A DNA stretch of 64,000 nucleotides from Paraglaciecola marina (GTDB lineage Bacteria; Pseudomonadota; Gammaproteobacteria; Enterobacterales; Alteromonadaceae): the NCBI RefSeq assembly GCF_004360155.1, contig NZ_SAIS01000004.1:273046-337045 (forward strand). The letters are read 5' to 3'. Below the pieces are notes generated by a model. The model was not told where the DNA came from. It worked only from the letters and a program-made list of their open reading frames with translations, and searched no databases. A program made the translations under genes and the position numbers. Numbering within the stretch: position 1 is the stretch's first letter; the number at the start of each line of letters is the position of its first letter. This document shows, in pieces, positions 1 through 64,000 of the stretch.

Positions 1-24
1 AGAACTCCAGCATCTTACTGCTTA

Positions 25-65
25 ACTACTGACAGTCTTTGTCAGTAGTGTTTCAATACACTACT
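25..65. promoter_or_regulatory. Two overlapping palindromes upstream of the WYL regulator
   Basis: A perfect 10-bp inverted repeat (ACTACTGACA at 25-34, TGTCAGTAGT at 40-49, 5-nt spacer) overlaps a second perfect 8-bp one (AGTAGTGT at 44-51, ACACTACT at 58-65, 6-nt spacer), so the middle arm can pair with either side. The start codon of the downstream regulator is at 101 with a strong AAGGGGG at 87-93. Position and symmetry suggest an autoregulatory operator or a switchable RNA leader; this is inference. Confidence 0.5.
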
Positions 66-100
66 CACTACGCCAATCACCACCTTAAGGGGGTTTTGCC

Positions 101-784
101 ATGCAACGAGCTGAGCGACTAAACGAAATTGTCCATCATTTACGAAGAATGCACCAAGCAGTGACTGCGCAGTCTTTGGCCGGCACCTTTGAAGTTTCGC
201 TACGCACTATATACCGAGATATTCAAAACTTAGTCGATTCTGGTGTACCAATTAATGGGGAGGCGGGTGTCGGCTATGTCATAGATAAGACCTATCATTT
301 ACCACCGATCATGTTTGATGCCGACGAGTTAGAAGCCATAGCTTTAGGGATTGGTATGGTCGGCAACGGCACCGACGATCAGTTTGCAGCTAAAGCCCAA
401 AGTGCTTACAAAAAAATTCAAGCTACCTTACCCGCACCGCTGATTCACGATTTGCATCAAATCAGCACATTCTCAGCCCCTAGCCATTACAAAACCCAAT
501 GGCAAGTAAGCTTTACTCAAGTAAGAGAGTGCATTCGGAGTAACAAAAAGGTTCAATTCACCTATCAGGACTTAAAAAACCATACAACCCAGCGAATTAT
601 TTGGCCGCTGGCACTGATCTCATTTAGCCCGGTATGGTTACTTGCGGGCTGGTGTGAACTTCGGCAATCATTTCGCAATTTTAGGCTAGACAGAATATCC
701 GACTTTACTCCGCAAACTATCCGTTATCCAAATGATAGAGATAAAAATTTAACTGCCTATCAAGCACAAATTACTCACGATTGA
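101..784 (+). CDS. YafY-type transcriptional regulator (HTH_11 + WYL domain)
   Basis: A 227-aa DNA-binding regulator. Residues 1-60 form a DeoR/HTH_11 winged helix (start MQRAERLNEIV; recognition helix around LRTIYRDIQNL, with GVGYVI in the wing). Residues about 135-205 form a WYL-like ligand-binding domain (FTYQDL...RIIWPLAL...WLLAGWCELR..FRNFRLDRI). Length fits the YafY subgroup. The start is supported by AAGGGGG seven bases before the ATG. Members often repress themselves or a neighbouring small metabolic gene; the palindromes just upstream are the natural candidate operator. The regulated target is not visible and may lie before the window start. Confidence 0.85.
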   Translation: MQRAERLNEIVHHLRRMHQAVTAQSLAGTFEVSLRTIYRDIQNLVDSGVPINGEAGVGYVIDKTYHLPPIMFDADELEAIALGIGMVGNGTDDQFAAKAQSAYKKIQATLPAPLIHDLHQISTFSAPSHYKTQWQVSFTQVRECIRSNKKVQFTYQDLKNHTTQRIIWPLALISFSPVWLLAGWCELRQSFRNFRLDRISDFTPQTIRYPNDRDKNLTAYQAQITHD

Positions 785-970
785 AGCGATTAAAGTGACT
801 GTCCAGTTAACACTGTATCCATAGTAAAAACGAGTTGCCATTTCGTCCAAAGAGCGCAATTTGCGTTTATGAATCGAACTATGATAAAAAATAGCCTTAG
901 GGTGATCAACGGTATCATTTTTAAACTCCGGTCTTTCAGCAATAAATAACTCAATAAGAAAAATGATAAT

Positions 971-1966
971 ATGAAGTGGTATCAACGGATTACTCTGCCC
1001 ATTGCACCTATTACACAAGGTGTTAAGACCAAGTTTTATGGCCCTTGGAACAGTATTAGACAAAGACTGAGTGAATTGCGCTTTGCTCAAAAGTGTTATT
1101 TTTTAGCAATCCTTATTTGGTTAGCTGGTCTAATACTAAGTGTTCCCAGTAACCTTAGCTTTTTTATCGTATTTTCTCTGGTTATTCTTGGTTTAGTTCA
1201 GGAAGTTTTCCCGAAGTTTGCGGCTTTGTGGCATCTACTTCCCGGTAAAGCCCTAATATTGTTTATATACGCTGTGGTAGCAAACTTTGCACTAGCAAGT
1301 GCCGGTTCAATGGTAAATTCACTTACAGGCATATCAGCACAAGCCCTTCCTTACACACACAACTATGCAATGATCTTAATGGTCCCAGGCTGGTTCATTA
1401 TCACTTCATTATTAGGCCTGCTCTTAGTTCAAGTATTCATGCCAATATATCTAATTATCTTATTGATTTTGAAACCTTTTGGCTCCCGAGCGCTATGGCA
1501 TGATGCCAATTACAAATATCCTTTTACCACAGCAGTAGTCAGATATGCGTGGTTAATTGCACTATTAGTAAAAGTAGCCGTTGTTTCAGTAGAGTCTGGA
1601 GTGCTGGATTTCCTTCCTAACACAAACGTAGATATGCAAGTAGCAACGCCCGACGTCAGAGAGTTGGGCCAAACCGAACCGTTAACTGAAGAAAATATAT
1701 CATCAGAAGCAAAAGCAGCGTTAAACGGTATTTTGTCTAAATTCGCCAACTATAAGTCAGCTCAACAAGAGTTGCTGGCCAGTTTTTTGTTTAACTACGA
1801 AGCAGATAGTAAATCGCGGTGCGCCCATCCTGCAAATTCACGCGTTGTCGAAATTAATAACTACGAAATATTATTAATCGAACCCAACGATGAATTAGAA
1901 GTAGGCTATAGCTATCAGGTCATACAGTGTGAGTCACCTGCTTTTGGGAAGGGAAAAGCACCTTAA
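971..1966 (+). CDS. Multi-pass inner-membrane protein of unknown function
   Basis: A 331-aa protein I do not recognise. It starts with a basic cytoplasmic stretch, then has about five to six hydrophobic segments (around residues 42-60, 62-75, 94-115, 133-175, 192-208), followed by a soluble C-terminal part of about 120 residues (from 212), probably outside the cytoplasm, with two cysteines (in SRCAHP and IQCES). The 785-970 gap before it shows no gene I trust. No operon partner is adjacent. The ribosome binding site is weak. Confidence 0.6.
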   Translation: MKWYQRITLPIAPITQGVKTKFYGPWNSIRQRLSELRFAQKCYFLAILIWLAGLILSVPSNLSFFIVFSLVILGLVQEVFPKFAALWHLLPGKALILFIYAVVANFALASAGSMVNSLTGISAQALPYTHNYAMILMVPGWFIITSLLGLLLVQVFMPIYLIILLILKPFGSRALWHDANYKYPFTTAVVRYAWLIALLVKVAVVSVESGVLDFLPNTNVDMQVATPDVRELGQTEPLTEENISSEAKAALNGILSKFANYKSAQQELLASFLFNYEADSKSRCAHPANSRVVEINNYEILLIEPNDELEVGYSYQVIQCESPAFGKGKAP

Positions 1967-2029
1967 TACCTCTACCATAGGCCGACTATCCGCCAGCTTT
2001 GGATCTACACACAATAATAAGTAGAAAGT

Positions 2030-2223
2030 TAATCATGACACCCACTCTAAAAAATGGCAAAACACTCGCCCCAGCTTCAAGGCAGAAGTGCACCACCTTT
2101 GCTAACCTATTAATTACGGAGATGTAATATGGGAGTCTATAATGAACTAGGTGGTGCACTTCCAATTAGAATCTAAGACGCTGTTTTTTACTTTTTTAAA
2201 AGTGGGTGCCGTGTTATTGGCTT
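2030..2223. repeat. Dispersed intergenic repeat, copy 1 (interrupted)
   Basis: The left part (2030-2077) matches 3313-3361, and the right part (2177-2223, GACGCTG-T-rich-ACTTTTTTAAAAG...GTGTTATTGG) matches 3357-3396 and 4743-4788. In copy 2 the two parts are contiguous; here they are separated by about 100 bp holding a large inverted repeat (2085-2162). The outer ends (CACCCACT at the left, AGTGGGTG at the right) are also complementary to each other. It fills the gene-free stretch 1967-2322. Confidence 0.6.
2085..2162. repeat. 78-bp inverted repeat (14-bp perfect arms)
   Basis: GAAGTGCACCACCT at 2085-2098 is perfectly complementary to AGGTGGTGCACTTC at 2149-2162. The 50-nt loop contains a small nested pair (ATTAC/GTAAT). 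It sits inside repeat copy 1 and is absent from copies 2 and 3, which suggests a small palindromic insertion. Confidence 0.65.
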
Positions 2224-2322
2224 GGTTTTAAAAGGACTTCGACACCTTTATGCGCTTCTATGAAGCAAGGTGTTGGGGTCCGGTTAGCTTGCTGGAAAGG
2301 GTTGATAACTTTGTTATGAATA

Positions 2323-2790
2323 TCACTTGCTACAGATAAACCCGTTTTCATTAAGGTAGTCTTCACTGGAAGTGGCACAAGCCAAAAATGTCCCTAAAAC
2401 CCTGCCTGATTCTTTTTCGTTTAACTGCCAATCGTATATATCTGATGAATGGAACCCAATAGTTTTACCATATTTGGTATCGGTTAATAGCTGGGGTTCA
2501 CTAATAATGACGCCAATATAAAAATCCTTATACTCTTGCACGTCGGCCAACCACAAAAACTCTACGGTATCACCCTCAGTGAACTTAAGGTACGCGCCGT
2601 AATAGTTATACTTAGAACCGTCAGAACCCCTTGCCTTCAGAGCATCTAAAAACACATCTATATTTGCTTTCGCGGCTGCGAATGCATTCTCTACCGTTGG
2701 ATCATTGCGTTCTTTAAGAAAAAAGTCATCATCTTCACTTAATACTGCAGCGCTTGACAGAGTAAGGAATATAAATAGTAAATATTTCAT
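2323..2790 (-). CDS. Secreted DUF2314 family protein
   Basis: About 155 aa. I place the start at the internal Met at 2790 because it is followed by a typical Sec signal peptide (MKYLLFIFLTLSSAAVLS); an upstream in-frame Met at 2835 would bury it. The mature part carries the DUF2314 (YegJ-like) pattern: FLWLADV near the middle, then IGVIISEP, GKTIGF and DIYDW, ending in VLGTFLAC. The molecular function of this family is unknown. It follows the GNAT gene on the same strand with a short gap. Confidence 0.7.
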   Translation of the reverse strand: MKYLLFIFLTLSSAAVLSEDDDFFLKERNDPTVENAFAAAKANIDVFLDALKARGSDGSKYNYYGAYLKFTEGDTVEFLWLADVQEYKDFYIGVIISEPQLLTDTKYGKTIGFHSSDIYDWQLNEKESGRVLGTFLACATSSEDYLNENGFICSK

Positions 2791-2827
2791 AGGGTTAAAT
2801 GGTTGTCCTGTTAGCATTATTAGTGCG

Positions 2828-3253
2828 CTATTCATAAATACCGGGCTTCAATATTTGCATGAGTTTCTCAGGGTTTTCCACTGGAACAAATCCAAACTTT
2901 GAGTACAAACCGTGAGCATCGCTTGTTGCCAACATGAACCTACGTAGATCTTGTAGGTCAGGGTGGCACGAAACGGCTTCCATAAGTAATTTACTAATTC
3001 CTTTACCACGATATTTTTCAATGACAAACACATCACCGAGATAAGCAAATGTTGCCTTATCTGTAATTGCTCTAGCAAAGCCTACTTGGTTTTTGCTTTG
3101 ATCGTAAGCTCCAAATACTAACGAATTTTCGATGGATTTCTGCAAGGTATGAAAAGGAATATTCTTAGCCCAATATGATTTGGCTAGAAAAGAGTGAATT
3201 AACTCTATGTCTAGGTCTTTGTGGTTTGAGCTTACAGTGATTTCCTGAACCAT
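2828..3253 (-). CDS. GNAT family N-acetyltransferase
   Basis: A 141-aa acetyl-CoA-dependent acyltransferase fold. The central VGFARAITD and YLGDVFVIEKYRGKGISKLLM contain the strand-beta4/Q/R-x-x-G-x-G/A signature (YRGKGI) that binds the acetyl-CoA pyrophosphate, and the C-terminal GLYSKFGFVPV is the usual YxxxGF end. Substrate unknown. Its first 40 or so codons and upstream DNA are duplicated at 7223-7399. It lies in a run of accessory genes on the minus strand. Confidence 0.85.
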   Translation of the reverse strand: MVQEITVSSNHKDLDIELIHSFLAKSYWAKNIPFHTLQKSIENSLVFGAYDQSKNQVGFARAITDKATFAYLGDVFVIEKYRGKGISKLLMEAVSCHPDLQDLRRFMLATSDAHGLYSKFGFVPVENPEKLMQILKPGIYE

Positions 3254-3309
3254 AGCGTTCCTTAAAAGATGTGACTAGATTAGTAGGCGACCTATACATG
3301 GTGTTGTAT
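3133..3309. repeat. 177-bp direct repeat, copy A (GNAT 5' end and leader)
   Basis: Aligns without gaps to 7223-7399 at about 94% identity by eye (roughly 11 substitutions), same orientation. It covers the 5' part of the GNAT gene and 56 bp upstream and ends just where the dispersed repeat copy 2 begins. Confidence 0.85.
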
Positions 3310-3312
3310 CAG

Positions 3313-3396
3313 CTAATCATGACGCCCATTCTAAAAATTCGCAAAATACTCACCCCGGCTTTTTACTTTTTTAAAATTGAGGCTTTGTTATTAATG
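3313..3396. repeat. Dispersed intergenic repeat, copy 2 (uninterrupted)
   Basis: Carries the left part (TAATCATGACGCCC...CACCCCGG) joined directly to the right part (CTTTTTACTTTTTTAAAA...TTGTTATTA) that are split in copy 1. It lies between the GNAT and AraC genes. Confidence 0.6.
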
Positions 3397-3426
3397 AGGC
3401 ATAGCGTTAGTCGGTGTCAGCCCACT

Positions 3427-4263
3427 TTATACTTTTCCTGGAGTAATACAGGCAATAGTGCGGAACTCCCTTGTCATATGAGCTTGATCACTAAATCCGA
3501 ATTGTTGAGCAGTATCTGCCAGACTAACGTTTTTATGCAGCCGTAAAAAGCTGATTGTTTTCTTTACCCTCAAAATGCGTTGGTAATGTTTTGGTGCCAT
3601 CCCTAGCCAGAGTTTAAAAAGGCGCTCTATTTGTCTCTGACTCAATTCAATGCTTTCATTTAGGTGCCCAAGGACTTCGTTTTGTTCGATAAATTCTAGT
3701 GCTTTTTCCAGAGAATCTGGAATTACATTGGTAAAATTTAAGCTTTTTTCTGCCCATAAGTACAAGGCTTCAATTTGCCTTTCGCTGTTTTTTTGCATTC
3801 TGAGTTCATAATAAATTTGGTAGAGGTTATATAGCTTATCTCGTTCGGGTAATAGTAACGTTGGCTTGTCGTAGTGATGTCCTAAAACGCCATAACCAAT
3901 TGCCGGATGGATGCGAATACCTGCGAGTTGCGCACTAGGTAACAGCACAATGTTTTCAGCTTTCTTCTGTATTGGGAGCATGATCACACCTTCTGGTAGA
4001 GTTTTATTGCCAATCATGACATCACCAGAAAGATTAAAAATAATGCCGCTTCCAGCATCAGAATACAGTGGTTTCACAACCGAATTTGATTGATCTACAG
4101 ACGCTGACCATATTCCCTGAATAAAAGCAGACAGCTGTCCCGAGGGCTGAGACAGCTTTAAATTCAACGCCGTTTTAATTGATTTATTACGGTTTATAAC
4201 TTCCCACCTCAGGCCTAAATGTTTTAGCAATCCGGTTCCAGCTGTTGATTGCATTAATCGCAA
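3427..4263 (-). CDS. AraC family transcriptional regulator
   Basis: Up to 278 aa. The C-terminal third is an AraC/XylS double helix-turn-helix (ELSQRQIERLFKLWLG, then SLADTAQQFGFSDQAHMTREF and a final ITPGKV). The N-terminal part resembles the DUF6597-type sensing domain found in such regulators (LSAFIQGIWSAS...DAGSGIIFNLSG). The reading frame overlaps the upstream AhpD-like gene by 77 bp. The true start may lie downstream, but no ATG occurs there, only weaker codons such as TTG at residue 33. It may control the adjacent peroxidase-like gene, as such pairs commonly do; that is inference. Confidence 0.8.
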   Translation of the reverse strand: MRLMQSTAGTGLLKHLGLRWEVINRNKSIKTALNLKLSQPSGQLSAFIQGIWSASVDQSNSVVKPLYSDAGSGIIFNLSGDVMIGNKTLPEGVIMLPIQKKAENIVLLPSAQLAGIRIHPAIGYGVLGHHYDKPTLLLPERDKLYNLYQIYYELRMQKNSERQIEALYLWAEKSLNFTNVIPDSLEKALEFIEQNEVLGHLNESIELSQRQIERLFKLWLGMAPKHYQRILRVKKTISFLRLHKNVSLADTAQQFGFSDQAHMTREFRTIACITPGKV

Positions 4264-4645
4264 TAGTCAAGTCCACTACGGCTTGTTCACCCAAAGCCTC
4301 TACTATTTTCTGATAGCTATTATCATCCACTGCTTTACCAGAGTTCAAATGCTCAGCCCAATTCAGTGCAGCAATCTCTGTGTCAGAGTAAAAAGGCATG
4401 TCACGCCATGCGCTTAAACCAATAATACGCTCTTGATTTTCACCCTGACTCAACGCTTCTTTACTATGCATATCAATACAAAAGGCGCACTGGTTTATTT
4501 GTGACAATCTTAACTTAACCAATTCCCAGGTTTGGACCGTCAGTGTTTCTGAAATGCTAAATTGTTCACGCAAATAGCTTTCTTGATTTATCAGAATCTG
4601 CATTGCTTTGGATGCTAGTTCGAAGTAGTTTGCACGTAAAGTCAT
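4187..4645 (-). CDS. Carboxymuconolactone decarboxylase / AhpD-like protein
   Basis: 152 aa, the usual length for the all-helical CMD/AhpD fold. It has the redox motif CAFCIDMHSKEA (CxxC plus His, residues about 53-62), then RIIGLSAWRDMPFYSDTEIAALNWAE, typical of alkylhydroperoxidase core proteins. Likely a cytoplasmic thiol-dependent peroxidase or related reductase. The following AraC gene overlaps its end. The start ATG is followed by the expected TLRANYFELA. Confidence 0.85.
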   Translation of the reverse strand: MTLRANYFELASKAMQILINQESYLREQFSISETLTVQTWELVKLRLSQINQCAFCIDMHSKEALSQGENQERIIGLSAWRDMPFYSDTEIAALNWAEHLNSGKAVDDNSYQKIVEALGEQAVVDLTIAINAINSWNRIAKTFRPEVGSYKP

Positions 4646-4742
4646 ATCTTATCTCCATAATAGTTGTTAGAGCTAAGATAAGTTATGACTCAAAACAGGT
4701 ATTGAATATTTTCGACACCTATCCAGTTCAAAATGACACTGG

Positions 4743-4788
4743 GACGCTGTTTTTACTTTTTTTAAAAGCGGCTGTCTTGTTATTAGCG
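4743..4788. repeat. Dispersed intergenic repeat, copy 3 (right part only)
   Basis: GACGCTG followed by a T/A-rich core and GTCTTGTTATTAGCG, matching the right part of copy 1 (2177-2223). It is preceded by a small hairpin (CCAGT...ACTGG at about 4724-4742). It sits between the AhpD-like gene and the pseudogene that ends at 4801. Confidence 0.55.
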
Positions 4789-4800
4789 ATATATGACTTG

Positions 4801-5154
4801 TTAATTGTGGTTTTCAAATAACTCTTGTAACTCTCTATCCTTATTTGTAATAGCATCAGCAATAATCTCTGACTTTTTTCTTATTGCGTATAATGTTGCT
4901 GAGTCATTTTAATATTCAATGTAAGCTTCCATTATATTTTGATTGCACATCATTTTTACTTTGCAAATAGCCAACTCCCATTCGTTTAGCTCCCAAGTGG
5001 TCTTAACTTCTATGAGGCCTGAGCAGAAAGAAGTATGGGCTTGAATAGACTCAATAAAATGCCTCTCTAATTCATTGTTACTTATCAGTTTTTGTATTTC
5101 ATCGTTACTAGCAACGCCTTTACATTTTCTTAGAGCTCGAGCTGTAGCGGTCAA
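4801..5154 (-). pseudogene. Decayed gene fragment with an in-frame stop
   Basis: The minus frame reads 81 codons to a TAA at 4909-4911, then continues in the same frame for 35 more plausible codons (NDSATLYAIRKKSEIIADAI...) to TAA at 4801. The amino-acid composition on both sides of the stop looks genuinely coding. The 5' end has no convincing start (only TTG) and abuts another fragment on the opposite strand, so the gene is probably truncated as well. I do not recognise the family. Confidence 0.5.
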
Positions 5155-5406
5155 GTTATCGAAGCATCATTTGACCCATATGGAAATAATGTAGAACATT
5201 TTCGGTTAAATGATGCCCCTTCCTGGTTAGATGTAGCCTATGAGATTTTGCGTGATGACATGCATTCAATGCATGTTCTTTCTATTGGAGAGGCGCATGA
5301 TTGGATACAAGAATACTCGTTAGGCTATACAGATCATTAGAGTGCTGAAGTCAGGCGAGCTATTAAAAGTGAACTAGCTTCCCTAGACTTTTATGTAGAG
5401 CATTAA
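5134..5406 (+). pseudogene. 3' fragment of a gene with an in-frame stop
   Basis: The plus frame is open from 5134, reads a protein-like stretch (IEASFDPYGNNVEHFRLN, then DAPSWLDVAYEILRDDMHSM), stops at TAG 5338-5340 and continues in frame (SAEVRRAIKSELASLDFYVEH) to TAA 5404-5406. No start codon is present, so the 5' part is lost. The last codons overlap the first hipBA operator. Family not recognised. Confidence 0.55.
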
Positions 5407-5529
5407 AAGTAAATTATAAGTGACTTTTAATGAGAAAAATGCTCTCAGAAACTATAAGTTAATTATATTTGACTTATAGATGTTTCGGCATTATTTTATG
5501 TTTAAAAGTAAATAATAGTTAACTTATAT
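5403..5529 (+). promoter_or_regulatory. Three HipB-type operators upstream of hipB
   Basis: Three inverted repeats have the same architecture, 8-bp half-sites separated by 12 bp: TTAAAAGT/ACTTTTAA (5403-5430), CTATAAGT/ACTTATAG (5452-5479) and TTAAAAGT/ACTTATAT (5502-5529). Their centres are 49 and 50 bp apart. The last one overlaps the hipB start codon. HipB-type antitoxins bind several spaced dyads in their own promoter, so cooperative autorepression is likely. Confidence 0.75.
5469..5497 (+). promoter_or_regulatory. Sigma-70-like promoter of hipBA
   Basis: TTGACT at 5469-5474 and TATTTT at 5492-5497 are separated by 17 bp. The -35 lies inside operator 2, and operator 3 covers the expected start site, so HipB binding would block the polymerase. 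The predicted leader is only about 24 nt and lacks a clear Shine-Dalgarno. Confidence 0.5.
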
Positions 5530-5848
5530 GAGTAATCTTGCCAAGACAAACAGAACAGGTAAAGCGGTTAAAGCAACAGTGATGCCTAACTTATCAGAAC
5601 GCTTCACTCCTAGTCAGCTCGCTGAGGCGATCACTGCAAAGCGAACGGGTATGAAGATGTCTCTCGTAGATGTATCTGAAGCATTGTCTATTTCAAAGCC
5701 TACACTGGTGAAAATAGAAAAAGGCGATACCAATGTAAAGTTAGCGAACCTTCTCAAGGTAATGGAATACCTTGGTCTTTCATTCTGCCTTCTTTGTGAT
5801 GATGCTACTTCCAAAGAAGAAGCAGGGGTAAGTGATGACTGGTACTGA
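5528..5848 (+). CDS. hipB: HipB-like antitoxin, XRE-family repressor
   Basis: 106 aa with a Cro/C1-type helix-turn-helix at about residues 35-85 (LAEAITAKRTG, SLVDVSEALSISKPTLVKIEKG, VKLANLLKVMEYLGL). It neutralises HipA and represses the operon. The C-terminus is short and acidic (KEEAGVSDDWY) and ends inside hipA; the 14 to 17-bp overlap implies translational coupling. The ATG lies within the third operator. Confidence 0.88.
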   Translation: MSNLAKTNRTGKAVKATVMPNLSERFTPSQLAEAITAKRTGMKMSLVDVSEALSISKPTLVKIEKGDTNVKLANLLKVMEYLGLSFCLLCDDATSKEEAGVSDDWY

Positions 5849-7220
5849 TCTAAATATCCTGAACGTTTATATCGGTCATGGTCGTAGAGTTGCGGCAATA
5901 ACCATTCCTGTAGGCTCCGAAACCGAATTAACCTTAACTTACGAGCCTGATTGGATTAAAGAGGGTTTTGCTATCTCGCCCCACCTGCCTTTGAATGGTG
6001 AGTTTGATCACAGGGCGGTTCGGAACTTTCTACAAAACTTGTTACCTGAAGGTAAAGGGTTAGAAGAGATTACTAGTCATACCACTATCTCCAAAAATAA
6101 CACCTTTGGGCTTATCAAGATCATCGGCGCTGATACATCTGGCGCGTTATCATTTACCCGTCAAAGCCATGAAGAAATCGAAACTTCATTTCGAGAAGTC
6201 ACTAATGAAGAACTAATCGAAAAGTTAGCTCGTTTTAAGAATGCCGGAGAATCAATTACCTATTGGGATGGTCGAACAAGGCTATCAGTCGCGGGTGTAC
6301 AAGATAAACTTAACTTATTAGAAATAGATGGCAAATTAGGCTTTGGTGAAGGTCAGCTTTGCTCCAATAAGATCTTTAAGTTTGAAACGGGAAAAGCGCC
6401 TTTTATTGCCGTGAATGAGTTATTTACCATGTTATTGGCAAAACATTCGGGTATTGATGTACCAGAGGTCGCTGTAAGAAAATATGGAGAAGTCAGCGCG
6501 TTTGTCATTGACCGTTTTGACCGTAAGTTAATAGCTGAGCAACAGCGTGTTATGCGTCGTCACGTGATCGATGGCTGCCAAGCAACCAACCTACCCCCTT
6601 CCTACAAATACGAGCGTCAACACGGTGATGAAGGCGACGGTATTTATATTCGTGATGGTGTGTCTTTTTCGAAGCTATTTAATATAGAAACAACCAATGC
6701 CCAAGCGTATCAAACGCAACTTATACGCTGGATGACTTTTAATATTTTAGTGCGTAACTATGATGCTCACGGTAAGAACATCAGTTTCTTTGTAGGTAAA
6801 CAGGGTTTAAGTCTTACGCCATTTTACGATTTGGTAAATATTGAGGCCATCATTCGAGAGATCCGGGCAAGGCAAGCTGATGAAAACTCTAATGCGCCAA
6901 TGGCAAACCATTTCGCGATGTCGATAGGTGAATATGGTACTGGCAGTGCCGGTAATTTTAATTACCCGTTTACTGCTTACATGTTGGCTGATTTTGCCCA
7001 TGAATTTGGAATATCACTCCCTCGTCTGCAATTGTTGATGAGGCAAATGATCAAGCAAGTGCAAGCATCTGTTGATTTAGCCAAAGCTGATGTACATAAA
7101 CAGCAGTTAACTGATTCTGAAATACAGCATCTTGATACCTGTATTCAAATCATTGGTGAATCAGTTGAAGAGCTAAGTGCAGAAGTGGATCAAATAACGG
7201 AAATGAGCGACTTAATTTAG
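5835..7220 (+). CDS. hipA: HipA-like serine/threonine kinase toxin
   Basis: About 461 aa, near the usual 440. Family signatures: SVAGVQDKL (ATP/peptide loop, residues about 151-159), NELFTMLLAKHSGIDVPEV, AFVIDRFDR, DGCQ, the catalytic NYDAHGKNIS (about 308-317) and LTPFYDLVN (metal-binding Asp). In the family the kinase phosphorylates a tRNA synthetase and causes dormancy. ATG 5835 is preferred over the adjacent GTG 5832 because AGGGG lies six bases upstream. All catalytic residues appear present, so the toxin is probably active. Confidence 0.9.
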   Translation: MTGTDLNILNVYIGHGRRVAAITIPVGSETELTLTYEPDWIKEGFAISPHLPLNGEFDHRAVRNFLQNLLPEGKGLEEITSHTTISKNNTFGLIKIIGADTSGALSFTRQSHEEIETSFREVTNEELIEKLARFKNAGESITYWDGRTRLSVAGVQDKLNLLEIDGKLGFGEGQLCSNKIFKFETGKAPFIAVNELFTMLLAKHSGIDVPEVAVRKYGEVSAFVIDRFDRKLIAEQQRVMRRHVIDGCQATNLPPSYKYERQHGDEGDGIYIRDGVSFSKLFNIETTNAQAYQTQLIRWMTFNILVRNYDAHGKNISFFVGKQGLSLTPFYDLVNIEAIIREIRARQADENSNAPMANHFAMSIGEYGTGSAGNFNYPFTAYMLADFAHEFGISLPRLQLLMRQMIKQVQASVDLAKADVHKQQLTDSEIQHLDTCIQIIGESVEELSAEVDQITEMSDLI

Positions 7221-7222
7221 TG

Positions 7223-7399
7223 TGGATTTCTGCAAGGTATGAAAAGGAATATTCTTAGCCCAATAAGATTTGGCTAGAAAAGAGTGAACTAACTCTATGT
7301 CTAAGTCTTTATGGTTTGAGCTTACAGTGATTTCCTGAACCATAACGTTCCTTAAAAGATGTAACTAGATTAGTAGGCGACCTATGCAAGGTGTTTTAT
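7223..7399 (-). pseudogene. Truncated duplicate of the GNAT gene 5' end (177-bp repeat copy B)
   Basis: Begins three bases after the hipA stop codon. It repeats, without indels, the DNA at 3133-3309: the first 40 or so codons of the minus-strand GNAT gene plus its leader. The remainder of the gene is missing. Same orientation as copy A. The rest of the gap up to 7519 shows nothing further. Confidence 0.8.
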
Positions 7400-7519
7400 A
7401 ACTAGTTTTCGTTATTCAAGCAATTTAAAGCTGTAGGGAAGTGGTTAAAGCGGCAGTGTTAATTGTACAGTAGGCTAGACAGTCTCGATTATTCGATTAA
7501 ATGGCCGATTCCAACTAAA

Positions 7520-9355
7520 CTATTTCCGAATAAACTCAACTAAATGTTTAATTTTATTCTCTAAGTCAAACATCGAACAATGTGTTTTATCAAGTTTATC
7601 CACTAGCGCTTTGGCAATAGGTACCTTCTTGTTTGCATAACTTAAAGCAATATTATTCAATGAAGATGCATCTAGCTGAGTAGCATCACCAAATTGATAA
7701 CAATCTGAAATAGCTTTATCGAACGAATCAAATTTTTCAAAACTAAAATTAGAGGATTGGGTTGATTTTAACTCCAGCTCCTTCCTTTCACTTCCCTTAC
7801 CAATTGACTCACGCTTGAATCCTGAACTTGTTAAAATATCAAAAAATAGATCTTTGCAAATATAATTCTCAATTTCGCGACCTTCCGTAATCCAGACTTT
7901 GACATAGTCTTCTACAGTTGAATCTAAACCTATATTCTCAGTATTAGCTGCTTTAAGCCTAGTTAACATTGAAGCCAGATAGGCTTTAAAATCTCCATCA
8001 TCTCGGTTTACTTGTGAAGAACAATCAGAATCGGCTATTAGGTATGCTTTTCTACTGGTACTCAAAATGTTAATTAGATTGTCATCAATATCATCTAGTG
8101 CAGTGAAAGAAGCTAAGTTAGTACCACCAAAGTATAAGAAGGAATAGTCTATTCCTTCTTTCAGTTCTTCGTCTGAATATATATCAATCCATTTTTTCAA
8201 GTAAATCCTATCACTTGGACCCTCAACCCATAAAACGGTATTAGATTGAAGTATTTGAGAAGCTTTTACGCCCAGTGAATCTAATGTTTCATAATACTTG
8301 ATTACATTATCATTCGGAGTAATTGAGCTTGCGCCATTTGGTAATTTTAAAGTTCTGTAAACAGCCCAGTTTTCATTTAGACAGTCAATAAGGGATGGCG
8401 AATGTGTAGTTATAAAGAACCTATGGTTAACTAATTCTTTCTCGAATATGCTCACAAGCTTGACGACAGCTTCAGGGTGTAAGTTAGCTTCAGGCTCCTC
8501 CAGAAATACATTTAAATTCATATCTTTGTTAATCCAAAGGTGTGAAAGCAACATCACTATCTGTGCTACGCCAGTACCTAGCTGATCTAAAGAAAAGGAT
8601 AATCCTGACTTAAAATCAAGGCTTAAATCCTTATCCACTATTTCAATATTGGTTACTTCTTCAGATAAAATTTCGGTTAGCCACTGCTTAATTTGTTTTT
8701 TATAACCAGCCCAGTTTGATGGTGTTGCCCTATCAAGTCTTAACTTATCCAGCTCTTCAATTATTTTTGCGCCATCAAAATAGTAGCTTTGTTTATTAGT
8801 TGAATTACGAGAGTGATGGCGAATGGGGTCAACAAATACTAAAGAGCTTAAGAAAAGACTCCAATAGAATTCATTATCACTAAATCCTGCAACATCATCA
8901 GTCGGATCTACCCATTTACAGTTATCCAAGTCAGAACAGATTAAATTACGTTCATCGTAGATCGGTTTATCATTAACCTTCATGTTTAAAACAGATGTGT
9001 TAGAGCTAACATCATGAGAGCAATTTAAAGTAACTTGATTTTCATCCACTCTATAAGAAACTTTATCATCCATCGTAAAGTCATTATCGCTAGAAAGTGT
9101 AATCTCGCAGTTTATTTTGTCCTTTCTCCAAGCCCATGTTTGACTCTCATCAAGCTCAGCCGCAACTGTAATAAGTTTTCCAGAAGACAACTCACCACTA
9201 GCTATGCTTTTTAAGTAATTAAAATATTTTGCTAAATTAGATTTCCCTGAGTTATTTGGCCCAATAATTAGGTTGATTGACTTTAATCCGCTTATATAGA
9301 CGCCATTTAAATCATATGAGCGCCAACCACAAAGTTTTATAGAGTCAATCTTCAT
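7520..9355 (-). CDS. OLD-family ATPase with Toprim nuclease domain
   Basis: 611 aa. N-terminal SMC/ABC-like ATPase: Walker A GPNNSGKSN (32-40), signature-like SLDQLGTGV (255-263), Walker B FLEEPEANLHP (284-294), H-loop TTHSP (316-320). C-terminal Toprim: LWVEGPSDR (375-383) with the acidic EGxxD, LIADSD (439-444), and EGREIENYI (491-499) typical of OLD nucleases. All expected acidic residues are present. Its ATG overlaps the stop of the HerA gene (ATGA), so the two are translationally coupled. OLD relatives include phage P2 Old and Gabija GajA; here the partner is HerA instead of a UvrD helicase. Confidence 0.88.
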   Translation of the reverse strand: MKIDSIKLCGWRSYDLNGVYISGLKSINLIIGPNNSGKSNLAKYFNYLKSIASGELSSGKLITVAAELDESQTWAWRKDKINCEITLSSDNDFTMDDKVSYRVDENQVTLNCSHDVSSNTSVLNMKVNDKPIYDERNLICSDLDNCKWVDPTDDVAGFSDNEFYWSLFLSSLVFVDPIRHHSRNSTNKQSYYFDGAKIIEELDKLRLDRATPSNWAGYKKQIKQWLTEILSEEVTNIEIVDKDLSLDFKSGLSFSLDQLGTGVAQIVMLLSHLWINKDMNLNVFLEEPEANLHPEAVVKLVSIFEKELVNHRFFITTHSPSLIDCLNENWAVYRTLKLPNGASSITPNDNVIKYYETLDSLGVKASQILQSNTVLWVEGPSDRIYLKKWIDIYSDEELKEGIDYSFLYFGGTNLASFTALDDIDDNLINILSTSRKAYLIADSDCSSQVNRDDGDFKAYLASMLTRLKAANTENIGLDSTVEDYVKVWITEGREIENYICKDLFFDILTSSGFKRESIGKGSERKELELKSTQSSNFSFEKFDSFDKAISDCYQFGDATQLDASSLNNIALSYANKKVPIAKALVDKLDKTHCSMFDLENKIKHLVEFIRK

Positions 9356-11004
9356 TTAGATTTGTCCTGATTATGCCAAGAGTCAACTAAGGCTGTTAAT
9401 GAATAGTTCTCAGGCTTCCCTAGTTTCCAAGATTTATGATATCTAACGTCATTACTTCTAGGCATTGGGTTTGGCTCCCTAAATTGAACTTTTCTTGGTA
9501 AGTTAATTGAGTCTCCAGAAACAAATGCCTCACCGTCTCTAAGACTAGGCAAGAAGTCAACTTGACCAGCTAATGTATCTGGCAACAACCTTTTAATCTT
9601 GTTTTGGTCCAGATCATTAGTAAGCCGAAGGGATATATATGTTCCGCATTGAGATAAGACAGTCGTTGAAACATTGGATGGGCGTTGAGTAACAACGGTC
9701 AAACCAATACCATACTTCCTCCCTTCTTTCGCAATTCTCTCAACCCGCTCTTTTGCTATATTGAACTTTGAATCGTTTTCTTCTGGAATATAGGTATGAG
9801 CTTCTTCTAATACTAAGTTAAGAGGAATATTTTCAGGGTCTAAATCCCAATATTTAAAGTCGAAACATAATCTTGAAATAACACCAACGCATACAGCTCT
9901 TACTTCTGCTGGCAAACCACTTAAATCTAATATGTTTAAGTATGCTTCAGATTCAGCTAAGCCTAATATAAATTCAAAGTATTCGACTATTGAGGTTTCA
10001 TTCTCAATTTGTCTATGAAGAAATGAGTAGCGAGTATCATATCGAATAGCTTGGAGCTTTAGGATAATACTCTCATATGGCTTCTTGGCAGTGGCATTAC
10101 TTTGAGAGTCCCTTTCAATTACTATTTCATCTAAAAGAGTATCAATATTGAAAAATATTGGTGAGTCTGCAGAAACTACTACGCCATCAATATTTTTCTT
10201 TTTAGCCTCTTTTTCTTTTTGTTTCGTAATAAGCCTTTTTATTATGGCTTTCTGATTAGATCCAGGTTCAAGATTATAAACACCAAAGAACTCTTCTAAA
10301 TCTAAAAACCAGTATGGAAGCGTAAACTCATTCCAAGGAATTGCATTTGTTTTATTTTTAAAGTCCTCGTTTGGTGCTTTATCGTTATAGCCAAATGCTG
10401 AAGGGTATTCATTATGAATATCAAAAAATAATATTCTAGGGCACTCATAACTCGATAAAATCGATTGAACTATCGATGCAACAGTGCAACTTTTACCGCT
10501 ACCTGTTGTACCTAATATGGCAGTATGTCGCCCCATTAACTTATCTAAGTTTAAATAAGTTTGGTCGTCATCACTTGGGTCGGTAACACAAAAGTGCTCT
10601 TTATCTTCTTTTAAATCTATTCCTATTAATTGGTTTACTTGGTCACTGCTAAGAAAGTATGTGTTGCAATTTATCGTAGGAAGCCGTTTAGTGCCTCTAT
10701 TAAATCTCCCATCTATAGCACAACCTAATATCGAAAGAGTTACAACTTTCCTCTCTTCCCTAACAATTTCAAGCCCATCAACTGATCTTTTTGTTTTCTC
10801 AATTTCAGTGATCTGAACTTTGTTTATGGTACAAATTGTATTACCGTGTGCTCCGCCACAGTTAACATAAGCACCAACCTCAGCGCAGTGCTTTATACCT
10901 TGAAACTCGCGCTCTAGAACATCTGCATGTAGTATAATTGCGGCACCGTCAACTTCTTTAATTTTACCAAATTTTAAAGCATCTTCTCTTAATGATGTTG
11001 TCAA
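9352..11004 (-). CDS. HerA/DUF87-family ATP-driven DNA translocase
   Basis: 550 aa. An N-terminal HAS-barrel-like region (FGKIKEVDGAAIILHADVLE) precedes the HerA/FtsK-like motor: Walker A GTTGSGKSC (165-173), Walker B NLVLEEAHTYIP (396-407), KEGRKYG (426-432, arginine-finger region) and VTQRPSNVS (438-446). HerA hexamers translocate DNA and usually work with a nuclease. The start is TTG at 11004 with AAGGAAG eight bases upstream. First gene of the operon; the OLD gene follows with a 4-bp overlap. The pair next to hipBA suggests a defence role. Confidence 0.88.
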   Translation of the reverse strand: MTTSLREDALKFGKIKEVDGAAIILHADVLEREFQGIKHCAEVGAYVNCGGAHGNTICTINKVQITEIEKTKRSVDGLEIVREERKVVTLSILGCAIDGRFNRGTKRLPTINCNTYFLSSDQVNQLIGIDLKEDKEHFCVTDPSDDDQTYLNLDKLMGRHTAILGTTGSGKSCTVASIVQSILSSYECPRILFFDIHNEYPSAFGYNDKAPNEDFKNKTNAIPWNEFTLPYWFLDLEEFFGVYNLEPGSNQKAIIKRLITKQKEKEAKKKNIDGVVVSADSPIFFNIDTLLDEIVIERDSQSNATAKKPYESIILKLQAIRYDTRYSFLHRQIENETSIVEYFEFILGLAESEAYLNILDLSGLPAEVRAVCVGVISRLCFDFKYWDLDPENIPLNLVLEEAHTYIPEENDSKFNIAKERVERIAKEGRKYGIGLTVVTQRPSNVSTTVLSQCGTYISLRLTNDLDQNKIKRLLPDTLAGQVDFLPSLRDGEAFVSGDSINLPRKVQFREPNPMPRSNDVRYHKSWKLGKPENYSLTALVDSWHNQDKSK

Positions 11005-11202
11005 TTTATAACTTCCTTATTAGTTAGAGTATTTCGCCACAGTTTGCAGCTGAGGTTATGCAAGACGATTTAATATGATGCAATTTACCTGTTTTTCTAC
11101 TGGCTGTTTGCCTCATTTTATCCTTGTATCCTTTGTATCAAATTTATCCAGCCTTTACCAAGTGTTATTCTTCGGCTTGTTCGCTAATTATAATTTGTTA
11201 AG

Positions 11203-11720
11203 AAAATTAACTGTTTAACAACCAAGGGCGTTCAACCGGAGCAGTTGAATTAGCAGTTAATGGTCACTGCAAAATAAACTGACGGGCTCAAGCCCGACCT
11301 ACATAAGGGTACTTATATGAGCTTTCAAAATAATTAACGGTTTAAGAGCCTAGGGCGTTCAACCGGATAAGTTGAATTAGCAGTTAATGGTTACTGCAAA
11401 ATAAACTGACGGGCTGAAGCCCGACCTACAGAAGGGTACTTATATGAGCTTTCAAAATAATTAACGGTTTAAGAGCCTAGGGCGTTCAACCGGAGGAGTT
11501 GAGTTAACAGTTAATGGTCACTGCAAAATAAACTGACGGGCTGAAGCCCGACCTACAGAAGGGTACTTATATGAGCTTCCAAGATAATTAACGGTTTAAG
11601 AGCCTAGGGCGTTCAACCGGATAAGTTGAATTAGCAGTTAATGGTTACTGCTAGATAAGCTGACGGGCTCAAGCCCGACCTACAAAAGGGTACTTATATG
11701 AGCATCCAAGAAAATTAGCT
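11203..11720. repeat. Four tandem copies of a 127-bp structured repeat
   Basis: The landmark GGGCGTTCAACCGG recurs at 11226, 11353, 11480 and 11607, exactly 127 bp apart. Each unit contains three hairpins: TTCAAC/GTTGAA, CAGT/ACTG and the REP-like GACGGGCT-AAGCCCG followed by ACCTAC. Units 1/3 and 2/4 resemble each other most (GGTCACTG versus GGTTACTG), pointing to duplication of a dimer. A degenerate fifth trace (GGCTTACAGCCC) follows at about 11727. No ORF fits the period. It fills the 11005-11810 gap upstream of the HerA operon. Confidence 0.9.
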
Positions 11721-11810
11721 GGTGGCTTACAGCCCGATCTACAAGGTCTTTATAGTCTTCTTTTTGGGGGAAAGAACTTTGGGTTAAGGGGTACACTCCC
11801 TTATTTGTGG

Positions 11811-12017
11811 TTAGAGTTTATCTGGTGGCTGGCCTTCGTCGCACTTTTTGCAGTTAAGTTTATGGCCAAGCATGGCGTGGCGGCCTTCAGGGGTGGTTAC
11901 CCATGGGCGGCTGGTCCAAGGTGGGTTATGTCTTACATGTTGAAAGTGGCCGCAGGCTAATTCGGCCACCCAATCATCTTCTTCATCTTTGTGATAACCC
12001 GCAATGGCTTGTTCCAT
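11811..12017 (-). CDS. DUF3565 family protein
   Basis: 68 aa, the complete length of this small family. It shows the conserved core: a start of the type I-x-GYHKDEEDDWVAEL, then CGHFQHVRHNPPW, RPWV, and a C-terminal CKKCDEG. The Cys/His residues (CGH, H, CxxC) suggest metal binding. Function unknown; it is a common companion of housekeeping genes in proteobacteria. Downstream of yheS on the same strand. Confidence 0.88.
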   Translation of the reverse strand: MEQAIAGYHKDEEDDWVAELACGHFQHVRHNPPWTSRPWVTTPEGRHAMLGHKLNCKKCDEGQPPDKL

Positions 12018-12060
12018 GGTTTGGTCTGTTTACCTTTTGATTTACTAATAGCTAGCGGAG

Positions 12061-13971
12061 TTATTCGGCCATACTTTGATCGAAGTCTTGTTGCTTTTGT
12101 TCAAGCTGTTCTTGTAGGTCAAGCCATTCCATTTCTGCGTCTTCTAGGGTTGATTTTTGCTTGGCCTGATCAGCTAGGACTTGTTTAAGTTGCTCTTTGT
12201 TGTCTGCGTTATACAGTTCGGTGTCGCTTAGTTGCTCTTCGAGTGTGGCGAGCTTTTTCTGGGCGTCAGCCATGGTTTTTTCATGTTTTTCTATGGCTTT
12301 ACGTATGGGTTTAGTGGCTTGTCTAAATTCTGCTTCTAGGCGTTTAACATTTTTACGGTCGATTTTTGCGGCGGGCTTTTCATCGTTACTGTCTTTGGTT
12401 TTATCACCTTTTAAGATCCAGTCTTTGTAGTCGTCTAAGTCGCCATTAAAGGGTTGCACTTGGCCGCTGTCTACTAGATAAAAGTCATCGCACACAGAGG
12501 TTAATAAAAACCTGTCGTGAGATACCAGTACCATGGCGCCTTCAAAGCCTTGCAATGCCATGTTTAAAGCGTGGCGCATTTCTAAATCTAGATGGTTGGT
12601 GGGCTCATCGAGTAGTAACAGGTTAGGTTTTTGGTACACGGTTATGGCTAATACTAGCCGTGCTTTTTCTCCGCCCGACATAGGCGCGACTTTACTAAGG
12701 GCGTTGTCGCCCCTAAAGCCAAAGCCACCTAGGTAGTCACGTAAACTTTGCTCCGTAGCTTTGTTATCTAGCCTTTGCATATGGGCAAGGGCAGTGTCGT
12801 CACCCCGTAAAAATTCTAACTGGTGCTGGGCAAAATACCCAATACGTAAACCTGCCGAGGTTTCGTAAATGCCTTCCATGGGGGACTTTTCGCCGGCGAG
12901 TAATTTGATTAAGGTGGATTTACCGGCGCCGTTTTTACCAAGCAGCCCAATGCGGCTGCCGGGCACTAGGTTTAAGTGGAGTTTTTCTAAAATGATGGTG
13001 CTGTCGTATCCTACTTTTACCTGTTCTATTTTCACCAAAGGGTTAGGTAACTTAGGAGGGGTAAAAAAGGCAAAGCTAAATTCAGATGCCGCCATCACAG
13101 GGGCAAGGGCTTCCATTTTGGCTAATTGTTTTACGCGGCTTTGAGCCTGCTTGGCCTTACTGGCTTTGGCACCAAAGCGATTAATAAAAGACTCTAGGTG
13201 AGCAATTTGGTCTTGCTGCTTTTGATATTGCAAACTTTGTAAGCGTAATCGCTCAGCCTTTTGTTTTTCGTAAGCATCATAGTTACCTGTGTAACTAACG
13301 AGTTGCTGTTGTTCAACGCTGATAATCTCGTTTACTGTGCTGTCTAGAAAAGACTTATCGTGGGATATCAGCATTAATGTGCCAGTGTATCTTTGTAGCC
13401 ATTTTTCTAACCAAATAACGGCGTCTAAGTCTAAATGGTTGGTAGGCTCATCGAGTAATAATAAGTCAGAGTGGCATAACAGAGCTTGCGCTAAGTTTAA
13501 GCGCATACGCCAACCACCCGAAAACGCTGATACTGGGTTTTTCATGGCGTTGTTAGCAAAGCCTAAGCCTGCCAATATGGTTGCGGCCCGTGAGTCAATA
13601 TCGTAGCCGCCAGCTTGTTCTAGTAGTCCATGTAAGGTGGCAATTTTTTCTCCGTCTTGGGTTTGCTCTGCCTCTGCTAGTTGGGCTTGTAAACGTCTGT
13701 ACTGTTTATCCCCGTCTATTACGTAATCAAGGGCCGAGCGTTCAACGGCAGGAGTTTCTTGGGCGACAGACACTATTTGCCAATCTTTAGGAATATTAAA
13801 ATCACCTTGTTCGGTGTGTAATTCACCTTTGATTAAGGCAAATAAGGTAGATTTACCACAGCCATTTGCGCCAATAAGGCCTGCTTTATGGCCTGGGTAC
13901 ACCACAGCATTGGCATCTTGAAGTAGCATTTTGCTACCTCGCATTAAAGAAACATCAGAAAATTGAATCAT
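12061..13971 (-). CDS. yheS: ABC-F family ATPase YheS
   Basis: About 636 aa with two ATP-binding cassettes and no membrane domain. Cassette 1: GLIGANGCGKST, signature SGGWRMRLNLA, LLLDEPTNHLDLDAV. Linker with KASKAKQAQSRVKQL. Cassette 2: GLLGKNGAGKST, MSGGEKARL, LLLDEPTNHLD. A C-terminal coiled coil follows. ABC-F proteins act at the ribosomal E site on stalled complexes. Met at 13971 (MIQFSDVSL) is chosen as start: AGG lies upstream and homologues begin here, not at the earlier Met at 14022. Divergent from yheV. Confidence 0.93.
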   Translation of the reverse strand: MIQFSDVSLMRGSKMLLQDANAVVYPGHKAGLIGANGCGKSTLFALIKGELHTEQGDFNIPKDWQIVSVAQETPAVERSALDYVIDGDKQYRRLQAQLAEAEQTQDGEKIATLHGLLEQAGGYDIDSRAATILAGLGFANNAMKNPVSAFSGGWRMRLNLAQALLCHSDLLLLDEPTNHLDLDAVIWLEKWLQRYTGTLMLISHDKSFLDSTVNEIISVEQQQLVSYTGNYDAYEKQKAERLRLQSLQYQKQQDQIAHLESFINRFGAKASKAKQAQSRVKQLAKMEALAPVMAASEFSFAFFTPPKLPNPLVKIEQVKVGYDSTIILEKLHLNLVPGSRIGLLGKNGAGKSTLIKLLAGEKSPMEGIYETSAGLRIGYFAQHQLEFLRGDDTALAHMQRLDNKATEQSLRDYLGGFGFRGDNALSKVAPMSGGEKARLVLAITVYQKPNLLLLDEPTNHLDLEMRHALNMALQGFEGAMVLVSHDRFLLTSVCDDFYLVDSGQVQPFNGDLDDYKDWILKGDKTKDSNDEKPAAKIDRKNVKRLEAEFRQATKPIRKAIEKHEKTMADAQKKLATLEEQLSDTELYNADNKEQLKQVLADQAKQKSTLEDAEMEWLDLQEQLEQKQQDFDQSMAE

Positions 13972-14115
13972 GAAAACCTGTTTAAGACTGACCCCTATGT
14001 TTATTTTGCTCGTATATATCAAAGCTTTGTGAAAACAAGGGATAACACTACATTTTAATTGCAGGTATCATAGCAAGATGGCAACACGAAAAAATCCCTA
14101 ATATGGTTAAAATAA

Positions 14116-14322
14116 ATGGTTAACAAAACAAAAAAACGCTTTGTCGCCGGTGCAACTTGTCCAAAGTGCCGGGCGTTAGACACAATTATGTTGTACTTTG
14201 AAAACAACGTAGAAAAATTGCAGTGCGTAGAGTGTGATTATTCAGAGTCTCAAACTGATAAAAATGTCACTAAAGCCACCCGCACTAGCGAAAGCGTTAT
14301 TGGTGTTTTTAAGCCAGAGTAA
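14116..14322 (+). CDS. yheV: YheV family zinc-ribbon protein
   Basis: 68 aa. Zinc ribbon CPKCRALD...LQCVECDYSE, preceded by KKRFVAGATCP, which is characteristic of YheV/DUF2387. It probably binds one zinc; function unknown. Divergent from yheS, as in the E. coli slyX-slyD-yheV-kef-yheS neighbourhood. Confidence 0.9.
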   Translation: MVNKTKKRFVAGATCPKCRALDTIMLYFENNVEKLQCVECDYSESQTDKNVTKATRTSESVIGVFKPE

Positions 14323-14379
14323 GTAGCAAAGGCCTACCTTTTAGCTATTCAATTTTAATTTTAATTTTCGGAGTTAAGT

Positions 14380-15753
14380 ATTCAATCTCTCATTCCCAGT
14401 GATAAAGACCTGTGGTTTCTACCTTTAGGAGGCACAGGCGAAATAGGTATGAACATGAACCTGTATGGTCATGCTGGGCAATGGTTAATGTTAGATTGTG
14501 GTATTACTTTTAATAGCCCGCTGTGCCCAGAGGCGCAGGCTCACTTGCCGGGTCAACATAAGCACGATGTGGTCGCCGCAGACCCTAAGTTTATTAGTCA
14601 GCGTAAAGAAGACCTTGCCGGAATAGTCATTACCCATGCCCACGAAGATCATTTAGGGGCGTTACCTTATTTATGGCGACGCTTTAAATGCCCTGTGTAT
14701 ACCACTAAATACACTGCAGAAATTCTCAGACGTAAGTTGGCCAGGGGCGGGCTTGGTGACAACATACCTATAATCGAAATTGATAGCGGCCAGCGTATAG
14801 ATATTGGTCCATTTAATGTGGAATGGTTGCCAATAACCCATTCTTTACCGGAAGCTCATGCATTTGTAATCAGAACAGAAGCGGGCAATGTGTTTCATAC
14901 CGCCGACTGGAAAATAGACCTAGCACCTGTCACTGACAACCCTTTTAATGCGCAACCATTTAAGCTGTTGTCAAAACAGAATATTTTAGCCATGGTCTGC
15001 GACTCCACTAATGCGACACGGGCAGGATACTCTGTTTCTGAACAAGCCTGTTATCAAGGGTTAAAGCAAGCGGTAGAAGGGGCAACAGGCCGTGTGGTGG
15101 TAGGGTGTTTTAGTAGCAATATTGCAAGGTTGATTATTTTAGCCAGAATCGCCAAAGAAACAGGGCGATACTTTTCACTACTTGGCCGCTCATTACAAAA
15201 TACTGTCGGCGCTGCAAAAGCAACGGGGCACTGGCCAGACGATTTACCCGTACTAGACGCGTTCAATACTGGGTACTTACTGCCCGAAGAAGTACTTGCA
15301 GTGGCAACCGGTAGCCAAGGTGAGCCAAGAGCCGCATTAAATCAATTAGCAAAAGACACCTACAGAGATGTCTCCTTAGATGAAGGGGATTGGGTTGTGT
15401 TTAGCTCTATCGTTATTCCAGGTAACGAAAAACCAATAGAAAACCTACTAAAAGCTTTTAAAGTCCGCAAAATACACACTTTGACTTCTGAAGATTCACC
15501 ACTTCCTATTCATGCATCTGGGCATCCTTGCCAAGAAGAGCTCAAGCAAATGTATAACTGGGTGCGCCCCGACATTGCTGTGCCAACCCATGGCGAAGCA
15601 CAGCACTTAAAAGCCAATGCTGAAATGGCAAGTCAAAGCCATGTTCCTCAAAGCCTAACAGGCCTGAATGGTGACCTATTTAAACTGGCACCAGAAGTAA
15701 AATTAGTGAAACAAGCGGTAAAAGCAGGCAGAGTCCCGTTACAGCAAAATTAA
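14380..15753 (+). CDS. RNase J-like beta-CASP metallo-beta-lactamase ribonuclease, apparent ATT start
   Basis: About 457 aa. MBL motifs: HAHEDHLGALPY (HxHxDH), later TADWK and the C-terminal PTHGEAQHL. The conserved N-terminal strand-loop (FLPLGGTGEIGMNMNLYG) is encoded upstream of the first ATG (14449). In that frame TAA occurs at 14362, and no ATG, GTG or TTG lies between it and the motif. GGAG at 14370-14373 is followed six bases later by ATT (14380), giving an N-terminus MQSLIPSDKDLWF. I therefore propose ATT as the start codon, as known for infC. The protein would process RNA ends in the cytoplasm. Confidence 0.82.
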   Translation: MQSLIPSDKDLWFLPLGGTGEIGMNMNLYGHAGQWLMLDCGITFNSPLCPEAQAHLPGQHKHDVVAADPKFISQRKEDLAGIVITHAHEDHLGALPYLWRRFKCPVYTTKYTAEILRRKLARGGLGDNIPIIEIDSGQRIDIGPFNVEWLPITHSLPEAHAFVIRTEAGNVFHTADWKIDLAPVTDNPFNAQPFKLLSKQNILAMVCDSTNATRAGYSVSEQACYQGLKQAVEGATGRVVVGCFSSNIARLIILARIAKETGRYFSLLGRSLQNTVGAAKATGHWPDDLPVLDAFNTGYLLPEEVLAVATGSQGEPRAALNQLAKDTYRDVSLDEGDWVVFSSIVIPGNEKPIENLLKAFKVRKIHTLTSEDSPLPIHASGHPCQEELKQMYNWVRPDIAVPTHGEAQHLKANAEMASQSHVPQSLTGLNGDLFKLAPEVKLVKQAVKAGRVPLQQN

Positions 15754-15809
15754 CGACATTAGCTTTTGCTCATCGTGATTGACGGTATTAAACAGGCTCC
15801 CAATTAAGC

Positions 15810-16346
15810 TTAATTTTCCACCTGATAGTAAACAACTTCGCACTCAAATAACGGGTCTTGGTGTAAGTAACGTTTCACGTAAGTCATGCCTATCTTTTTC
15901 ATCACCCCAACTGAGCCTAAATTGTCTTCATCGGCAATGGCAGAAAAGTGCTTAATATCCTTGTTTTTAGCTAAGGACTTTTTAATGTGCAGTGCCGCTT
16001 CTGTGGCGTAACCCTTACCCCAAGATGATTGCAAAAACCGCCAGCCTAGTTCTAAATTATCAAACTCTGGGGTATCAGAAAAAAACAGCATGGGCCGCAC
16101 TAATATCCACCCGATAAACTCATTGGTAGCACTGATATTGACTTGCCATAACCCCCAGCCTTTGTGAATATTGGTGTAGCTTTCCATTCGCGGGATAAAC
16201 ACCTCATTGATAGTTTGCATCGAAGACGGCTTACCGCCATTAATAAAACGCATTACCTCTGGGTTTTGGTCAAGCTGAAATAAAAGCTCAGCATCGGCCT
16301 TGGTCATCAATTTATAATGTAAACGCTCTGACGGGGTGATATTCAT
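15810..16346 (-). CDS. RimJ/RimL-type GNAT acetyltransferase
   Basis: About 178 aa. Pattern typical of the RimJ/RimL/Acetyltransf_3 group: SERLHYKLMTKADAELLF...NPEVMRFI near the N-terminus, FIGWILVRP, LELGWRFLQSSWGKGYATEA (acetyl-CoA loop WGKGYATEA) and NLGSVGVMKKIGM. Start set at Met 16346 rather than 16364 because homologues begin near ITPSERL. Substrate unknown; convergent with the nuclease gene. Confidence 0.85.
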   Translation of the reverse strand: MNITPSERLHYKLMTKADAELLFQLDQNPEVMRFINGGKPSSMQTINEVFIPRMESYTNIHKGWGLWQVNISATNEFIGWILVRPMLFFSDTPEFDNLELGWRFLQSSWGKGYATEAALHIKKSLAKNKDIKHFSAIADEDNLGSVGVMKKIGMTYVKRYLHQDPLFECEVVYYQVEN

Positions 16347-16421
16347 AAGTGTAGTAACCAGCAAGACAACATAGAAATCATGCTACAACAAATAGGGTTG
16401 AAATTAAGAGTTAATTCTCAA

Positions 16422-16748
16422 CTACAAACAGCGTCCAACACTCGCAATGGAGTGCTCATACACAATATTATTAGTGATTGTAGTGGTACCAGTAATAGCC
16501 CAATTTTTACATGATAGAGAATCACTTTCTAAAATTTCTAAATTTGAATATATATGACCTGAGAATAGATTTTCGGACGCGGTGGGATCAACCTCTTAGA
16601 TTAACCTAAGTGCATGCTCTTTGGGTGTGCCAATTGGAACAAGTGTTTCTAGCTCGTTCTTCCAATAAAGTGCGCGGTCATTTACGACATTAGTGTTATC
16701 ACAGCCAACGAATACACAAATAAATATTAAGAACCGTAAGCGTCTCAA
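16422..16748 (-). pseudogene. Small lipoprotein gene broken by an in-frame stop
   Basis: From TTG 16748 (an alternative TTG at 16757) the frame gives a basic start and a lipoprotein signal (RRLRFLIFICVFVGC, lipobox VFVGC), continues to ALRLI, meets TAA at 16596-16598 and then stays open in the same frame for 57 codons (EVDPTASENLFSGHIYSNLE ... HSIASVGRCL) to TAG at 16422. Both halves look coding. This is the only content I find in the gap 16347-16978. Family unknown. Confidence 0.6.
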
Positions 16749-16978
16749 TTGTGGCAATTGTCCTGTCTTGATTTTAAAAAAATAAAAACTAATTAATCAC
16801 TAGGAGCTAAAACATAAACATTAGCCTCAACCATTACGGTAAAAGGCTCAGCATTCAACCTTGCGCTTAGTAAAAACCAAGCGCCTGCGACTTTTATTTT
16901 CACCTATATTCAACATATAACTTCTGAGGCACTTTATATCAGTACACTTCACGAGTCAGGGGGCTAAGAACTGTTTTG

Positions 16979-17617
16979 TTAGTTACTTTTCATCAAGGCT
17001 AATTTTGCACCAAAGCCTATGAATACCACACCAGTAATTGAATTTAACCAAGTTTTAAAGCTTGTACTGTTAGCCACATTTTTAACACGAGCCAGGGCCA
17101 TTACCATAATCGAAAACCATATAAGATTAACAATTGCGTGGGCCGATACAAGCACGTACGCATTTAAGGCACTGTCACCATGAGAGATAAACTGAGGAAA
17201 GGCAGCTAGGTAAAACATAGACACTTTGGGGTTTAGGGTGTTTGTTATCAAACCTTCGAAAAACGCGCTACGAATTGAGCCATTTTTTTGCATATCTTGA
17301 GGAGCTTCAATTGGAGGTGTGTATGTTTGACTAAATGCACTTCTTATCGCTTTAATACCAATCCATACTAGATAAGCCGCACCGAGCATTTTAAAGATTA
17401 AAAAGGCCGTTCCCGATTGCACGAGTAATATAGATATACCGAATATAGATAGTGTTCCATGAAGATAAAACGCGCCCACAAACCCAGCTATGTTGGCAAA
17501 CCCTGCTTTTTGCCCCAATAAAGGCACGGTTTTAGCGATTAAAAATCCATTAGGCCCCGGAGATATCACCAATAATGATGCCACAGCAATAAAAGTGATG
17601 AGGTTATTTATATCCAT
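16979..17617 (-). CDS. LysE/RhtB family amino-acid exporter
   Basis: 212 aa with six hydrophobic segments, the family norm. Signatures: LLVISPGPNGFLIAKT near residue 17 (the LysE-family PGP motif), LGAAYLVWIGIKAIRS, and FFEGLITNTLNPKVSMFYLAAFPQFI around 120-145. It would export amino acids or homoserine-lactone-like solutes across the inner membrane. Stands alone; substrate not predictable. Confidence 0.9.
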   Translation of the reverse strand: MDINNLITFIAVASLLVISPGPNGFLIAKTVPLLGQKAGFANIAGFVGAFYLHGTLSIFGISILLVQSGTAFLIFKMLGAAYLVWIGIKAIRSAFSQTYTPPIEAPQDMQKNGSIRSAFFEGLITNTLNPKVSMFYLAAFPQFISHGDSALNAYVLVSAHAIVNLIWFSIMVMALARVKNVANSTSFKTWLNSITGVVFIGFGAKLALMKSN

Positions 17618-17726
17618 TTTGACTCCTTAATATTTTAGACTGAAACGAAATAAATCCGTTATTTTGACTTATCTAATATAGCTTTTAGTAAAGTTAAAAG
17701 CCTGACAGGCTATTTGTTTTACAGCA

Positions 17727-18032
17727 CTACTCAAAAACAGGCCTGAAAAAGCTGCGTTCATAGCTAATAATGCACCTAGTGTCTTTTGCATATTGAAATG
17801 CCGTCATGCAATCTGCATCTGCAAATGAATCGGCACGATATTGCTCGTAAGCAGCTAAACTAGGGAAGGTAAATAGAGCTAAAGCTATGTTGTTCGCCCC
17901 TTCTGATGGTAAGAAATACCCATTGTGGATGCCACCAAACTTATTCACTAATGGGATCCACATTTTCGCGTATTTTTCGAATTCAGTTAATTTTTCTGGG
18001 TCAATTACATATCTGAGATAACAGGTTACCAC
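17727..18032 (-). CDS. NIPSNAP family protein
   Basis: 101 aa, the normal single-domain length. Ferredoxin-like alpha/beta barrel pattern: YLRYVIDPEKLTEFEKYAKMW, HNGYFLPSEGANNIALALF, LAAYEQYR, and a C-terminal SYERSFFRPVFE. Biochemical role not established for the bacterial family. Confidence 0.85.
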   Translation of the reverse strand: MVTCYLRYVIDPEKLTEFEKYAKMWIPLVNKFGGIHNGYFLPSEGANNIALALFTFPSLAAYEQYRADSFADADCMTAFQYAKDTRCIISYERSFFRPVFE

Positions 18033-18088
18033 TTTCGCATTCCTCTCTACTTCAACAAAAACTCTATTTACGGGCCAAAATTTGGGGG

Positions 18089-18301
18089 TTAATAATGGGG
18101 AGGTGGCGCTTCTTCTTTTTCTGACGCCATATTGCTTGGCTCTATGGCACTGACTTTTGAGTCTAGGCGTTTGAGGGCAAACTGCAGGGAGTCTATTTGT
18201 TTTTGCTGCTCAATTAACGCTTGGTTTAAGCTTTCTATGGTGTCTTCTTGAAACGCCACTTTCATTTGTAATTGTTCTATATCTGCTTCTAATATACTCA
18301 T
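18089..18301 (-). CDS. slyX: SlyX family coiled-coil protein
   Basis: About 70 aa, essentially one coiled coil (LEADIEQLQMKVAFQEDTIE, LNQALIEQQKQIDSLQ) with the family's typical C-terminal PPPHY. Start Met at 18301 overlaps the stop of the upstream WD40 gene (TAATG), so the two are coupled. Function unknown; a usual neighbour of an FKBP isomerase, as here. Confidence 0.9.
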   Translation of the reverse strand: MSILEADIEQLQMKVAFQEDTIESLNQALIEQQKQIDSLQFALKRLDSKVSAIEPSNMASEKEEAPPPHY

Positions 18302-19290
18302 TAATTTTCCGTATTCCACTTTTCTAATTTGCCATTACTGCTTTCGGATATAATCTCAGTCGCATTGAGAAAACCAACGCTATGCACCACTGCTGATGCA
18401 GGCTTACTGCCTTCTCTGGGGGTAACGCGCCATTCGTTTAATTCTTCCCCTGTTTTGACATCCCAACGATTTATTCTTCTGGATGGAGACCCTGTTAATA
18501 GGTATTTGCCATCTGCTGAAAAAATCGCAGTGGTGAATATTCTTTGTCTCGCTAAGTATTTTAAGCTGCTGACCTCTTCACCAGTTGTTAAGTCCCAAAT
18601 TCTAGCTGCTCGTTTACTATCTGCAGTAAAAGCATAGCGACCTTCATCATCAAGTGCGACTTCAGTTACACGGCTAGAATGTTCAAATTTATGAATAACT
18701 TGTGCGGTACGGGTATCCCATAAGTAAGCAACATAATCGTTACCGCCAGTTAACGCATAAAAGCCATTAGGTGAGATATCTACACTGTTGATTTTTTCTT
18801 GATGACCCAAAAACTCTAACCTGCGACCAGTTTTTGGCTCAAAAAACATCACTTTACCACTACCACGACCCACTAATATGCCACGACCTTGGTTTGACAC
18901 CGCAACATCTCTTATGCTCGATTCATCTATGCGCCAAAAGCCCTCTGGCTCACCAATTTCCATATTCCATAAAGCAAAGGCTTCTCTATCTGAAGTCACT
19001 ACATAAGAGTTATCATAAGCAATATGGATATTGGTCACTGAATTATTACCATCGTCTTGATGACGCCACACATATTTTTGGCTATTGTTTGTTACATCCC
19101 AAACCGTAATACCGTTATCAATACTCGAAACCACAGCAAGGCTGCTATCAGGTGAAATGTTGGCAGCATGAGACCCACCAGAAGCATGGCTAACTGAACT
19201 TACAGGAGTGTCATTTGTCCCACTGCAACCCAGTATGAACAACATAATGACGACAAACATAACACTTGGGTTAGGAAGGAGTTTCTTCAA
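18301..19290 (-). CDS. WD40-repeat lipoprotein
   Basis: About 329 aa. The signal region FVVIMLFILGCSG holds a lipobox (FILGC), followed by a flexible Ser/His/Gly stretch and then about six WD-like blades (ISPDSSLAVVSSIDNGITVW, VDISPNGFYALTGGNDYVAY, and similar). TTG at 19290 (LKKLLPNPSV) gives the basic N-region of a signal peptide; an ATG at 19260 would leave none. A probable membrane-anchored beta-propeller scaffold. Divergent from the FKBP gene with 77 bp between starts; slyX follows by overlap. Confidence 0.8.
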   Translation of the reverse strand: MKKLLPNPSVMFVVIMLFILGCSGTNDTPVSSVSHASGGSHAANISPDSSLAVVSSIDNGITVWDVTNNSQKYVWRHQDDGNNSVTNIHIAYDNSYVVTSDREAFALWNMEIGEPEGFWRIDESSIRDVAVSNQGRGILVGRGSGKVMFFEPKTGRRLEFLGHQEKINSVDISPNGFYALTGGNDYVAYLWDTRTAQVIHKFEHSSRVTEVALDDEGRYAFTADSKRAARIWDLTTGEEVSSLKYLARQRIFTTAIFSADGKYLLTGSPSRRINRWDVKTGEELNEWRVTPREGSKPASAVVHSVGFLNATEIISESSNGKLEKWNTEN

Positions 19291-19367
19291 TGGATTTCTC
19301 TTTTCTAGTGAGGTACATAGTATATGCTCATGGCCTAAGCGAATCATTCACATTTGCGAGAATTATA

Positions 19368-20114
19368 ATGAAAAAGTCTATTTTCACCATGCTAACGCTA
19401 TCTTTTGTCATCTTAAGTGCATGTCAGCCACAGCCCAAACCACTCAAAGATCCGTTAAAAGTTGAAGTTCTTCCCCTTGAGTCAGATCTGGAAAAACATT
19501 CTTACGCGCTAGGTGCCAGCATTGGTCAAATTGTAGAAGATAAGCTTAATAAACAAAAAGCAGTAGAAATTGAGCTAGACCATTTATTACTTGTGCAAGG
19601 TTTTATTGCTGGCATGCAGGGTAAATCACAGTTAACTGATAAAGAAGTAAAAACACTAAACCAAATATTAGATGCTCAAGTGAGAGAAAAAACCAAAGCG
19701 ATTAGGGCACAACAAACAGCAGAGAACAAGGCTGCCGGGCTAGCCTTTCTAACAGAAAATGCTGAACGTACTGGAGTTATTCAAACAGAATCTGGACTTC
19801 AGTATGAAATACTTAGGCAAGGTGAAGGTCGCTCACCTCTCGTCTCTGATACTGTTAAAGTCCAATATAAAGGTACTTTACTTAACGGCACAGAGTTCGA
19901 CTCATCTTATGCTCGAAATAACCCCGCTAGCTTTCCTTTAAGCCGTGTAATCAAAGGATGGACTGAAGGATTACAATTAATGAAAAAGGGAGCGAAATTT
20001 AAATTCTATATTCCTTCAGAATTAGCTTATGGTGCTCGCACTACAGGTAAAATACCGGGCAATTCAACCTTAATATTTGAAGTGGAATTATTGGAAATTA
20101 CTCCAGCTGGTTAA
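19368..20114 (+). CDS. FKBP-type peptidyl-prolyl isomerase, FkpA/Mip-like lipoprotein
   Basis: About 248 aa. Signal peptide and lipobox MKKSIFTMLTLSFVILSAC. Residues about 30-130 form the helical dimerisation domain seen in Mip/FkpA (YALGASIGQIVEDK...GFIAGMQGKSQLT). The C-terminal FKBP domain has VQYKGTLLNGTEFDSSY, FPLSRVIKGWTEGLQLM, IPSELAYGAR and LIFEVELLEI. Acts as a periplasmic folding helper, probably membrane anchored. Start at 19368 chosen because it begins the signal peptide. Confidence 0.92.
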   Translation: MKKSIFTMLTLSFVILSACQPQPKPLKDPLKVEVLPLESDLEKHSYALGASIGQIVEDKLNKQKAVEIELDHLLLVQGFIAGMQGKSQLTDKEVKTLNQILDAQVREKTKAIRAQQTAENKAAGLAFLTENAERTGVIQTESGLQYEILRQGEGRSPLVSDTVKVQYKGTLLNGTEFDSSYARNNPASFPLSRVIKGWTEGLQLMKKGAKFKFYIPSELAYGARTTGKIPGNSTLIFEVELLEITPAG

Positions 20115-20137
20115 CCTAATGCGTACCTAATAAAAAA

Positions 20138-20161
20138 GCCGAACATGTTGTCATGCTCGGC
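20138..20161. terminator. Hairpin after the FKBP gene
   Basis: GCCGAACATG/CATGCTCGGC with a 4-nt loop, 24 bp after the stop. A run of six A precedes it, so it would work as an intrinsic terminator mainly for transcripts coming from the right; no T-run follows on the plus strand. Confidence 0.4.
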
Positions 20162-20616
20162 CTACTACTATCATAATGATATATTAGCTAATCTCCTTGC
20201 TAAACCTTATTCCCTCAGTACTATTGCCCTTTAAAAAGAGCGTTAATCCCGATTAAATCGGGTGAATCAAAACAACTATTCGTCGGTTGTAAAACTATTC
20301 TTTTAGATATAACTAAACTTACCTCAAGTTGGAGTTGACTTTACGTGATAGCTTGAATATTTACTTGCTAACCACCCCTATTTGTTACTTCAAAGCTTAG
20401 CCGAGCAATCCATTAATACCAATTATAAAGACAACATTTCTTGTAATAAATTGCGCTAACAAAACGCTACTTATGACAACTTAATATTACAAATTTAAGA
20501 ATATTGACTAAGGATACTTACAGCTGAACTTAACTACTGCTCGATTCCTCTTGTAGCAATGACAAAAGCGTTAGAAAATCACTAGCAATGAATCAATTAA
20601 CGTAAACACCACCAAA
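20162..20616. other. Gene-free stretch before greB
   Basis: No convincing reading frame on either strand. The only clear signal is a perfect palindrome CCCGATT-A-AATCGGG at 20248-20262, a possible operator or short terminator stem. The rest is AT-rich. Confidence 0.5.
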
Positions 20617-21108
20617 TTGAAAACAAAATTAATTACCCCTGAAGGCTACAAAAAACTCCATGATGAGCATGAGTACTTGTGGACTAAACAGCGCCCAGAA
20701 ATCACCAAAGTTGTAACATGGGCAGCAAGCCTAGGAGACCGTTCTGAAAACGCAGATTATCAATACAATAAACGTTTATTACGACAAATAGACAGGCGTG
20801 TTCGTTTCCTTCGAAAGTTACTTCCTGAATTACAGGTGGTGCATCATTCACCTCAACAAGATGGCAAGGTATTTTTTGGTGCGTTTGTTGAGATTGAAAA
20901 TGAAGAAGGCAACATTATGTTTTTTCGCATAGTAGGGCCTGAAGAGATTTATGGCGAAGAAAAAGACGTTATATCGATCGACTCACCTATGGCAAGAGCC
21001 TTACTTAAAAAGAGTGTTAATGAGGCGTTTGAAGTTAAAACTCCAGCAGGAACCAAAGAGTGGTTTATCAATTCCATTGAGTATAAAGAGGCTTTTGATA
21101 AAAATTAA
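20617..21108 (+). CDS. greB: Transcription elongation factor GreB
   Basis: 163 aa. N-terminal coiled coil entering the RNA polymerase secondary channel (LITPEGYKKLHDEHEYLW...RPEITKVVTWAASLGDRSENADY, with the acidic tip D/E residues in LGDRSENADY) and a C-terminal FKBP-like domain (VFFGAFVEIENEEG, ISIDSPMARALLKK). It stimulates cleavage of backtracked transcripts. The start is TTG at 20617; no ATG is available upstream in frame close by. Confidence 0.93.
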   Translation: MKTKLITPEGYKKLHDEHEYLWTKQRPEITKVVTWAASLGDRSENADYQYNKRLLRQIDRRVRFLRKLLPELQVVHHSPQQDGKVFFGAFVEIENEEGNIMFFRIVGPEEIYGEEKDVISIDSPMARALLKKSVNEAFEVKTPAGTKEWFINSIEYKEAFDKN

Positions 21109-21252
21109 TGATGGTTACTAAGGTTTACTTAACTAAAGTACCTTGCAGAGCCTGATTTTTCATTTTTATTTGTTTTTTTGCTAGTAATTTGACGACTCAA
21201 ACCCTATATAGTTGCCTAGATAAAAAATGAATGGCAACTAGGGTCATCAAAT

Positions 21253-23565
21253 ATGATATTGGAAAAAATCGCACAAGAGTTACAGGTGCAAGTACAACAA
21301 GTAAAAGCAGCCGTAACTTTGTTAGATGAAGGTTCTACCGTTCCCTTTATCGCTCGTTACAGAAAAGAAGCCACCAACGGTCTAGACGACGCAGATTTAA
21401 GAAAGCTAGAACAACGCCTAACCTATTTGCGTGACTTAGAAGATAGAAGAAAGGTCATCATCAAATCGATTCAAGACCAAGAAAAAATGACACCTGCTTT
21501 AGAAGCCAGCTTACTCGCCGCTGACAACAAAACCGAGCTAGAAGATATTTATCTGCCATTCAAACCTAAGCGTCGTACTAAAGGCCAAATAGCTATTGAA
21601 GCAGGGCTTGAACCCTTAGCCGACAAATTGTTTAATGATCCACAGTTAGATCCTGAAACCGAAGCCAACAGTTTTGTAAACAAAGATACCATTGCAGACA
21701 CTAAAGCAGCCTTAGATGGTGCTAAATATATTCTAATGGAACGGTTTGCTGAAGATGCTCAGCTATTACAAAAAGTCCGTCAGTACCTTAATAAGCATGC
21801 ACATATTAAGAGCCAGCTAGTAGCAGGCAAAGAGAGTGAAGGCAGCAAATACAAAGATTACTTTTCTCACACTGAGTTATTGAAGAAGGTTCCTTCTCAT
21901 CGAGCACTCGCCATGTTCAGAGGGCGAAATGAAAGCATTCTGCAAGTAAGCCTAGATGCCGATCCTGAAAAAGACGAAAACGATAGAAGCTCTTACGGTG
22001 AGCAAATCATAGCCGAGCACTTCAATATAAAATTTGCTAATAAACCAGCAGATAAATGGCTTGGCTCAGTTGTACAGTGGGCTTGGCGTGTGAAGATTTT
22101 ACTACACATGGAAAACGAGCTATTTGGCGCAGTACGAGAGCAAGCCGAACAAGATGCAATCAACGTATTTGCTAAAAACTTAAACGACCTTTTAATGGCT
22201 GCACCCGCTGGACCTAAAGTGACTATGGGCTTAGATCCAGGTTTACGGACAGGGGTAAAAGTAGCCATAGTAGATGCAACAGGCAAGGTATTAGCGACTA
22301 GTACTATTTTCCCCCATGTACCACAAAATCAGTGGGATAAATCACTGCGCACTATCGCCACTTTATGCAAGCAGCATAAAGTGCAACTTATCAGTATAGG
22401 CAATGGCACTGGCTCAAGAGAAACCGATAAGCTGGTTGCAGAGATGATTAAAGCTAATCCAGAACTTGGCGTAAGTAAAATTGTAGTAAGCGAAGCTGGG
22501 GCCTCGGTTTATTCTGCCTCTGAGCTTGCATCGAACGAACTGCCAGATATGGACGTATCACTGCGAGGCGCGGTATCCATAGCTAGACGTTTACAAGACC
22601 CACTTGCAGAGCTTGTAAAAATAGAGCCTAAAGCCATTGGGGTGGGACAATATCAACATGACGTCAGCCAAAGCAATCTAGGTAAATCTCTAAATACCGT
22701 GATTGAAGACTGCGTAAACGCCGTAGGTGTGGATATCAATACTGCCTCTAGTGCACTACTTAGCCATGTTTCTGGCTTAAATCGTACTTTAGCAAATAAT
22801 ATAGTGCAGTTCCGTGACCAAAGTGGCGCTTTTAAAGATAGAAAAGCTTTGCTTAAGGTAGAAAGGCTTGGGCCTAAAGCCTACGAACAAGCAGCAGGTT
22901 TTTTAAGAATTATGGATGGCGATAACCCACTCGACGCCTCTGCTGTGCATCCAGAAGCTTACCCTGTGGTAAATTCAATTATTGAACATGCATCAATTGC
23001 GGTAAACGATATTGTGGGTAATTCAGATGTCCTTAAAAAATTGCAACCTGAAGCCTTTGTCACTGACAAGTTCGGTTTACCCACAGTTACCGACATCATT
23101 AACGAGCTAGACAAACCAGGCCGAGATCCTCGCCCAGAGTTTAAAACAGCTAACTTCAAAGACGATGTACATTCTCTTAAAGACTTGAAAGTCGGTATGA
23201 TTTTGGAAGGCGTAGTGAGTAATGTGGCTAACTTCGGCGCATTTGTTGATGTTGGCGTACATCAAGACGGTTTAGTTCATATCAGTGCGATGACAGATAA
23301 GTTTATTTCTGACCCACGTGAGATTGTAAAAACCGGTGATATCGTAAAAGTTAAAGTGATGGAAGTTGATGCAGATCGCAAGCGGGTATCATTCACTATG
23401 CGTATGGGAGATACCCCTAATCAGGCTAACAAACCTAAGCACACCAAAGCCAAACAAAATAATCAGCGTTCCAATGGCGGTCACCAATCATCTAAACCCG
23501 CAAAGCAAAGTAATCAAATGATGGGGAACGCATTTGCAGATGCATTTGCTAAAGCTAAAAAATAA
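21253..23565 (+). CDS. tex: Tex family transcription accessory / RNA-binding protein
   Basis: 770 aa, full length. N-terminal helical domain ([20 protein letters not shown]), YqgF-like RNase H fold ([18 protein letters not shown]), helix-hairpin-helix region ([19 protein letters not shown]...[21 protein letters not shown]) and a C-terminal S1 domain ([20 protein letters not shown]). A cytoplasmic nucleic-acid-binding factor. Downstream of greB but with its own 144-bp gap. Ends before a clear terminator. Confidence 0.95.
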
Positions 23566-23611
23566 TCCCTCCGTATAAATGTCTTAGATATTAAGAACTC
23601 TAAAACAAATG

Positions 23612-23638
23612 AGCCCTCTTCATGAGGGCTTATTTTTA
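23612..23638 (+). terminator. Rho-independent terminator after tex
   Basis: Stem AGCCCTC/GAGGGCT (23612-23618, 23624-23630), loop TTCAT, followed by TATTTTTA. It overlaps the stop of the convergent gene by three bases, so it may serve both directions. Confidence 0.8.
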
Positions 23639-24598
23639 TGCTGACTGGCGTAAATTATCGCCTTTTGGATTACTCACCTGCTGATAAAAATTTTCAATCA
23701 CAGACACCCTACGGATTATTTCTAAACTTCTATTCTGTAGAGCCTGATTAGCGGCATCTTGAACAAACTCAAAAGATTGCTGCCCACTTTCATTGTCGAC
23801 TAAAACAGAGCTGTTATCTAAAGCGCGAGTATGAGGTCCTTCATCGATAGCATCAACAATTTCATCTAACTCCGGCCCTTCAAAAATATTACTGTTACTT
23901 TCTTCTGAAATGCTAGGTGATGACTCCCTAAACGCGACATGAGCCTGCTCAGATTTTTCAGAAGCAATTTCTGTACGGGCTTCAAGAGCAATTTGAGAGG
24001 CCTCTGCTGCTACTCTCAAATCTGCAGCACTTGGCTCTGCTGGCGCTAACGCAGCGGCTTTAACTTGTTGGGCTTTACGTATAGTTTCTTCAGGAGTCGA
24101 CTCTTTAGAAACATCTATAGAAACCTCTCCACTTACCGCATACTGCTTACCGTCTGGACCAATTTCATACTCATACTTTGGCGAACCCGCGTATTGCCCC
24201 CCTACAGAAGCATGAGCTTGTTCATGGGTTCGAACCTCAGCATCTCGTTCTTTTAACTCTTTAGTTTGCTGTTCATCTGCCTGTTGTTGTTGCTTTTGTT
24301 CTGCGCTTTCTTTGCCAGCACTTTGATCTTGCCCATTATCTTGGTTAGATTCATTTTGATTATTGAGTGGTTGCCCGGCTTGAGGGGTCGGTTTTTCATA
24401 GGTAAGTGGTTGTGGAGCTTGCCCTGGCGTTTTGACTTTGTCAGCGTCCGACCCCACACCAGATTCTGCCGCAGAGTTTTCAGCCGAACTAATGGCTGGA
24501 ACGGTTTCTCGTTGAATATTATCCCTACGGACAGATTCAGTATTAACTGTGCCTGCATTAAAAATTGTAGGGGTAGGAACCGGCGGAATAATATTCAT
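23636..24598 (-). CDS. SprA-related putative metalloprotease family protein
   Basis: 320 aa. A low-complexity N-terminal half rich in Pro, Gln, Asn and Glu precedes the conserved core: ELKERDAEVRTHEQAHASVGGQYAGSP (zinc-protease-like HEQAH), then YEYEIGPDGKQYAVSGEVSID and TIRKAQQVKAAALAPAEPSAADLRVAA, typical of this family. Catalysis has not been shown for it as far as I know. Paired on the same strand behind a short flagellar-rod-like gene, 15 bp apart. Confidence 0.82.
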   Translation of the reverse strand: MNIIPPVPTPTIFNAGTVNTESVRRDNIQRETVPAISSAENSAAESGVGSDADKVKTPGQAPQPLTYEKPTPQAGQPLNNQNESNQDNGQDQSAGKESAEQKQQQQADEQQTKELKERDAEVRTHEQAHASVGGQYAGSPKYEYEIGPDGKQYAVSGEVSIDVSKESTPEETIRKAQQVKAAALAPAEPSAADLRVAAEASQIALEARTEIASEKSEQAHVAFRESSPSISEESNSNIFEGPELDEIVDAIDEGPHTRALDNSSVLVDNESGQQSFEFVQDAANQALQNRSLEIIRRVSVIENFYQQVSNPKGDNLRQSA

Positions 24599-24613
24599 GG
24601 TATTAAAGTGTAA

Positions 24614-24937
24614 TTACGCAAAAATATCGAGTAGGGTCCCAACTGTACCATTGGCAACATCTAGAACCTTAGCTGACGCTTCCGCATTACTTGCACTAAT
24701 CGACATGCCCACTAAATCGGAAGTTATCCCAGATGTACTCTCTGGTAGAAGCTGTTTAACACTGCTGAGCTGATTAACAGTAGCATTCGCTAAAAATTCT
24801 TGAGGATCACTTGATGGGGCAGACTGAACCGAAAGGCTAGCCAAATTATAGGCATTTTCCGTGATATTATCAGAAGCAGTTTGAATACCGAAAGTACCAC
24901 TGACAATAGCAGAATTAATATTATTACTTACATTCAC
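24614..24937 (-). CDS. Short flagellar rod/hook-like protein
   Basis: About 107 aa. The N-terminal helix (NINSAIVSGTFGIQTASDN, then ITENAYNLASLSV) and C-terminal helix (DLVGMSISASNAEASAKVLD, then VANGTVGTLLDIFA) resemble the terminal heptad regions of axial flagellar proteins such as FlgB/FlgC, with almost no domain in between. GTG 24937 has GGGG upstream; a TTG at 24958 is an alternative. No other flagellar gene is near. Role unknown. Confidence 0.6.
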   Translation of the reverse strand: MNVSNNINSAIVSGTFGIQTASDNITENAYNLASLSVQSAPSSDPQEFLANATVNQLSSVKQLLPESTSGITSDLVGMSISASNAEASAKVLDVANGTVGTLLDIFA

Positions 24938-25071
24938 AGGCGCGTCCCCACAATTCAACCTTAACTGTGCAATTATTAATCATTTAGCAGAATAATGAAA
25001 GCATTTACTTAGCCTATGTTTAAATGAAAAGGATTGTAATTATATTAAGCAGTTATACCTGCTTAAGGCTA

Positions 25072-25842
25072 TCAAATTAAAACTGCCCGTAGTCGTTTAG
25101 CAAAATCCTCTGTATCGGAAATAAAAGGTGCGTGTGATGCCTTCGCAATAATCTCAACATTAGCTAAGTACGAATATGTATTAATTAAATCAGCTATTTT
25201 AATTGGAACTAAACTATCAAGGCGCCCTAAAAACAACTGGCAAGGCATTTTTAGCTGTTTAAGTTGCTCCCTTAAATCAACATTTTCAAGCATATTCAAG
25301 CCGGCAACTAAGGCCTTTTTGGAAGGATTCGGATACTGTTGCACATTCTGCTTAATTGTCTTTACATCAAATTTAGCGTTTTCACTTCCCATGGCTTGAA
25401 TCATTAAAAATCGCTCCAGCATTTTAGAAAAGTCTAATGCCAATTGACTGGCAAAGAGTGCCAGTACATCAGTATCTATGCCCGGCCAGTCGGGGCTTTT
25501 TGAAAACTTAGGACTAGAACATATTAGAACCAACTGTTTCAATTTATCGGGATAATCAAAAGCGATTTGCTGCGCAATTAAGCCTCCTAACGACCAACCC
25601 ACTAATATGCAGTTGTTAGGTAAATGTTCTGCAATCATTTGAGATACGCTATTTATATTGTATGGGTCTGGCATCCTTTCATGGTTCTGCCCGTACCCAG
25701 GAAGATCGATAGTAGTAATACAGTAATCGTTAGCAAGTATATCTACCAAAGGTTGCCATACGCCACTGTTTACCCCCCAACCATGCAAAAACGCAATATT
25801 GTGACCTTGCCCAACTGTTGTGACATTTAAACTAAACGACAT
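25072..25842 (-). CDS. bioH: Pimeloyl-ACP methyl ester esterase BioH
   Basis: 256 aa alpha/beta hydrolase. Oxyanion region FLHGWGVNSGVW, nucleophile elbow VGWSLGGL (Ser about residue 82), acid GRLDSLVP, catalytic His in ASHAPF. It frees pimeloyl-ACP for biotin synthesis. Divergent from comF with a 17-bp gap, the usual gammaproteobacterial bioH/comF(gntX)/nfuA neighbourhood. Confidence 0.93.
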   Translation of the reverse strand: MSFSLNVTTVGQGHNIAFLHGWGVNSGVWQPLVDILANDYCITTIDLPGYGQNHERMPDPYNINSVSQMIAEHLPNNCILVGWSLGGLIAQQIAFDYPDKLKQLVLICSSPKFSKSPDWPGIDTDVLALFASQLALDFSKMLERFLMIQAMGSENAKFDVKTIKQNVQQYPNPSKKALVAGLNMLENVDLREQLKQLKMPCQLFLGRLDSLVPIKIADLINTYSYLANVEIIAKASHAPFISDTEDFAKRLRAVLI

Positions 25843-25859
25843 ATTTCTTCTACACTTAA

Positions 25860-26615
25860 TTGAGGGTTAACAGCAATCTCTTTTTAGAATTATTGAGCGA
25901 TATCAAAGTGAAGCAAAAACCGACCAAGGATGGCCAGAAAATGTTCACAACCTTTGAGCAAGATTGTTTAATATGCAAACAATCATCCACCCAGCTTATT
26001 TGTGGCTATTGTAAAGAAGACTTAGCCTTATTTGAACTGGCAGCATATGAATACAATCTAATGTTATTCCCTAAAGTAAAAAAGGGACTAACAAAGGCGA
26101 GTTTTAGCCATTTAGTGGCCTTGGGCGATTATCAATGGCCACTTTCAAAATTACTGACTGGGCTGAAATTTTCAGCTTATATACCCAATGCCAAGGCACT
26201 GGCGACCTTATTTGTTGAGCATTGTATTAAAGAAAGTAATACCTTTCCCCAGCTCATAATACCCATACCACTACATAAAAATCGTTATTTGCAGCGAAAG
26301 TATAACCAAAGTATTGAGCTGGCTAAGCACATTAATAAACTAACGAATATTCCTTTAAATACATCAATTATGTACCGTCACAAAGCCACACATGCACAAA
26401 CCAACTTGAGTGCAGCTAAACGTAGGCAAAACTTAAAACATGCTTTTAAAATAAGTATCAACAATAACTTAATGCAATATCAACATGTCGCTTTATTTGA
26501 TGATGTGATTACTACAGGTACTACAATGAATTATGCCTACAACACCTTAAAAGCAGCCTACCCCCACCTAAAGATAGACATTTGGTGTATCTGCCTTACC
26601 CTTGAGAATCGATAA
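25860..26615 (+). CDS. ComF/GntX family phosphoribosyltransferase-like protein
   Basis: About 251 aa. N-terminal zinc-finger cysteines (CLICKQSS...CGYCKED) followed by a PRTase fold (LIIPIPLHKNRYLQRKYNQSIELAKH; PRPP loop VALFDDVITTGTTM). In transformable species ComF aids DNA uptake. The frame opens with TTG at 25860; an internal ATG at 25941 (MFTTFEQDCLIC) is a good alternative start just before the zinc finger. Convergent overlap of 20 bp with the M14 gene. Confidence 0.88.
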   Translation: MRVNSNLFLELLSDIKVKQKPTKDGQKMFTTFEQDCLICKQSSTQLICGYCKEDLALFELAAYEYNLMLFPKVKKGLTKASFSHLVALGDYQWPLSKLLTGLKFSAYIPNAKALATLFVEHCIKESNTFPQLIIPIPLHKNRYLQRKYNQSIELAKHINKLTNIPLNTSIMYRHKATHAQTNLSAAKRRQNLKHAFKISINNNLMQYQHVALFDDVITTGTTMNYAYNTLKAAYPHLKIDIWCICLTLENR

Positions 26616-29142
26616 ATTGAGACATAAATATGGCATTAGTCAGTAACCTACTTGTGCCATACCACACACCTCTGAAGTTAACATTATTAGCAAAGGCAAT
26701 AACCTTTCCTTTACCAACATTATGCGCTACAACAGCTGCGCTCCCACCTATTTGGTTTTGTATTTCTTGGGCAGTATAGCCCGCCATAAGAGGGGTTTGA
26801 GGATAGGAGGCGACTGAAATAAAGGGTTTGGCGGGTTGACGAAACACTAAAGTACTATTACGAAAAGTAGGTAAAGTTTTAGTGTGATAACCAAAAGCAA
26901 GTGGGTGGCTTAAATCTAATTGAGCTTCAAAAACGGCACCTGCAATACGCTGCTTAGCTGATAAGTTTTCTTTATCTTTATAGGTTAAATCGTCTGTTGC
27001 AAATGCTGAGTTAATCTCACTAGCACTTTTAACTGCAACTTGAAGCCAATTTTTGTTTGAAAACCAAGTCGCCGCTGATTTTTGCCCAATCAGAACTCCG
27101 CCCTTACGAAGCCAGGTATCAATATTTAAAGTCACTCCGTCAGAAAGGTTATTATATGCCCCCTGAACCCAAATCATATGGGTATAGGGTTCTAGGTTAA
27201 ATGAATCAAGTTCATATACATCCGTAATTGTCACAGGCATATCAACGTACTGATCAAGATAATGCCATACCTCACCTACTTCATATTGTGATGTGCCTTT
27301 TCCGCCAATTAATAATACTTTAGGTTGGCGTATATTGAGCATTTTACGGCTACCTAAATCTATACCCTGTGTGGTTAAGCCTGAAACAATAGAATGAACC
27401 GAAATCCCCAAACCTGCTTTTTGTTGTTCGATAATAGTCATCACATTATCGGGTTGCTTTAATGCCATAGGTACAATAACCGCACCTGCAGAAAAACTAG
27501 TGCCACCTTGATCTGTTTTAGCAAAAAAGGCCGCACCAGCCACTTTAACTTTTACATTGTTGGCAAGTAATCGCTGTAATAATTTAGGGGCATTATAATC
27601 ATCCCAAGAAAAAGCATAGGCATACGCGCTTGATTGTAACTTAGGTAAAATAGCTTGCGACGCAGAAGCACTTTGTTTATTGATTCTTGGGACTCTCTCT
27701 ACTTCGACATATTGAATATTAAATGCCAGTGGTAAATTCCAATTTGAAACATCATAAAAGGTATTATCGTCAAAGCTTTTACGAGTCGAGAACAAGGACT
27801 TAATCAGACGGTATTGGGGTTGATTCAGTGGCACAAAATAACTGTGTTGTGCTTCAAAAGTTTGCTCATCTACCTTGGTATTTCTAGCTAGTGGCCAATA
27901 CTCAATTTTATGGGCTGCCAATATTGATAACATTTTATTGAGACGGGTATTATCGAGCTTTTCCTGCAACAAATAGCCGGCCAAATCATCATCTTTCACT
28001 AAGTCATTTGTCTGCTCAACGAACTCAATTTGATAATCTAACAGGGCTTTCTTATTGGCTAATGCCCCCTCGAAAGTAGATAAGGATGTCGTCACTTGAT
28101 TTTGAATGGTGTCAGAAAATGATAATTCTCCGTTTACAGTATCTTGAACATGACCGCGACTACTGGCTTGCTCGAACAAAATACCAATACTTCCATGTGC
28201 ATCAGGGTAAGTTGAGCCTTTACCATAGTAAAAATCATCGTAAGACTCACCACTAAAATAGAACTGCTGAGTATTATCTAACGCTGCAGCATGAAAATCT
28301 CCTAGCTTGGCAGTCAACTCAACGTTTTTTCTAGGTGTCCATGGGCTTTTTCTGGAGGGGATACCTGGCTGAAAAAAGTAAGTACTGTTTGATCCCATCT
28401 CATGAAAATCGGTCAGTACGTGTGGACGCCATTGATGAAACTGGGTAATTCTTGCTCTAGATTCAGGGTGAGTGAGCAACAACCAATCTCGATTTAAGTC
28501 AAACCAATAATGGTTAGTTCTTGCTGATGGCCAAGCTTCTTGATGTTCTCTATTTTGTGGATCAGACACCAAGGTTTTGCCTTTATGCATATTGGCCCAT
28601 TGAGCAAAACGAGACAAGCCATCAGGGTTAAGGCTTGGGTCTAATAACACCACGTTATTATTTAATAAGTCATCTATTTTTTGACTTTCGCCAGCCGCTA
28701 AATAATAAGCCACCAACAATGCTGCATTGCTTCCTGAAGCCTCATTGCCATGAACACTGTACCCCATCCAAAGAATGAGTGGATCATTTTCATTTGCTGA
28801 TTTTCCTAGATTTTTCATGTGCTTTGCTTGTATAGCTGCTAGATTTTTCTGATTATCAGGAGAGCTAAATGCTAATAAAAACAACGGTCTATTTTCATGG
28901 GTTCGGCCTGTTTCAACAATACTCACCCTGTCTGATTGAGCTGCCAGTAACTGCATATAATTTGCCAGTTGATCATGACGCACATGCCATTCACCTACTT
29001 CGGCTCCCAAAGCTTGTGTGGGTGAAGTAATATTAGGATTATACTCTGTATCTCTAGGTAAATAGGCACTATCACTGACGGCAAAACCGTAGTGACTAAT
29101 AACTAAAAAGAAATAAGCGAAAAGTCGCAGCATTAAATTCAT
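26596..29142 (-). CDS. Secreted M14-family zinc carboxypeptidase
   Basis: About 848 aa. Start placed at Met 29142, which opens a signal peptide (NLMLRLFAYFFLVISHYGFA). Catalytic domain: HGNEASGS (HxxE zinc ligands), DLNRDW, LTDFHEMGSN (third His) and the catalytic Glu in ILFEQASSRGH. The C-terminal region looks like a class-I glutamine amidotransferase-type domain (VLLIGGKG...MIWVQGAYNNLSDG). A periplasmic or secreted peptidase, probably for nutrient peptides. It sits between comF and nfuA. Confidence 0.88.
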   Translation of the reverse strand: MNLMLRLFAYFFLVISHYGFAVSDSAYLPRDTEYNPNITSPTQALGAEVGEWHVRHDQLANYMQLLAAQSDRVSIVETGRTHENRPLFLLAFSSPDNQKNLAAIQAKHMKNLGKSANENDPLILWMGYSVHGNEASGSNAALLVAYYLAAGESQKIDDLLNNNVVLLDPSLNPDGLSRFAQWANMHKGKTLVSDPQNREHQEAWPSARTNHYWFDLNRDWLLLTHPESRARITQFHQWRPHVLTDFHEMGSNSTYFFQPGIPSRKSPWTPRKNVELTAKLGDFHAAALDNTQQFYFSGESYDDFYYGKGSTYPDAHGSIGILFEQASSRGHVQDTVNGELSFSDTIQNQVTTSLSTFEGALANKKALLDYQIEFVEQTNDLVKDDDLAGYLLQEKLDNTRLNKMLSILAAHKIEYWPLARNTKVDEQTFEAQHSYFVPLNQPQYRLIKSLFSTRKSFDDNTFYDVSNWNLPLAFNIQYVEVERVPRINKQSASASQAILPKLQSSAYAYAFSWDDYNAPKLLQRLLANNVKVKVAGAAFFAKTDQGGTSFSAGAVIVPMALKQPDNVMTIIEQQKAGLGISVHSIVSGLTTQGIDLGSRKMLNIRQPKVLLIGGKGTSQYEVGEVWHYLDQYVDMPVTITDVYELDSFNLEPYTHMIWVQGAYNNLSDGVTLNIDTWLRKGGVLIGQKSAATWFSNKNWLQVAVKSASEINSAFATDDLTYKDKENLSAKQRIAGAVFEAQLDLSHPLAFGYHTKTLPTFRNSTLVFRQPAKPFISVASYPQTPLMAGYTAQEIQNQIGGSAAVVAHNVGKGKVIAFANNVNFRGVWYGTSRLLTNAIFMSQFIDSQG

Positions 29143-29291
29143 AAAGTTCGATCCGGTGAAAAAGCAGAAGTTTTTAGAAAAGGGTCGCACGTTTTAGTTA
29201 AAATTAACATAAGGAAATGCTATTACCCGAGTGTTTTAGTCAAGTAATTTTGTTATCCTGTAGTCATTAATGTTTTTAAGGTATTTGATCA

Positions 29292-29870
29292 ATGATTACA
29301 ATTTCTGATACAGCTCAAGCCCATTTTGGCAAACTACTTGAGAAGCAAGAGCCAGACACCAATATCCGTGTATTTGTGGTCAATCCAGGCACGCCCAGTG
29401 CAGAGTGTGGAGTATCGTACTGTCCACCAGATGCAATCGAAGCTTCAGATACAGTTTTAGAGTTTAACGGCTTTGATGCTGTTGTTGATTTAGAAAGCGC
29501 CCCTTTCCTTGAAGAAGCGGAAATCGATTTTGTGACTGACCAGATGGGCTCACAACTGACTCTTAAAGCGCCTAATGCGAAAGCCAGAAAAGTCGACAGT
29601 GACGCACCATTAAACGAGCGTGTGATTTACATGATTGAGTCTGAAATCAACCCACAACTTGCCAGCCACGGCGGTAAAGTTATGTTAGTTGAAATCACTG
29701 AAGCCAAAGAAGCCATTCTGGAGTTTGGTGGTGGTTGTAATGGTTGTGCACAAGTTGACGTCACCTTAAAAGACGGTATTGAAAAACAGATGCTAGATCA
29801 GTTCCCCGGCGAGCTTACCGCGGTGAAAGATGCCACAGAACATCAAGCTGGTGAACACTCTTATTACTAA
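29292..29870 (+). CDS. nfuA: Fe-S biogenesis protein NfuA
   Basis: 192 aa. N-terminal degenerate A-type scaffold domain ([20 protein letters not shown]) and C-terminal NifU domain with [11 protein letters not shown] (Cys149 and Cys152, bridging a 4Fe-4S cluster in the dimer). It carries and delivers clusters to apo-proteins. The preceding region has an AAGG before the ATG. A small membrane protein gene follows after 25 bp. Confidence 0.95.
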
Positions 29871-29895
29871 AAACACCTAACCAAAGGATATCCCA

Positions 29896-30162
29896 ATTAA
29901 CTGGTTACAACAGCTAGCCAAAAACCCCACTAAAAGCTGGACAGAGTTTAAGCGGGGTTTAGGGATTTTCTGTGTAGGGGCAGTATTGATATTAGTGGGG
30001 GCAAAATATAATGCTCTCATTCAAATACCTGGTTTATTAATTCTCGCAATAGGTTGCCTATACGCCATAAAAGGCTACCTTGGTATTTTCGCTCACCGTA
30101 TGACTGTCAGCTTTAAACCACCGTCTGCTGACTTTGAAAATCATAGCGATAAAGATAAATAA
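29896..30162 (+). CDS. Small two-helix membrane protein, apparent ATT start
   Basis: 88 codons: NWLQQLAKNPTKSWTEFKRG, then a hydrophobic pair (LGIFCVGAVLILVGAKY; LIQIPGLLILAIGCLYAI) and a charged tail ending DKDK. In frame, TAA at 29878 is followed by CCA AAG GAT ATC CCA ATT AAC TGG with no ATG, GTG or TTG; AAAGGA stands seven bases before ATT 29896. So ATT is the likely start. Directly downstream of nfuA and probably co-transcribed. Its 3' end overlaps the convergent MATE gene by 50 bp. Confidence 0.68.
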   Translation: MNWLQQLAKNPTKSWTEFKRGLGIFCVGAVLILVGAKYNALIQIPGLLILAIGCLYAIKGYLGIFAHRMTVSFKPPSADFENHSDKDK

Positions 30163-31405
30163 AGTAACCTCCTAGGCTCATACCTCTTGCCAGTAAAAAC
30201 AAAGCCATAGCAATCCATAAGCCTTGATTCTGCCACTCTGAAAAAATATAAAAAGACGGAAAGTACACAACCAAAGCACAAAATAGCATACTGTTTCGCA
30301 TCGCTACTGCGCGGGTTAAGCCAACAAAGACCCCATCAAAATAAAAGCACCAATGGGCGATAATAGGTAAACTAAAAATAAACCAATGGTAATTTGTAAT
30401 AGCCAATTGCAGCTGTTTTTGATCTGTGAGTAAACTAACAATTCTTTCTCCAAACACTATAAAAACTAAACTATAAGCAATCGCTAACAAACTAGACCAA
30501 ATTAATCCATGCAGAGTAACTTGCTTAATGCCTTCCCTTGAACTACGGCCTTTTTGTTCACCCACTAATGCTTCTGCCGCAAAGGCAACACCGTCTAACC
30601 CCAAGGCGATAAGCGTAAAAAACTGCATAAGAATGGCATTAATAGCAGCATTGGTAGGGCTGAACCCTACTCCTTTAAAAATCAAAAATGCAATACAGGT
30701 CTGTAACGCTAAGTTTCGAAAAAATGTATTACCATTTAAATGTAGTAAGGGCTTCAACTGTGAAAAAGTTAACCAGTGTTTATCGAACTCCAATTTATGT
30801 AATTTTTTTGTGGCCAACCATAAACTTGCTACGGTGATGGTGTATTCACTGGCAACAGTTGCTAATGCCACGCCTTCAACCCCCCAACCAAATACAAACA
30901 CAAAACATAAACTCAGCGCCACATTGATTAGATTACCGGCCACTTGAATTGCCAATACTTGTTTGGTTTGTTGTTGACCTATCATCCAGCCCACTAATGC
31001 AAGGTTTAACATAGCGGCAGGGGCACCCCAAATGCGCGCTTTAAAGTAATCGGTCATAGCTTGTTCAACTAGCTCGGTTGTCTCTGAGAAACGCAAACCT
31101 AAGCTCAAAATTACATCCTGTAACACAAGTATTCCTAGCCCTAATAGCAGCCCAATCAAGATACTTTGAAACAAAGATTGGTTAATTTGAGATACTTTAG
31201 CAGTGCCTTTAGCCTGTGCACTCAAACCAGTACTGGTCATTCGCAAAAAACCACATACCCAATAAATTTGGGTAATCAACAAAGTGGCAACCGACGCGCC
31301 AGCTAAAAAATAGCTACCCGACATATGACCTAAAACGGCCGTATCTACCAATCCCATTAAAGGTGTAGTGATATTGCTAAGGATCATTGGAAATGCGATA
31401 AGCAA
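30113..31405 (-). CDS. MATE efflux transporter, DinF group
   Basis: 430 aa with 12 predicted membrane segments. IAFPMILSNITTPLMGLVDTAVLGHMSG is the DinF-type first helix. The annotated TTG start (31405) cuts just after residues usually present (LHKQIL); the frame upstream offers only CTG or ATT, with GGAAG six bases before the CTG at 31420, so the real N-terminus may be a few residues longer. Sodium- or proton-driven export of organic cations or oxidants is the family role. Confidence 0.87.
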   Translation of the reverse strand: MLIAFPMILSNITTPLMGLVDTAVLGHMSGSYFLAGASVATLLITQIYWVCGFLRMTSTGLSAQAKGTAKVSQINQSLFQSILIGLLLGLGILVLQDVILSLGLRFSETTELVEQAMTDYFKARIWGAPAAMLNLALVGWMIGQQQTKQVLAIQVAGNLINVALSLCFVFVFGWGVEGVALATVASEYTITVASLWLATKKLHKLEFDKHWLTFSQLKPLLHLNGNTFFRNLALQTCIAFLIFKGVGFSPTNAAINAILMQFFTLIALGLDGVAFAAEALVGEQKGRSSREGIKQVTLHGLIWSSLLAIAYSLVFIVFGERIVSLLTDQKQLQLAITNYHWFIFSLPIIAHWCFYFDGVFVGLTRAVAMRNSMLFCALVVYFPSFYIFSEWQNQGLWIAMALFLLARGMSLGGYFIYLYRYDFQSQQTVV

Positions 31406-31488
31406 AATCTGCTTATGCAGGCTGAACTTCCAGAAGTTTGATAGAATACGTGCTTTAATTTTTACACCATTTTATTGCGGGCCCATTT

Positions 31489-32532
31489 ATGGACATAAGA
31501 TCATTCTTAATCAGCATAACATTCACTTTGTTTAGCATACAGTTATGGGCTAATGATAACGCAGTCATTTTGGTGTATCACCATGTAAGTACCTCTACAC
31601 CACCGGTGACCTCTGTCTCACCAGAGACTTTCCGAGAGCACATGAGTTATTTACACAAACACCATACAGTGTTGCCACTACAGCAGGTTGTAGAGAGCCT
31701 ACAAAATAATCAACCATTACCCGATAAAGCAGTGGCCATTACATTTGATGATGGATACGAGAATATTTACGATAATGCCCACCCAATCATGCAAGAATTT
31801 AAGTTTCCTTACACCATATTTGTGAACCCACCACTAATCGGCAAGGCCCATTATCAGCTAGATTGGGAGCAGGTAATAGAGATGACAACACAAGGTGTTA
31901 GTTTTGCTAACCATAGTAATCACCATAGCCATATGCTGACACGTGCTGCCAACGAGTATGAGGACAGTTGGCTACAACGATCAGTCCAAGACGTGCAGCA
32001 AGCTGAGCAACAATTAACTGAAAAACTAGGCTATAGCCTGAAATACTTTGCCTATCCTTATGGCGAGTTCAACAACAAACTTAAAAATCGGTTAACAGAA
32101 TTAGGGTATATAAGCTTTGCTCAACATAGTGGCGCGATTGCCTCTTATAGTGACTTTTCAGCCTTGCCACGATTCCCTGCTGCAGGCATTTACAGCAATA
32201 TCAAAACCCTAAAGGCCAAATTAAATAGCTTAGCTATGCCGGTTTCTAACGTAAATCCTGATGATCCAGTTATTATCTCAGCACCACAAAGCCTAACATT
32301 TAATATAGACGATGCAGATCTAAACTCACAGCAGATTAATTGCTTTCAAAGCAATGAAGTAGTGCCTAAAAAGGTAATAGGTAAACAAATACGTTTAACC
32401 CTTAACCCAATAAGTACAGCAGGTAGGCATAGAATAAATTGCACTGCCCCTAGTAAAAAATACAACTCAAGATACTACTGGTTCTCACAGCCGTTTTTTA
32501 TGGCTACAACAGATGGAAAATGGATAGACTAA
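31489..32532 (+). CDS. Polysaccharide deacetylase (NodB domain), exported
   Basis: 347 aa. Signal peptide (SFLISITFTLFSIQLWA), then VILVYHHVS, AITFDDGYENIYDNA (catalytic Asp pair), NHSNHHSHM (zinc His) and YFAYPYGEFN, as in PgaB-type CE4 deacetylases. A C-terminal beta-rich extension of about 100 residues is unassigned. Acts on a surface or periplasmic aminosugar polymer. Overlaps the convergent GNAT gene by 4 bp. Confidence 0.9.
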   Translation: MDIRSFLISITFTLFSIQLWANDNAVILVYHHVSTSTPPVTSVSPETFREHMSYLHKHHTVLPLQQVVESLQNNQPLPDKAVAITFDDGYENIYDNAHPIMQEFKFPYTIFVNPPLIGKAHYQLDWEQVIEMTTQGVSFANHSNHHSHMLTRAANEYEDSWLQRSVQDVQQAEQQLTEKLGYSLKYFAYPYGEFNNKLKNRLTELGYISFAQHSGAIASYSDFSALPRFPAAGIYSNIKTLKAKLNSLAMPVSNVNPDDPVIISAPQSLTFNIDDADLNSQQINCFQSNEVVPKKVIGKQIRLTLNPISTAGRHRINCTAPSKKYNSRYYWFSQPFFMATTDGKWID

Positions 32533-33152
32533 GAAACCTTTAATTCCTTTAGCAAATGCCAATGTGCACCAATACCTAAATCAAGCATACGCTGTGTAAC
32601 ACCAGACCCTGTGCTTTTTGCAAAGCCCTGACGCTCATAGAACGCTAAAGCTTGGGTATTATTAACCGCCACATCTAGACTTAAAAAAGTCTTTTTGGCA
32701 TTTACAGCTTGCTGCTCAACGAAATCTAATAACGCTTTTCCATAACCTTGGCCTTGATGTTTAGGTGTCACAGATAAGTGACCAACACACCATTCATTTG
32801 CAGCTGGCTTGGGAATACAATCTTGGGTAATTAAACTATTGCGAAGAATATTATGAACATGGGAGGTCCCATAAAACTCAAGTAAACTACTAAGGGTGGC
32901 TTGGTGAAAAGCTGCACTGAGTTTGTTATGCCAAGTTGAGACACAAGCTACCGTTTCTAGATTAGCCACAGCAACCCAATGATTAAGGTAACCATATTGC
33001 CCCTCCGGCTCAGTTAAACTTTTAGATAAAAATTTTAAAGCGGTTAGGTCGGTATTAATATCTAAGATAGCAGCAAGAGTTTCAGGACCAGAAGCAAGAA
33101 TAAGGGGCGCTAACGCTAGCGCATCAGATTGCCTAGCTCGTCTAATGTTCAC
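32529..33152 (-). CDS. GNAT family N-acetyltransferase
   Basis: 207 aa. The acetyl-CoA loop HQGQGYGKALLDF follows GHLSVTPK; the C-terminal region has NTQALAFYERQGF. The N-terminal part (NIRRARQSDALALAPLILAS) is common to this subgroup. Substrate unknown. Confidence 0.87.
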   Translation of the reverse strand: MNIRRARQSDALALAPLILASGPETLAAILDINTDLTALKFLSKSLTEPEGQYGYLNHWVAVANLETVACVSTWHNKLSAAFHQATLSSLLEFYGTSHVHNILRNSLITQDCIPKPAANEWCVGHLSVTPKHQGQGYGKALLDFVEQQAVNAKKTFLSLDVAVNNTQALAFYERQGFAKSTGSGVTQRMLDLGIGAHWHLLKELKVS

Positions 33153-33189
33153 TTATTATGTTTTCTTAGGCTACCCTTACACCCCATAG

Positions 33190-33837
33190 TCAGGACTGGG
33201 CTCTAGCAATAATAGCGGGCATATCTTCTAGAATTTTTTGGCCTTCGCTAATAGGTAATTTCCCCACTTCAAAGTCTGGTTTAAATCGTCCTATGACTTG
33301 CGCCTCTGGATTTACCACCACAACAGAAGAGCTATGGTCCACTAAGTAATTAGGGTTGTCGGTACTTTCTGACATTGAATACATCATCCCCATTGCTCTT
33401 ACTAAAGGAAACAGTTGCACATGCTCGGCGCTAGCTGCAATAAAATCAGGATTAAAAAAGTTAATATATTCATTTAACCTTTCAGTGGAGTCGCGTTTAG
33501 GATCTACTGAAATAAACATGACTTGAATTGGGTTATCGGTAGGAATTTTTTGCAACTCAGGATAAATACCTTTTAATTCTGCCAGAGTAGTTGGGCAGAT
33601 ATCAGGGCAATAAGTATAACCTACAAACACTAAACTCCAGTGATTCTTTAATGTGAGTGGTGTCACTTTTTGACCATCATTTGCCACTAATTCAAAGTCA
33701 GGCAATACTCGAGCTTGGGGATACAAACTAACATGTTGGGTTTGAGGCCCTACTTGTGGTGGTGCTATATAAACAGAAGCAACCAACCCCACTATCAAAG
33801 CAACTAAGGCAACCACTCCTGCTTGAACTTTACTCAT
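33190..33837 (-). CDS. SCO1/SenC copper chaperone for cytochrome oxidase
   Basis: 215 aa. An N-terminal membrane anchor, then a thioredoxin fold with the copper-binding CPDIC (in YTYCPDICPTTLAEL) and the distal His in VDHSSSVVVV. It matures the CuA site of subunit II in the periplasm. Last gene of the oxidase assembly run, 20 bp behind ctaB. Confidence 0.93.
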   Translation of the reverse strand: MSKVQAGVVALVALIVGLVASVYIAPPQVGPQTQHVSLYPQARVLPDFELVANDGQKVTPLTLKNHWSLVFVGYTYCPDICPTTLAELKGIYPELQKIPTDNPIQVMFISVDPKRDSTERLNEYINFFNPDFIAASAEHVQLFPLVRAMGMMYSMSESTDNPNYLVDHSSSVVVVNPEAQVIGRFKPDFEVGKLPISEGQKILEDMPAIIARAQS

Positions 33838-33857
33838 TTTTATAACTTACTCTATTT

Positions 33858-34769
33858 TTAAAATTGTACATAATGGTCCACTAATAACACTACAAACAAT
33901 ACCATTAAGTGAATGATAGAAAATCTAAAAGTATCCATAGCAGTTTTATCATTAGCGTCGAACTTCAGTTTCCAAGCGTAATACAAAAATGCCGCATTTA
34001 ACACTATCGAACCTATCAAGTAAATTATACCTGTCATACCTATTAGGTAGGGCAACATACACACTACACTCAATAAAACCGTATATAGCAATATAGAGGT
34101 TTTCGTAAACTCAATTCCATGGGTAACAGGTAACATAGGAACCTGAGCTCGGGCGTAATCTTTTTCACGATGGATAGCTAAAGCCCAAAAGTGCGGGGGG
34201 GTCCAAGTAAATACAATTAAAACTAACAACAAAGCATTGGCATGCACTTCCCCAGTGACTGCAGTCCACCCAAGTAAAGGTGGAATAGCTCCAGCTAAGC
34301 CCCCAATAACAATATTTTGTGGCGTCGCCCTTTTTAAATACATAGTGTAAACAACAGCATAACCAAGTAATCCAGCTAAAGTTAACACTGCAGTTAAACG
34401 GTTCACCCAAAACTCAAGAATAACGTAACCCACGATTGTAAGTAGAGCTGCAAAAACCAACGCTTTTTGGGGTGTAACTTTTCCTTTAACTACAGGGCGA
34501 TTGAAGGTTCGAGCCATTTGACTATCTATTTTACGATCCACTACATGGTTAACCACTGCTGCCGCAGAAGACAAAAAGCCAATACCTAATAACCCTGCAG
34601 TAAATACCTGCCATTCAATCCAGCTTTCAGATGCTAAACACATACCTACCAAAGCAGTTAACAACAGTAGTAAAACAACCTTAGGCTTAGTCATTTCGTA
34701 ATAATCTTTACATGTAGCATAAAAATTAAATGTGATAGTTCGCTGTGCCACAGTCATAACTTTACTCAT
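33858..34769 (-). CDS. ctaB: Protoheme IX farnesyltransferase
   Basis: 303 aa UbiA-superfamily membrane prenyltransferase with eight or nine helices. The two aspartate-rich motifs are visible as NHVVDRKIDSQMART and AIHREKDYARAQ; FNRPVVKGKV is diagnostic. It makes heme O, the substrate of CtaA. It follows ctaA with a 9-bp gap. Confidence 0.95.
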   Translation of the reverse strand: MSKVMTVAQRTITFNFYATCKDYYEMTKPKVVLLLLLTALVGMCLASESWIEWQVFTAGLLGIGFLSSAAAVVNHVVDRKIDSQMARTFNRPVVKGKVTPQKALVFAALLTIVGYVILEFWVNRLTAVLTLAGLLGYAVVYTMYLKRATPQNIVIGGLAGAIPPLLGWTAVTGEVHANALLLVLIVFTWTPPHFWALAIHREKDYARAQVPMLPVTHGIEFTKTSILLYTVLLSVVCMLPYLIGMTGIIYLIGSIVLNAAFLYYAWKLKFDANDKTAMDTFRFSIIHLMVLFVVLLVDHYVQF

Positions 34770-34778
34770 AACCTTCTC

Positions 34779-35756
34779 CTATATTTTTCGATATAAGGTG
34801 TATGCGATGGCCACTAATGACAGTAACAAACATGCAGCCATTGCATTATGCATTACCGCTATAACCACAGGTAAACTAAATACCACATTGCTCACACCTA
34901 AAATAACTTGTGCCCCTAACACTACTACCATTATTGCTGATAACCGTTTAATTAATTTAGAGCTGGCCAATGCAAACAAACGCATGCCTAACCAGCACAG
35001 GTATATAAAGGTAATTAGGGCGCCGACTCTATGCATTATGTGCATAGTCATTCGCTCATTATAATCATGAGCACCATACTCATAATTTTCTACATCAGGA
35101 ATGCTAAAAGCTCCTGAAAAATCCAGCCGTTGTAGCCAGCCTTGTTCACATATTGGAAGTTCAGTACAAGCTAAAGCTGCATAGTTGGCTGACGTCCAGC
35201 CCCCTAAAGCAATTTGAACTGTTACAATCGCAATCCCAAAAATAGTAAACTTTCGAAACTCTTTAACACTATGGTCACCACCAGGTATTCGATAAGAGCT
35301 AAGTTTTAAATATAGTAAGAATAAAGCCGAAAGTAAGGTAAACCCTCCTAACAAATGCCCCATGACGACAATCGGCAACAAGTTTAAAGTCACAGTCCAC
35401 ATTCCCAGAGCACCCTGAAAACACACTAAGCACAACAGGAAAAATGGGAGTTTAACGGGGGCGTTTTCAGCTCTTTTAAATAAGCTTGTCACAAAAATAA
35501 CCAAAATCATAAAACCAAGGCCACTTGCAAAGTAGCGGTGGATCATTTCATTCCAAGCTTTGTGTTTTTCAAATGGCCTATCGGGAAAGGCTTGTTGAGC
35601 TATCTCTATGTTTTTTGTGGTTTGACTAAAGCTCAAGTGCCCATAACACCCTGGCCAATCAGGACAACCTAAGCCGGCATCAGTAAGACGAGCATAGGCC
35701 CCTAAGACAATAACAACTAAAGCTAAAAATATACTCACAACTACTAGCTTTTTCAT
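34779..35756 (-). CDS. ctaA: Heme A synthase (COX15/CtaA)
   Basis: About 325 aa, eight membrane helices. GAYARLTDAGLGCPDWPGCYG, EMIHRYFAS, GHLLGG and IMHRVGALI carry the heme-ligating histidines and the extracellular Cys pair. Met 35756 (KKLVVVSIFLAL) is chosen over 35837 because GGTG lies just upstream and the longer form would extend into the previous gene. Confidence 0.93.
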   Translation of the reverse strand: MKKLVVVSIFLALVVIVLGAYARLTDAGLGCPDWPGCYGHLSFSQTTKNIEIAQQAFPDRPFEKHKAWNEMIHRYFASGLGFMILVIFVTSLFKRAENAPVKLPFFLLCLVCFQGALGMWTVTLNLLPIVVMGHLLGGFTLLSALFLLYLKLSSYRIPGGDHSVKEFRKFTIFGIAIVTVQIALGGWTSANYAALACTELPICEQGWLQRLDFSGAFSIPDVENYEYGAHDYNERMTMHIMHRVGALITFIYLCWLGMRLFALASSKLIKRLSAIMVVVLGAQVILGVSNVVFSLPVVIAVMHNAMAACLLLSLVAIAYTLYRKI

Positions 35757-35766
35757 CACCTTTCCT

Positions 35767-36336
35767 TTACCCAATGCGAGATAACTTAAGTACTTTACGC
35801 ATGTCAGACAATATATCGCGACTATGTAAAATGGCATCTTCAGGGTTAATGTATAAGGGGTAACGCAAAATAATATTGTTTAAAGTATCAACTATAAAAA
35901 CACCTTGAGTACTAGCACCATCAAACACTTGATTTAAGCTGTCTAAGTTAGTATTTAGTAAACGATAATTAGGCTGCTCTTTTATCAATGCAAGTTGCTC
36001 GCTATCACTTTGGTCATAGGCCAGCACCACCACTTCAGCTCGATCACTTTCTTTTCCTAAAGCGCTATGAACCTGAGCTACGCTATACAAGGCATTTTCG
36101 CATGCTTCTTTGCATTGCTCTGGTAACACATAGAGTAACTTCCATTTAGGCTCTTTAGAGCCGCCTTGTAAGCTAGTCATATCAAGAGCTGGTTGAATTA
36201 ACTCACCTTTATTTGTTGCAGCTTGATTAAACCAGTTATTGTCTAAAGCTACTTTCGCTAAAATAACCGGCAATATAAAAGCTGTTATAAAGATAAAAAT
36301 AGTACTTTTGTTAGTTGATTTTTTAACGGGACTCAT
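35767..36336 (-). CDS. Membrane-anchored thioredoxin-like protein of the oxidase cluster
   Basis: 189 aa. One N-terminal membrane helix (TIFIFITAFILPVILAKVAL), then KWKLLYVLPEQCKEACENAL, a SCO-like CxxxC in a thioredoxin-like context, and FIVDTLNNIILRYPL. It overlaps the SURF1 gene by 14 bp. Probably an assembly factor handling copper or thiols; no experimental name known to me. Confidence 0.7.
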   Translation of the reverse strand: MSPVKKSTNKSTIFIFITAFILPVILAKVALDNNWFNQAATNKGELIQPALDMTSLQGGSKEPKWKLLYVLPEQCKEACENALYSVAQVHSALGKESDRAEVVVLAYDQSDSEQLALIKEQPNYRLLNTNLDSLNQVFDGASTQGVFIVDTLNNIILRYPLYINPEDAILHSRDILSDMRKVLKLSRIG

Positions 36337-37069
36337 AGGTATTCCTTTGTTGCTTTTTGCGATGTGCCACTACAAATATTACAACTGCAGCAATCGCTAA
36401 TAAAAACCACTGCGCTGCATAGGCAAGGTGCTTTTCTGGTGGCATCACGACCCTTTGCCAATGGCGTTCAAAACCGGACTCTAGATCTTGGTTTAATAGC
36501 ACCACAAAAGGTAAGAGATCCTGTTGCAAATGTTGCTGCATAATTTCTATGTCCACTTGTTGTAAAAGCTTTGGCCACTCACCATCGAGCTTTGCGGTTT
36601 CTTGTACCATTACGTTTTTAGTTGGGATGGCTACCATGCCAAAATATTCTGTTAAATCTGAATGCAGCTTTACTGCGGGCAAAGTATTGCGACTATTCAT
36701 CGCCGCAATCCAACCAAAATTAGCCAGTACCCAACCTTGTAGAGTTTTGATTGGAACTAAAACGTGGTAACCAACCCGACCTTGGTGAATTTTATTGTCA
36801 ACTAAAAAGTACCTAAAGGGGTCTGTTTCACCTTCCATGGAGATCGGCATATCTAGCATATTGTTGCTGTTATCCTTTAGCAGGTTATGTAAGGTCATTT
36901 GACCTGCATTTTCCGCTTCTTGAATTGACAACAACCTGTCAGTTTTCTCCTGTGCTCTTTGAATCTGCCAAACACCTAATGTAAACATAATGACAACTGC
37001 AAAGAATGTTACTAAGCTAGCTACCGATAAAAAATTCAATTTAGAGTTTTTCATACCCTTAGTAATCAA
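36323..37069 (-). CDS. SURF1 family oxidase assembly protein
   Basis: 248 aa with the SURF1 layout: N-terminal helix (FLSVASLVTFFAVVIMFTLGVWQIQRAQEK), a periplasmic domain with GRVGYHVLVPI and VLANFGWI, and a C-terminal helix (HLAYAAQWFLLAIAAVVIFVV). Helps insert heme a into subunit I. Confidence 0.9.
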   Translation of the reverse strand: MITKGMKNSKLNFLSVASLVTFFAVVIMFTLGVWQIQRAQEKTDRLLSIQEAENAGQMTLHNLLKDNSNNMLDMPISMEGETDPFRYFLVDNKIHQGRVGYHVLVPIKTLQGWVLANFGWIAAMNSRNTLPAVKLHSDLTEYFGMVAIPTKNVMVQETAKLDGEWPKLLQQVDIEIMQQHLQQDLLPFVVLLNQDLESGFERHWQRVVMPPEKHLAYAAQWFLLAIAAVVIFVVAHRKKQQRNTYESR

Positions 37070-37086
37070 TATTTAGGAGTAATTGG

Positions 37087-37296
37087 ATGATCATCAAAAT
37101 TCTCATTGGCGCATTACTGTTGTTTATGTTGTTCAACCTATTTAAAGCCATGATGATCATGTTAAAAAACGACCCGACTCAACCTTCAATGACTAAATTC
37201 ATTGGCCGCAGAGTCATGATATCAGCAGTTATTATCCTATTAATATTGGTGGCTATGGCAACAGGTTTGATTACACCAAACCCATCACCCTATTAA
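37087..37296 (+). CDS. DUF2909 twin-helix membrane protein
   Basis: 69 aa: two membrane helices (IKILIGALLLFMLFNLFKAM; VMISAVIILLILVAMATG) joined by a short polar loop. Occurs as a single opposite-strand gene inside cytochrome-oxidase clusters of many gammaproteobacteria. GGAG precedes the ATG. Function unknown. Confidence 0.85.
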   Translation: MIIKILIGALLLFMLFNLFKAMMIMLKNDPTQPSMTKFIGRRVMISAVIILLILVAMATGLITPNPSPY

Positions 37297-37312
37297 AAAT
37301 ATCCTCATCAAT

Positions 37313-38191
37313 TTATAAAATATAAACAAAGAAAAATAACATCACCCAAACCACGTCTACAAAATGCCAATACCAACTACCCGCCTGAAAAGCAAAGTGG
37401 TTGTCTGGAGTAAAATGTCCTTTAAAGACCCTAAGTAACATAATGAATAAAATGACAGTTCCTAGTGTTACGTGGAACCCATGAAACCCGGTCAACATAA
37501 AGAAAGTGTTGCCATAAATCCCTGCATCTAAAGTAAGACCCATTTCTGTGTAAGCGTGGATATACTCTTCAACCTGCAGAGCTAAAAATATACAACCTAA
37601 AATCACAGTAAGGCTTAACCAGATTTTTAGATTTTTTCGTTTGTTTTCTTCTAAGGCAACATGAGCCATATGACAAGTTACCGATGAAACCATCAATATA
37701 ATGGTATTTATGAGAGGTAAACCATACCAGCCCATAGCTTCTGTTTTTATGCCACCTGGCGTTTCAATCAATGGCCAAATCGCATTAAAAGTTGGCCACA
37801 AGACTTCACCTGTCATGTCATTATTAGACGCCCCACCTAACCATGGAACCGCAATAACTCTTGCGTAAAATAAGGCCCCAAAAAACGCCGCAAAAAACAT
37901 CACTTCAGAAAAAATGAACCACGCCATCCCTTGCCGATAAGAACGCCCTAATTGGGAGCTATACATACCACTCATCGATTCATGTATTTGATTTCTAAAC
38001 CAACCAAATAACATCACCACTAAGGTTATTAACCCTACAGCCAAAATATAACCGCCGTAACCTTCTTTATCTCGAGTAGTCTCAATTACAAAATTTCCAG
38101 CACCAACGGCGATAAGAAACAAAGCAACAGCTCCCATAAATGGCCAAGGGCTTTCTGCTGGTACATAATACTTTTCATATTTTTCTGACAT
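37313..38191 (-). CDS. ctaE: Cytochrome c oxidase subunit III
   Basis: 292 aa, seven helices. FSEVMFFAAFFGALFYAR, a GFHGFHVTLGT block and WYWHFVDVVWV are invariant subunit III signatures. Inner-membrane subunit of the aa3-type oxidase. It follows ctaG on the minus strand. Confidence 0.96.
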   Translation of the reverse strand: MSEKYEKYYVPAESPWPFMGAVALFLIAVGAGNFVIETTRDKEGYGGYILAVGLITLVVMLFGWFRNQIHESMSGMYSSQLGRSYRQGMAWFIFSEVMFFAAFFGALFYARVIAVPWLGGASNNDMTGEVLWPTFNAIWPLIETPGGIKTEAMGWYGLPLINTIILMVSSVTCHMAHVALEENKRKNLKIWLSLTVILGCIFLALQVEEYIHAYTEMGLTLDAGIYGNTFFMLTGFHGFHVTLGTVILFIMLLRVFKGHFTPDNHFAFQAGSWYWHFVDVVWVMLFFFVYIL

Positions 38192-38209
38192 TTTTGCTCT
38201 CCTAACCCC

Positions 38210-38767
38210 TTAATTCATCGCCACAACTTCTGCTGAAGCCGTGACGTTGTATAGGGTGTATTGAACGGTAAAATAAGTAATATTTTTAGGTAGTTGTGGG
38301 TCAACATAAAACTTCATTGGCATGAGCACTTCTTCTCCAGCCTGTAAGGTTTGTTGCTCAAAACAAAAACACTCTGTTTTATTCATGTAAAGTGCTGCAG
38401 GTCCAGGAGATACAGAAGGTACAGCCTGCCCTACAATTAAAGACTTAGTAGGGTTTCGAACATAGAAGTTTACTTGGCTCATTTCACCCGGGTGAACTTT
38501 TACTTGTCTGGTTTTGGCTTTAAATTCCCAGGGCATGCCTGTATTTATACGAGTGATAAAATCCACTGTAATGAGCCGACTTGTATCTACCTCAACTGAC
38601 TCGTAAACCGCTGCTACTTCGGATGTTTTGCCGTTTATCCCCAATGCATCACACAACACGTCATAAAGCGGCACTAAGGCAAACCCAAAGCCAAACATCC
38701 CCAGAACGATAGCCATTAACTTCACTACCATTTTGCTATTTTTGCGTTGCGCTTGCTGCTTATCCAT
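38210..38767 (-). CDS. ctaG: Cytochrome c oxidase assembly protein CtaG/Cox11
   Basis: 185 aa. A single N-terminal helix (GMFGFGFALVPLYDVLCDALG), then a beta-sandwich with KTECFCFEQQTL, the CxC copper-binding motif, and MPMKFYVDP. Delivers copper to CuB of subunit I. Between ctaD and ctaE, the usual place. Confidence 0.95.
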   Translation of the reverse strand: MDKQQAQRKNSKMVVKLMAIVLGMFGFGFALVPLYDVLCDALGINGKTSEVAAVYESVEVDTSRLITVDFITRINTGMPWEFKAKTRQVKVHPGEMSQVNFYVRNPTKSLIVGQAVPSVSPGPAALYMNKTECFCFEQQTLQAGEEVLMPMKFYVDPQLPKNITYFTVQYTLYNVTASAEVVAMN

Positions 38768-38786
38768 AGGAATTGCCCTACTGTGT

Positions 38787-40400
38787 CTACTTCACTTCAG
38801 GTGGAGTTTCAAAGGTGTGATAAGGTGCAGGAGAGGGGATTTCCCACTCTAACCCTTCAGCGCCTTCCCATACCTGGTCCGATACAGGCTCACCTTTTTT
38901 CTTACAGGCTTTAATCAATAAGGCTAAGAAAATAAGTTGTGATAAACCAAATGCAAAGCCACCAATGCTTATCCATTTATTGAAATCGGCAAACTGTAAG
39001 GCGTAATCAGGAATTCGCCTAGGCATGCCCGCCAACCCTACAAAATGCATAGGGAAAAACAGCACATTGACTGAAATAAGTGAACACCAGAAATGCCATT
39101 TAGCTAAGCCAATATCAAACATTTTCCCAGTCCACTTAGGTAGCCAATAATACACTGCCGCCATAATAGAAAAGATTGCACCTGTTACTAATACATAATG
39201 AAAATGAGCCACCACAAAATAGGTATCATGGTATTGAAAATCCACTGGAGTGATAGCCAACATCAGGCCAGACAAGCCCCCTATGGTAAATAACACAATA
39301 AAGGCTAAGGCAAATAGCATAGGCACTTCAAATGTCATTGAGCCGCGCCACATAGTGGCAACCCAGTTAAACACTTTTACCCCAGTAGGTACCGAGATCA
39401 ACATAGTAGCAAACATAAAAAACAGCTCGGCAGCCACTGGCATACCCGTAGTAAACATATGATGTGCCCAAACAATGAATGACAACAAAGCAATAGAAGC
39501 TGTGGCGTAAACCATAGAGGCATAACCAAATAAACGCTTTCTGGCAAAAGTTGGAATGATCTGCGAAATAATGCCAAAGGCTGGCAAAATCATTATGTAC
39601 ACTTCTGGGTGCCCAAAGAACCAAAAGATATGCTGGAACATGACAGGGTCACCACCACCAGCAGCATCAAAAAAGCTGGTACCAAAGAACTTATCTGTGA
39701 GTACCATAGTTACAGCACCCGCTAAAACAGGCATAACGGCGATAAGTAAAAACGCAGTAATCAGCCAAGTCCAAACAAACAAGGGCATTTTCATCCAAGT
39801 CATACCCGGCGCCCGCATGTTCCAGATTGTAACTATCACATTGATTGCGCCCATAATCGAAGACGCCCCCATAATATGCACCGCAAATACAAACAAAGCG
39901 GTGCCATCATTGCTGTAAGTGGTTGAAAGAGGTGCATAAAATGTCCAACCAAATGCAGGTCCGCCACCTTCCATAAATAACGAAGACAACAAAATTGCAA
40001 AGGCAAAAGGCAAGATCCAAAAACTCCAGTTATTCATTCTAGGCAAAGCCATATCTGGCGCCCCTATCATCATAGGGATCAACCAGTTAGCTAAACCTGT
40101 AAAAGCGGGCATAACCGCTCCAAACACCATGATCAAACCATGAACAGTGGTCATCTGATTAAAAAAGTTCGGCTCTACAATTTGCAAACCGGGTTGAAAT
40201 AATTCAGCGCGAATCACCATAGCCATCGCGCCGCCGGTTAGAAACATAATAAACGCAAACCACAGATACAAAGTACCTATGTCTTTATGGTTAGTGGTAT
40301 ATAACCAACGCTTTATACCTGTTGGAATATGATGTTCATGGTGCTCTTCGTCATGAGGGCCATCATGATGAGTGTCATTTGTTGTTGCAGTCATGGTCAC
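38787..40400 (-). CDS. ctaD: Cytochrome c oxidase subunit I
   Basis: 537 aa with 12 helices. Heme/CuB ligands are visible: [25 protein letters not shown] (the His-Tyr cross-link site), WAHHMFTTG (CuB His pair) and [12 protein letters not shown]. The H-rich N-terminal tail ([16 protein letters not shown]) is unusual but common in marine relatives. Catalytic subunit reducing oxygen to water and pumping protons. Confidence 0.97.
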
Positions 40401-40405
40401 CTCTC

Positions 40406-41560
40406 CTATTGTCCGTTTAATGCGGCGTTAATATCTTTAGCTTGCACCAAGTCACCTGTGTTATTACCCCAAGCATTACGCTCGTATGTGATAACAGCAG
40501 CCAATTCAGACATGGTTAACTGCTTGGCGTAAGCTTGCATGGCGGTCCCAGATACACCATTGAGCACAATACTGATATGTTTAGGCTGGTCAGCAATAGC
40601 AATTTGACTGCCTTTTAAGGCTGGGAACACCCCTTGTAGCCCTTCACCATTTGGCATGTGGCAGGCGGCACAGTTGGCATTGTAAATTTTTTCACCTTGC
40701 TCCATAGCTTCAGCCATGGTCATATTCATTGCCAGTAATCTTTGCTCTTCTTCTTTTGCTTTTAACTGAATATCTTCTTGCTCTGTAATCCAGTTCTTAT
40801 AATCAGTTGGCTCTTTTGCAATCACAACAATAGGCATAAAACCGTGGTCTTTTCCGCATAACTCAGCACATTGGCCACGATAAATACCGGGGTCGTTAAC
40901 TAACGCCCATGCATCATTAATAAACCCGGGGTTGGCATCTTGTTTAACTGCAAAATCTGGTACCCACCAAGCGTGGATAACATCATCAGAAGTAATTAAA
41001 AACCGGACCTTTTCACCTGTGGGGATAACTAAAGGCCTATCAACTTCAAGAAGATAGTTTTCACCTTTTTCAAATTTTCCTGATATTTGTTCGGCTTGGG
41101 TGGCCATTTTTGAATAATATTCCACATCATTATCCATATACTTGTAATGCCATTTCCACTGAGATCCCGTTACCAAAACCGTGACACCGGGTTCACTCGC
41201 ATCTTCCATGTCGATCAATAGCTTCATGGCTGGCACTGCCATAGCAATTAAAATGATAAAAGGGATAACCGTCCAGGCTATTTCCACCTTCACACTTTCG
41301 TGAAAATTAGCGGGCTTAGCCCCTCTAGATTTGCGATGAAAATACATAGATATAAACATGGCGATAAACACGCCCGCACCAATGACGATACATATAATGA
41401 ACATCAACATATGCATGTCATAAACTTCAGCGCTGATATCAGTCACGCCTTTAGTCATATTTAACTGATATTGATCAATATTATCCGTGGCTTCTGCAAA
41501 CACTGGAGTGGTCATTAACAAGGACAGCAATACTCCAGCCTTGGGTAAAATTCTCTTCAC
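40406..41560 (-). CDS. ctaC: Cytochrome c oxidase subunit II with fused cytochrome c domain
   Basis: 384 aa. Signal peptide, two membrane helices, then the CuA domain (His196, [12 protein letters not shown] with Cys231, Cys235, His239, Met242) and a C-terminal cytochrome c domain with CAACH (297-301). The fusion makes this a caa3-type enzyme. GTG start at 41560 with GAGG upstream. First gene of the operon; the 310-bp gap to lexA holds its promoter region, including a palindrome TTGTAT-AAA-ATACAA at 41726-41740. Confidence 0.96.
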
Positions 41561-41836
41561 TTTGACACCTCACAAACAGGAAACGTATTTCTATTTATTC
41601 ATTGTAAAAAACATTAGAAGCGAAAAATCACGCGGAACAATGGTTAATAATACGTTAATTTATTGTTACATCTTGATACGAGAGTGTTAAGAATGACTTA
41701 CTTTATGGGGGTTAGTCTAGCTTTTTTGTATAAAATACAATCTAATGGTTATTTTTTAAACAATTAAATGTTAAAAAACTTATATTGCTCAATAGAATCA
41801 AAGAATTATAGCGAGGAAAACAAAAGATAAAGAAAA

Positions 41837-41857
41837 GCGCAACCTGGGCAATTGCGC
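41837..41857 (-). terminator. Rho-independent terminator of lexA
   Basis: GCGCAA/TTGCGC with a 9-nt loop, followed on the minus strand by TTTTCTTTATC, starting 13 bp after the lexA stop. Confidence 0.75.
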
Positions 41858-41870
41858 CAAAATAGCTTAT

Positions 41871-42494
41871 TTACATCCAATCAGCGTTACGAATTACACC
41901 AACAGCAATACCTTCGATATTGAAAGGTTGATTAGCCAAATCAACTTTAATAGGCGCAAAGTCATCGTTCTCAGCATGCAGTAACACTTCACGGCCCTTT
42001 TTCTCTAGGCGTTTTACTGTCACATCTTCATCTACACGAGCCACAACAACTTGACCATTATGGACATCAGTAGTGCGATGCACGGCTAATAAATCACCGT
42101 CCAAAATACCGATATCTTTCATACTCATACCGTTTACTCTCAATAAAAAATCAGCACTGGGCTTAAACAAACTAGGATCAACTTGATAATGCCCCTCAAC
42201 ATGCTCTTGAGCTAAGATAGGCTCACCAGCAGCAACCTGACCAATTAGTGGTAAACCAAGATCTTCAAGTTGGTCTTCAATAGGTGTGTTGAGTTTTATA
42301 CCGCGAGAAGTTCCCGGTAAAATTTCGATAACCCCTTTACGTGCCAAAGCTTTTAAATGCTCTTCAGCTGCATTGGCTGATTTAAAACCAAGGTTTCTGG
42401 CAATTTCAGCTCGGGTGGGGGGCATACCTGTATCTAACATAGTATCTTTTATGAGTTGTAAAACTTCTTCTTGTCGTTTCGTTAATGGACGCAT
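41871..42494 (-). CDS. lexA: SOS repressor LexA
   Basis: 207 aa. Winged-helix DNA-binding domain ([35 protein letters not shown]), self-cleavage site Ala89-Gly90 (VAAGEP), catalytic Ser124 (NGMSMKD) and Lys161 (VTVKRLEKK). Represses DNA-damage genes until RecA promotes autocleavage. Two SOS boxes lie just upstream, so it autoregulates. Confidence 0.97.
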
Positions 42495-42501
42495 AACCAG
42501 C

Positions 42502-42536
42502 CTGTTTATCTATACAGTTAGTGTGAGTATATACAG
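42502..42536 (-). promoter_or_regulatory. Two LexA (SOS) boxes upstream of lexA
   Basis: CTGTTTATCTATACAG (42502-42517) fits CTGT-N8-ACAG perfectly; GTGTGAGTATATACAG (42521-42536) has one mismatch. Starts are 19 bp apart, matching the double-box arrangement common for lexA. Confidence 0.88.
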
Positions 42537-42711
42537 TTATTTAAAAACCTCAAATTTGTTTTACATTGATAGTTTAAACAAACAGCTAAAAGCTGTTTTG
42601 AATACATACCAAAGTTAAATATTTAATACCGAAAATAAAAACACTTTTTAATAAAGTTCTGTTTACAACTTAACTTTTTTTCGTTTAATCAATTACCAAT
42701 CGGAACTGGCG

Positions 42712-43095
42712 ATGCGTATTATTCAGATTTTATTAATAGTGGTACTAGTTTCCACACTACAGGCATGCTCTTTGGGCCACTTAAGGGCCGTTAGGGATGC
42801 AATGGCAGAGCAAAATGGTGAGGAAGTATACTATCCGAATCAAAGTGATAGCTCTTATGCGGGTGACGTCAAGTTTATAAGAGGAGTGTGGAACGGCTAT
42901 GCATACTTTTCGCTAGATAACACAGGCGATGAATATTGCCGAGCTCGAGTGACTAACGAAGACGGCACTGAGAAGTATTACAATTTAAGACCATATGAAG
43001 ATACTGGTGACATGGACGCAAGCTTATATAATCTCCCCTATGGTATATATGCTCGGTGCGGAAACGGCAGTCAAGTTTTTGATTCTTATTTTTGA
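42712..43095 (+). CDS. Small lipoprotein of unknown function
   Basis: 127 aa. Signal peptide with lipobox LQAC (IIQILLIVVLVSTLQACS). The mature part is acidic and aromatic with two Cys (EYCRARV; YARCGNGS) that may form a disulfide. No family recognised. First gene on the lexA side of the accessory block. Confidence 0.65.
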   Translation: MRIIQILLIVVLVSTLQACSLGHLRAVRDAMAEQNGEEVYYPNQSDSSYAGDVKFIRGVWNGYAYFSLDNTGDEYCRARVTNEDGTEKYYNLRPYEDTGDMDASLYNLPYGIYARCGNGSQVFDSYF

Positions 43096-43253
43096 AGAAG
43101 AGCTGGCGTTGATCATTTACGAGACACAGGGAATGTGATTACTTACGGAAAATGACCCAATGCCAGATAACCTCTGCCCCTCTTTTAATCTCTCTCTGCG
43201 AAAGCCAATTACCTTTCCCTGCGAAATAATTGTCAACCCGATGGCAACACTTT

Positions 43254-43943
43254 TTACGGCAAAGCCTTACATGGAATATCAAAGTCAACATGGTAGTGTT
43301 CATCATGTCTGACCCAAGAGGGCGTCTTAGAAAACTGGATATATTTCTTTAGATATGGCCCATAGGATGTTTTGAATAGTTCAGGTTGCAGCTTAGGATC
43401 AAATATCACTCGCCACAAATTTACACCGTGAGCAAGCGCTGCTTTATGCAGAGCAACAATATGTGCAGCCAATGCAATATAATCTATAGAGTAATTTTTG
43501 TAACTTCCGTCGTTATCAAACTCAATGTTATAGCCAAACTTGTTGAAGACATGTGTAGGTAAATGAACTGACTCTCCCAACTCATTAACAACAGGAGTCA
43601 TAAAATCAACCGACAAGCCATTTTGATGAGTTTTGTGTGGTTTAAATACACCGCCCTCCGCAAACCCAGTTTCGGCGTATTTGAATACTTTATAGGGCAA
43701 CTCTTCACCTAAAGATTTGTAGGCATCTACCAGAATACTTATAACTTCTGAGTGAACATATGTCCTTCCAGCAAGACGCGCTACTCTGCTATAGGTAACA
43801 TAATTATCTCCAGAACTTGGCATCTCAACACCATTTTCCAGCCGCCCTTTTGCGGTCGTGCCATAACAACTGCTTTTTTCTGCAGAGGCAACATAAGAAA
43901 ATAGACTCAAGCCCATCACTAAAAATTTTAGAGCCTTTCTCAT
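43254..43943 (-). CDS. MepA-like penicillin-insensitive murein endopeptidase
   Basis: 229 aa with a signal peptide (ALKFLVMGLSLFSYVASAE). LAS-family zinc motifs: THQNGLSVDFMTPV (H-x6-D) and HDEHYHVDFDIPC (second metal His). Predicted to cut peptidoglycan cross-links in the periplasm. The start overlaps the preceding gene by 4 bp; last gene of a five-gene minus-strand run. Confidence 0.8.
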   Translation of the reverse strand: MRKALKFLVMGLSLFSYVASAEKSSCYGTTAKGRLENGVEMPSSGDNYVTYSRVARLAGRTYVHSEVISILVDAYKSLGEELPYKVFKYAETGFAEGGVFKPHKTHQNGLSVDFMTPVVNELGESVHLPTHVFNKFGYNIEFDNDGSYKNYSIDYIALAAHIVALHKAALAHGVNLWRVIFDPKLQPELFKTSYGPYLKKYIQFSKTPSWVRHDEHYHVDFDIPCKALP

Positions 43944-44437
43944 GGCCTTTTTAATCTCCAGCTAACACTGTAAAAAATAGCCGCGCCGGCTAAGCCACTG
44001 TACAGACATACTTTATGTAACATTGTTACCGATATTAAACTTAAAAATTGATTATCTAAGGTAAATGGAAAGAAGGGTTCAACATCTAAATGCATAATAC
44101 TATCGAGTAAAACATGACTAAAACTACCAATGAAAGCACTCAAAAACACCACCCACCAGGCAATTGAAATAGGATTTTCATACTTCGAAATCCTGAGTAC
44201 CTTCAAACCAAACTCAGATAAATATTTGCCTGATATTCCAGCAAGAATGGCAATGATAGTGGCGCCAATATAAGTATGACTAAAACCATGCAAATGACCT
44301 TCACCAGAAAGTAAAACGACTAGGGGTTGAATATCCATTACAATCTGAGTCCAACCAAATACCATCAAGCTAAAGCTACCCCGTAGCAATGATTTAATGA
44401 AAATTCCCGGCCCCATATGAATTGGTGTAAAAGGCAT
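43940..44437 (-). CDS. Integral membrane YdjM/DUF4184-like protein
   Basis: 165 aa, about four helices. The N-terminal PFTPIHMGPG and later FSHTYIG and SHVLLDSIMH supply His/Asp residues like those of membrane-bound metal-dependent hydrolase-like proteins. Overlaps the upstream hydrolase by one base (TGATG-type junction). Activity unproven. Confidence 0.6.
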   Translation of the reverse strand: MPFTPIHMGPGIFIKSLLRGSFSLMVFGWTQIVMDIQPLVVLLSGEGHLHGFSHTYIGATIIAILAGISGKYLSEFGLKVLRISKYENPISIAWWVVFLSAFIGSFSHVLLDSIMHLDVEPFFPFTLDNQFLSLISVTMLHKVCLYSGLAGAAIFYSVSWRLKRP

Positions 44438-45132
44438 TAAGAATTTCCTTTATGATTCATTATTAAAGCAACCGCTTTAGAAATTAGTTGTGATGATTCT
44501 TTAGGTTTGGCTTGTAATACAAAGTGAGGCCCATCAATTTCAATGTACTCAATATTTTTGAATACATTACAAAGTTCTCGGCTTTTTCTTGGCATGATAA
44601 GCCTATCTGACATTGCTTGAATATAAACAGTAGGCACTTCAAAGTTAGCCTGAGGGAGCCTCTGTTGACTCATAACAGCTAATCTACTTTTTAAAATTTG
44701 CTCTGGGATAGATTTAATTACTGTTATAAATTTTGACAAAAGTGCTTCTGATGCATTTTGACCAAGTAATAAAATTTTATGGCCAATTTTGGATAACGGG
44801 GCTGACGCCAATGCTTTTAGTGGTAAAACCTTAACTATTGGTAGTAGGTACCTGTTAGGGCAACTTAGAAAGCTAGCTACGAAAATAACACCTTTTATAT
44901 TAGAGGGGCTTCGCTTAAGTAACTCTGGCACAATGCCACCCGAAAACGACTCAGCTAGTAATATAAAGTCTTCATTTAGTAATTGCATTTCTATTGCTCT
45001 AGCTAAAGACAAATAATCTTGGGGACCGCATTGTGGCAAAGAAATAACTAATTTCTCACCGTCATAACATGACAAAAATTCTTCAAATAGGTCTCCTGTA
45101 CCATCCATTCCTGGCAATAATACTAATTTCAA
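44437..45132 (-). CDS. Alpha/beta hydrolase
   Basis: 231 aa. LLPGMDGTGDLFEEF supplies the oxyanion region, LLAESFSGGIVPEL the nucleophile elbow (Ser in S-x-S-G-G context), SDRLIMP the acid, and GPHFVLQ the His. No lid domain is evident. Substrate unknown. Member of the 43.2-47.3 kb operon. Confidence 0.8.
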   Translation of the reverse strand: MKLVLLPGMDGTGDLFEEFLSCYDGEKLVISLPQCGPQDYLSLARAIEMQLLNEDFILLAESFSGGIVPELLKRSPSNIKGVIFVASFLSCPNRYLLPIVKVLPLKALASAPLSKIGHKILLLGQNASEALLSKFITVIKSIPEQILKSRLAVMSQQRLPQANFEVPTVYIQAMSDRLIMPRKSRELCNVFKNIEYIEIDGPHFVLQAKPKESSQLISKAVALIMNHKGNS

Positions 45133-45144
45133 AATATAGACCTT

Positions 45145-45810
45145 TTATTCCCAGCTAAGACCATCGGGCAATTTATGCCCACTAAATTCAATATGTATAA
45201 CTCGCCTGTGATTTGGGGATATGGCCTTGCTTGACGCATGTAATATTAAAGGGTTCATAATCAACATGTCACCGGCTTTGGCTTCACACTCAATAGATTC
45301 ATCTCTATTTACAACATCATCTATGTCGCCTTGCCTTAATACCCCTAGCAGATGACTATCTGGGACCACTTTTAAACATCCGTTTTGAGCATTTGAATCA
45401 TCTAGATGAACCCTAAAAGCAATCATGTCATTTAAAGCATCCACACTTGGCTGAACATGATGAATACCATCTTTTACCGTCCAAGGTCCCCAACCATCAA
45501 TATCTTGTTTTTTGTTAACCGATACCGTTTTATCTTGATGCCAACTGACTAACCAATTTTTATCTGGTGTTTTATCAAATAGAATCACCCTAACAAGTTG
45601 CGGCTCTTTACCCAGAAATAACCTGGCTTTGGCTAACACCTTTTCTGACTGAACAAGATTGGAAATACAAGCAAATTTCTTTTCAGCGTTACGAACCCCA
45701 TGCATAGATTCATTGCTATCACTTAAGGTTAGATCATCAATCAAAGCTGCAACTTCTACTTGAGATAAAAACTCGTCATGAAATGCAAAACCCTGTTCTA
45801 AGTTATTCAT
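45145..45810 (-). CDS. Phytanoyl-CoA dioxygenase (PhyH) family oxygenase
   Basis: 221 aa. Fe(II)/2-oxoglutarate oxygenase core: SWHQDKTV (HxD metal ligands), NGCLKVVPDSHLLG, GDMLIMNPLILHASSKA (distal His) and an Arg-containing RRVIHIEFS (2-oxoglutarate). All ligands are present, so it is probably active. Overlaps the FAD oxidoreductase gene by 8 bp. Substrate unknown. Confidence 0.87.
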   Translation of the reverse strand: MNNLEQGFAFHDEFLSQVEVAALIDDLTLSDSNESMHGVRNAEKKFACISNLVQSEKVLAKARLFLGKEPQLVRVILFDKTPDKNWLVSWHQDKTVSVNKKQDIDGWGPWTVKDGIHHVQPSVDALNDMIAFRVHLDDSNAQNGCLKVVPDSHLLGVLRQGDIDDVVNRDESIECEAKAGDMLIMNPLILHASSKAISPNHRRVIHIEFSGHKLPDGLSWE

Positions 45811-47320
45811 ATTTCAAATCGGAAATTGCATTTTTATACACCTCAAAGTGTTGCTGCCAAAGCTTGTTTCTAAAACGATAGTTCGGATCAACTTTCTGTT
45901 TAAGCTCAAAAAATTGTTGATAGTTTGGGTAGGCATTCATAAATTGTTCAGTGGTTGCGTTTAACTGATAGGGCAAATAATAAGCGCCTTGTTCAGCTAT
46001 CGCTGCATTGATCATTTCTTGGCTCCAGAGTTTCACTTCTTGTTGGGCTCCATTGCTGATACCTTGTCGGTAATACACAACAAAAGCAAAAACTTCAGTT
46101 CTAGCCCAAGCTAATAAGGAGCCGCTATCAGGTAATGCATGCCGAACCGAAACATTGATAATGTTCGCATTATGCCTTTTAAATATATCAGCCATTTCTA
46201 TTGCAAATCTGTCAAAGCTTTCTACTGGTACAAAATATTCTCGTAAAGCATACGTATGAGTACGGCGGCTTTTGGGTTCAAGCTCATTTACATCATAACT
46301 TGCTTCGTAATTTCGCCATTGCACAGCGTCAAACGAATACAGTACTGGCTCTAAAACATATTGGCGTAGCCATTTACCAAAATTAGAATCGGCCACAAAC
46401 TCTGCCAACTTGGGCTGCCAAGTATAGTCTTTGTTTTTAGCAATTAATCTTTGCTTTATCGTTAATTCTTCATCAGTTTTTATCCAGCTTACGCTACGTA
46501 TATCCATAAAGTTAGGAGGATAAATATCTGCATTGTGAAAAACAATGCTTTCATCATTACGAATATTGTTGGAAAAATATTCAGCATATTCATGCAAAGT
46601 CATTTTTTGGGTGACTCGTTTTACTTTGACATTATCCACTAGATTTAATGTAACTTCAGCAATCACAGCGATACCACCATAGCCACCAATGGCACTGTAG
46701 AACATTTCTGAATTCTCAGTTGCAGAAGCGTCTTTAATTTCTCCATCAGCAGTCACTAGTTTTATTGATTCAACGGAACGAATAATAGGCCCTTCACCAA
46801 TATAACGACCATGTACATTGACACTTAGTGAACCGCCAATAGTAAAATTGGCATAAGTTTGCATTATTTTTACAGAAAGGTTTTGTGGGTCGATAACCTC
46901 TTGTAAATCACGCCAAGTGATCCCACTTTGCACAGTAATTTGTTTCTGGGCTACATCAAGATTCAAAACCTTATTGAATGCTCGCATATCTAAATGCAGG
47001 CTATCAGGATATGCCGTTTGTCCGCCCTGACTATATCGCCCACCACCGATCGAAATTGGACCTGACGTAGTTTTAATAGCAGTCACAATGTCTTCAATGC
47101 TTGTGGGAGTAATAACACGATCAACTTCGATAGAATTTAACTGAGTAATGTCGTTAATAGTCGTTGGGCTAGTATAAGGATCTGGCTCAGGGCCTTTTAA
47201 ATCAACAAAAATATAGGCGAAGAGTAGGCAGAAAAATAAAAGAAAAACAAATAACACCTTAGTAAGCAACTTAATCAAAACACTTTTCCTTTTAAAATTA
47301 ATCCATAAAAAGTCACACAT
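45803..47320 (-). CDS. Membrane-anchored FAD-linked oxidoreductase
   Basis: 505 aa. An N-terminal helix (LFVFLLFFCLLFAYIFVDL) anchors a FAD_binding_4 (PCMH/VAO) domain: SIGGGRYSQGGQTAYPDSLH, TIGGSLSVNVHGRYIGEGPI and AIGGYGGIAVIAEVTLNL. The C-terminal part is like those of sugar-lactone or sterol oxidases. First gene of the operon followed by dioxygenase, hydrolase, YdjM-like and MepA-like genes. Confidence 0.83.
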   Translation of the reverse strand: MCDFLWINFKRKSVLIKLLTKVLFVFLLFFCLLFAYIFVDLKGPEPDPYTSPTTINDITQLNSIEVDRVITPTSIEDIVTAIKTTSGPISIGGGRYSQGGQTAYPDSLHLDMRAFNKVLNLDVAQKQITVQSGITWRDLQEVIDPQNLSVKIMQTYANFTIGGSLSVNVHGRYIGEGPIIRSVESIKLVTADGEIKDASATENSEMFYSAIGGYGGIAVIAEVTLNLVDNVKVKRVTQKMTLHEYAEYFSNNIRNDESIVFHNADIYPPNFMDIRSVSWIKTDEELTIKQRLIAKNKDYTWQPKLAEFVADSNFGKWLRQYVLEPVLYSFDAVQWRNYEASYDVNELEPKSRRTHTYALREYFVPVESFDRFAIEMADIFKRHNANIINVSVRHALPDSGSLLAWARTEVFAFVVYYRQGISNGAQQEVKLWSQEMINAAIAEQGAYYLPYQLNATTEQFMNAYPNYQQFFELKQKVDPNYRFRNKLWQQHFEVYKNAISDLKYE

Positions 47321-47447
47321 TAATGCAGAGCCTTCAACTAATTATTTGCTTTACCGCTAAAAGCTGATTACTATGCGACCGCTTAATTATTCATCACCTA
47401 AAATATTTTAGGTGGATTCAACCACTAACTGTAAAGGAGTAAAAAAC

Positions 47448-47570
47448 ATGAAATTAACTTTATTATCCTTTGCAGGTCTTGTCCGCTTCGGCTAAAAACC
47501 AAAAGCTATCTACTATTTTGTAGCTTTTTAAAGCTGCGCCTCGGTCACTTCCCCGTATAAAAAGACCTGC
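47448..47570 (+). other. Short leader ORF and large imperfect stem upstream of rtcB-prfH
   Basis: GGAG precedes ATG 47448, which opens a 15-codon frame (MKLTLLSFAGLVRFG) ending at 47495. Overlapping it, GCAGGTCTT (47472-47480) pairs with AAGACCTGC (47562-47570). Inside is a second stem AAAAGCTA/TAGCTTTT (47501-47508, 47521-47528) followed by T-rich sequence like a terminator, and a short CGGCT/AGCTG stem between. Either an attenuator-like leader for the RNA ligase operon or the remnant of an exported-protein gene: the alternative frame reads LSASAKNQKLSTIL. Confidence 0.45.
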
Positions 47571-47627
47571 CAATACGTATTACGTTTTAAATCCTAATTT
47601 TCTAATTAAGAGAAAGGAATTGGTATT

Positions 47628-48818
47628 ATGGGCAAATCCGTCCAAAAAATTACAGAAAACGTTAGCCTTATTGCATCTACCGATACGTGGGTCGAAGGGC
47701 TAGCAATTCAACAACTGATTAAAACATCAGAATTAGATGGCATGCATCGCGTTGCGGGTATGCCTGACTTGCACCCAGGGAGAGGTTATCCCATAGGTGC
47801 GGCATTTTTTACAACAAACAAAATATACCCTGCGCTTGTGGGCAATGATATTGGCTGTGGTATGTCGTTTTGGCAAACCTCAGCAAAAGTATCCAAGGTT
47901 AATTTAGATAAACTGGCCAAAAAATTTGAGCATGTAGAGCAGCCATTAGATAAAACTTGGTCAGCAATAATTGAACAACGAAAATCTGAAAAATGTATTT
48001 CTAACAATAGTTATGACCACGCTTTAGGCACTATTGGAGGCGGTAATCATTTTGCTGAATTTCAGGCTATTGATGAAGTGTATGACCAAGCAGTACTAGA
48101 AGAGTTAGGGCTTAATAAAAAGCATTTGCAGCTTCTTGTTCACTCTGGCTCTAGAGGGTTAGGGCAGTCTATTTTGGTTGAGCATATAACTATGCACAAC
48201 CATGACGGGTTAGTTACTGATGCTGAAAACAACAGTAACTATGACTTTAAAGATTACCTAACCAAGCACGATGAAGCGGTACGCTGGGCTGAATTAAATC
48301 GTGAGCTTATTGCCAAGCGATTTTTAGACGCTATCCGAGCAAATGGCAGTTGTGTTTTAGACATTAACCATAACTTAGTTTCACCTAAAAATATTAATGG
48401 TTGTAATGGTTGGTTACACAGAAAAGGAGCAACCCCCAGTGACAAAGGTTACGCAGTGATACCTGGCTCACGGGGAGACTATAGCTATCTAGTCAAACCT
48501 TTATTGGATGACCAAAGCAATGCTGAAAACCTCAAGACAAGTCTATTTTCTCTAGCCCATGGCGCAGGCAGAAAATGGAAACGTGGGGAGTGTCATGGTC
48601 GATTAGGTCACAAATATAAACGTGAAGACCTATATCGAACAGCACTTGGAAGCCGTGTGATCTGTGGCAATAAAGAGCTGCTATACGATGAGGCACCGCA
48701 AGCATATAAAAAATGTGAAACTGTGATCAGCGATATGGTAGATGCAAGGTTAATTACAGTGGTCGCAAAGCTACGACCAGTTTTAACCTTTAAAACAAAT
48801 GGAGATTGTTCATCATGA
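47628..48818 (+). CDS. rtcB: RtcB-type RNA ligase of the PrfH-linked group
   Basis: 396 aa. Mn/GTP ligase motifs: [59 protein letters not shown] and [11 protein letters not shown] (guanylylated His in the last). It joins 2',3'-cyclic phosphate or 3'-phosphate ends to 5'-OH RNA. AAGGAAT precedes the ATG. Directly followed by prfH with overlapping start and stop; the pair is known to act on ribosomes damaged in the decoding centre. Confidence 0.93.
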
Positions 48819-49441
48819 TATTACTGCAACTGTCCGCAGGGCAAGGCCCAATCGAATGCTGCTACGCCGTTGGTTTAGCCTTAAAAACCATTGAGAAGCA
48901 GTGCCGCGAAAACAACATAAACCTCAACCTTGTAGAAGCCATCTCGGCAGCAAAGCAAGGCTGCTTTAAATCAGCAATAGTACAACTTGATTCAGAGCAA
49001 GATGACTCAGCTAAACAATTAGCTGAGTCATGGCAAGGTGCCTTGTTGTGGGTGTGCCAAAGTAAGTTTCGTCCCAAACATAAACGCAAAAACTGGTTTT
49101 TTAGCGGGCAAATGTATGAGGTAAACGAAGCCAAGCTAGACAACACAGTGAAATTTCAAACATGCAGGGCTTCTGGTGCAGGTGGCCAGCATGTAAACAC
49201 CACAGACTCGGCTGTTCGTGCTGTACATACTGAGACAGGAATTTCAGTTCGGGTTGAAAGCGAGCGCAGTCAACATGCCAATAAGCGACTTGCCAAAGCC
49301 TTGTTGTTTCAAAAACTAGAAGAGTCAAAGTTACAGCAAATGACACAGCAAGAAAAAGCCCGTTGGCAACAACACTGGGATGTACAAAGGGGCAACCCAG
49401 TAAAAACGTTTAAAGGCGAAAATTTTGTATTAAACCATTAA
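48815..49441 (+). CDS. prfH: Peptide chain release factor homologue PrfH
   Basis: About 208 aa. [20 protein letters not shown] contains the GGQ catalytic motif of class-I release factors, with the downstream [15 protein letters not shown]; it lacks stop-codon-recognition domains. Start ATG 48815 overlaps the rtcB stop (ATGA). Releases peptides from ribosomes with a damaged decoding site so that RtcB can repair the 16S rRNA. Confidence 0.92.
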
Positions 49442-49514
49442 CACACACTTTGGTTGCCTCTGCAAAGTGTGGAGGCAAACCTCAAAACAAGAACAATCGA
49501 TTAAGGAGAATCAA

Positions 49515-49847
49515 ATGAAGAACATACTTTTCATTTGTAGCCGGAACCAATGGCGCAGCCCAACTGCTGAAAAGGTTTGGAAGAATCGCCCAGAGTTAAA
49601 CGTCAGGTCAGCAGGTACGAGCCCAAGAGCGAAAAGAAGTGTAAGTGTCAAAGACATTCAATGGGCTGACGTGATTTTTGTGATGGAAGAAAAACACAAA
49701 AGCAGACTCAAGGCGCAATTTACAAGGCTATTAGACCATAAACCAACTCAAGTACTCGATATCCCAGATGAGTATCAATATATGGGTAAAGAGTTAATAG
49801 AAATTGTAGAGCAAACAGTGGGGAGTTATTTGGGTTTAAAGATGTAA
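49515..49847 (+). CDS. Low-molecular-weight protein phosphatase-like protein
   Basis: About 110 aa. KNILFICSRNQWRSPTAEKV provides the C-x5-R-S P-loop (CSRNQWRS), and AGTSPRAKRSVS and ADVIFVMEEKHKSRL match the short LMW phosphatase-like family. AAGGAG precedes the ATG at 49515. Downstream of prfH after 73 bp, so possibly co-transcribed; the substrate could be an RNA 3'-end phosphate or a protein tyrosine (inference). Confidence 0.8.
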   Translation: MKNILFICSRNQWRSPTAEKVWKNRPELNVRSAGTSPRAKRSVSVKDIQWADVIFVMEEKHKSRLKAQFTRLLDHKPTQVLDIPDEYQYMGKELIEIVEQTVGSYLGLKM

Positions 49848-49873
49848 GCGTATTTACGCAAACTTAAACACAA

Positions 49874-49891
49874 AGCCGGCATTTGCCGGCT
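49874..49891. terminator. Strong hairpin between convergent genes
   Basis: AGCCGGC-ATTT-GCCGGCT, a perfect 7-bp GC-rich stem, lies between the phosphatase and the convergent membrane-protein gene. No long T-run follows, so it may work as a bidirectional or Rho-assisted terminator. Confidence 0.5.
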
Positions 49892-49915
49892 GTGCTAATT
49901 CATTAGTACCTAGCT

Positions 49916-50617
49916 TTACTTTGCAAACCCTTTCAACAAAAAACCAACAGACATAGGTAAAGTGAAAAACGGTGCCAACATCATAAAAGCTAGAATCGGC
50001 CCTACTTTTTGCGGAGGCGGCTCAAACGAACTAATCACCCCGTATCCAAACAGATAAGGCAACAATATATACACCAAGGTAAAGGCACTAAACATCCAGA
50101 CAGACGGGTTTGATTTTTTCAAGAACAAGTAAGCCGATACTGCAAATATCATTGCCCAAAGTATGGATGGGATATGCATAAACATGTCAACCTCTAGGCG
50201 AGATACACCACTTTCGTTCCATGCAATTCCCCAATATTCGCTATTAAACAATATGTAGTGCACTTCACCCGCCATCAAAAGCTGCCACAAATGCTCTGAA
50301 GGCATATGCATGTTTGACAACCAACCAACAAATAAAGCAATGGTTGGCAACGCCAGTACACATAAAAGAATGCTGAGTGTTTTTACAAAACCTGTTGTTC
50401 TAATCATCGCTTTTTGCCCATCCCAAATCGCCAATGTGGTTTGTCTTAGTAGCCAGTTGTTTGCATCTTGATTAGTCTGCTGGCGCTCTGTGTATTCTTC
50501 CTCCATATCGCCAATTAGCTCGTCACGATAGGTTGGATTAGCTAATCGTGACAACAGCCAAGTCGCCAACTTGGGCATAGTCGAGTGCTGTTTTTGAGAT
50601 GAATGAGTATTAAGCAT
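49916..50617 (-). CDS. Membrane protein with permease-prefix domain, partner of PadR
   Basis: About 233 aa. The N-terminal PKLATWLLSRLANPTYRDEL and IGDMEEEYTERQQ match the permease-prefix domain found in front of MacB-like transporters, here followed by four helices but no ABC-permease core. Met 50617 is chosen because GGAGGTGAAC precedes it; the start overlaps the end of padR, so the two are coupled. Likely controlled by the PadR protein. Confidence 0.72.
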   Translation of the reverse strand: MLNTHSSQKQHSTMPKLATWLLSRLANPTYRDELIGDMEEEYTERQQTNQDANNWLLRQTTLAIWDGQKAMIRTTGFVKTLSILLCVLALPTIALFVGWLSNMHMPSEHLWQLLMAGEVHYILFNSEYWGIAWNESGVSRLEVDMFMHIPSILWAMIFAVSAYLFLKKSNPSVWMFSAFTLVYILLPYLFGYGVISSFEPPPQKVGPILAFMMLAPFFTLPMSVGFLLKGFAK

Positions 50618-50945
50618 GTTCACCTCCCACTGTAAGTACAACACCTTGCCACATGGTATCCATGGTTTGCTTAGCGTGTTTAAGTGCGGCTTTGCCTTCA
50701 GCTGTTACCGAAAAAAAGCGCTTAGGTCTTCCGCCACGTTGCGCGGTGGCCTCTCCGAGTTTAGACACGACCAAACCTTTTTTCTCCATTCGCTCTAGTG
50801 TTGAGTACAAAGCCCCTAAAGCAACATCTCTGTTTATTTCGCGCTGTAAAAGCTGACGAATAGCCGCACCATATGCATTAGTTTCTAAGCGCAACAATGC
50901 GAGCAAAACAACTTGTTCAAATTCACCTAACGTTTTCTGATTCAT
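50610..50945 (-). CDS. PadR family transcriptional regulator
   Basis: 111 aa. A winged helix with LGEFEQVVLLALLRLETNAYG, LGALYSTLERMEKKGLV, RPKRFFSVTAEGKAAL and a C-terminal dimerisation helix. Typical of PadR-s1 regulators paired with a membrane protein. Two palindromic sites upstream fit autoregulation. Confidence 0.9.
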   Translation of the reverse strand: MNQKTLGEFEQVVLLALLRLETNAYGAAIRQLLQREINRDVALGALYSTLERMEKKGLVVSKLGEATAQRGGRPKRFFSVTAEGKAALKHAKQTMDTMWQGVVLTVGGEHA

Positions 50946-50964
50946 TACACCCTCCTGATATTTC

Positions 50965-51017
50965 CTACAATGTAGTTTTTAAAAATAGGCTTTGCAAAAC
51001 AAATAACTACATTGTAG
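50965..51017 (-). promoter_or_regulatory. Two palindromic operators upstream of padR
   Basis: CTACAATGTAG (50965-50975) and CTACATTGTAG (51007-51017) are the same dyad read in opposite directions, centres 42 bp apart (four helical turns). They lie 20 and 62 bp upstream of the padR start and are the obvious PadR binding sites. Confidence 0.72.
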
Positions 51018-51086
51018 TAATTTTAATATATACCAAGGTATGCAGGGCAATACGGGGTAAAATAGAACTTGATAGACACGGCTCAC

Positions 51087-52108
51087 TTAAAAAAGAGTGC
51101 CACCAGCCAGTTTTTTCAGTGCGAAATTTCCTCTTTCAGCAACGGCGATAGAAGGATCGTTTGAAAATTTCTTGGCTAAGCCTAATGACTCATTATCACT
51201 GAGATTATCCAGTTCTTTAATAAGCATTTCAGCAGCCACCCTTCTTACCAAAGAGGAGCGGTCATTAGCTGCCAAAAGTAGGGTCGGTAAACGCTGAATT
51301 TTTATTGTTAATATGCGGGTGGCAACCAATGCCTTTCTACGACCTTCTCCGTACCTGCGGTCTGTCCATTCCCATTCTCTGCCTGCAAACCAACTACTTT
51401 TCCCCTCAAACAGACTGCGATAAGCTTTAGCTCTCAAAGAAGGTTGAATTGCTTTTACAGCAATCACCTCCAAGCTACTATCTAAGAAGCAAGTACGACC
51501 AATCTCAGACATCACTAAGACTAAAGGTCCAGAGCTTGAATAAAGTAACTTCATTTTAAGGTGATTAGTTATTTCTCTATTCGATAAAGTATTGAGTAAC
51601 GTATTTCTATTTGAATCGTCAATTCTTTTCCAAGAAGACCAGTGACTTAGAGTGAAAAAAATCGCATCCGCAACATAAGAAGGTTCAGAGTTAACAAGCA
51701 CTTTGGAAAGAATGCCTTGCGCAGCTTGGCTTGCCTTACTTGGGGCACCCAATCATTAAGCCTTCTAAGCACAAGCGCTAAAAAGAACCTATTTAGCACT
51801 GTTTGGCCAATAGCTCTTAGTGCTTTTTCTCGTCTGAATCCATCCCAGCTACACAAATCAAGCAGCGTAACTGGTGGTGTATTTTTTTGCCAAAAGGCCC
51901 ATTTATTCGAATGACTAGACGCTAAAGCATTATCATATTCATCTCGAATATACCTTTCCCAGTATTCTAGCTTTGTTAAAGGTAATTCAGAGGTAGCCGT
52001 AGTAACTGCAGATAAATTAGGCTTTACTTTATTTGATGGTCTATTCGTTTCTACGAATTCTTTTAGTGCGACAGATACCTTGAGCTCTAGCTCTGTTTTT
52101 TCAGTCAC
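51087..52108 (-). pseudogene. HEAT-repeat-like gene split by a 5-bp tandem duplication
   Basis: The upstream frame (52108 to about 51725) reads to LRRLNDWVPQVRQA and then loses frame; the downstream frame resumes with AAQGILSKVLVNSEP and continues to 51087 (VRRVAAEMLIKELD, IAVAERGNFALKKL). At 51724-51733 the plus strand has GCTTG twice. Removing one copy restores VRQAAQGIL and a 338-residue product with alpha-helical HEAT-like repeats. Last gene after rlaP on the same strand. A disrupted gene, a phase-variable state or a sequencing error are all possible. Confidence 0.75.
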
Positions 52109-52159
52109 AACTCAATCCTTAATATCTTTAATAAGTTATCCGGCCTAGCTGACCAGCTT

Positions 52160-52984
52160 TTAGTACCTTTCTAATACAGCTTTAAATAACATGTTCAGAG
52201 ATTCAAAATCTGCTTCCCTCCCTTTCATTTTCGCAGAGTAACTCTCATGCCTTGCTAATTCTGATTCGATAAACTCATTTATTACAGGTACTGCTGGTGC
52301 ATATTCTTTTTCTAAACTTGCTCTTTTGCGAAGCAGCAAATCTGTTATGGCATCATCTAAAGGCTTATTGTCAGATACTAGTTTGCGTAACACTTCAAAC
52401 TCGATTGGTGCTGGCTTGTTGAATTTTTCAAGCCACATGATAGCCAGTAATGGCCTCAGTACATAAAAGTACTTTTTCAGAGGTACCAAGTCTTTTTTCA
52501 AGTATTCACGAAAGTTACCTTTTGCCATATGCAGGTAGTGATAAATCCCTTTTTGAGAAGATGCAATTGAAGGCATTAATTCACGGGCTTTATTGGCAAA
52601 GTGACCATCATCTGCATACACAATGGGTGACTGTAACCACTCGATAAAAGCTGGGTTGGATTTCCAAAATAGTTTTAACGCTTTTCGGATATCCCAGCCG
52701 TTAATATCAATTTCATCCACTATCGGATATTCAATCACATCTCGCTTATCTTCAACATCAACGGTTAAATACCAATCCTTAGGGTGGACGTATATAAATC
52801 TGACGTCATAATCGCTATTAGGTGATTCAAAACCCCATGCACGGCTACCAGACTCTATGGCGTAGAGTACCTTTACTCCATGCTCTGATTCTGCAGCTTT
52901 GATTCGTCGTAAGATCTCAACTCGCACCTCTAGGGAGATTGGGCTGGCTAATTCCACACTCCCTTTCTTTTGTTTAGTTTCCAT
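52160..52984 (-). CDS. RlaP-type predicted nucleotidyltransferase of the RNA repair operon
   Basis: 274 aa. Polymerase-beta superfamily motif: YAIESGSRAWGFESPNSDYDVRFIYVH with GSRAWG and the metal-binding SDYDVRF, then VDEIDINGWDIRKALKLFWK. This matches the RlaP family (RNA-ligase-associated pol-beta). 3 bp after rtcA, so the same operon. It may modify RNA ends before ligation; not biochemically settled as far as I know. Confidence 0.88.
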   Translation of the reverse strand: METKQKKGSVELASPISLEVRVEILRRIKAAESEHGVKVLYAIESGSRAWGFESPNSDYDVRFIYVHPKDWYLTVDVEDKRDVIEYPIVDEIDINGWDIRKALKLFWKSNPAFIEWLQSPIVYADDGHFANKARELMPSIASSQKGIYHYLHMAKGNFREYLKKDLVPLKKYFYVLRPLLAIMWLEKFNKPAPIEFEVLRKLVSDNKPLDDAITDLLLRKRASLEKEYAPAVPVINEFIESELARHESYSAKMKGREADFESLNMLFKAVLERY

Positions 52985-52987
52985 TTT

Positions 52988-54025
52988 TTACTTCTCCAAA
53001 TATACTTTCCAAAGTACATCACTTAATTGCTTGGTTTGTATCTCAACTCCCAATACCAGCTTAATCACTTCGATATTGGTTGTAGTATGTAAACTAGGTT
53101 TAGTGGTCGTAAAGCTTCCCACACCTGCTAGTGCAATGGGCACTAATAATTGATCTGCTAGATGCTCCTCAACGGCTGCCTCAGCATGAATAAATTTATT
53201 TACTCGGCCAGCTGCGCGTTTTGCGACTCGTTCTGCAGAAACACCTAGCTCACCCACAAGCTCAAAAATATTACGATGAGTGTCAGTTTTAATGCCTAAC
53301 TGCAAACTGTTACCTGGGCCGGTTGTTACTACACTCTGAACCTCGCTCAGTGCATCAGGCCAATTCAGTATCTTTTTCGCCGTGTCCACTTCTCGCTGCC
53401 CTATATTTTCTGGTAACAAACTCACCAGGGCCTGTACTGAACAGTTCTGGCTCAACTTAGCAAAATTGCAGCCAGCTTCCGTTAGATAAATCGGCGCCAG
53501 CTTATTAGTAGGTTCTATTTTTATCTGCCATTTTCCTCCACCAGCAGGATAAAAACCTAAACTAAAAATATTTACCACTCCATTCACACCCATACTTTTT
53601 AATAATGGTAAAAACGAGTGTTCAAAAAAACTTAATGAAGGTGACATACCGTTATGGGTTCCACCTTCAAACGTGATAGTTGAATTACCTTTTGCTAAAG
53701 CTAATACAGGAAAAATAGTTTGGCACACCAAGACCGTACTACCCGCGGTACCAATGGCATAATGATAATCCCCAGATTTTACCTGCCCAGGTGAGAACAA
53801 AATTCTAGTAGATCCAAGCTCTACTCCTTCAGTAGTTGCGCCACAAATTTCTTGCGCGGCTAACACACAAGTTAAGTGTTGACGCAACAACCCTGATTTT
53901 TTACGGCCCGCCCTAATATTAATCAATTCAACGCATTGTTGGGTTAGAATTGACAGTGTCAGTGCCGTCCTTAACACCTGACCACCTCCTTCTCCTTGAG
54001 AGCCATCTATCGTTAGATACGACAT
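52988..54025 (-). CDS. rtcA: RNA 3'-terminal phosphate cyclase
   Basis: 345 aa. IDGSQGEGGGQVLRTAL near the start, IRAGRKKSGLLRQHL, GTAGSTVLV, FYPAGGGKW and the nucleotidylated His in KFIHAEAAVEEHLADQL. Converts 3'-phosphate to 2',3'-cyclic phosphate. Between rtcB and rlaP on the minus strand. Confidence 0.95.
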   Translation of the reverse strand: MSYLTIDGSQGEGGGQVLRTALTLSILTQQCVELINIRAGRKKSGLLRQHLTCVLAAQEICGATTEGVELGSTRILFSPGQVKSGDYHYAIGTAGSTVLVCQTIFPVLALAKGNSTITFEGGTHNGMSPSLSFFEHSFLPLLKSMGVNGVVNIFSLGFYPAGGGKWQIKIEPTNKLAPIYLTEAGCNFAKLSQNCSVQALVSLLPENIGQREVDTAKKILNWPDALSEVQSVVTTGPGNSLQLGIKTDTHRNIFELVGELGVSAERVAKRAAGRVNKFIHAEAAVEEHLADQLLVPIALAGVGSFTTTKPSLHTTTNIEVIKLVLGVEIQTKQLSDVLWKVYLEK

Positions 54026-54053
54026 TATTTTTCCTTTACTACTATTTATGCTT

Positions 54054-55277
54054 TTACCCTTTCACACATACAATTTGTTTGAGGGTGTACACCACTTCCA
54101 CCAGATCTTTCTGCGCTTCCATCACTTTTTCAATGTCCTTATAGGCATGGGGTATTTCATCAATAACTGACGCATCTTTTCGACACTCAACGCCTTGAGT
54201 CGCTGCAATTTGGTCATCAACGTTATACACTTTTTTAGCTTTCGTTCTCGACATCACTCGCCCCGCTCCATGGCTACAACTATTGAAGCTTTCTGGGTTA
54301 CCTAACCCCCTCACAATAAAAGAACGTGCCCCCATGCTGCCAGGAATAATCCCCATCTCACCTTTTTCAGCTCGCACTGCACCTTTTCGTGTGACATAAC
54401 AATCCTTACCAAAATGACGCTCACGAGAGATATAATTATGGTGACAATTTACTGCTAACTCAGCAGTCGAAAACTCCACAGGCAACTCCTTTCTTAATGC
54501 AGCTATTGCATTAAACATCATAATTTCTCGGTTTTTAGCCGCAAAGTCTTGTGCCCATTCAACGGCTTCAACATAATCATCAAAATACTCACTACCTTCT
54601 TCTAGGTAAGCCAAGTTCGTATCTGGCAAGTTAATTTGGTGACGCTGCATTTCTTTTTTTGCAAGCTCGATAAAATAGGTACCTATTCGGTTTCCTACTC
54701 CACGACTTCCCGAATGTAACATGATCCAAACTGCATCATTCTCATCTAAGCAAAGCTCTAGAAAATGATTCCCCGTACCCATAGTACCCAAGTGATTTAC
54801 GTGGTTGCTTTTTCTTATGGCTGGATGCTTCTCACAAATTCGTTCGAATCTTAGTTGCAATTTCAACCATTCTTTAGACACCACTTCAGGGATATTATGC
54901 CAAGCGCCTCGATCTCTCTGTCCACGACTACTGGTTCTACCGTGGGGTACAGCTGCTTCGAAAGCATGTCGAATAGCTGATAGGTTATCTGGCAGTTGAC
55001 TCGCTGTTAGAGTAGTTTTAGTAGCTACCATGCCACATCCTATATCGACACCTACAGCGGCTGGGATCACCGCGTCAACTGACGGAATGACGCTACCAAT
55101 TGTTGCCCCTTTGCCTAGATGTACGTCTGGCATTACCGCTATATGCGAGTGAACTAAAGGCATGGACGCAATATTATTTAGTTGTAACTGTGCTTGCTCC
55201 TCAAACGGCACTCCTTTAGTCCACGCTTTTATTGTTGCTCTACCTTCATTTTCAATAACGTTATAATTTCTACACAT
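54054..55277 (-). CDS. rtcB: RtcB RNA ligase of the RtcA-linked group
   Basis: 407 aa. VDIGCGMVATKT, GTMGTGNHFLEL, LHSGSRGVGN, CHHNYISRE, RKGAVRAEKGEMGIIPGSMG and SHGAGRVMSR (guanylylated His) are all present, so it is a complete ligase. Clearly different from the PrfH-linked RtcB at 47.6 kb in N-terminus and loop sequences. AAAGG precedes the ATG. Part of the sigma-54 operon. Confidence 0.95.
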   Translation of the reverse strand: MCRNYNVIENEGRATIKAWTKGVPFEEQAQLQLNNIASMPLVHSHIAVMPDVHLGKGATIGSVIPSVDAVIPAAVGVDIGCGMVATKTTLTASQLPDNLSAIRHAFEAAVPHGRTSSRGQRDRGAWHNIPEVVSKEWLKLQLRFERICEKHPAIRKSNHVNHLGTMGTGNHFLELCLDENDAVWIMLHSGSRGVGNRIGTYFIELAKKEMQRHQINLPDTNLAYLEEGSEYFDDYVEAVEWAQDFAAKNREIMMFNAIAALRKELPVEFSTAELAVNCHHNYISRERHFGKDCYVTRKGAVRAEKGEMGIIPGSMGARSFIVRGLGNPESFNSCSHGAGRVMSRTKAKKVYNVDDQIAATQGVECRKDASVIDEIPHAYKDIEKVMEAQKDLVEVVYTLKQIVCVKG

Positions 55278-55353
55278 TATCTTTCCCTTTATAATTTTTA
55301 CTTGTTCGATTAGCGGACTACAGCCTATTCTGTAGCCCTTTCAGAATCTTTAA

Positions 55354-56508
55354 CTAGGCTATTTTCACAACACCATTCATCAAACCATCTAAACCACCAT
55401 AAACCGTTAAGCTATCAATTCTCTCAGCCACTTTTTCAAGGGCTTCAAGTTCTTTCAATCGCATTAACGTGGGATTGTTTTCCATCACTTTTGCAGTGTT
55501 ATGAAGACTCCTAGTGGCTGAGGTTTCTTCACGTCTTTTAATCACATTTGCTTCAGCGGCTTTTTGCGCTTCTACCACTTGATTCAGTATCGCTTTCATT
55601 TCACCTGGCAATATGATGTCTTTTACACCAACACTTAACAGTGAGATACCAATGTCTGACAATCTGTCTTTCACTAGCTCTTTTACGGTTTCGTTGACGT
55701 ATAACTTGTCTAATAGAATGTCATCCAACGACTTTGTGCCTACCGCTTCTCTTAAAGCCAATTGCAATGTTTTGTAAACAAAGTCTTCAACTTTATCGAC
55801 ACTACGCGCAGCTAATTCGGCATCATTAACTTTGATACTGGCACTAAGGTTGATACGAAGACTAACTCTGTCTTTACTCAAAATTTCTTGCCCAGAAATT
55901 TCAAGTAACTGCGTTCTACAATCAAATGACTTTAGTTCCACTGTATGGTTGAACTGCCAGAATCCATGTTGACCAGGTTCCAACCTTTTGGTTAATTGAC
56001 CATTCACATACAACAGACCAATGTGGTTTTTTGCTACATTTAGGTCTGCAACAGGCTTAACCGCAACTGTACGTTCACTTCTAATTAATCGTGAAGAAGT
56101 ATTCGCTCCCGCACGATTGATTAGGAAATATGTTTTATCATCAATTGCAATGTCTTCATCAATCGACATTTTTTCCAATCTAATCTCGCCCGCATCTTTC
56201 CAAAGGTACAAATGCTCACTCGGCGCAACTATGCCTCTAAGTAAATCGTTGACATACAGTAAGCCGACTTCCGTACTATCTAATTTCCAGTGAGAAATAT
56301 GTTTACTTAATTGCTCGTTATTTCGATACAGACGTTCGGCATTTTTCTCTGAAAAATACAGCGAATTAATATCAAAAGTGGCAAAATCCAATTCGTTTTT
56401 AATATCCCAAACTTTGTATTTTCCAGGCATTAATACCTTTTCTAATTCTTGATTTTTGAATACCAGAACTCTTTGATTTTCTGTTACTAACTTAGTTTTT
56501 CTAAACAT
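55354..56508 (-). CDS. Slipin (SPFH/band 7 protein) with three N-terminal beta modules
   Basis: About 384 aa. Met 56508 has AAGGAA upstream and fits homologues. Three similar short modules (RVLVFKNQELEKVLMPGKY at 13-31, GLLYVNDLLRGIVAPSEH at 82-99, GLLYVNGQLTKRLEPGQH at 164-181) precede the SPFH domain (LRINLSASIKVNDAELAARS...LREAVGTKSLDDILLDK...LSVGVKDIILPGEMK) and a coiled-coil tail. No N-terminal membrane helix is visible. Slipins are regular members of RtcR-controlled repair operons. Confidence 0.88.
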   Translation of the reverse strand: MFRKTKLVTENQRVLVFKNQELEKVLMPGKYKVWDIKNELDFATFDINSLYFSEKNAERLYRNNEQLSKHISHWKLDSTEVGLLYVNDLLRGIVAPSEHLYLWKDAGEIRLEKMSIDEDIAIDDKTYFLINRAGANTSSRLIRSERTVAVKPVADLNVAKNHIGLLYVNGQLTKRLEPGQHGFWQFNHTVELKSFDCRTQLLEISGQEILSKDRVSLRINLSASIKVNDAELAARSVDKVEDFVYKTLQLALREAVGTKSLDDILLDKLYVNETVKELVKDRLSDIGISLLSVGVKDIILPGEMKAILNQVVEAQKAAEANVIKRREETSATRSLHNTAKVMENNPTLMRLKELEALEKVAERIDSLTVYGGLDGLMNGVVKIA

Positions 56509-56690
56509 TATTAAATTCCTTATTTTCACCTCGTTAGAGGTGGTGTTGGTAAGGGCTATGCACTTATTTGGTAAAGGCTTCAAAATCTAAAGTTGTGGGG
56601 AGCATCCAGCTTGCCAAAACTTGTTCTCAATTAGCGTTTATCAAACATTGGTACCAACGACTTACTAACATTTCATTACATACATTTTTG

Positions 56691-56763
56691 TATAAAGGGT
56701 GGGATTTGAACCCACAACAATCGAATTAAACGTTCGATGCTCTACCAATTGAGCTACCCGTAT
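56691..56763 (-). tRNA. tRNA-like element C (Lys-like, abnormal)
   Basis: 73 nt folding as a cloverleaf: D arm GCTC-N8-GAGC, anticodon arm TCGAA-CGTTTAA-TTCGA, variable TTGTT, T arm GTGGG-TTCAAAT-CCCAC. The anticodon would be TTT, but position 33 is G instead of the invariant T; the acceptor stem has a mismatch, no CCA is encoded, and its 5' end overlaps element B by 3 nt. A functional tRNA is unlikely; a tRNA mimic or decayed gene is more plausible. Confidence 0.7.
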
Positions 56764-56830
56764 TTAAGGAAGGATTCGAACCTTCGCCAACAGCACTAAA
56801 CTGTTGCTCTATCCTCTGAGCTACTTAAAC
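56761..56830 (-). tRNA. tRNA-like element B (abnormal anticodon arm)
   Basis: 70 nt. Acceptor GTTTAAG/CTTAAAT, D arm GCTC-N8-GAGC, T arm GAAGG-TTCGAAT-CCTTC. After A26 the anticodon arm is only 15 nt (ACAGT-TTAGT-GCTGT), leaving a 5-nt loop unless the stem is shortened to 4 bp. The variable region is 4 nt. No CCA. Its 5' third is nearly identical to element A. Confidence 0.7.
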
Positions 56831-56832
56831 GG

Positions 56833-56902
56833 TTATTAAGATGGGATTCGAACCCATGTCCGGCAAAATTTCTTTGCTGCTCTACCTCTGAGCTACTTAA
56901 TA
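56833..56902 (-). tRNA. tRNA-like element A (5-nt anticodon loop)
   Basis: 70 nt. Perfect acceptor TATTAAG/CTTAATA, D arm GCTC-AGAGGTA-GAGC, T arm ATGGG-TTCGAAT-CCCAT, variable CGGAC. The anticodon arm GCAAA-GAAAT-TTTGC has a perfect 5-bp stem but a loop of five instead of seven. The discriminator A is followed by CCG and then element B after 2 nt. First element after the sigma-54 promoter. Confidence 0.72.
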
Positions 56903-56991
56903 TTTGTTTGATTAGGTATACACAGTCACATTGTTCAGCGCACCAGAGTGACTTTTTGAATCACTTCTTATTAATCAGACACCTAGGTATT

Positions 56992-57007
56992 TACAAGTCA
57001 TGTGCCA
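56992..57007 (-). promoter_or_regulatory. Sigma-54 promoter of the RNA repair operon
   Basis: On the minus strand TGGCAC-ATGAC-TTGTA (GG and TG of the -24/-12 elements in register with TGGCAC-N5-TTGCA, one mismatch). It points towards the tRNA-like elements and slipin-rtcB-rtcA-rlaP and lies 150 bp from the divergent rtcR start, leaving room for RtcR binding sites between. Confidence 0.82.
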
Positions 57008-57158
57008 CTTTAAAACCAACCCCAAAATAAAACCTAAACCACTGTTATTAAACAACAAAATTGAAAACTTTCATTTCATGTATACTTTTCGATGAAACTA
57101 AAAATCAAATTTGATAGCATTATAGATATTAAAACTATCCATTTGGATATATATAAAA

Positions 57159-58748
57159 ATGAAAAATACTGTTGTGGTAAGTTTAATTGGAACCCAATTG
57201 GACTATGTAGGTAAAAGGGTAGATAGGTGGGCTAAGTGGCGACCCAATGTCAGTTTGTGCAGCCAACAAGATCTAATTGTCAATGAATTTCATATGCTCC
57301 ATGACAATCATAGTAGCCGGCTAGCGAACAACGTTGCTGTGGATATTTCGTCTATTTCTCCTGAAACTAAGATGATCCTGCACACCACAAATTTCAAAGA
57401 CCCATGGGACTTTGAAGAGGTTTACGCCAAGCTGTTTGATTGGTGCCAACAACAAGAGTTTGATACCGACAAAAATGATTACTTATTTCACATAACAACG
57501 GGTACCCATGTTGTACAAATATGTAGTTATTTGCTTACTGAAAGCCGCCATTTCCCAGGGCGCCTTATTCAGACTTCCCCAGACCACAACAATAAAAATA
57601 AGTCGATTGGACGAATACAAATCATTGATTTAGATTTATCTAAATATGATCAGTTGGCAACACGGTTTGATATTGAACATCAAGAAGGCAAAGACTTCTT
57701 AAAAGGTGGAATTCAAACTAAAAATAAAGCCTTTAATAAGCTAATAACTCAGATAGAGAAAGTTGCGATACGGTCACAAGATCCCATGTTACTTACTGGA
57801 CCTACAGGTGCAGGTAAAAGCCAACTAGCAACACGTATATTTCAATTAAAGAAGAAACGTTCGATGTTAAAAGGCGCTTTAGTTTCTGTGAACTGCGCAA
57901 CCTTAAAAGGTGAAAATGCTATGGCTGCGCTGTTTGGGCATACTAAAGGAGCCTTTACCGGAGCATTAAAATCTAGGGATGGCTTTTTGCTTACCGCTCA
58001 TAATGGTGTCTTATTCTTAGATGAAGTTGGAGAGCTGGGTTTAGAGGAACAAGCCATGTTGTTGCATGCCATTGAAAACAAAAAATTTCACCCTGTAGGC
58101 AGCGACGCAACAGTTTCAAGTGACTTTCAATTAATCGCTGGCACCAATCGAGATTTGAAACAAGAGATAAAAAAAGGAGCTTTTCGTGAAGACTTACTTG
58201 CCCGTATCAACCTTTGGACATATGAACTACCCGCATTAAAAAATCGAAAAGAAGATATACCTGTCAACCTTGAGTACGAACTTGATTTATTTTCCCAGAA
58301 GTCAGGCCATCGCGTGCAATTTAACAAGGAGGCAAAGAATATATTTATCGATTTTGCTACCTCAAATGAGGCCTTGTGGTCTGGAAATTTTCGAGACCTA
58401 AGCTCGGCAATTACTCGGCTATGTACATTAGCTGACTCATCAAGGGTTACAGTAGACGATGTAAAAGATGAAATCGAAAGGTTGAAGTACTCGTGGAGGC
58501 CAACTCTTGAACCATCAGGGGATAATCTACAAAATTACCTACCAAAAGAGCAACTCGACAAACTCGATAGCTTTGATAGTAATCAACTTGGTTATGTAAT
58601 AGATATCTGTCAACGGCATAACACTATGGCATCTGCTGGTAGGGAGTTATTTGATGTCAGCCGCACATTAAAATCTCAGCCTAATGATTCTAGTCGATTG
58701 CAGAAATACCTAAATAAATATGGACTGAAGTGGAGTGATATTTCATAA
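57159..58748 (+). CDS. rtcR: RtcR, CARF-domain sigma-54 activator of RNA repair
   Basis: 529 aa. Residues 1-180 form the RtcR-type CARF sensor (VVVSLIGTQLDYVGKRVDRW; YLFHITTGTHVVQI). AAA+ core: Walker A GPTGAGKS (214-221), GAFTGA (263-268, contact with sigma-54) and LFLDEV (284-289). A C-terminal helix-turn-helix follows (AGRELFDVSRTLKS). Senses an RNA-damage ligand and activates the divergent operon at its -24/-12 promoter. Confidence 0.95.
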   Translation: MKNTVVVSLIGTQLDYVGKRVDRWAKWRPNVSLCSQQDLIVNEFHMLHDNHSSRLANNVAVDISSISPETKMILHTTNFKDPWDFEEVYAKLFDWCQQQEFDTDKNDYLFHITTGTHVVQICSYLLTESRHFPGRLIQTSPDHNNKNKSIGRIQIIDLDLSKYDQLATRFDIEHQEGKDFLKGGIQTKNKAFNKLITQIEKVAIRSQDPMLLTGPTGAGKSQLATRIFQLKKKRSMLKGALVSVNCATLKGENAMAALFGHTKGAFTGALKSRDGFLLTAHNGVLFLDEVGELGLEEQAMLLHAIENKKFHPVGSDATVSSDFQLIAGTNRDLKQEIKKGAFREDLLARINLWTYELPALKNRKEDIPVNLEYELDLFSQKSGHRVQFNKEAKNIFIDFATSNEALWSGNFRDLSSAITRLCTLADSSRVTVDDVKDEIERLKYSWRPTLEPSGDNLQNYLPKEQLDKLDSFDSNQLGYVIDICQRHNTMASAGRELFDVSRTLKSQPNDSSRLQKYLNKYGLKWSDIS

Positions 58749-58863
58749 CAAAATCGACTTTAAACCGACAATTTTTTACTGTGTAGATAAAACAGCAAAA
58801 GCAAAGTGGTTGTGCTCTGTGGTATCCTTTGCCTGTTCTAGAGTTTACAAGTTGAGATAAAAA

Positions 58864-61296
58864 ATGTGGTTGCATAAATTGTTATCTGCAGTGATAGCGG
58901 TTCCTGTTAAATGGCTTGTGAAAGCAAACAGTACACCAACAGATATCGAAGGTGAGTTAGGTATAGATAAGTCTAAGCCTATTGTTTATTTACTGCGTAC
59001 CCATTCAATTACTGATCTCCTTGCATTAAAAATGTCTGCAAAAACTTTAGGCTTACCTAAACCAACAGACACGATTGAAGTCGCAGGGGAAAGCCATGCT
59101 TCTTGTTTGTTTTTACAAAAGCCTAGGTCAGTACTCAATCGTAAAAAAAGTAATACCGATATTCTTGAAGACGCCAGCACCTTATTTAAATTACACAGAG
59201 AAAACCCAGAATTAGACATTCAAATAGTCCCTGTATCTATTCTGTGGGGCCGTGCGCCCGACAGAACACTATCAAGTTGGTCTGATATTATTGCCAATCA
59301 GGTATCACCTAGTTGGCTGCGTAAATTCTTTATTGTGCTGTTTTTAGGGCGCGATAACTTTGTTTGTTACAGCAAAGCAGTGTCATCTCGTTCCATGGTG
59401 CAACTCAAAGGCGACGACCATACCATTGCCCATAAGTTAATTAGAGTCGCCGGTACTCACTTTCATCGCAGGCAACAAACCCTTACTGGTCCAAATATTT
59501 TAGAAAGGCACGAATTATATAACGGCGTGTTAGGCTCTGAATCTGTACTTAAAGCCATAGATGACCGCGCCAAAACAAAAAATATTAGCCAGCAAAAAGC
59601 CAAGCTAGAAGCCAAAAAGTATGTAGATGAAATTGCCGCAGATTACCGACCAGGGTTAATACGCCTTAGCGAAAGGATCTTAACCAAGATATGGAACAAA
59701 ATTTACAACGGCATAGAAGTTAATCACGCCGAAAAAGTCCGAAACCTAGCACAAAATGGCCACGAAATTATCTATGTTCCTTGCCATCGTAGCCATATGG
59801 ATTATCTGTTACTCACCTATGTTATTTACCATCAAGGATTAGTGACTCCAAGAATAGCTGCAGGGATTAATCTGAACTTTCCACCTGTTGGCGGCATTTT
59901 GCGTAAAGCTGGAGCATTTTATTTACGCCGCAGTTTTGCTGGCAATAAACTATACACAGCAGTGTTTCGTGAATACCTTGAGTTGCTTTTCAAAAAAGGT
60001 AATTCAGTGAAATATTTTCCTGAAGGTGGTCGCAGTAGAACAGGGCGTTTATTACCCCCTAAAACGGGCATGCTAGCCATGACCATGCAAGCCGTGGCAA
60101 AAGGTATAAACCGCCCAGTGAGCATTGTGCCTGTTTACATTGGCTACGAGCACGTAATGGAAGTATCGAGTTACGTTAAAGAGCTCCATGGAAAAAGTAA
60201 GCAGAAAGAATCTTTTTTCCAAATATTCTCAGCCATTAAAAAACTTAAAAATTATGGAACTGGTTTTTTAAACTTTGGCGAACCCATCAACCTTACAAAC
60301 TTTTTAGATCAACAAGCCCCAGATTGGCGTGATGACCAACAAGCCAATATCGACAAAAAGCCTCAGTGGTTAACACCTGTAGTGAACAGCCTTGCCACAG
60401 AGGTGATGAGCAGAATTAACCAAGCGGCGGCGGTAAATGGCATGGCACTTTGCTCGTTATGTTTGTTGTCATCGAATAAACATGCCATGTCGAGGATAGA
60501 GTTAGAAACAGCAATGGATCATTTTATTGCGCTACTCAAAGACTCTCCATACAGCGAAATGGTAACAATACCAGAAACAAGCGGAGCCGAGTTACTAGCC
60601 AATACCTTAAAACTCAACAAGCTCACAGTGACCGAAGACAGCTTTGGCGAAATCGTTTCTCTAAAAGAAAGCACTGCCGTGGCCCAAACCTATTACAGAA
60701 ATAACATTCTACATTTGTTCGCTTTACCCGGACTAATAGCTGCCATAGTGTTCGCACACGACGAGCTAGACAAATCACAAATAGTTAAACTAACCGGAAA
60801 CCTCTACCCATTGCTTAAGCAAGAGCTTTTCATGTACATGGATCATCAAGAGGCACAAGGATACATAGAGTCACTTATCGATCAGATGTTGAGCATGGGC
60901 TTGTTAGTTGACGAAAATGGAAAAATTCAGCACGCCACACCTTCAAGCCATGCCTTTTACTCTGTGTATTTACTTAATCGCAGCATTCAAGAAACCCTGC
61001 AACGTTACGCACTTGTACTCACTTTGCTGTGCAAAGAAGAGCAAATAAACCGTAAAGAGCTAGAAAAACAAAGTACACAGTTTGCAGCTCGGTTGTCAGC
61101 TTTGAACGGCATTAACTCTCCTGAGTTTTTTGACAAAAAAGTACTCGCGACCTTTATTAACGCGTTAAAAGAAAACGGCCTAGTAGAAGCAGATGAACAA
61201 GGGCAATTGAGCTATGCCAAACAAAGTGACCTACTTAAAAATGAGGTGACTGCGCTAATAGAGCCAGAAATCGCGCTGCGACTACAGCAAATATAA
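58864..61296 (+). CDS. plsB: Glycerol-3-phosphate acyltransferase PlsB
   Basis: 810 aa, the usual length. The acyltransferase HX4D motif is in CHRSHMDYLLL (His308-Asp313), followed by GGILRKAGAFYLRR, FPEGGRSRTGRLLPPKTGML and SIVPVYIGYEHV. First step of phospholipid synthesis at the inner membrane. Preceded by GAG at a 9-base distance. Its usual neighbour lexA is 16 kb away here. Confidence 0.96.
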   Translation: MWLHKLLSAVIAVPVKWLVKANSTPTDIEGELGIDKSKPIVYLLRTHSITDLLALKMSAKTLGLPKPTDTIEVAGESHASCLFLQKPRSVLNRKKSNTDILEDASTLFKLHRENPELDIQIVPVSILWGRAPDRTLSSWSDIIANQVSPSWLRKFFIVLFLGRDNFVCYSKAVSSRSMVQLKGDDHTIAHKLIRVAGTHFHRRQQTLTGPNILERHELYNGVLGSESVLKAIDDRAKTKNISQQKAKLEAKKYVDEIAADYRPGLIRLSERILTKIWNKIYNGIEVNHAEKVRNLAQNGHEIIYVPCHRSHMDYLLLTYVIYHQGLVTPRIAAGINLNFPPVGGILRKAGAFYLRRSFAGNKLYTAVFREYLELLFKKGNSVKYFPEGGRSRTGRLLPPKTGMLAMTMQAVAKGINRPVSIVPVYIGYEHVMEVSSYVKELHGKSKQKESFFQIFSAIKKLKNYGTGFLNFGEPINLTNFLDQQAPDWRDDQQANIDKKPQWLTPVVNSLATEVMSRINQAAAVNGMALCSLCLLSSNKHAMSRIELETAMDHFIALLKDSPYSEMVTIPETSGAELLANTLKLNKLTVTEDSFGEIVSLKESTAVAQTYYRNNILHLFALPGLIAAIVFAHDELDKSQIVKLTGNLYPLLKQELFMYMDHQEAQGYIESLIDQMLSMGLLVDENGKIQHATPSSHAFYSVYLLNRSIQETLQRYALVLTLLCKEEQINRKELEKQSTQFAARLSALNGINSPEFFDKKVLATFINALKENGLVEADEQGQLSYAKQSDLLKNEVTALIEPEIALRLQQI

Positions 61297-61423
61297 AGCG
61301 TAAAAAAGTAACTCTAGGAGTGAGATAAAGAATACAAAGCCAACACTATAACTTTGTATTTTTTGACTATGATTATTAGCGTCAATATTTACATTGGCGC
61401 TCAACGACCAAAAGGATTTCACC

Positions 61424-62443
61424 ATGTCTAAACTTATTTTATCACTGGATGGCGGCGGTATTCGCGGTGCTGCCACCACACAATTTTTAAGCCAAGTAGA
61501 AGCTCAACTACAAGCCAAGTATCAAAAGTCGGTACGTGACTGTGTTGATTTTTATGCCGGCACCAGCACAGGTAGCATCATTGCTTTGGCGTTAGCCACC
61601 ACAGATATGTCTATGGATGACATCAATAGTTTATATAATGTCACCAATGCCAAAAAGATATTTACCGACAACAAAGGCGTGTTCGAGCTAGATGGCATTA
61701 ACGCCCCCAAGTACGAAGCAAGGGGCAAGTCTTCTACCTTAAAAGACAAGCTAGGCGCAGCAACCTTGGGTGATGTGCCTGAAGGAAAACACGTACTTGC
61801 AGTGACTTATGGAGTTGAAAAACGTCGCCCCTTCGTGATTAAGTCCACTAAACCTGAATATCAAAAACTACTTTCTTACCAAGTGGCAGACTCATCGAGT
61901 GCAGCACCTACCTATTTCCCCACAAAGGAGTTGTTACTGCCCCCTGATAACGAAGAACACTGGTTAATTGATGGCGGTGTGGTAGCCAACAACCCCACTA
62001 TGTGCGCGTATGCAGAGGCAAGCCGTTTATGGCCCACACTTGAAAAACGAGTATTAACCATAGGCACAGGTACCCACACTCGCAAAATTAATGGCCCAGA
62101 CTCACGCAAATGGGGCGCAGTACAATGGATGTTAAAGGGCCAAATTATAGATTTATTGTCAGACGAAAAAGTCGTCGCCTACCAAGCCATTACTATTACC
62201 CAACCAGGTAAATATATTCGAGTAAATGCAGAAATGCGTACCCAGCCCGGCCTCCTCAAAGCCCCTGACGACGCCATGGACGATATTAGTAAAACCAATA
62301 TAAAAAGATTAAAAGCTTTAGGGGACTTTTGGTTTAAACGCTATGGCGATGCAACGGTAGAACTACTAAACGATAGTTATGATGGCCCGTCTTTGGATAG
62401 GATTGATCCAACAACAGGCGAGCCGATTGTTTATCAGCCTTAA
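61424..62443 (+). CDS. Patatin-like phospholipase
   Basis: About 339 aa. DGGGIRGAATTQFL (oxyanion), GTSTGSIIAL (Ser in GxSxG) and DGGVVANNPT (catalytic Asp) show a complete Ser-Asp dyad. Start ATG 61424 has AAAGGA upstream. The layout resembles the bacterial patatin effectors as well as ordinary lipases; no cyclase or other defence partner is adjacent, so a metabolic lipase is the simpler reading. Confidence 0.88.
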   Translation: MSKLILSLDGGGIRGAATTQFLSQVEAQLQAKYQKSVRDCVDFYAGTSTGSIIALALATTDMSMDDINSLYNVTNAKKIFTDNKGVFELDGINAPKYEARGKSSTLKDKLGAATLGDVPEGKHVLAVTYGVEKRRPFVIKSTKPEYQKLLSYQVADSSSAAPTYFPTKELLLPPDNEEHWLIDGGVVANNPTMCAYAEASRLWPTLEKRVLTIGTGTHTRKINGPDSRKWGAVQWMLKGQIIDLLSDEKVVAYQAITITQPGKYIRVNAEMRTQPGLLKAPDDAMDDISKTNIKRLKALGDFWFKRYGDATVELLNDSYDGPSLDRIDPTTGEPIVYQP

Positions 62444-62625
62444 TTGTTAAATTAGGGCTGCTATGAGCAACTTGTAAACAATGGGATTATTGCTTTGCCC
62501 AAAAAACGGACGAAGCAATTGATTGTGATTTAATCCATCGCCTGACAGCTAGCATCAAAGAGATTAATCTTTATTTTCTCTGAAAACTCTACAGATAGAC
62601 AAGGAATAACTAGGGCCCCTTTATT

Positions 62626-62682
62626 CAGCAACGCAGTGAAGGTCCAGCCCGATTGAGGGCGAGCGTTGAACGCTTGTTAGGC
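62626..62682 (-). repeat. attC-like site a (degenerate right end)
   Basis: Read on the minus strand: GCCTAAC (62682-62676, matching RYYYAAC), then AAGCGTTCAACG..., an inner GCCC/GGGC hairpin, and GCGTTGCTG with GTTGCTG as a degenerate R'. 57 bp, directly after the stop of the adjacent gene (4 bp), as expected for an integron cassette. The rest of the gap 62444-62625 holds nothing I recognise. Confidence 0.55.
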
Positions 62683-62686
62683 ACGT

Positions 62687-63265
62687 TTACGCTATTCGTT
62701 CGATTCTACATTTTTGACAAAGTGGATATGACGCCACTATAGGCTGTATTAGTTTATCCATTGTTTCAAAGGATTTACCGTATAAATAAAATGCGGTTTC
62801 TGATTGTCCCTGCCAATAGCTTGCAACACTTCCATGACCTTCCGTAAGTCTGTCCAATTCGTTATAGACAAAGTTTGAATCGCTTTCCTCGTAGATTTTG
62901 TCTGGTAAATCTGTTCCATTAAGATAGATCGCAAGTCCCTCCAGCTCACCTATGGGGATTTCTTCTTCTGTTTTTTCAACCACTATTTTTGAGCCTTTCG
63001 GCGTTCCTATTTTTTCTAAAGAAAGTCGAATCTGTTCTATGGTTGATGAATTTGAGTTTTTTACCTCAATTTCTATGTCGCACGATTCGATCTCTCCAGA
63101 TTGAGACTGTAATGTGCCACCACCTGATACTTCCCCTAGTTTATTTTCCCTAAGCAACTTTTCAAGAGCCTCTTCATATAGTTCCCCTCGGTGCATTGGT
63201 TGAAGCCTTGCATTGAGGTTTACTACAATGTACTGAGGTTCTTTTTTCTTTAAAAAACTAAACAT
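62687..63265 (-). CDS. Hypothetical cassette protein
   Basis: 192 aa, soluble, no signal peptide. FLKKKEPQYIVVNLNARLQP, MHRGELYEEALEKLL, GEVSGGGTLQ, GEIESCDIEIEV and TPKGSKIVV mark a conserved hypothetical family found in many proteobacteria; function unknown. The stop is 4 bp from attC-like site a, and attC-like site b lies just upstream of the start. Confidence 0.78.
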   Translation of the reverse strand: MFSFLKKKEPQYIVVNLNARLQPMHRGELYEEALEKLLRENKLGEVSGGGTLQSQSGEIESCDIEIEVKNSNSSTIEQIRLSLEKIGTPKGSKIVVEKTEEEIPIGELEGLAIYLNGTDLPDKIYEESDSNFVYNELDRLTEGHGSVASYWQGQSETAFYLYGKSFETMDKLIQPIVASYPLCQKCRIERIA

Positions 63266-63284
63266 GTTTAAAATTCCTTTTAGT

Positions 63285-63385
63285 GCCTAACGCTTTGAAT
63301 ATGGGGCAAATATGAGCGCTTTGGCCGAAGGCCAGCGAGTATTTGTCCCCGTGAGTTTACGAACAACATAATTCATTTGTTAGTG
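63285..63385 (-). repeat. attC-like site b
   Basis: 101 bp bounded on the minus strand by CACTAAC (63385-63379) and GTTAGGC (63291-63285, matching GTTRRRY). The interior folds back: GGGG-CAAATA pairs with TATTTG-CCCC, and a central CGCTGGCC-TTC-GGCCAAAGCG hairpin caps it. It shares 20 identical bases (63321-63340) with site c (63702-63721). It contains the stop codon of the neighbouring cassette gene. Confidence 0.82.
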
Positions 63386-63612
63386 TTCTTAACCTTCAAT
63401 AGGAACTTCATAGCTCCGTAGTATACGAATGGTGATGCTACGTAAGCCAACAAAATCCCATCGAATATAAAAAACCAAAATAATAAAACAGATTTATCTT
63501 TTCCGTTACAAAGGTCACGAGATAAAACTTCAAAGCAAACACCATTTGGGGACGCTAATATATAAATCAGCACTGCAAAGAGGCCAAAAGCTATTAATAC
63601 TCTTTTAAGCAT
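63373..63612 (-). CDS. Small two-helix membrane protein (cassette gene)
   Basis: 79 aa: helix 1 VLIAFGLFAVLIYILASP, a short loop with two Cys (GVCFEVLSRDLCNG), helix 2 SVLLFWFFIFDGILLAYVAS, and a basic end KFLLKVKNTNK. The stop codon lies inside the attC-like site, which is typical of gene cassettes. No family recognised. Confidence 0.7.
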   Translation of the reverse strand: MLKRVLIAFGLFAVLIYILASPNGVCFEVLSRDLCNGKDKSVLLFWFFIFDGILLAYVASPFVYYGAMKFLLKVKNTNK

Positions 63613-63664
63613 CTTACCTTTAAGCTTTTTACTGGCCTTAACTCTCAGTTCAATTCTCCAAGAA

Positions 63665-63749
63665 CACTAACGCTTAAGCTAAGCAGAAAACACGACGCAT
63701 TTTGGCCGAAGGCCAGCGAGTGGTTTTCTGATTAAGCTTTTTGTTAGCA
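63665..63749 (-). repeat. attC-like site c
   Basis: 85 bp from GTTAGCA (plus 63743-63749) to CACTAAC (63665-63671). Long imperfect arms (AACGCTTAAGCT.AAGCAGAAAAC / GTTTTCTG.TTAAGCTTTTTGTT) close on the same GGCCGAAGGCC centre as site b. Confidence 0.78.
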
Positions 63750-64000
63750 GCCGCATGGCGTGCTGCTGTTTGAATTGGTTGATGAACTAACAAACTGTGA
63801 CTTCCATTATTGAATTGAGTAGATGCATATCCTTGCCTTTTGGTTTGTCAGCATTTGATGATTTATATTGCCAGAACTTGTTGTTTACGTGAACTACTTT
63901 TACCGACCGTAATGCGCTAAAAAACTAACCGCTTTGCACACCACTTTTAGGTAACCAACTAAAAATTTTACTAAGACACGCATGGCAATAAAATACCCAA
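63750..64000. other. Window end, probably part of the next cassette
   Basis: On the minus strand a 28-codon frame (MRVLVKFLVGYLKVV...) stops at TAA and a separate frame (RSVKVVHVNNKFWQYKSS, then NADKPKGKDM...) runs towards site c with no start codon. I see no intact gene; the segment may hold a frameshifted cassette gene cut by the window edge. Confidence 0.4.

Follow-up and report, generated by a model that had tools for sequence, protein, structure and literature searches.

A conserved leader RNA with tRNA-like modules is linked to a slipin family in bacterial RNA-repair operons

RESULTS

The window carries an RtcR-controlled RNA-repair operon

The stretch of DNA analyzed here, referred to as the window, comprises 64,000 nucleotides of the Paraglaciecola marina genome (contig NZ_SAIS01000004.1). 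Its minus strand holds an RNA-repair operon consisting, in order of transcription, of a slipin gene (384 amino acids, 55354..56508; Pfam Band_7, AlphaFold model, and PDB comparisons), rtcB for an RNA ligase (54054..55277; PF01139), rtcA for an RNA 3'-phosphate cyclase (52988..54025; PF01137), and rlaP of an RNA-repair nucleotidyltransferase family (52160..52984; PF10127). The rtcR gene, encoding a CARF-AAA+ sigma-54 activator (57159..58748; PF06956 and PF00158), lies divergently on the plus strand. A sigma-54-type promoter, TGGCACATGACTTGT (56993..57007, minus strand), follows the pattern TGGCAC-N5-TTG; its GG stands 24 nt from the first base of the RNA described below, which puts the predicted +1 on or close to the point where the 5' domain of that RNA begins. 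Ahead of the slipin gene, on the same strand, a short hairpin (CACCTC-TAAC-GAGGTG, 56527..56542) precedes the ribosome binding site AAGGAA (56516..56521). The preliminary description of this DNA had placed a sigma-54 promoter before a set of cloverleaves and slipin-rtcB-rtcA-rlaP behind them, and the pattern match and the Pfam calls for RtcR (CARF and AAA+ domains), RtcB, and RtcA agree with this arrangement, identifying the locus as an RtcR-controlled RNA-repair operon.

Behind rlaP lie two overlapping minus-strand reading frames (51087-52108) that have no Pfam match. The 21 other genomes searched from this genus contain only weaker sigma-54 activators and no RtcR match like that of the window; the operon is patchy and may be mobile.

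Three cloverleaves lack features of decoding tRNAs

Between the promoter and the slipin gene, three tandem cloverleaves are transcribed in the order A (56833..56902), B (56761..56830), and C (56691..56763), all on the minus strand. Their Rfam tRNA scores of 56.3, 58.2, and 59.5 bits, respectively, are above the gathering threshold of 29 and compare with 50-78 bits for the other tRNAs of the genome, while ARAGORN recognizes the same three elements with slightly different bounds (56831-56902, 56760-56830, and 56690-56763). The two programs thus bear out the tandem arrangement that had been proposed, and the Rfam coordinates of B and C (56761-56830 and 56691-56763) likewise reproduce the proposed overlap of 3 nt.

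None of the three elements encodes CCA, as had been stated: the four bases past the acceptor strand are ACCG, ACGG, and ACAA in A, B, and C, compared with a CCA end in all 47 tRNAs fetched from the same genome. The claim that their anticodon loops are defective holds for element A, which has the 5-nt loop GAAAT on the stem GCAAA/TTTGC, and for element C, whose 7-nt loop CGTTTAA has G33. Element B can be read either with the 5-nt loop TTAGT on ACAGT/GCTGT or with the 7-nt loop TTTAGTG on AACAG/CTGTT, the latter having U33 and the anticodon UAG, and its loop therefore appears ambiguous. In the control, the loop parser skipped 9 of the 47 tRNAs and read 38 class I tRNAs, of which 37 have a loop of 7 nt that always includes U33; the lone exception, a tRNA-Cys, reflects a register slip of the parser. 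Compared with a canonical decoding tRNA, the elements reach the cloverleaf score, fail in the encoded CCA (0 of 3), and fail in the combination of a 7-nt loop with U33 (A with 5 nt, C with G33), with B ambiguous in the last respect. Decoding by the three elements consequently seems unlikely. Since tRNA finders label such elements as Lys, Leu, Phe, stop, or undetermined tRNAs, they constitute an annotation hazard.

The cloverleaves are modules of a larger structured RNA

The three cloverleaves are not a self-contained set, a point that the preliminary description missed: comparison with related loci indicates that A, B, and C are modules of one longer, conserved multidomain leader RNA, which begins at the predicted +1 and ends some 35 nt ahead of the slipin start codon. 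Leaders examined among the 16 related rtcR loci, and among some of a further 80, have conserved sequence on both flanks of the elements. The general architecture is a three-way junction at the 5' end, one to three tRNA-like modules, and, in close relatives, a long hairpin at the 3' end.

In the window, the 5' domain (56905..56982, minus strand) is predicted to consist of P1 (56972-56981/56905-56914), P2 (56945-56968), and P3/P4 (56915-56944). We described this domain by two covariance models, R1, built from 14 close loci, and R2, built from 14 diverse matches; the window scores 89.5 bits with R1, whose training set includes it, and 71.1 bits with R2, whose training set does not. In alignment A4, comprising 14 loci picked to fit a 100 kb limit and fitted to the model, hence leaning towards it, 20 of the 26 pairs have changes on both sides and 87.8% of cells pair, with a covariation score of 0.620 that drops to 0.139 or less once the partner strand is slid. 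A free RNAalifold prediction on A4 gives the same shape (24 pairs, 19 of them compensatory). From the unfitted MAFFT alignment A2 (14 of the 15 listed 5' domains, L005 being left out), P2-P4 are recovered (16 pairs, 6 compensatory) and P1 is not.

The 3' domain (56545..56669, minus strand) is predicted to form a long irregular hairpin closed by GTTAGTAAG/CTTACCAAC. RNAalifold on the unfitted alignment A6, which covers 14 close loci only (of the 15 listed 3' regions, L003 is left out), returns one long hairpin with 43 pairs, 34 of them compensatory; the covariation score is 0.558 compared with at most 0.132 upon sliding, for a structure derived from the same alignment. Rfam 15 yields no family for the 5' or 3' domain, and none other than tRNA above threshold anywhere in the RNA, in the window (50000-64000, searched at E <= 1), 16 rtcR loci, or 12 related loci (both searched at gathering). 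The sub-threshold extras in the window, YrlA and a plastid family, both overlap the tRNA-like parts.

The position of the promoter is shared as well. Among 24 rtcR-linked leaders examined, 22 have a sigma-54 site of the TGGCAC type 21-34 nt before P1, at 24 nt in 11 of them; the two leaders that do not match this pattern are L062 and L110. Given this spacing, the RNA is expected to begin at or near the predicted transcription start. Taken together, covariation and the two-way linkage to slipin genes presented below settle, on comparative grounds, the existence at this locus of a conserved structured RNA that contains tRNA-like modules.

The modules retain the tRNA elbow and release the anticodon loop

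To compare modules across the family, we parsed the leaders of the window and 43 other loci, 44 in total (L041, L043, and L076 were not parsed). Forty leaders yielded 57 modules complete with D, anticodon, and T arms; no full module came from L052, L060, L067, or L123. T stems pair in 285/285 cells and D stems in 226/228. Most of this was demanded by the parser itself, which accepted only D loops containing GG, T loops containing TTC, and T stems with 4 or more of their 5 pairs, such that the conservation of the elbow is partly by construction. By eye, modules fall into three positional classes that recur across genera (L002, L004, L033, and the window).

The anticodon arm behaves differently in its stem and in its loop. 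After removal of L036, a near-copy of L035, 51 of the 55 remaining elements can form all 5 bp of the anticodon stem, compared with a mean of 7.4 and a maximum of 17 in shuffles, even though these elements have 36 distinct anticodon stems and 51 distinct loops. Loop lengths among the 57 modules are 3 nt (1 module), 4 nt (2), 5 nt (14), 6 nt (10), 7 nt (23), 8 nt (3), 9 nt (2), 17 nt (1), and 22 nt (1). A 7-nt loop with U33 occurs in 11 of 57 modules (11 of the 23 seven-nt loops), and in at most 17/55 if any permissible register is allowed, compared with 37/38 in the genome control; CCA is encoded in 7 of 57 modules compared with 47/47 control tRNAs. The acceptor stem is fully paired in the standard register in 13/57 modules.

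Compensation that preserves the anticodon stem is unlike a pseudogene, and the loss of loop length, U33, and CCA is unlike a tRNA in use. These comparisons point to a tRNA elbow retained for recognition, with the modules as tRNA mimics. What counts against a mimic is that about a fifth of the elements keep a plausible decoding loop, 11 of the 57 modules looking able to decode, and that seven encode CCA. The earlier suggestion of selection for a tRNA mimic rather than for decoding or decay is thus strengthened (elbow kept, anticodon loop freed, stems compensated, CCA rare), and the D and T arms of the slipin loci do not display the random decay that had been named as evidence against it.

These data bear on two other explanations. 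The first is that the operon has captured ordinary or decaying tRNA genes. Cloverleaf scores of 56-60 bits are those of real tRNAs, the modules of L106, L128, and L129 look fully tRNA-like, and some slipin-less rtcR loci carry ordinary-looking tRNAs. Capture would nevertheless leave compensated anticodon stems beside drifting loops, CCA in only 7/57 modules, positional classes shared across genera, and co-conserved flanking domains to be explained, and we consider it barely credible. The second explanation is that the modules are free decoys, which compete with real tRNAs for nucleases of the PrrC, VapC, or colicin type and whose hypervariable loops record an arms race. It would account for 51 distinct loops among 55 elements on conserved D and T arms, and Hughes et al. 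(2020, PMC7790460) suggest, where they discuss YrlA, that this RNA is a competitive inhibitor of anticodon nucleases. Loops of 3-22 nt, however, fit a lost constraint better than mimicry of particular anticodons, and free decoys would leave the two-way slipin linkage and the conserved 5' and 3' domains without a reason. Such decoys are therefore improbable.

Two further features of the modules were observed. The anticodon loops of 22 nt (L008, about 1150-1240) and 17 nt (L062, about 3120-3205) are flanked by intact D and T arms, and, by eye, each could hold an extra hairpin. Many distant leaders also have a second T-arm element after the full module, formed by a hairpin and a T arm and apparently D-arm-less (e.g., L050, L059, L069, L106, L122, and L129).

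The RNA follows slipin rather than RtcR

A search of 147 genomes (that of the window and its relatives) for rtcR yielded 16 RtcR loci, two of which (L011 and L016) show only part of the region; 11 of these 16 loci carry tRNA-like elements on their divergent side. To these we added the best 80 of at least 575 confirmed rtcR loci. The 5' domain was then searched in 92 sources, a set that omits L031 and L037 (on the contigs of L002 and L009), L001 (for which the window stands), L011, and L049. At E < 1e-5, R1 matched 24 times, in each case ahead of slipin, with the next match (E 0.12) also at a slipin locus, and R2 gave 27 matches at E <= 1.4e-8, again all ahead of slipin. With filters off, R1 reached 22-27 bits in L059, L069, L066, L050, L013, and L014, in each case as the top match of the locus and just ahead of a tRNA-like element and slipin; it reached 13.9 bits in L106 and missed L110. 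Overall, the 5' domain (R1 or R2, E < 1e-5) is present in 31 of 38 slipin-bearing sources compared with 0 of 54 slipin-less ones. Among slipin-bearing loci, the domain is weak in L052, L062, and L110 and was not found by R1 or R2 in L065, L067, L073, and L076. Where the operon order is altered, the RNA stays with slipin, lying between rtcA and slipin in L050, L066, L069, and L106.

Homologous rtcR loci without the elements had been named as potential counterevidence to the mimic reading. They exist among slipin-less loci, with a mixed outcome: three (L009, L010, and L012) have rtcB directly next to rtcR and lack the elements, and seven (L048, L071, L078, L079, L097, L099, and L104) carry ordinary-looking tRNA genes, from which the 5' domain is absent by both R1 and R2. 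A tRNA near rtcR is therefore not by itself specific to slipin. Four rtcR loci from Alphaproteobacteria have a tRNA-Pro(UGG) of ordinary appearance, with CCA, between rtcR and the operon (L071:4677-4754, L078:4660-4735, L097:4660-4735, and L104:4662-4740), and in three of them it abuts or overlaps the start of a Ro60 gene; it is perhaps a stress-induced spare tRNA.

We also made a blind R2 search of 369 gammaproteobacterial genomes, under strict filters and with 12 candidates scored per genome. Eleven genomes matched, with one match each, and only one of them (G022) belongs to the training set. In all 11, slipin lies directly downstream on the same strand. Four matches were seen beside rtcR (that of the window itself, G022, G378, and G467), two precede slipin-rtcB with RtcR out of view, and the remaining five (L123, L125, L126, L128, and L129) are RNA-slipin pairs with no RtcR, RtcB, or RtcA in view, the views being 11-19 kb and limited by contig ends in L126, L128, and L129. 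Conversely, a slipin of the window type occurs in 21 of the 369 genomes, all at E <= 1e-74. R2 scores the RNA in 18 of these (E <= 2.3e-5); it is weak in L175 (17.1 bits, E 0.0036), and in L167 and L171 it was recognized by eye, the 5' domain lying beyond the end of the fetched stretch. By these comparisons, the RNA follows slipin, not RtcR.

Consequently, the earlier idea that the target of the RNA is RtcB or RtcR is not supported in the form proposed, since the RNA tracks slipin and five of the 11 blind matches have none of RtcR, RtcB, and RtcA in view. A related explanation would make the modules a substrate or amplifier: once nicked, they would provide 2',3'-cyclic-phosphate ends that activate RtcR, or they would serve as RtcB substrates. 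Damaged tRNAs are described as regulating and activating RtcR in two accounts (Hughes et al. 2020, PMC7790460; PMC9879122), contacts between RtcAB and RtcR are described by Kotta-Loizou et al. (2022, PMC9650030), and Aklujkar et al. (2012, PMC3543383) propose, in their passage on a mutant tRNA discussed below, a substrate or guide role. Against it stand the RNA-slipin pairs without RtcR or RtcB in view and the rtcR-rtcB loci without slipin (L009, L010, and L012), which lack the RNA. Because solitary RNA-slipin loci exist, a role as RtcR ligand is weakened as a general function, and we regard this explanation as very improbable.

At loci without RtcR, we looked for an attenuator ahead of the RNA and rejected it, since scans of L127 and L129 (loops of 3-8 nt) were not above shuffles. 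By eye, a C/G-rich hairpin followed by a T run is present upstream of the RNA in L123, L127, and L129.

The leader position also fits control in cis

The same-strand adjacency of RNA and slipin fits a cis-acting leader as well as it fits a ribonucleoprotein partner. As a cis-acting sensor, the folded RNA would control the translation or transcript stability of slipin (and of rtcBA downstream), the signal being tRNA-specific enzymes that cut or bind the modules. Such a leader would be adjacent to slipin and on its strand, as in 11 of 11 blind matches, and would start at or near the predicted +1 and end shortly before the ribosome binding site, as observed. Moreover, a single-sequence fold of the window leader leaves the ribosome binding site mostly paired (unpaired probability 0.05-0.23).

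Several features argue the other way. The conserved 3' hairpin excludes the ribosome binding site, whose partner in the fold is the element B acceptor strand. This element is absent by eye in L003, L006, L034, L035, and L060, so that the pairing is not family-wide. Among close loci, the last module and the slipin start are as little as 159 nt apart (L074) and as much as 325 nt apart (L003), and L167 has another reading frame between the RNA and slipin. We consider control in cis rather unlikely. An anti-Shine-Dalgarno model was rejected as the main reading because several relatives are without element B, and it is kept as part of the cis alternative. As to the pairing itself, the slipin ribosome binding site (56516-56521) can pair with about 56762-56770, and a similar complementarity is seen by eye in other loci that have module B and is missing from loci that lack it.

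Related slipins and tRNA-like elements occur beyond Gammaproteobacteria

The phylum of the Phycisphaerales locus L065 (planctomycetes) has a related slipin in 31 of 199 genomes. In all 20 planctomycete loci listed, out of these 31 slipin genomes, a T-arm element or tRNA lies 364-1007 nt upstream of slipin; in L198, this is only a distant, ordinary-looking tRNA-Leu, and several of the slipins lie inside arrays of up to 13 tRNAs, where an upstream tRNA is expected anyway. The 5' domain was not recognized at the planctomycete loci. In the genome of L062 and in four genomes from other phyla, R2 found nothing convincing, the best match (E 0.026) being off the slipin locus as far as checked, and a slipin search over 198 genomes of the phylum of L110 returned the query genome only. 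Outside Gammaproteobacteria, the data thus support tRNA-like parts together with slipin, and not homology of the whole RNA. Slipin genes within tRNA arrays were seen in L183, L186, L194, L196, L197, L200, and L201, as well as at the gammaproteobacterial slipin-rtcB locus L170.

The slipin is an SPFH protein with repeats closer to SPFH1 modules than to MVP

To our knowledge, bacterial slipins have no settled function. The window protein belongs to the slipin/SPFH family (PF01145, 105 bits), and its residues 185-361 match stomatin by profile (E 3e-33); no Pfam RNA-binding domain was found in it. The AlphaFold model has N-terminal SPFH1-like beta repeats, an SPFH/Band_7 domain, and a long C-terminal helix. 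In structure comparisons, the whole model is similar to MVP, the major vault protein, which together with vault RNA forms the vault particle. This similarity did not carry over to the N-terminal repeats alone, which gave no significant match, with MVP absent among the 50 Foldseek matches listed, and vault homology was not retained as a reading. The repeats resemble SPFH1 modules more than MVP, and a cage or RNA binding by the slipin would be hypothetical.

Slipin and Ro60 occupy the same place in different operons

A known arrangement resembles the one described here. In rsr-yrlBA-rtcBA operons, YrlA, a tRNA-mimic RNA, lies beside the gene for the RNA-binding protein Ro60/Rsr within an RtcR/sigma-54 repair operon, that is, in the same slot as the window RNA. 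Among 96 rtcR loci (the 16 and the best 80 of at least 575, with two duplicates, and with a flank of 1.5 kb in 16 of the 96 loci and of as much as 5 kb in the others), slipin is present in 39, Ro60/TROVE is present in 22, 35 have neither, and none has both (Fisher p 2e-6, uncorrected for kinship); the mutual exclusion may be partly phylogenetic. The identity of Ro60 was checked by Pfam vWA_Ro60 on two examples. YrlA is above the Rfam gathering threshold in 5/13 Ro60 loci compared with 0/12 slipin loci. In the genome of the window, a TROVE profile, which caught only 1 of its 14 controls, gave no match, and neither did a planctomycete Ro60 used as query in a search without a positive control.

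The window RNA differs from YrlA in its normal tRNA order, its one to three copies, its unrelated 5' and 3' domains, and slipin as the partner gene. Its two matches to YrlA (RF02553), at 29.7 and 29.3 bits, are below the gathering threshold of 69, and we therefore rejected its membership among Y RNAs. These matches (56731-56793 and 56798-56871) each span the T arm of one module and the D arm of the next; one may guess that YrlA arose where two units of a tandem tRNA-like array meet.

DISCUSSION

We know of no RNA partner on record for RtcR operons without Ro60, one isolated tRNA apart. In the literature searched, this tRNA, reported by Aklujkar et al. (2012, PMC3543383), is the only direct precedent, and no account of the leader-RNA family or of its general link to slipin was found. 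As presented in the passage on this gene, Pcar_R0061 of Pelobacter carbinolicus is a mutant tRNA-Asn situated between rtcR and a stomatin-like gene followed by rtcA and rtcB; it is a non-decoding cloverleaf with a changed position 33, a buried CCA, and reciprocal mutations (PMC3543383). Compared by description, it shares with the window an altered cloverleaf placed from rtcR to a stomatin-like gene together with rtcA and rtcB, and it differs in the gene order after slipin. That passage concerns a single case in one genome and describes neither a family nor flanking domains nor a slipin link outside rtc loci (PMC3543383). Pcar_R0061 is very probably a member of the leader-RNA family described here.

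Since the RNA adjoins a slipin gene wherever the blind search found it, we tentatively favor the reading that the leader is a tRNA mimic bound by slipin, its partner. At rtcR loci, damaged tRNA ends, known to activate RtcR in Salmonella, would activate it here as well, and sigma-54 transcription would start at P1. The leader would persist as one RNA, since its overlapping and often poorly paired acceptor stems appear unsuited to excision as tRNAs. Slipin oligomers, made beside the RNA, would capture it as they are produced, and the displayed tRNA elbows would attract enzymes that bind tRNA to the slipin assembly or sequester them there, with anticodon nucleases and modification or repair enzymes as candidates. 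Meanwhile, RtcAB would reseal the cut tRNAs. Slipin with its leader RNA would resemble the Ro60-YrlA particle of other rtcR operons by analogy and not by homology.

A related association has been described in Anabaena, where, according to the sections on the trcR mutant, TrcR is a repressor connected with translation stress and its deletion raises the tRNA array of the trn operon, rtcB, and the slipin alr0740 (PMC10272220). As here, a tRNA array, RtcB, and slipin go together, all three responding to the removal of one repressor; unlike here, these sections place them at separate loci, with tRNAs of the ordinary type, and report no tRNA-like leader (PMC10272220). It is conceivable, if doubtful, that a third tRNA-mimic ribonucleoprotein exists beside Ro60-Y RNA and vaults, namely, an SPFH (slipin) assembly on a large RNA that shows one to three tRNA elbows, occurs alongside RNA repair and backup-tRNA arrays in several phyla, and guards translation when tRNAs are cut.

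The findings suggest that two unrelated pairs of a protein and a tRNA-mimic RNA occupy the same place in RNA-repair operons. Being tied in both directions to one slipin family, the RNA becomes a candidate ligand for slipin, which makes the question of what slipins bind a testable one.
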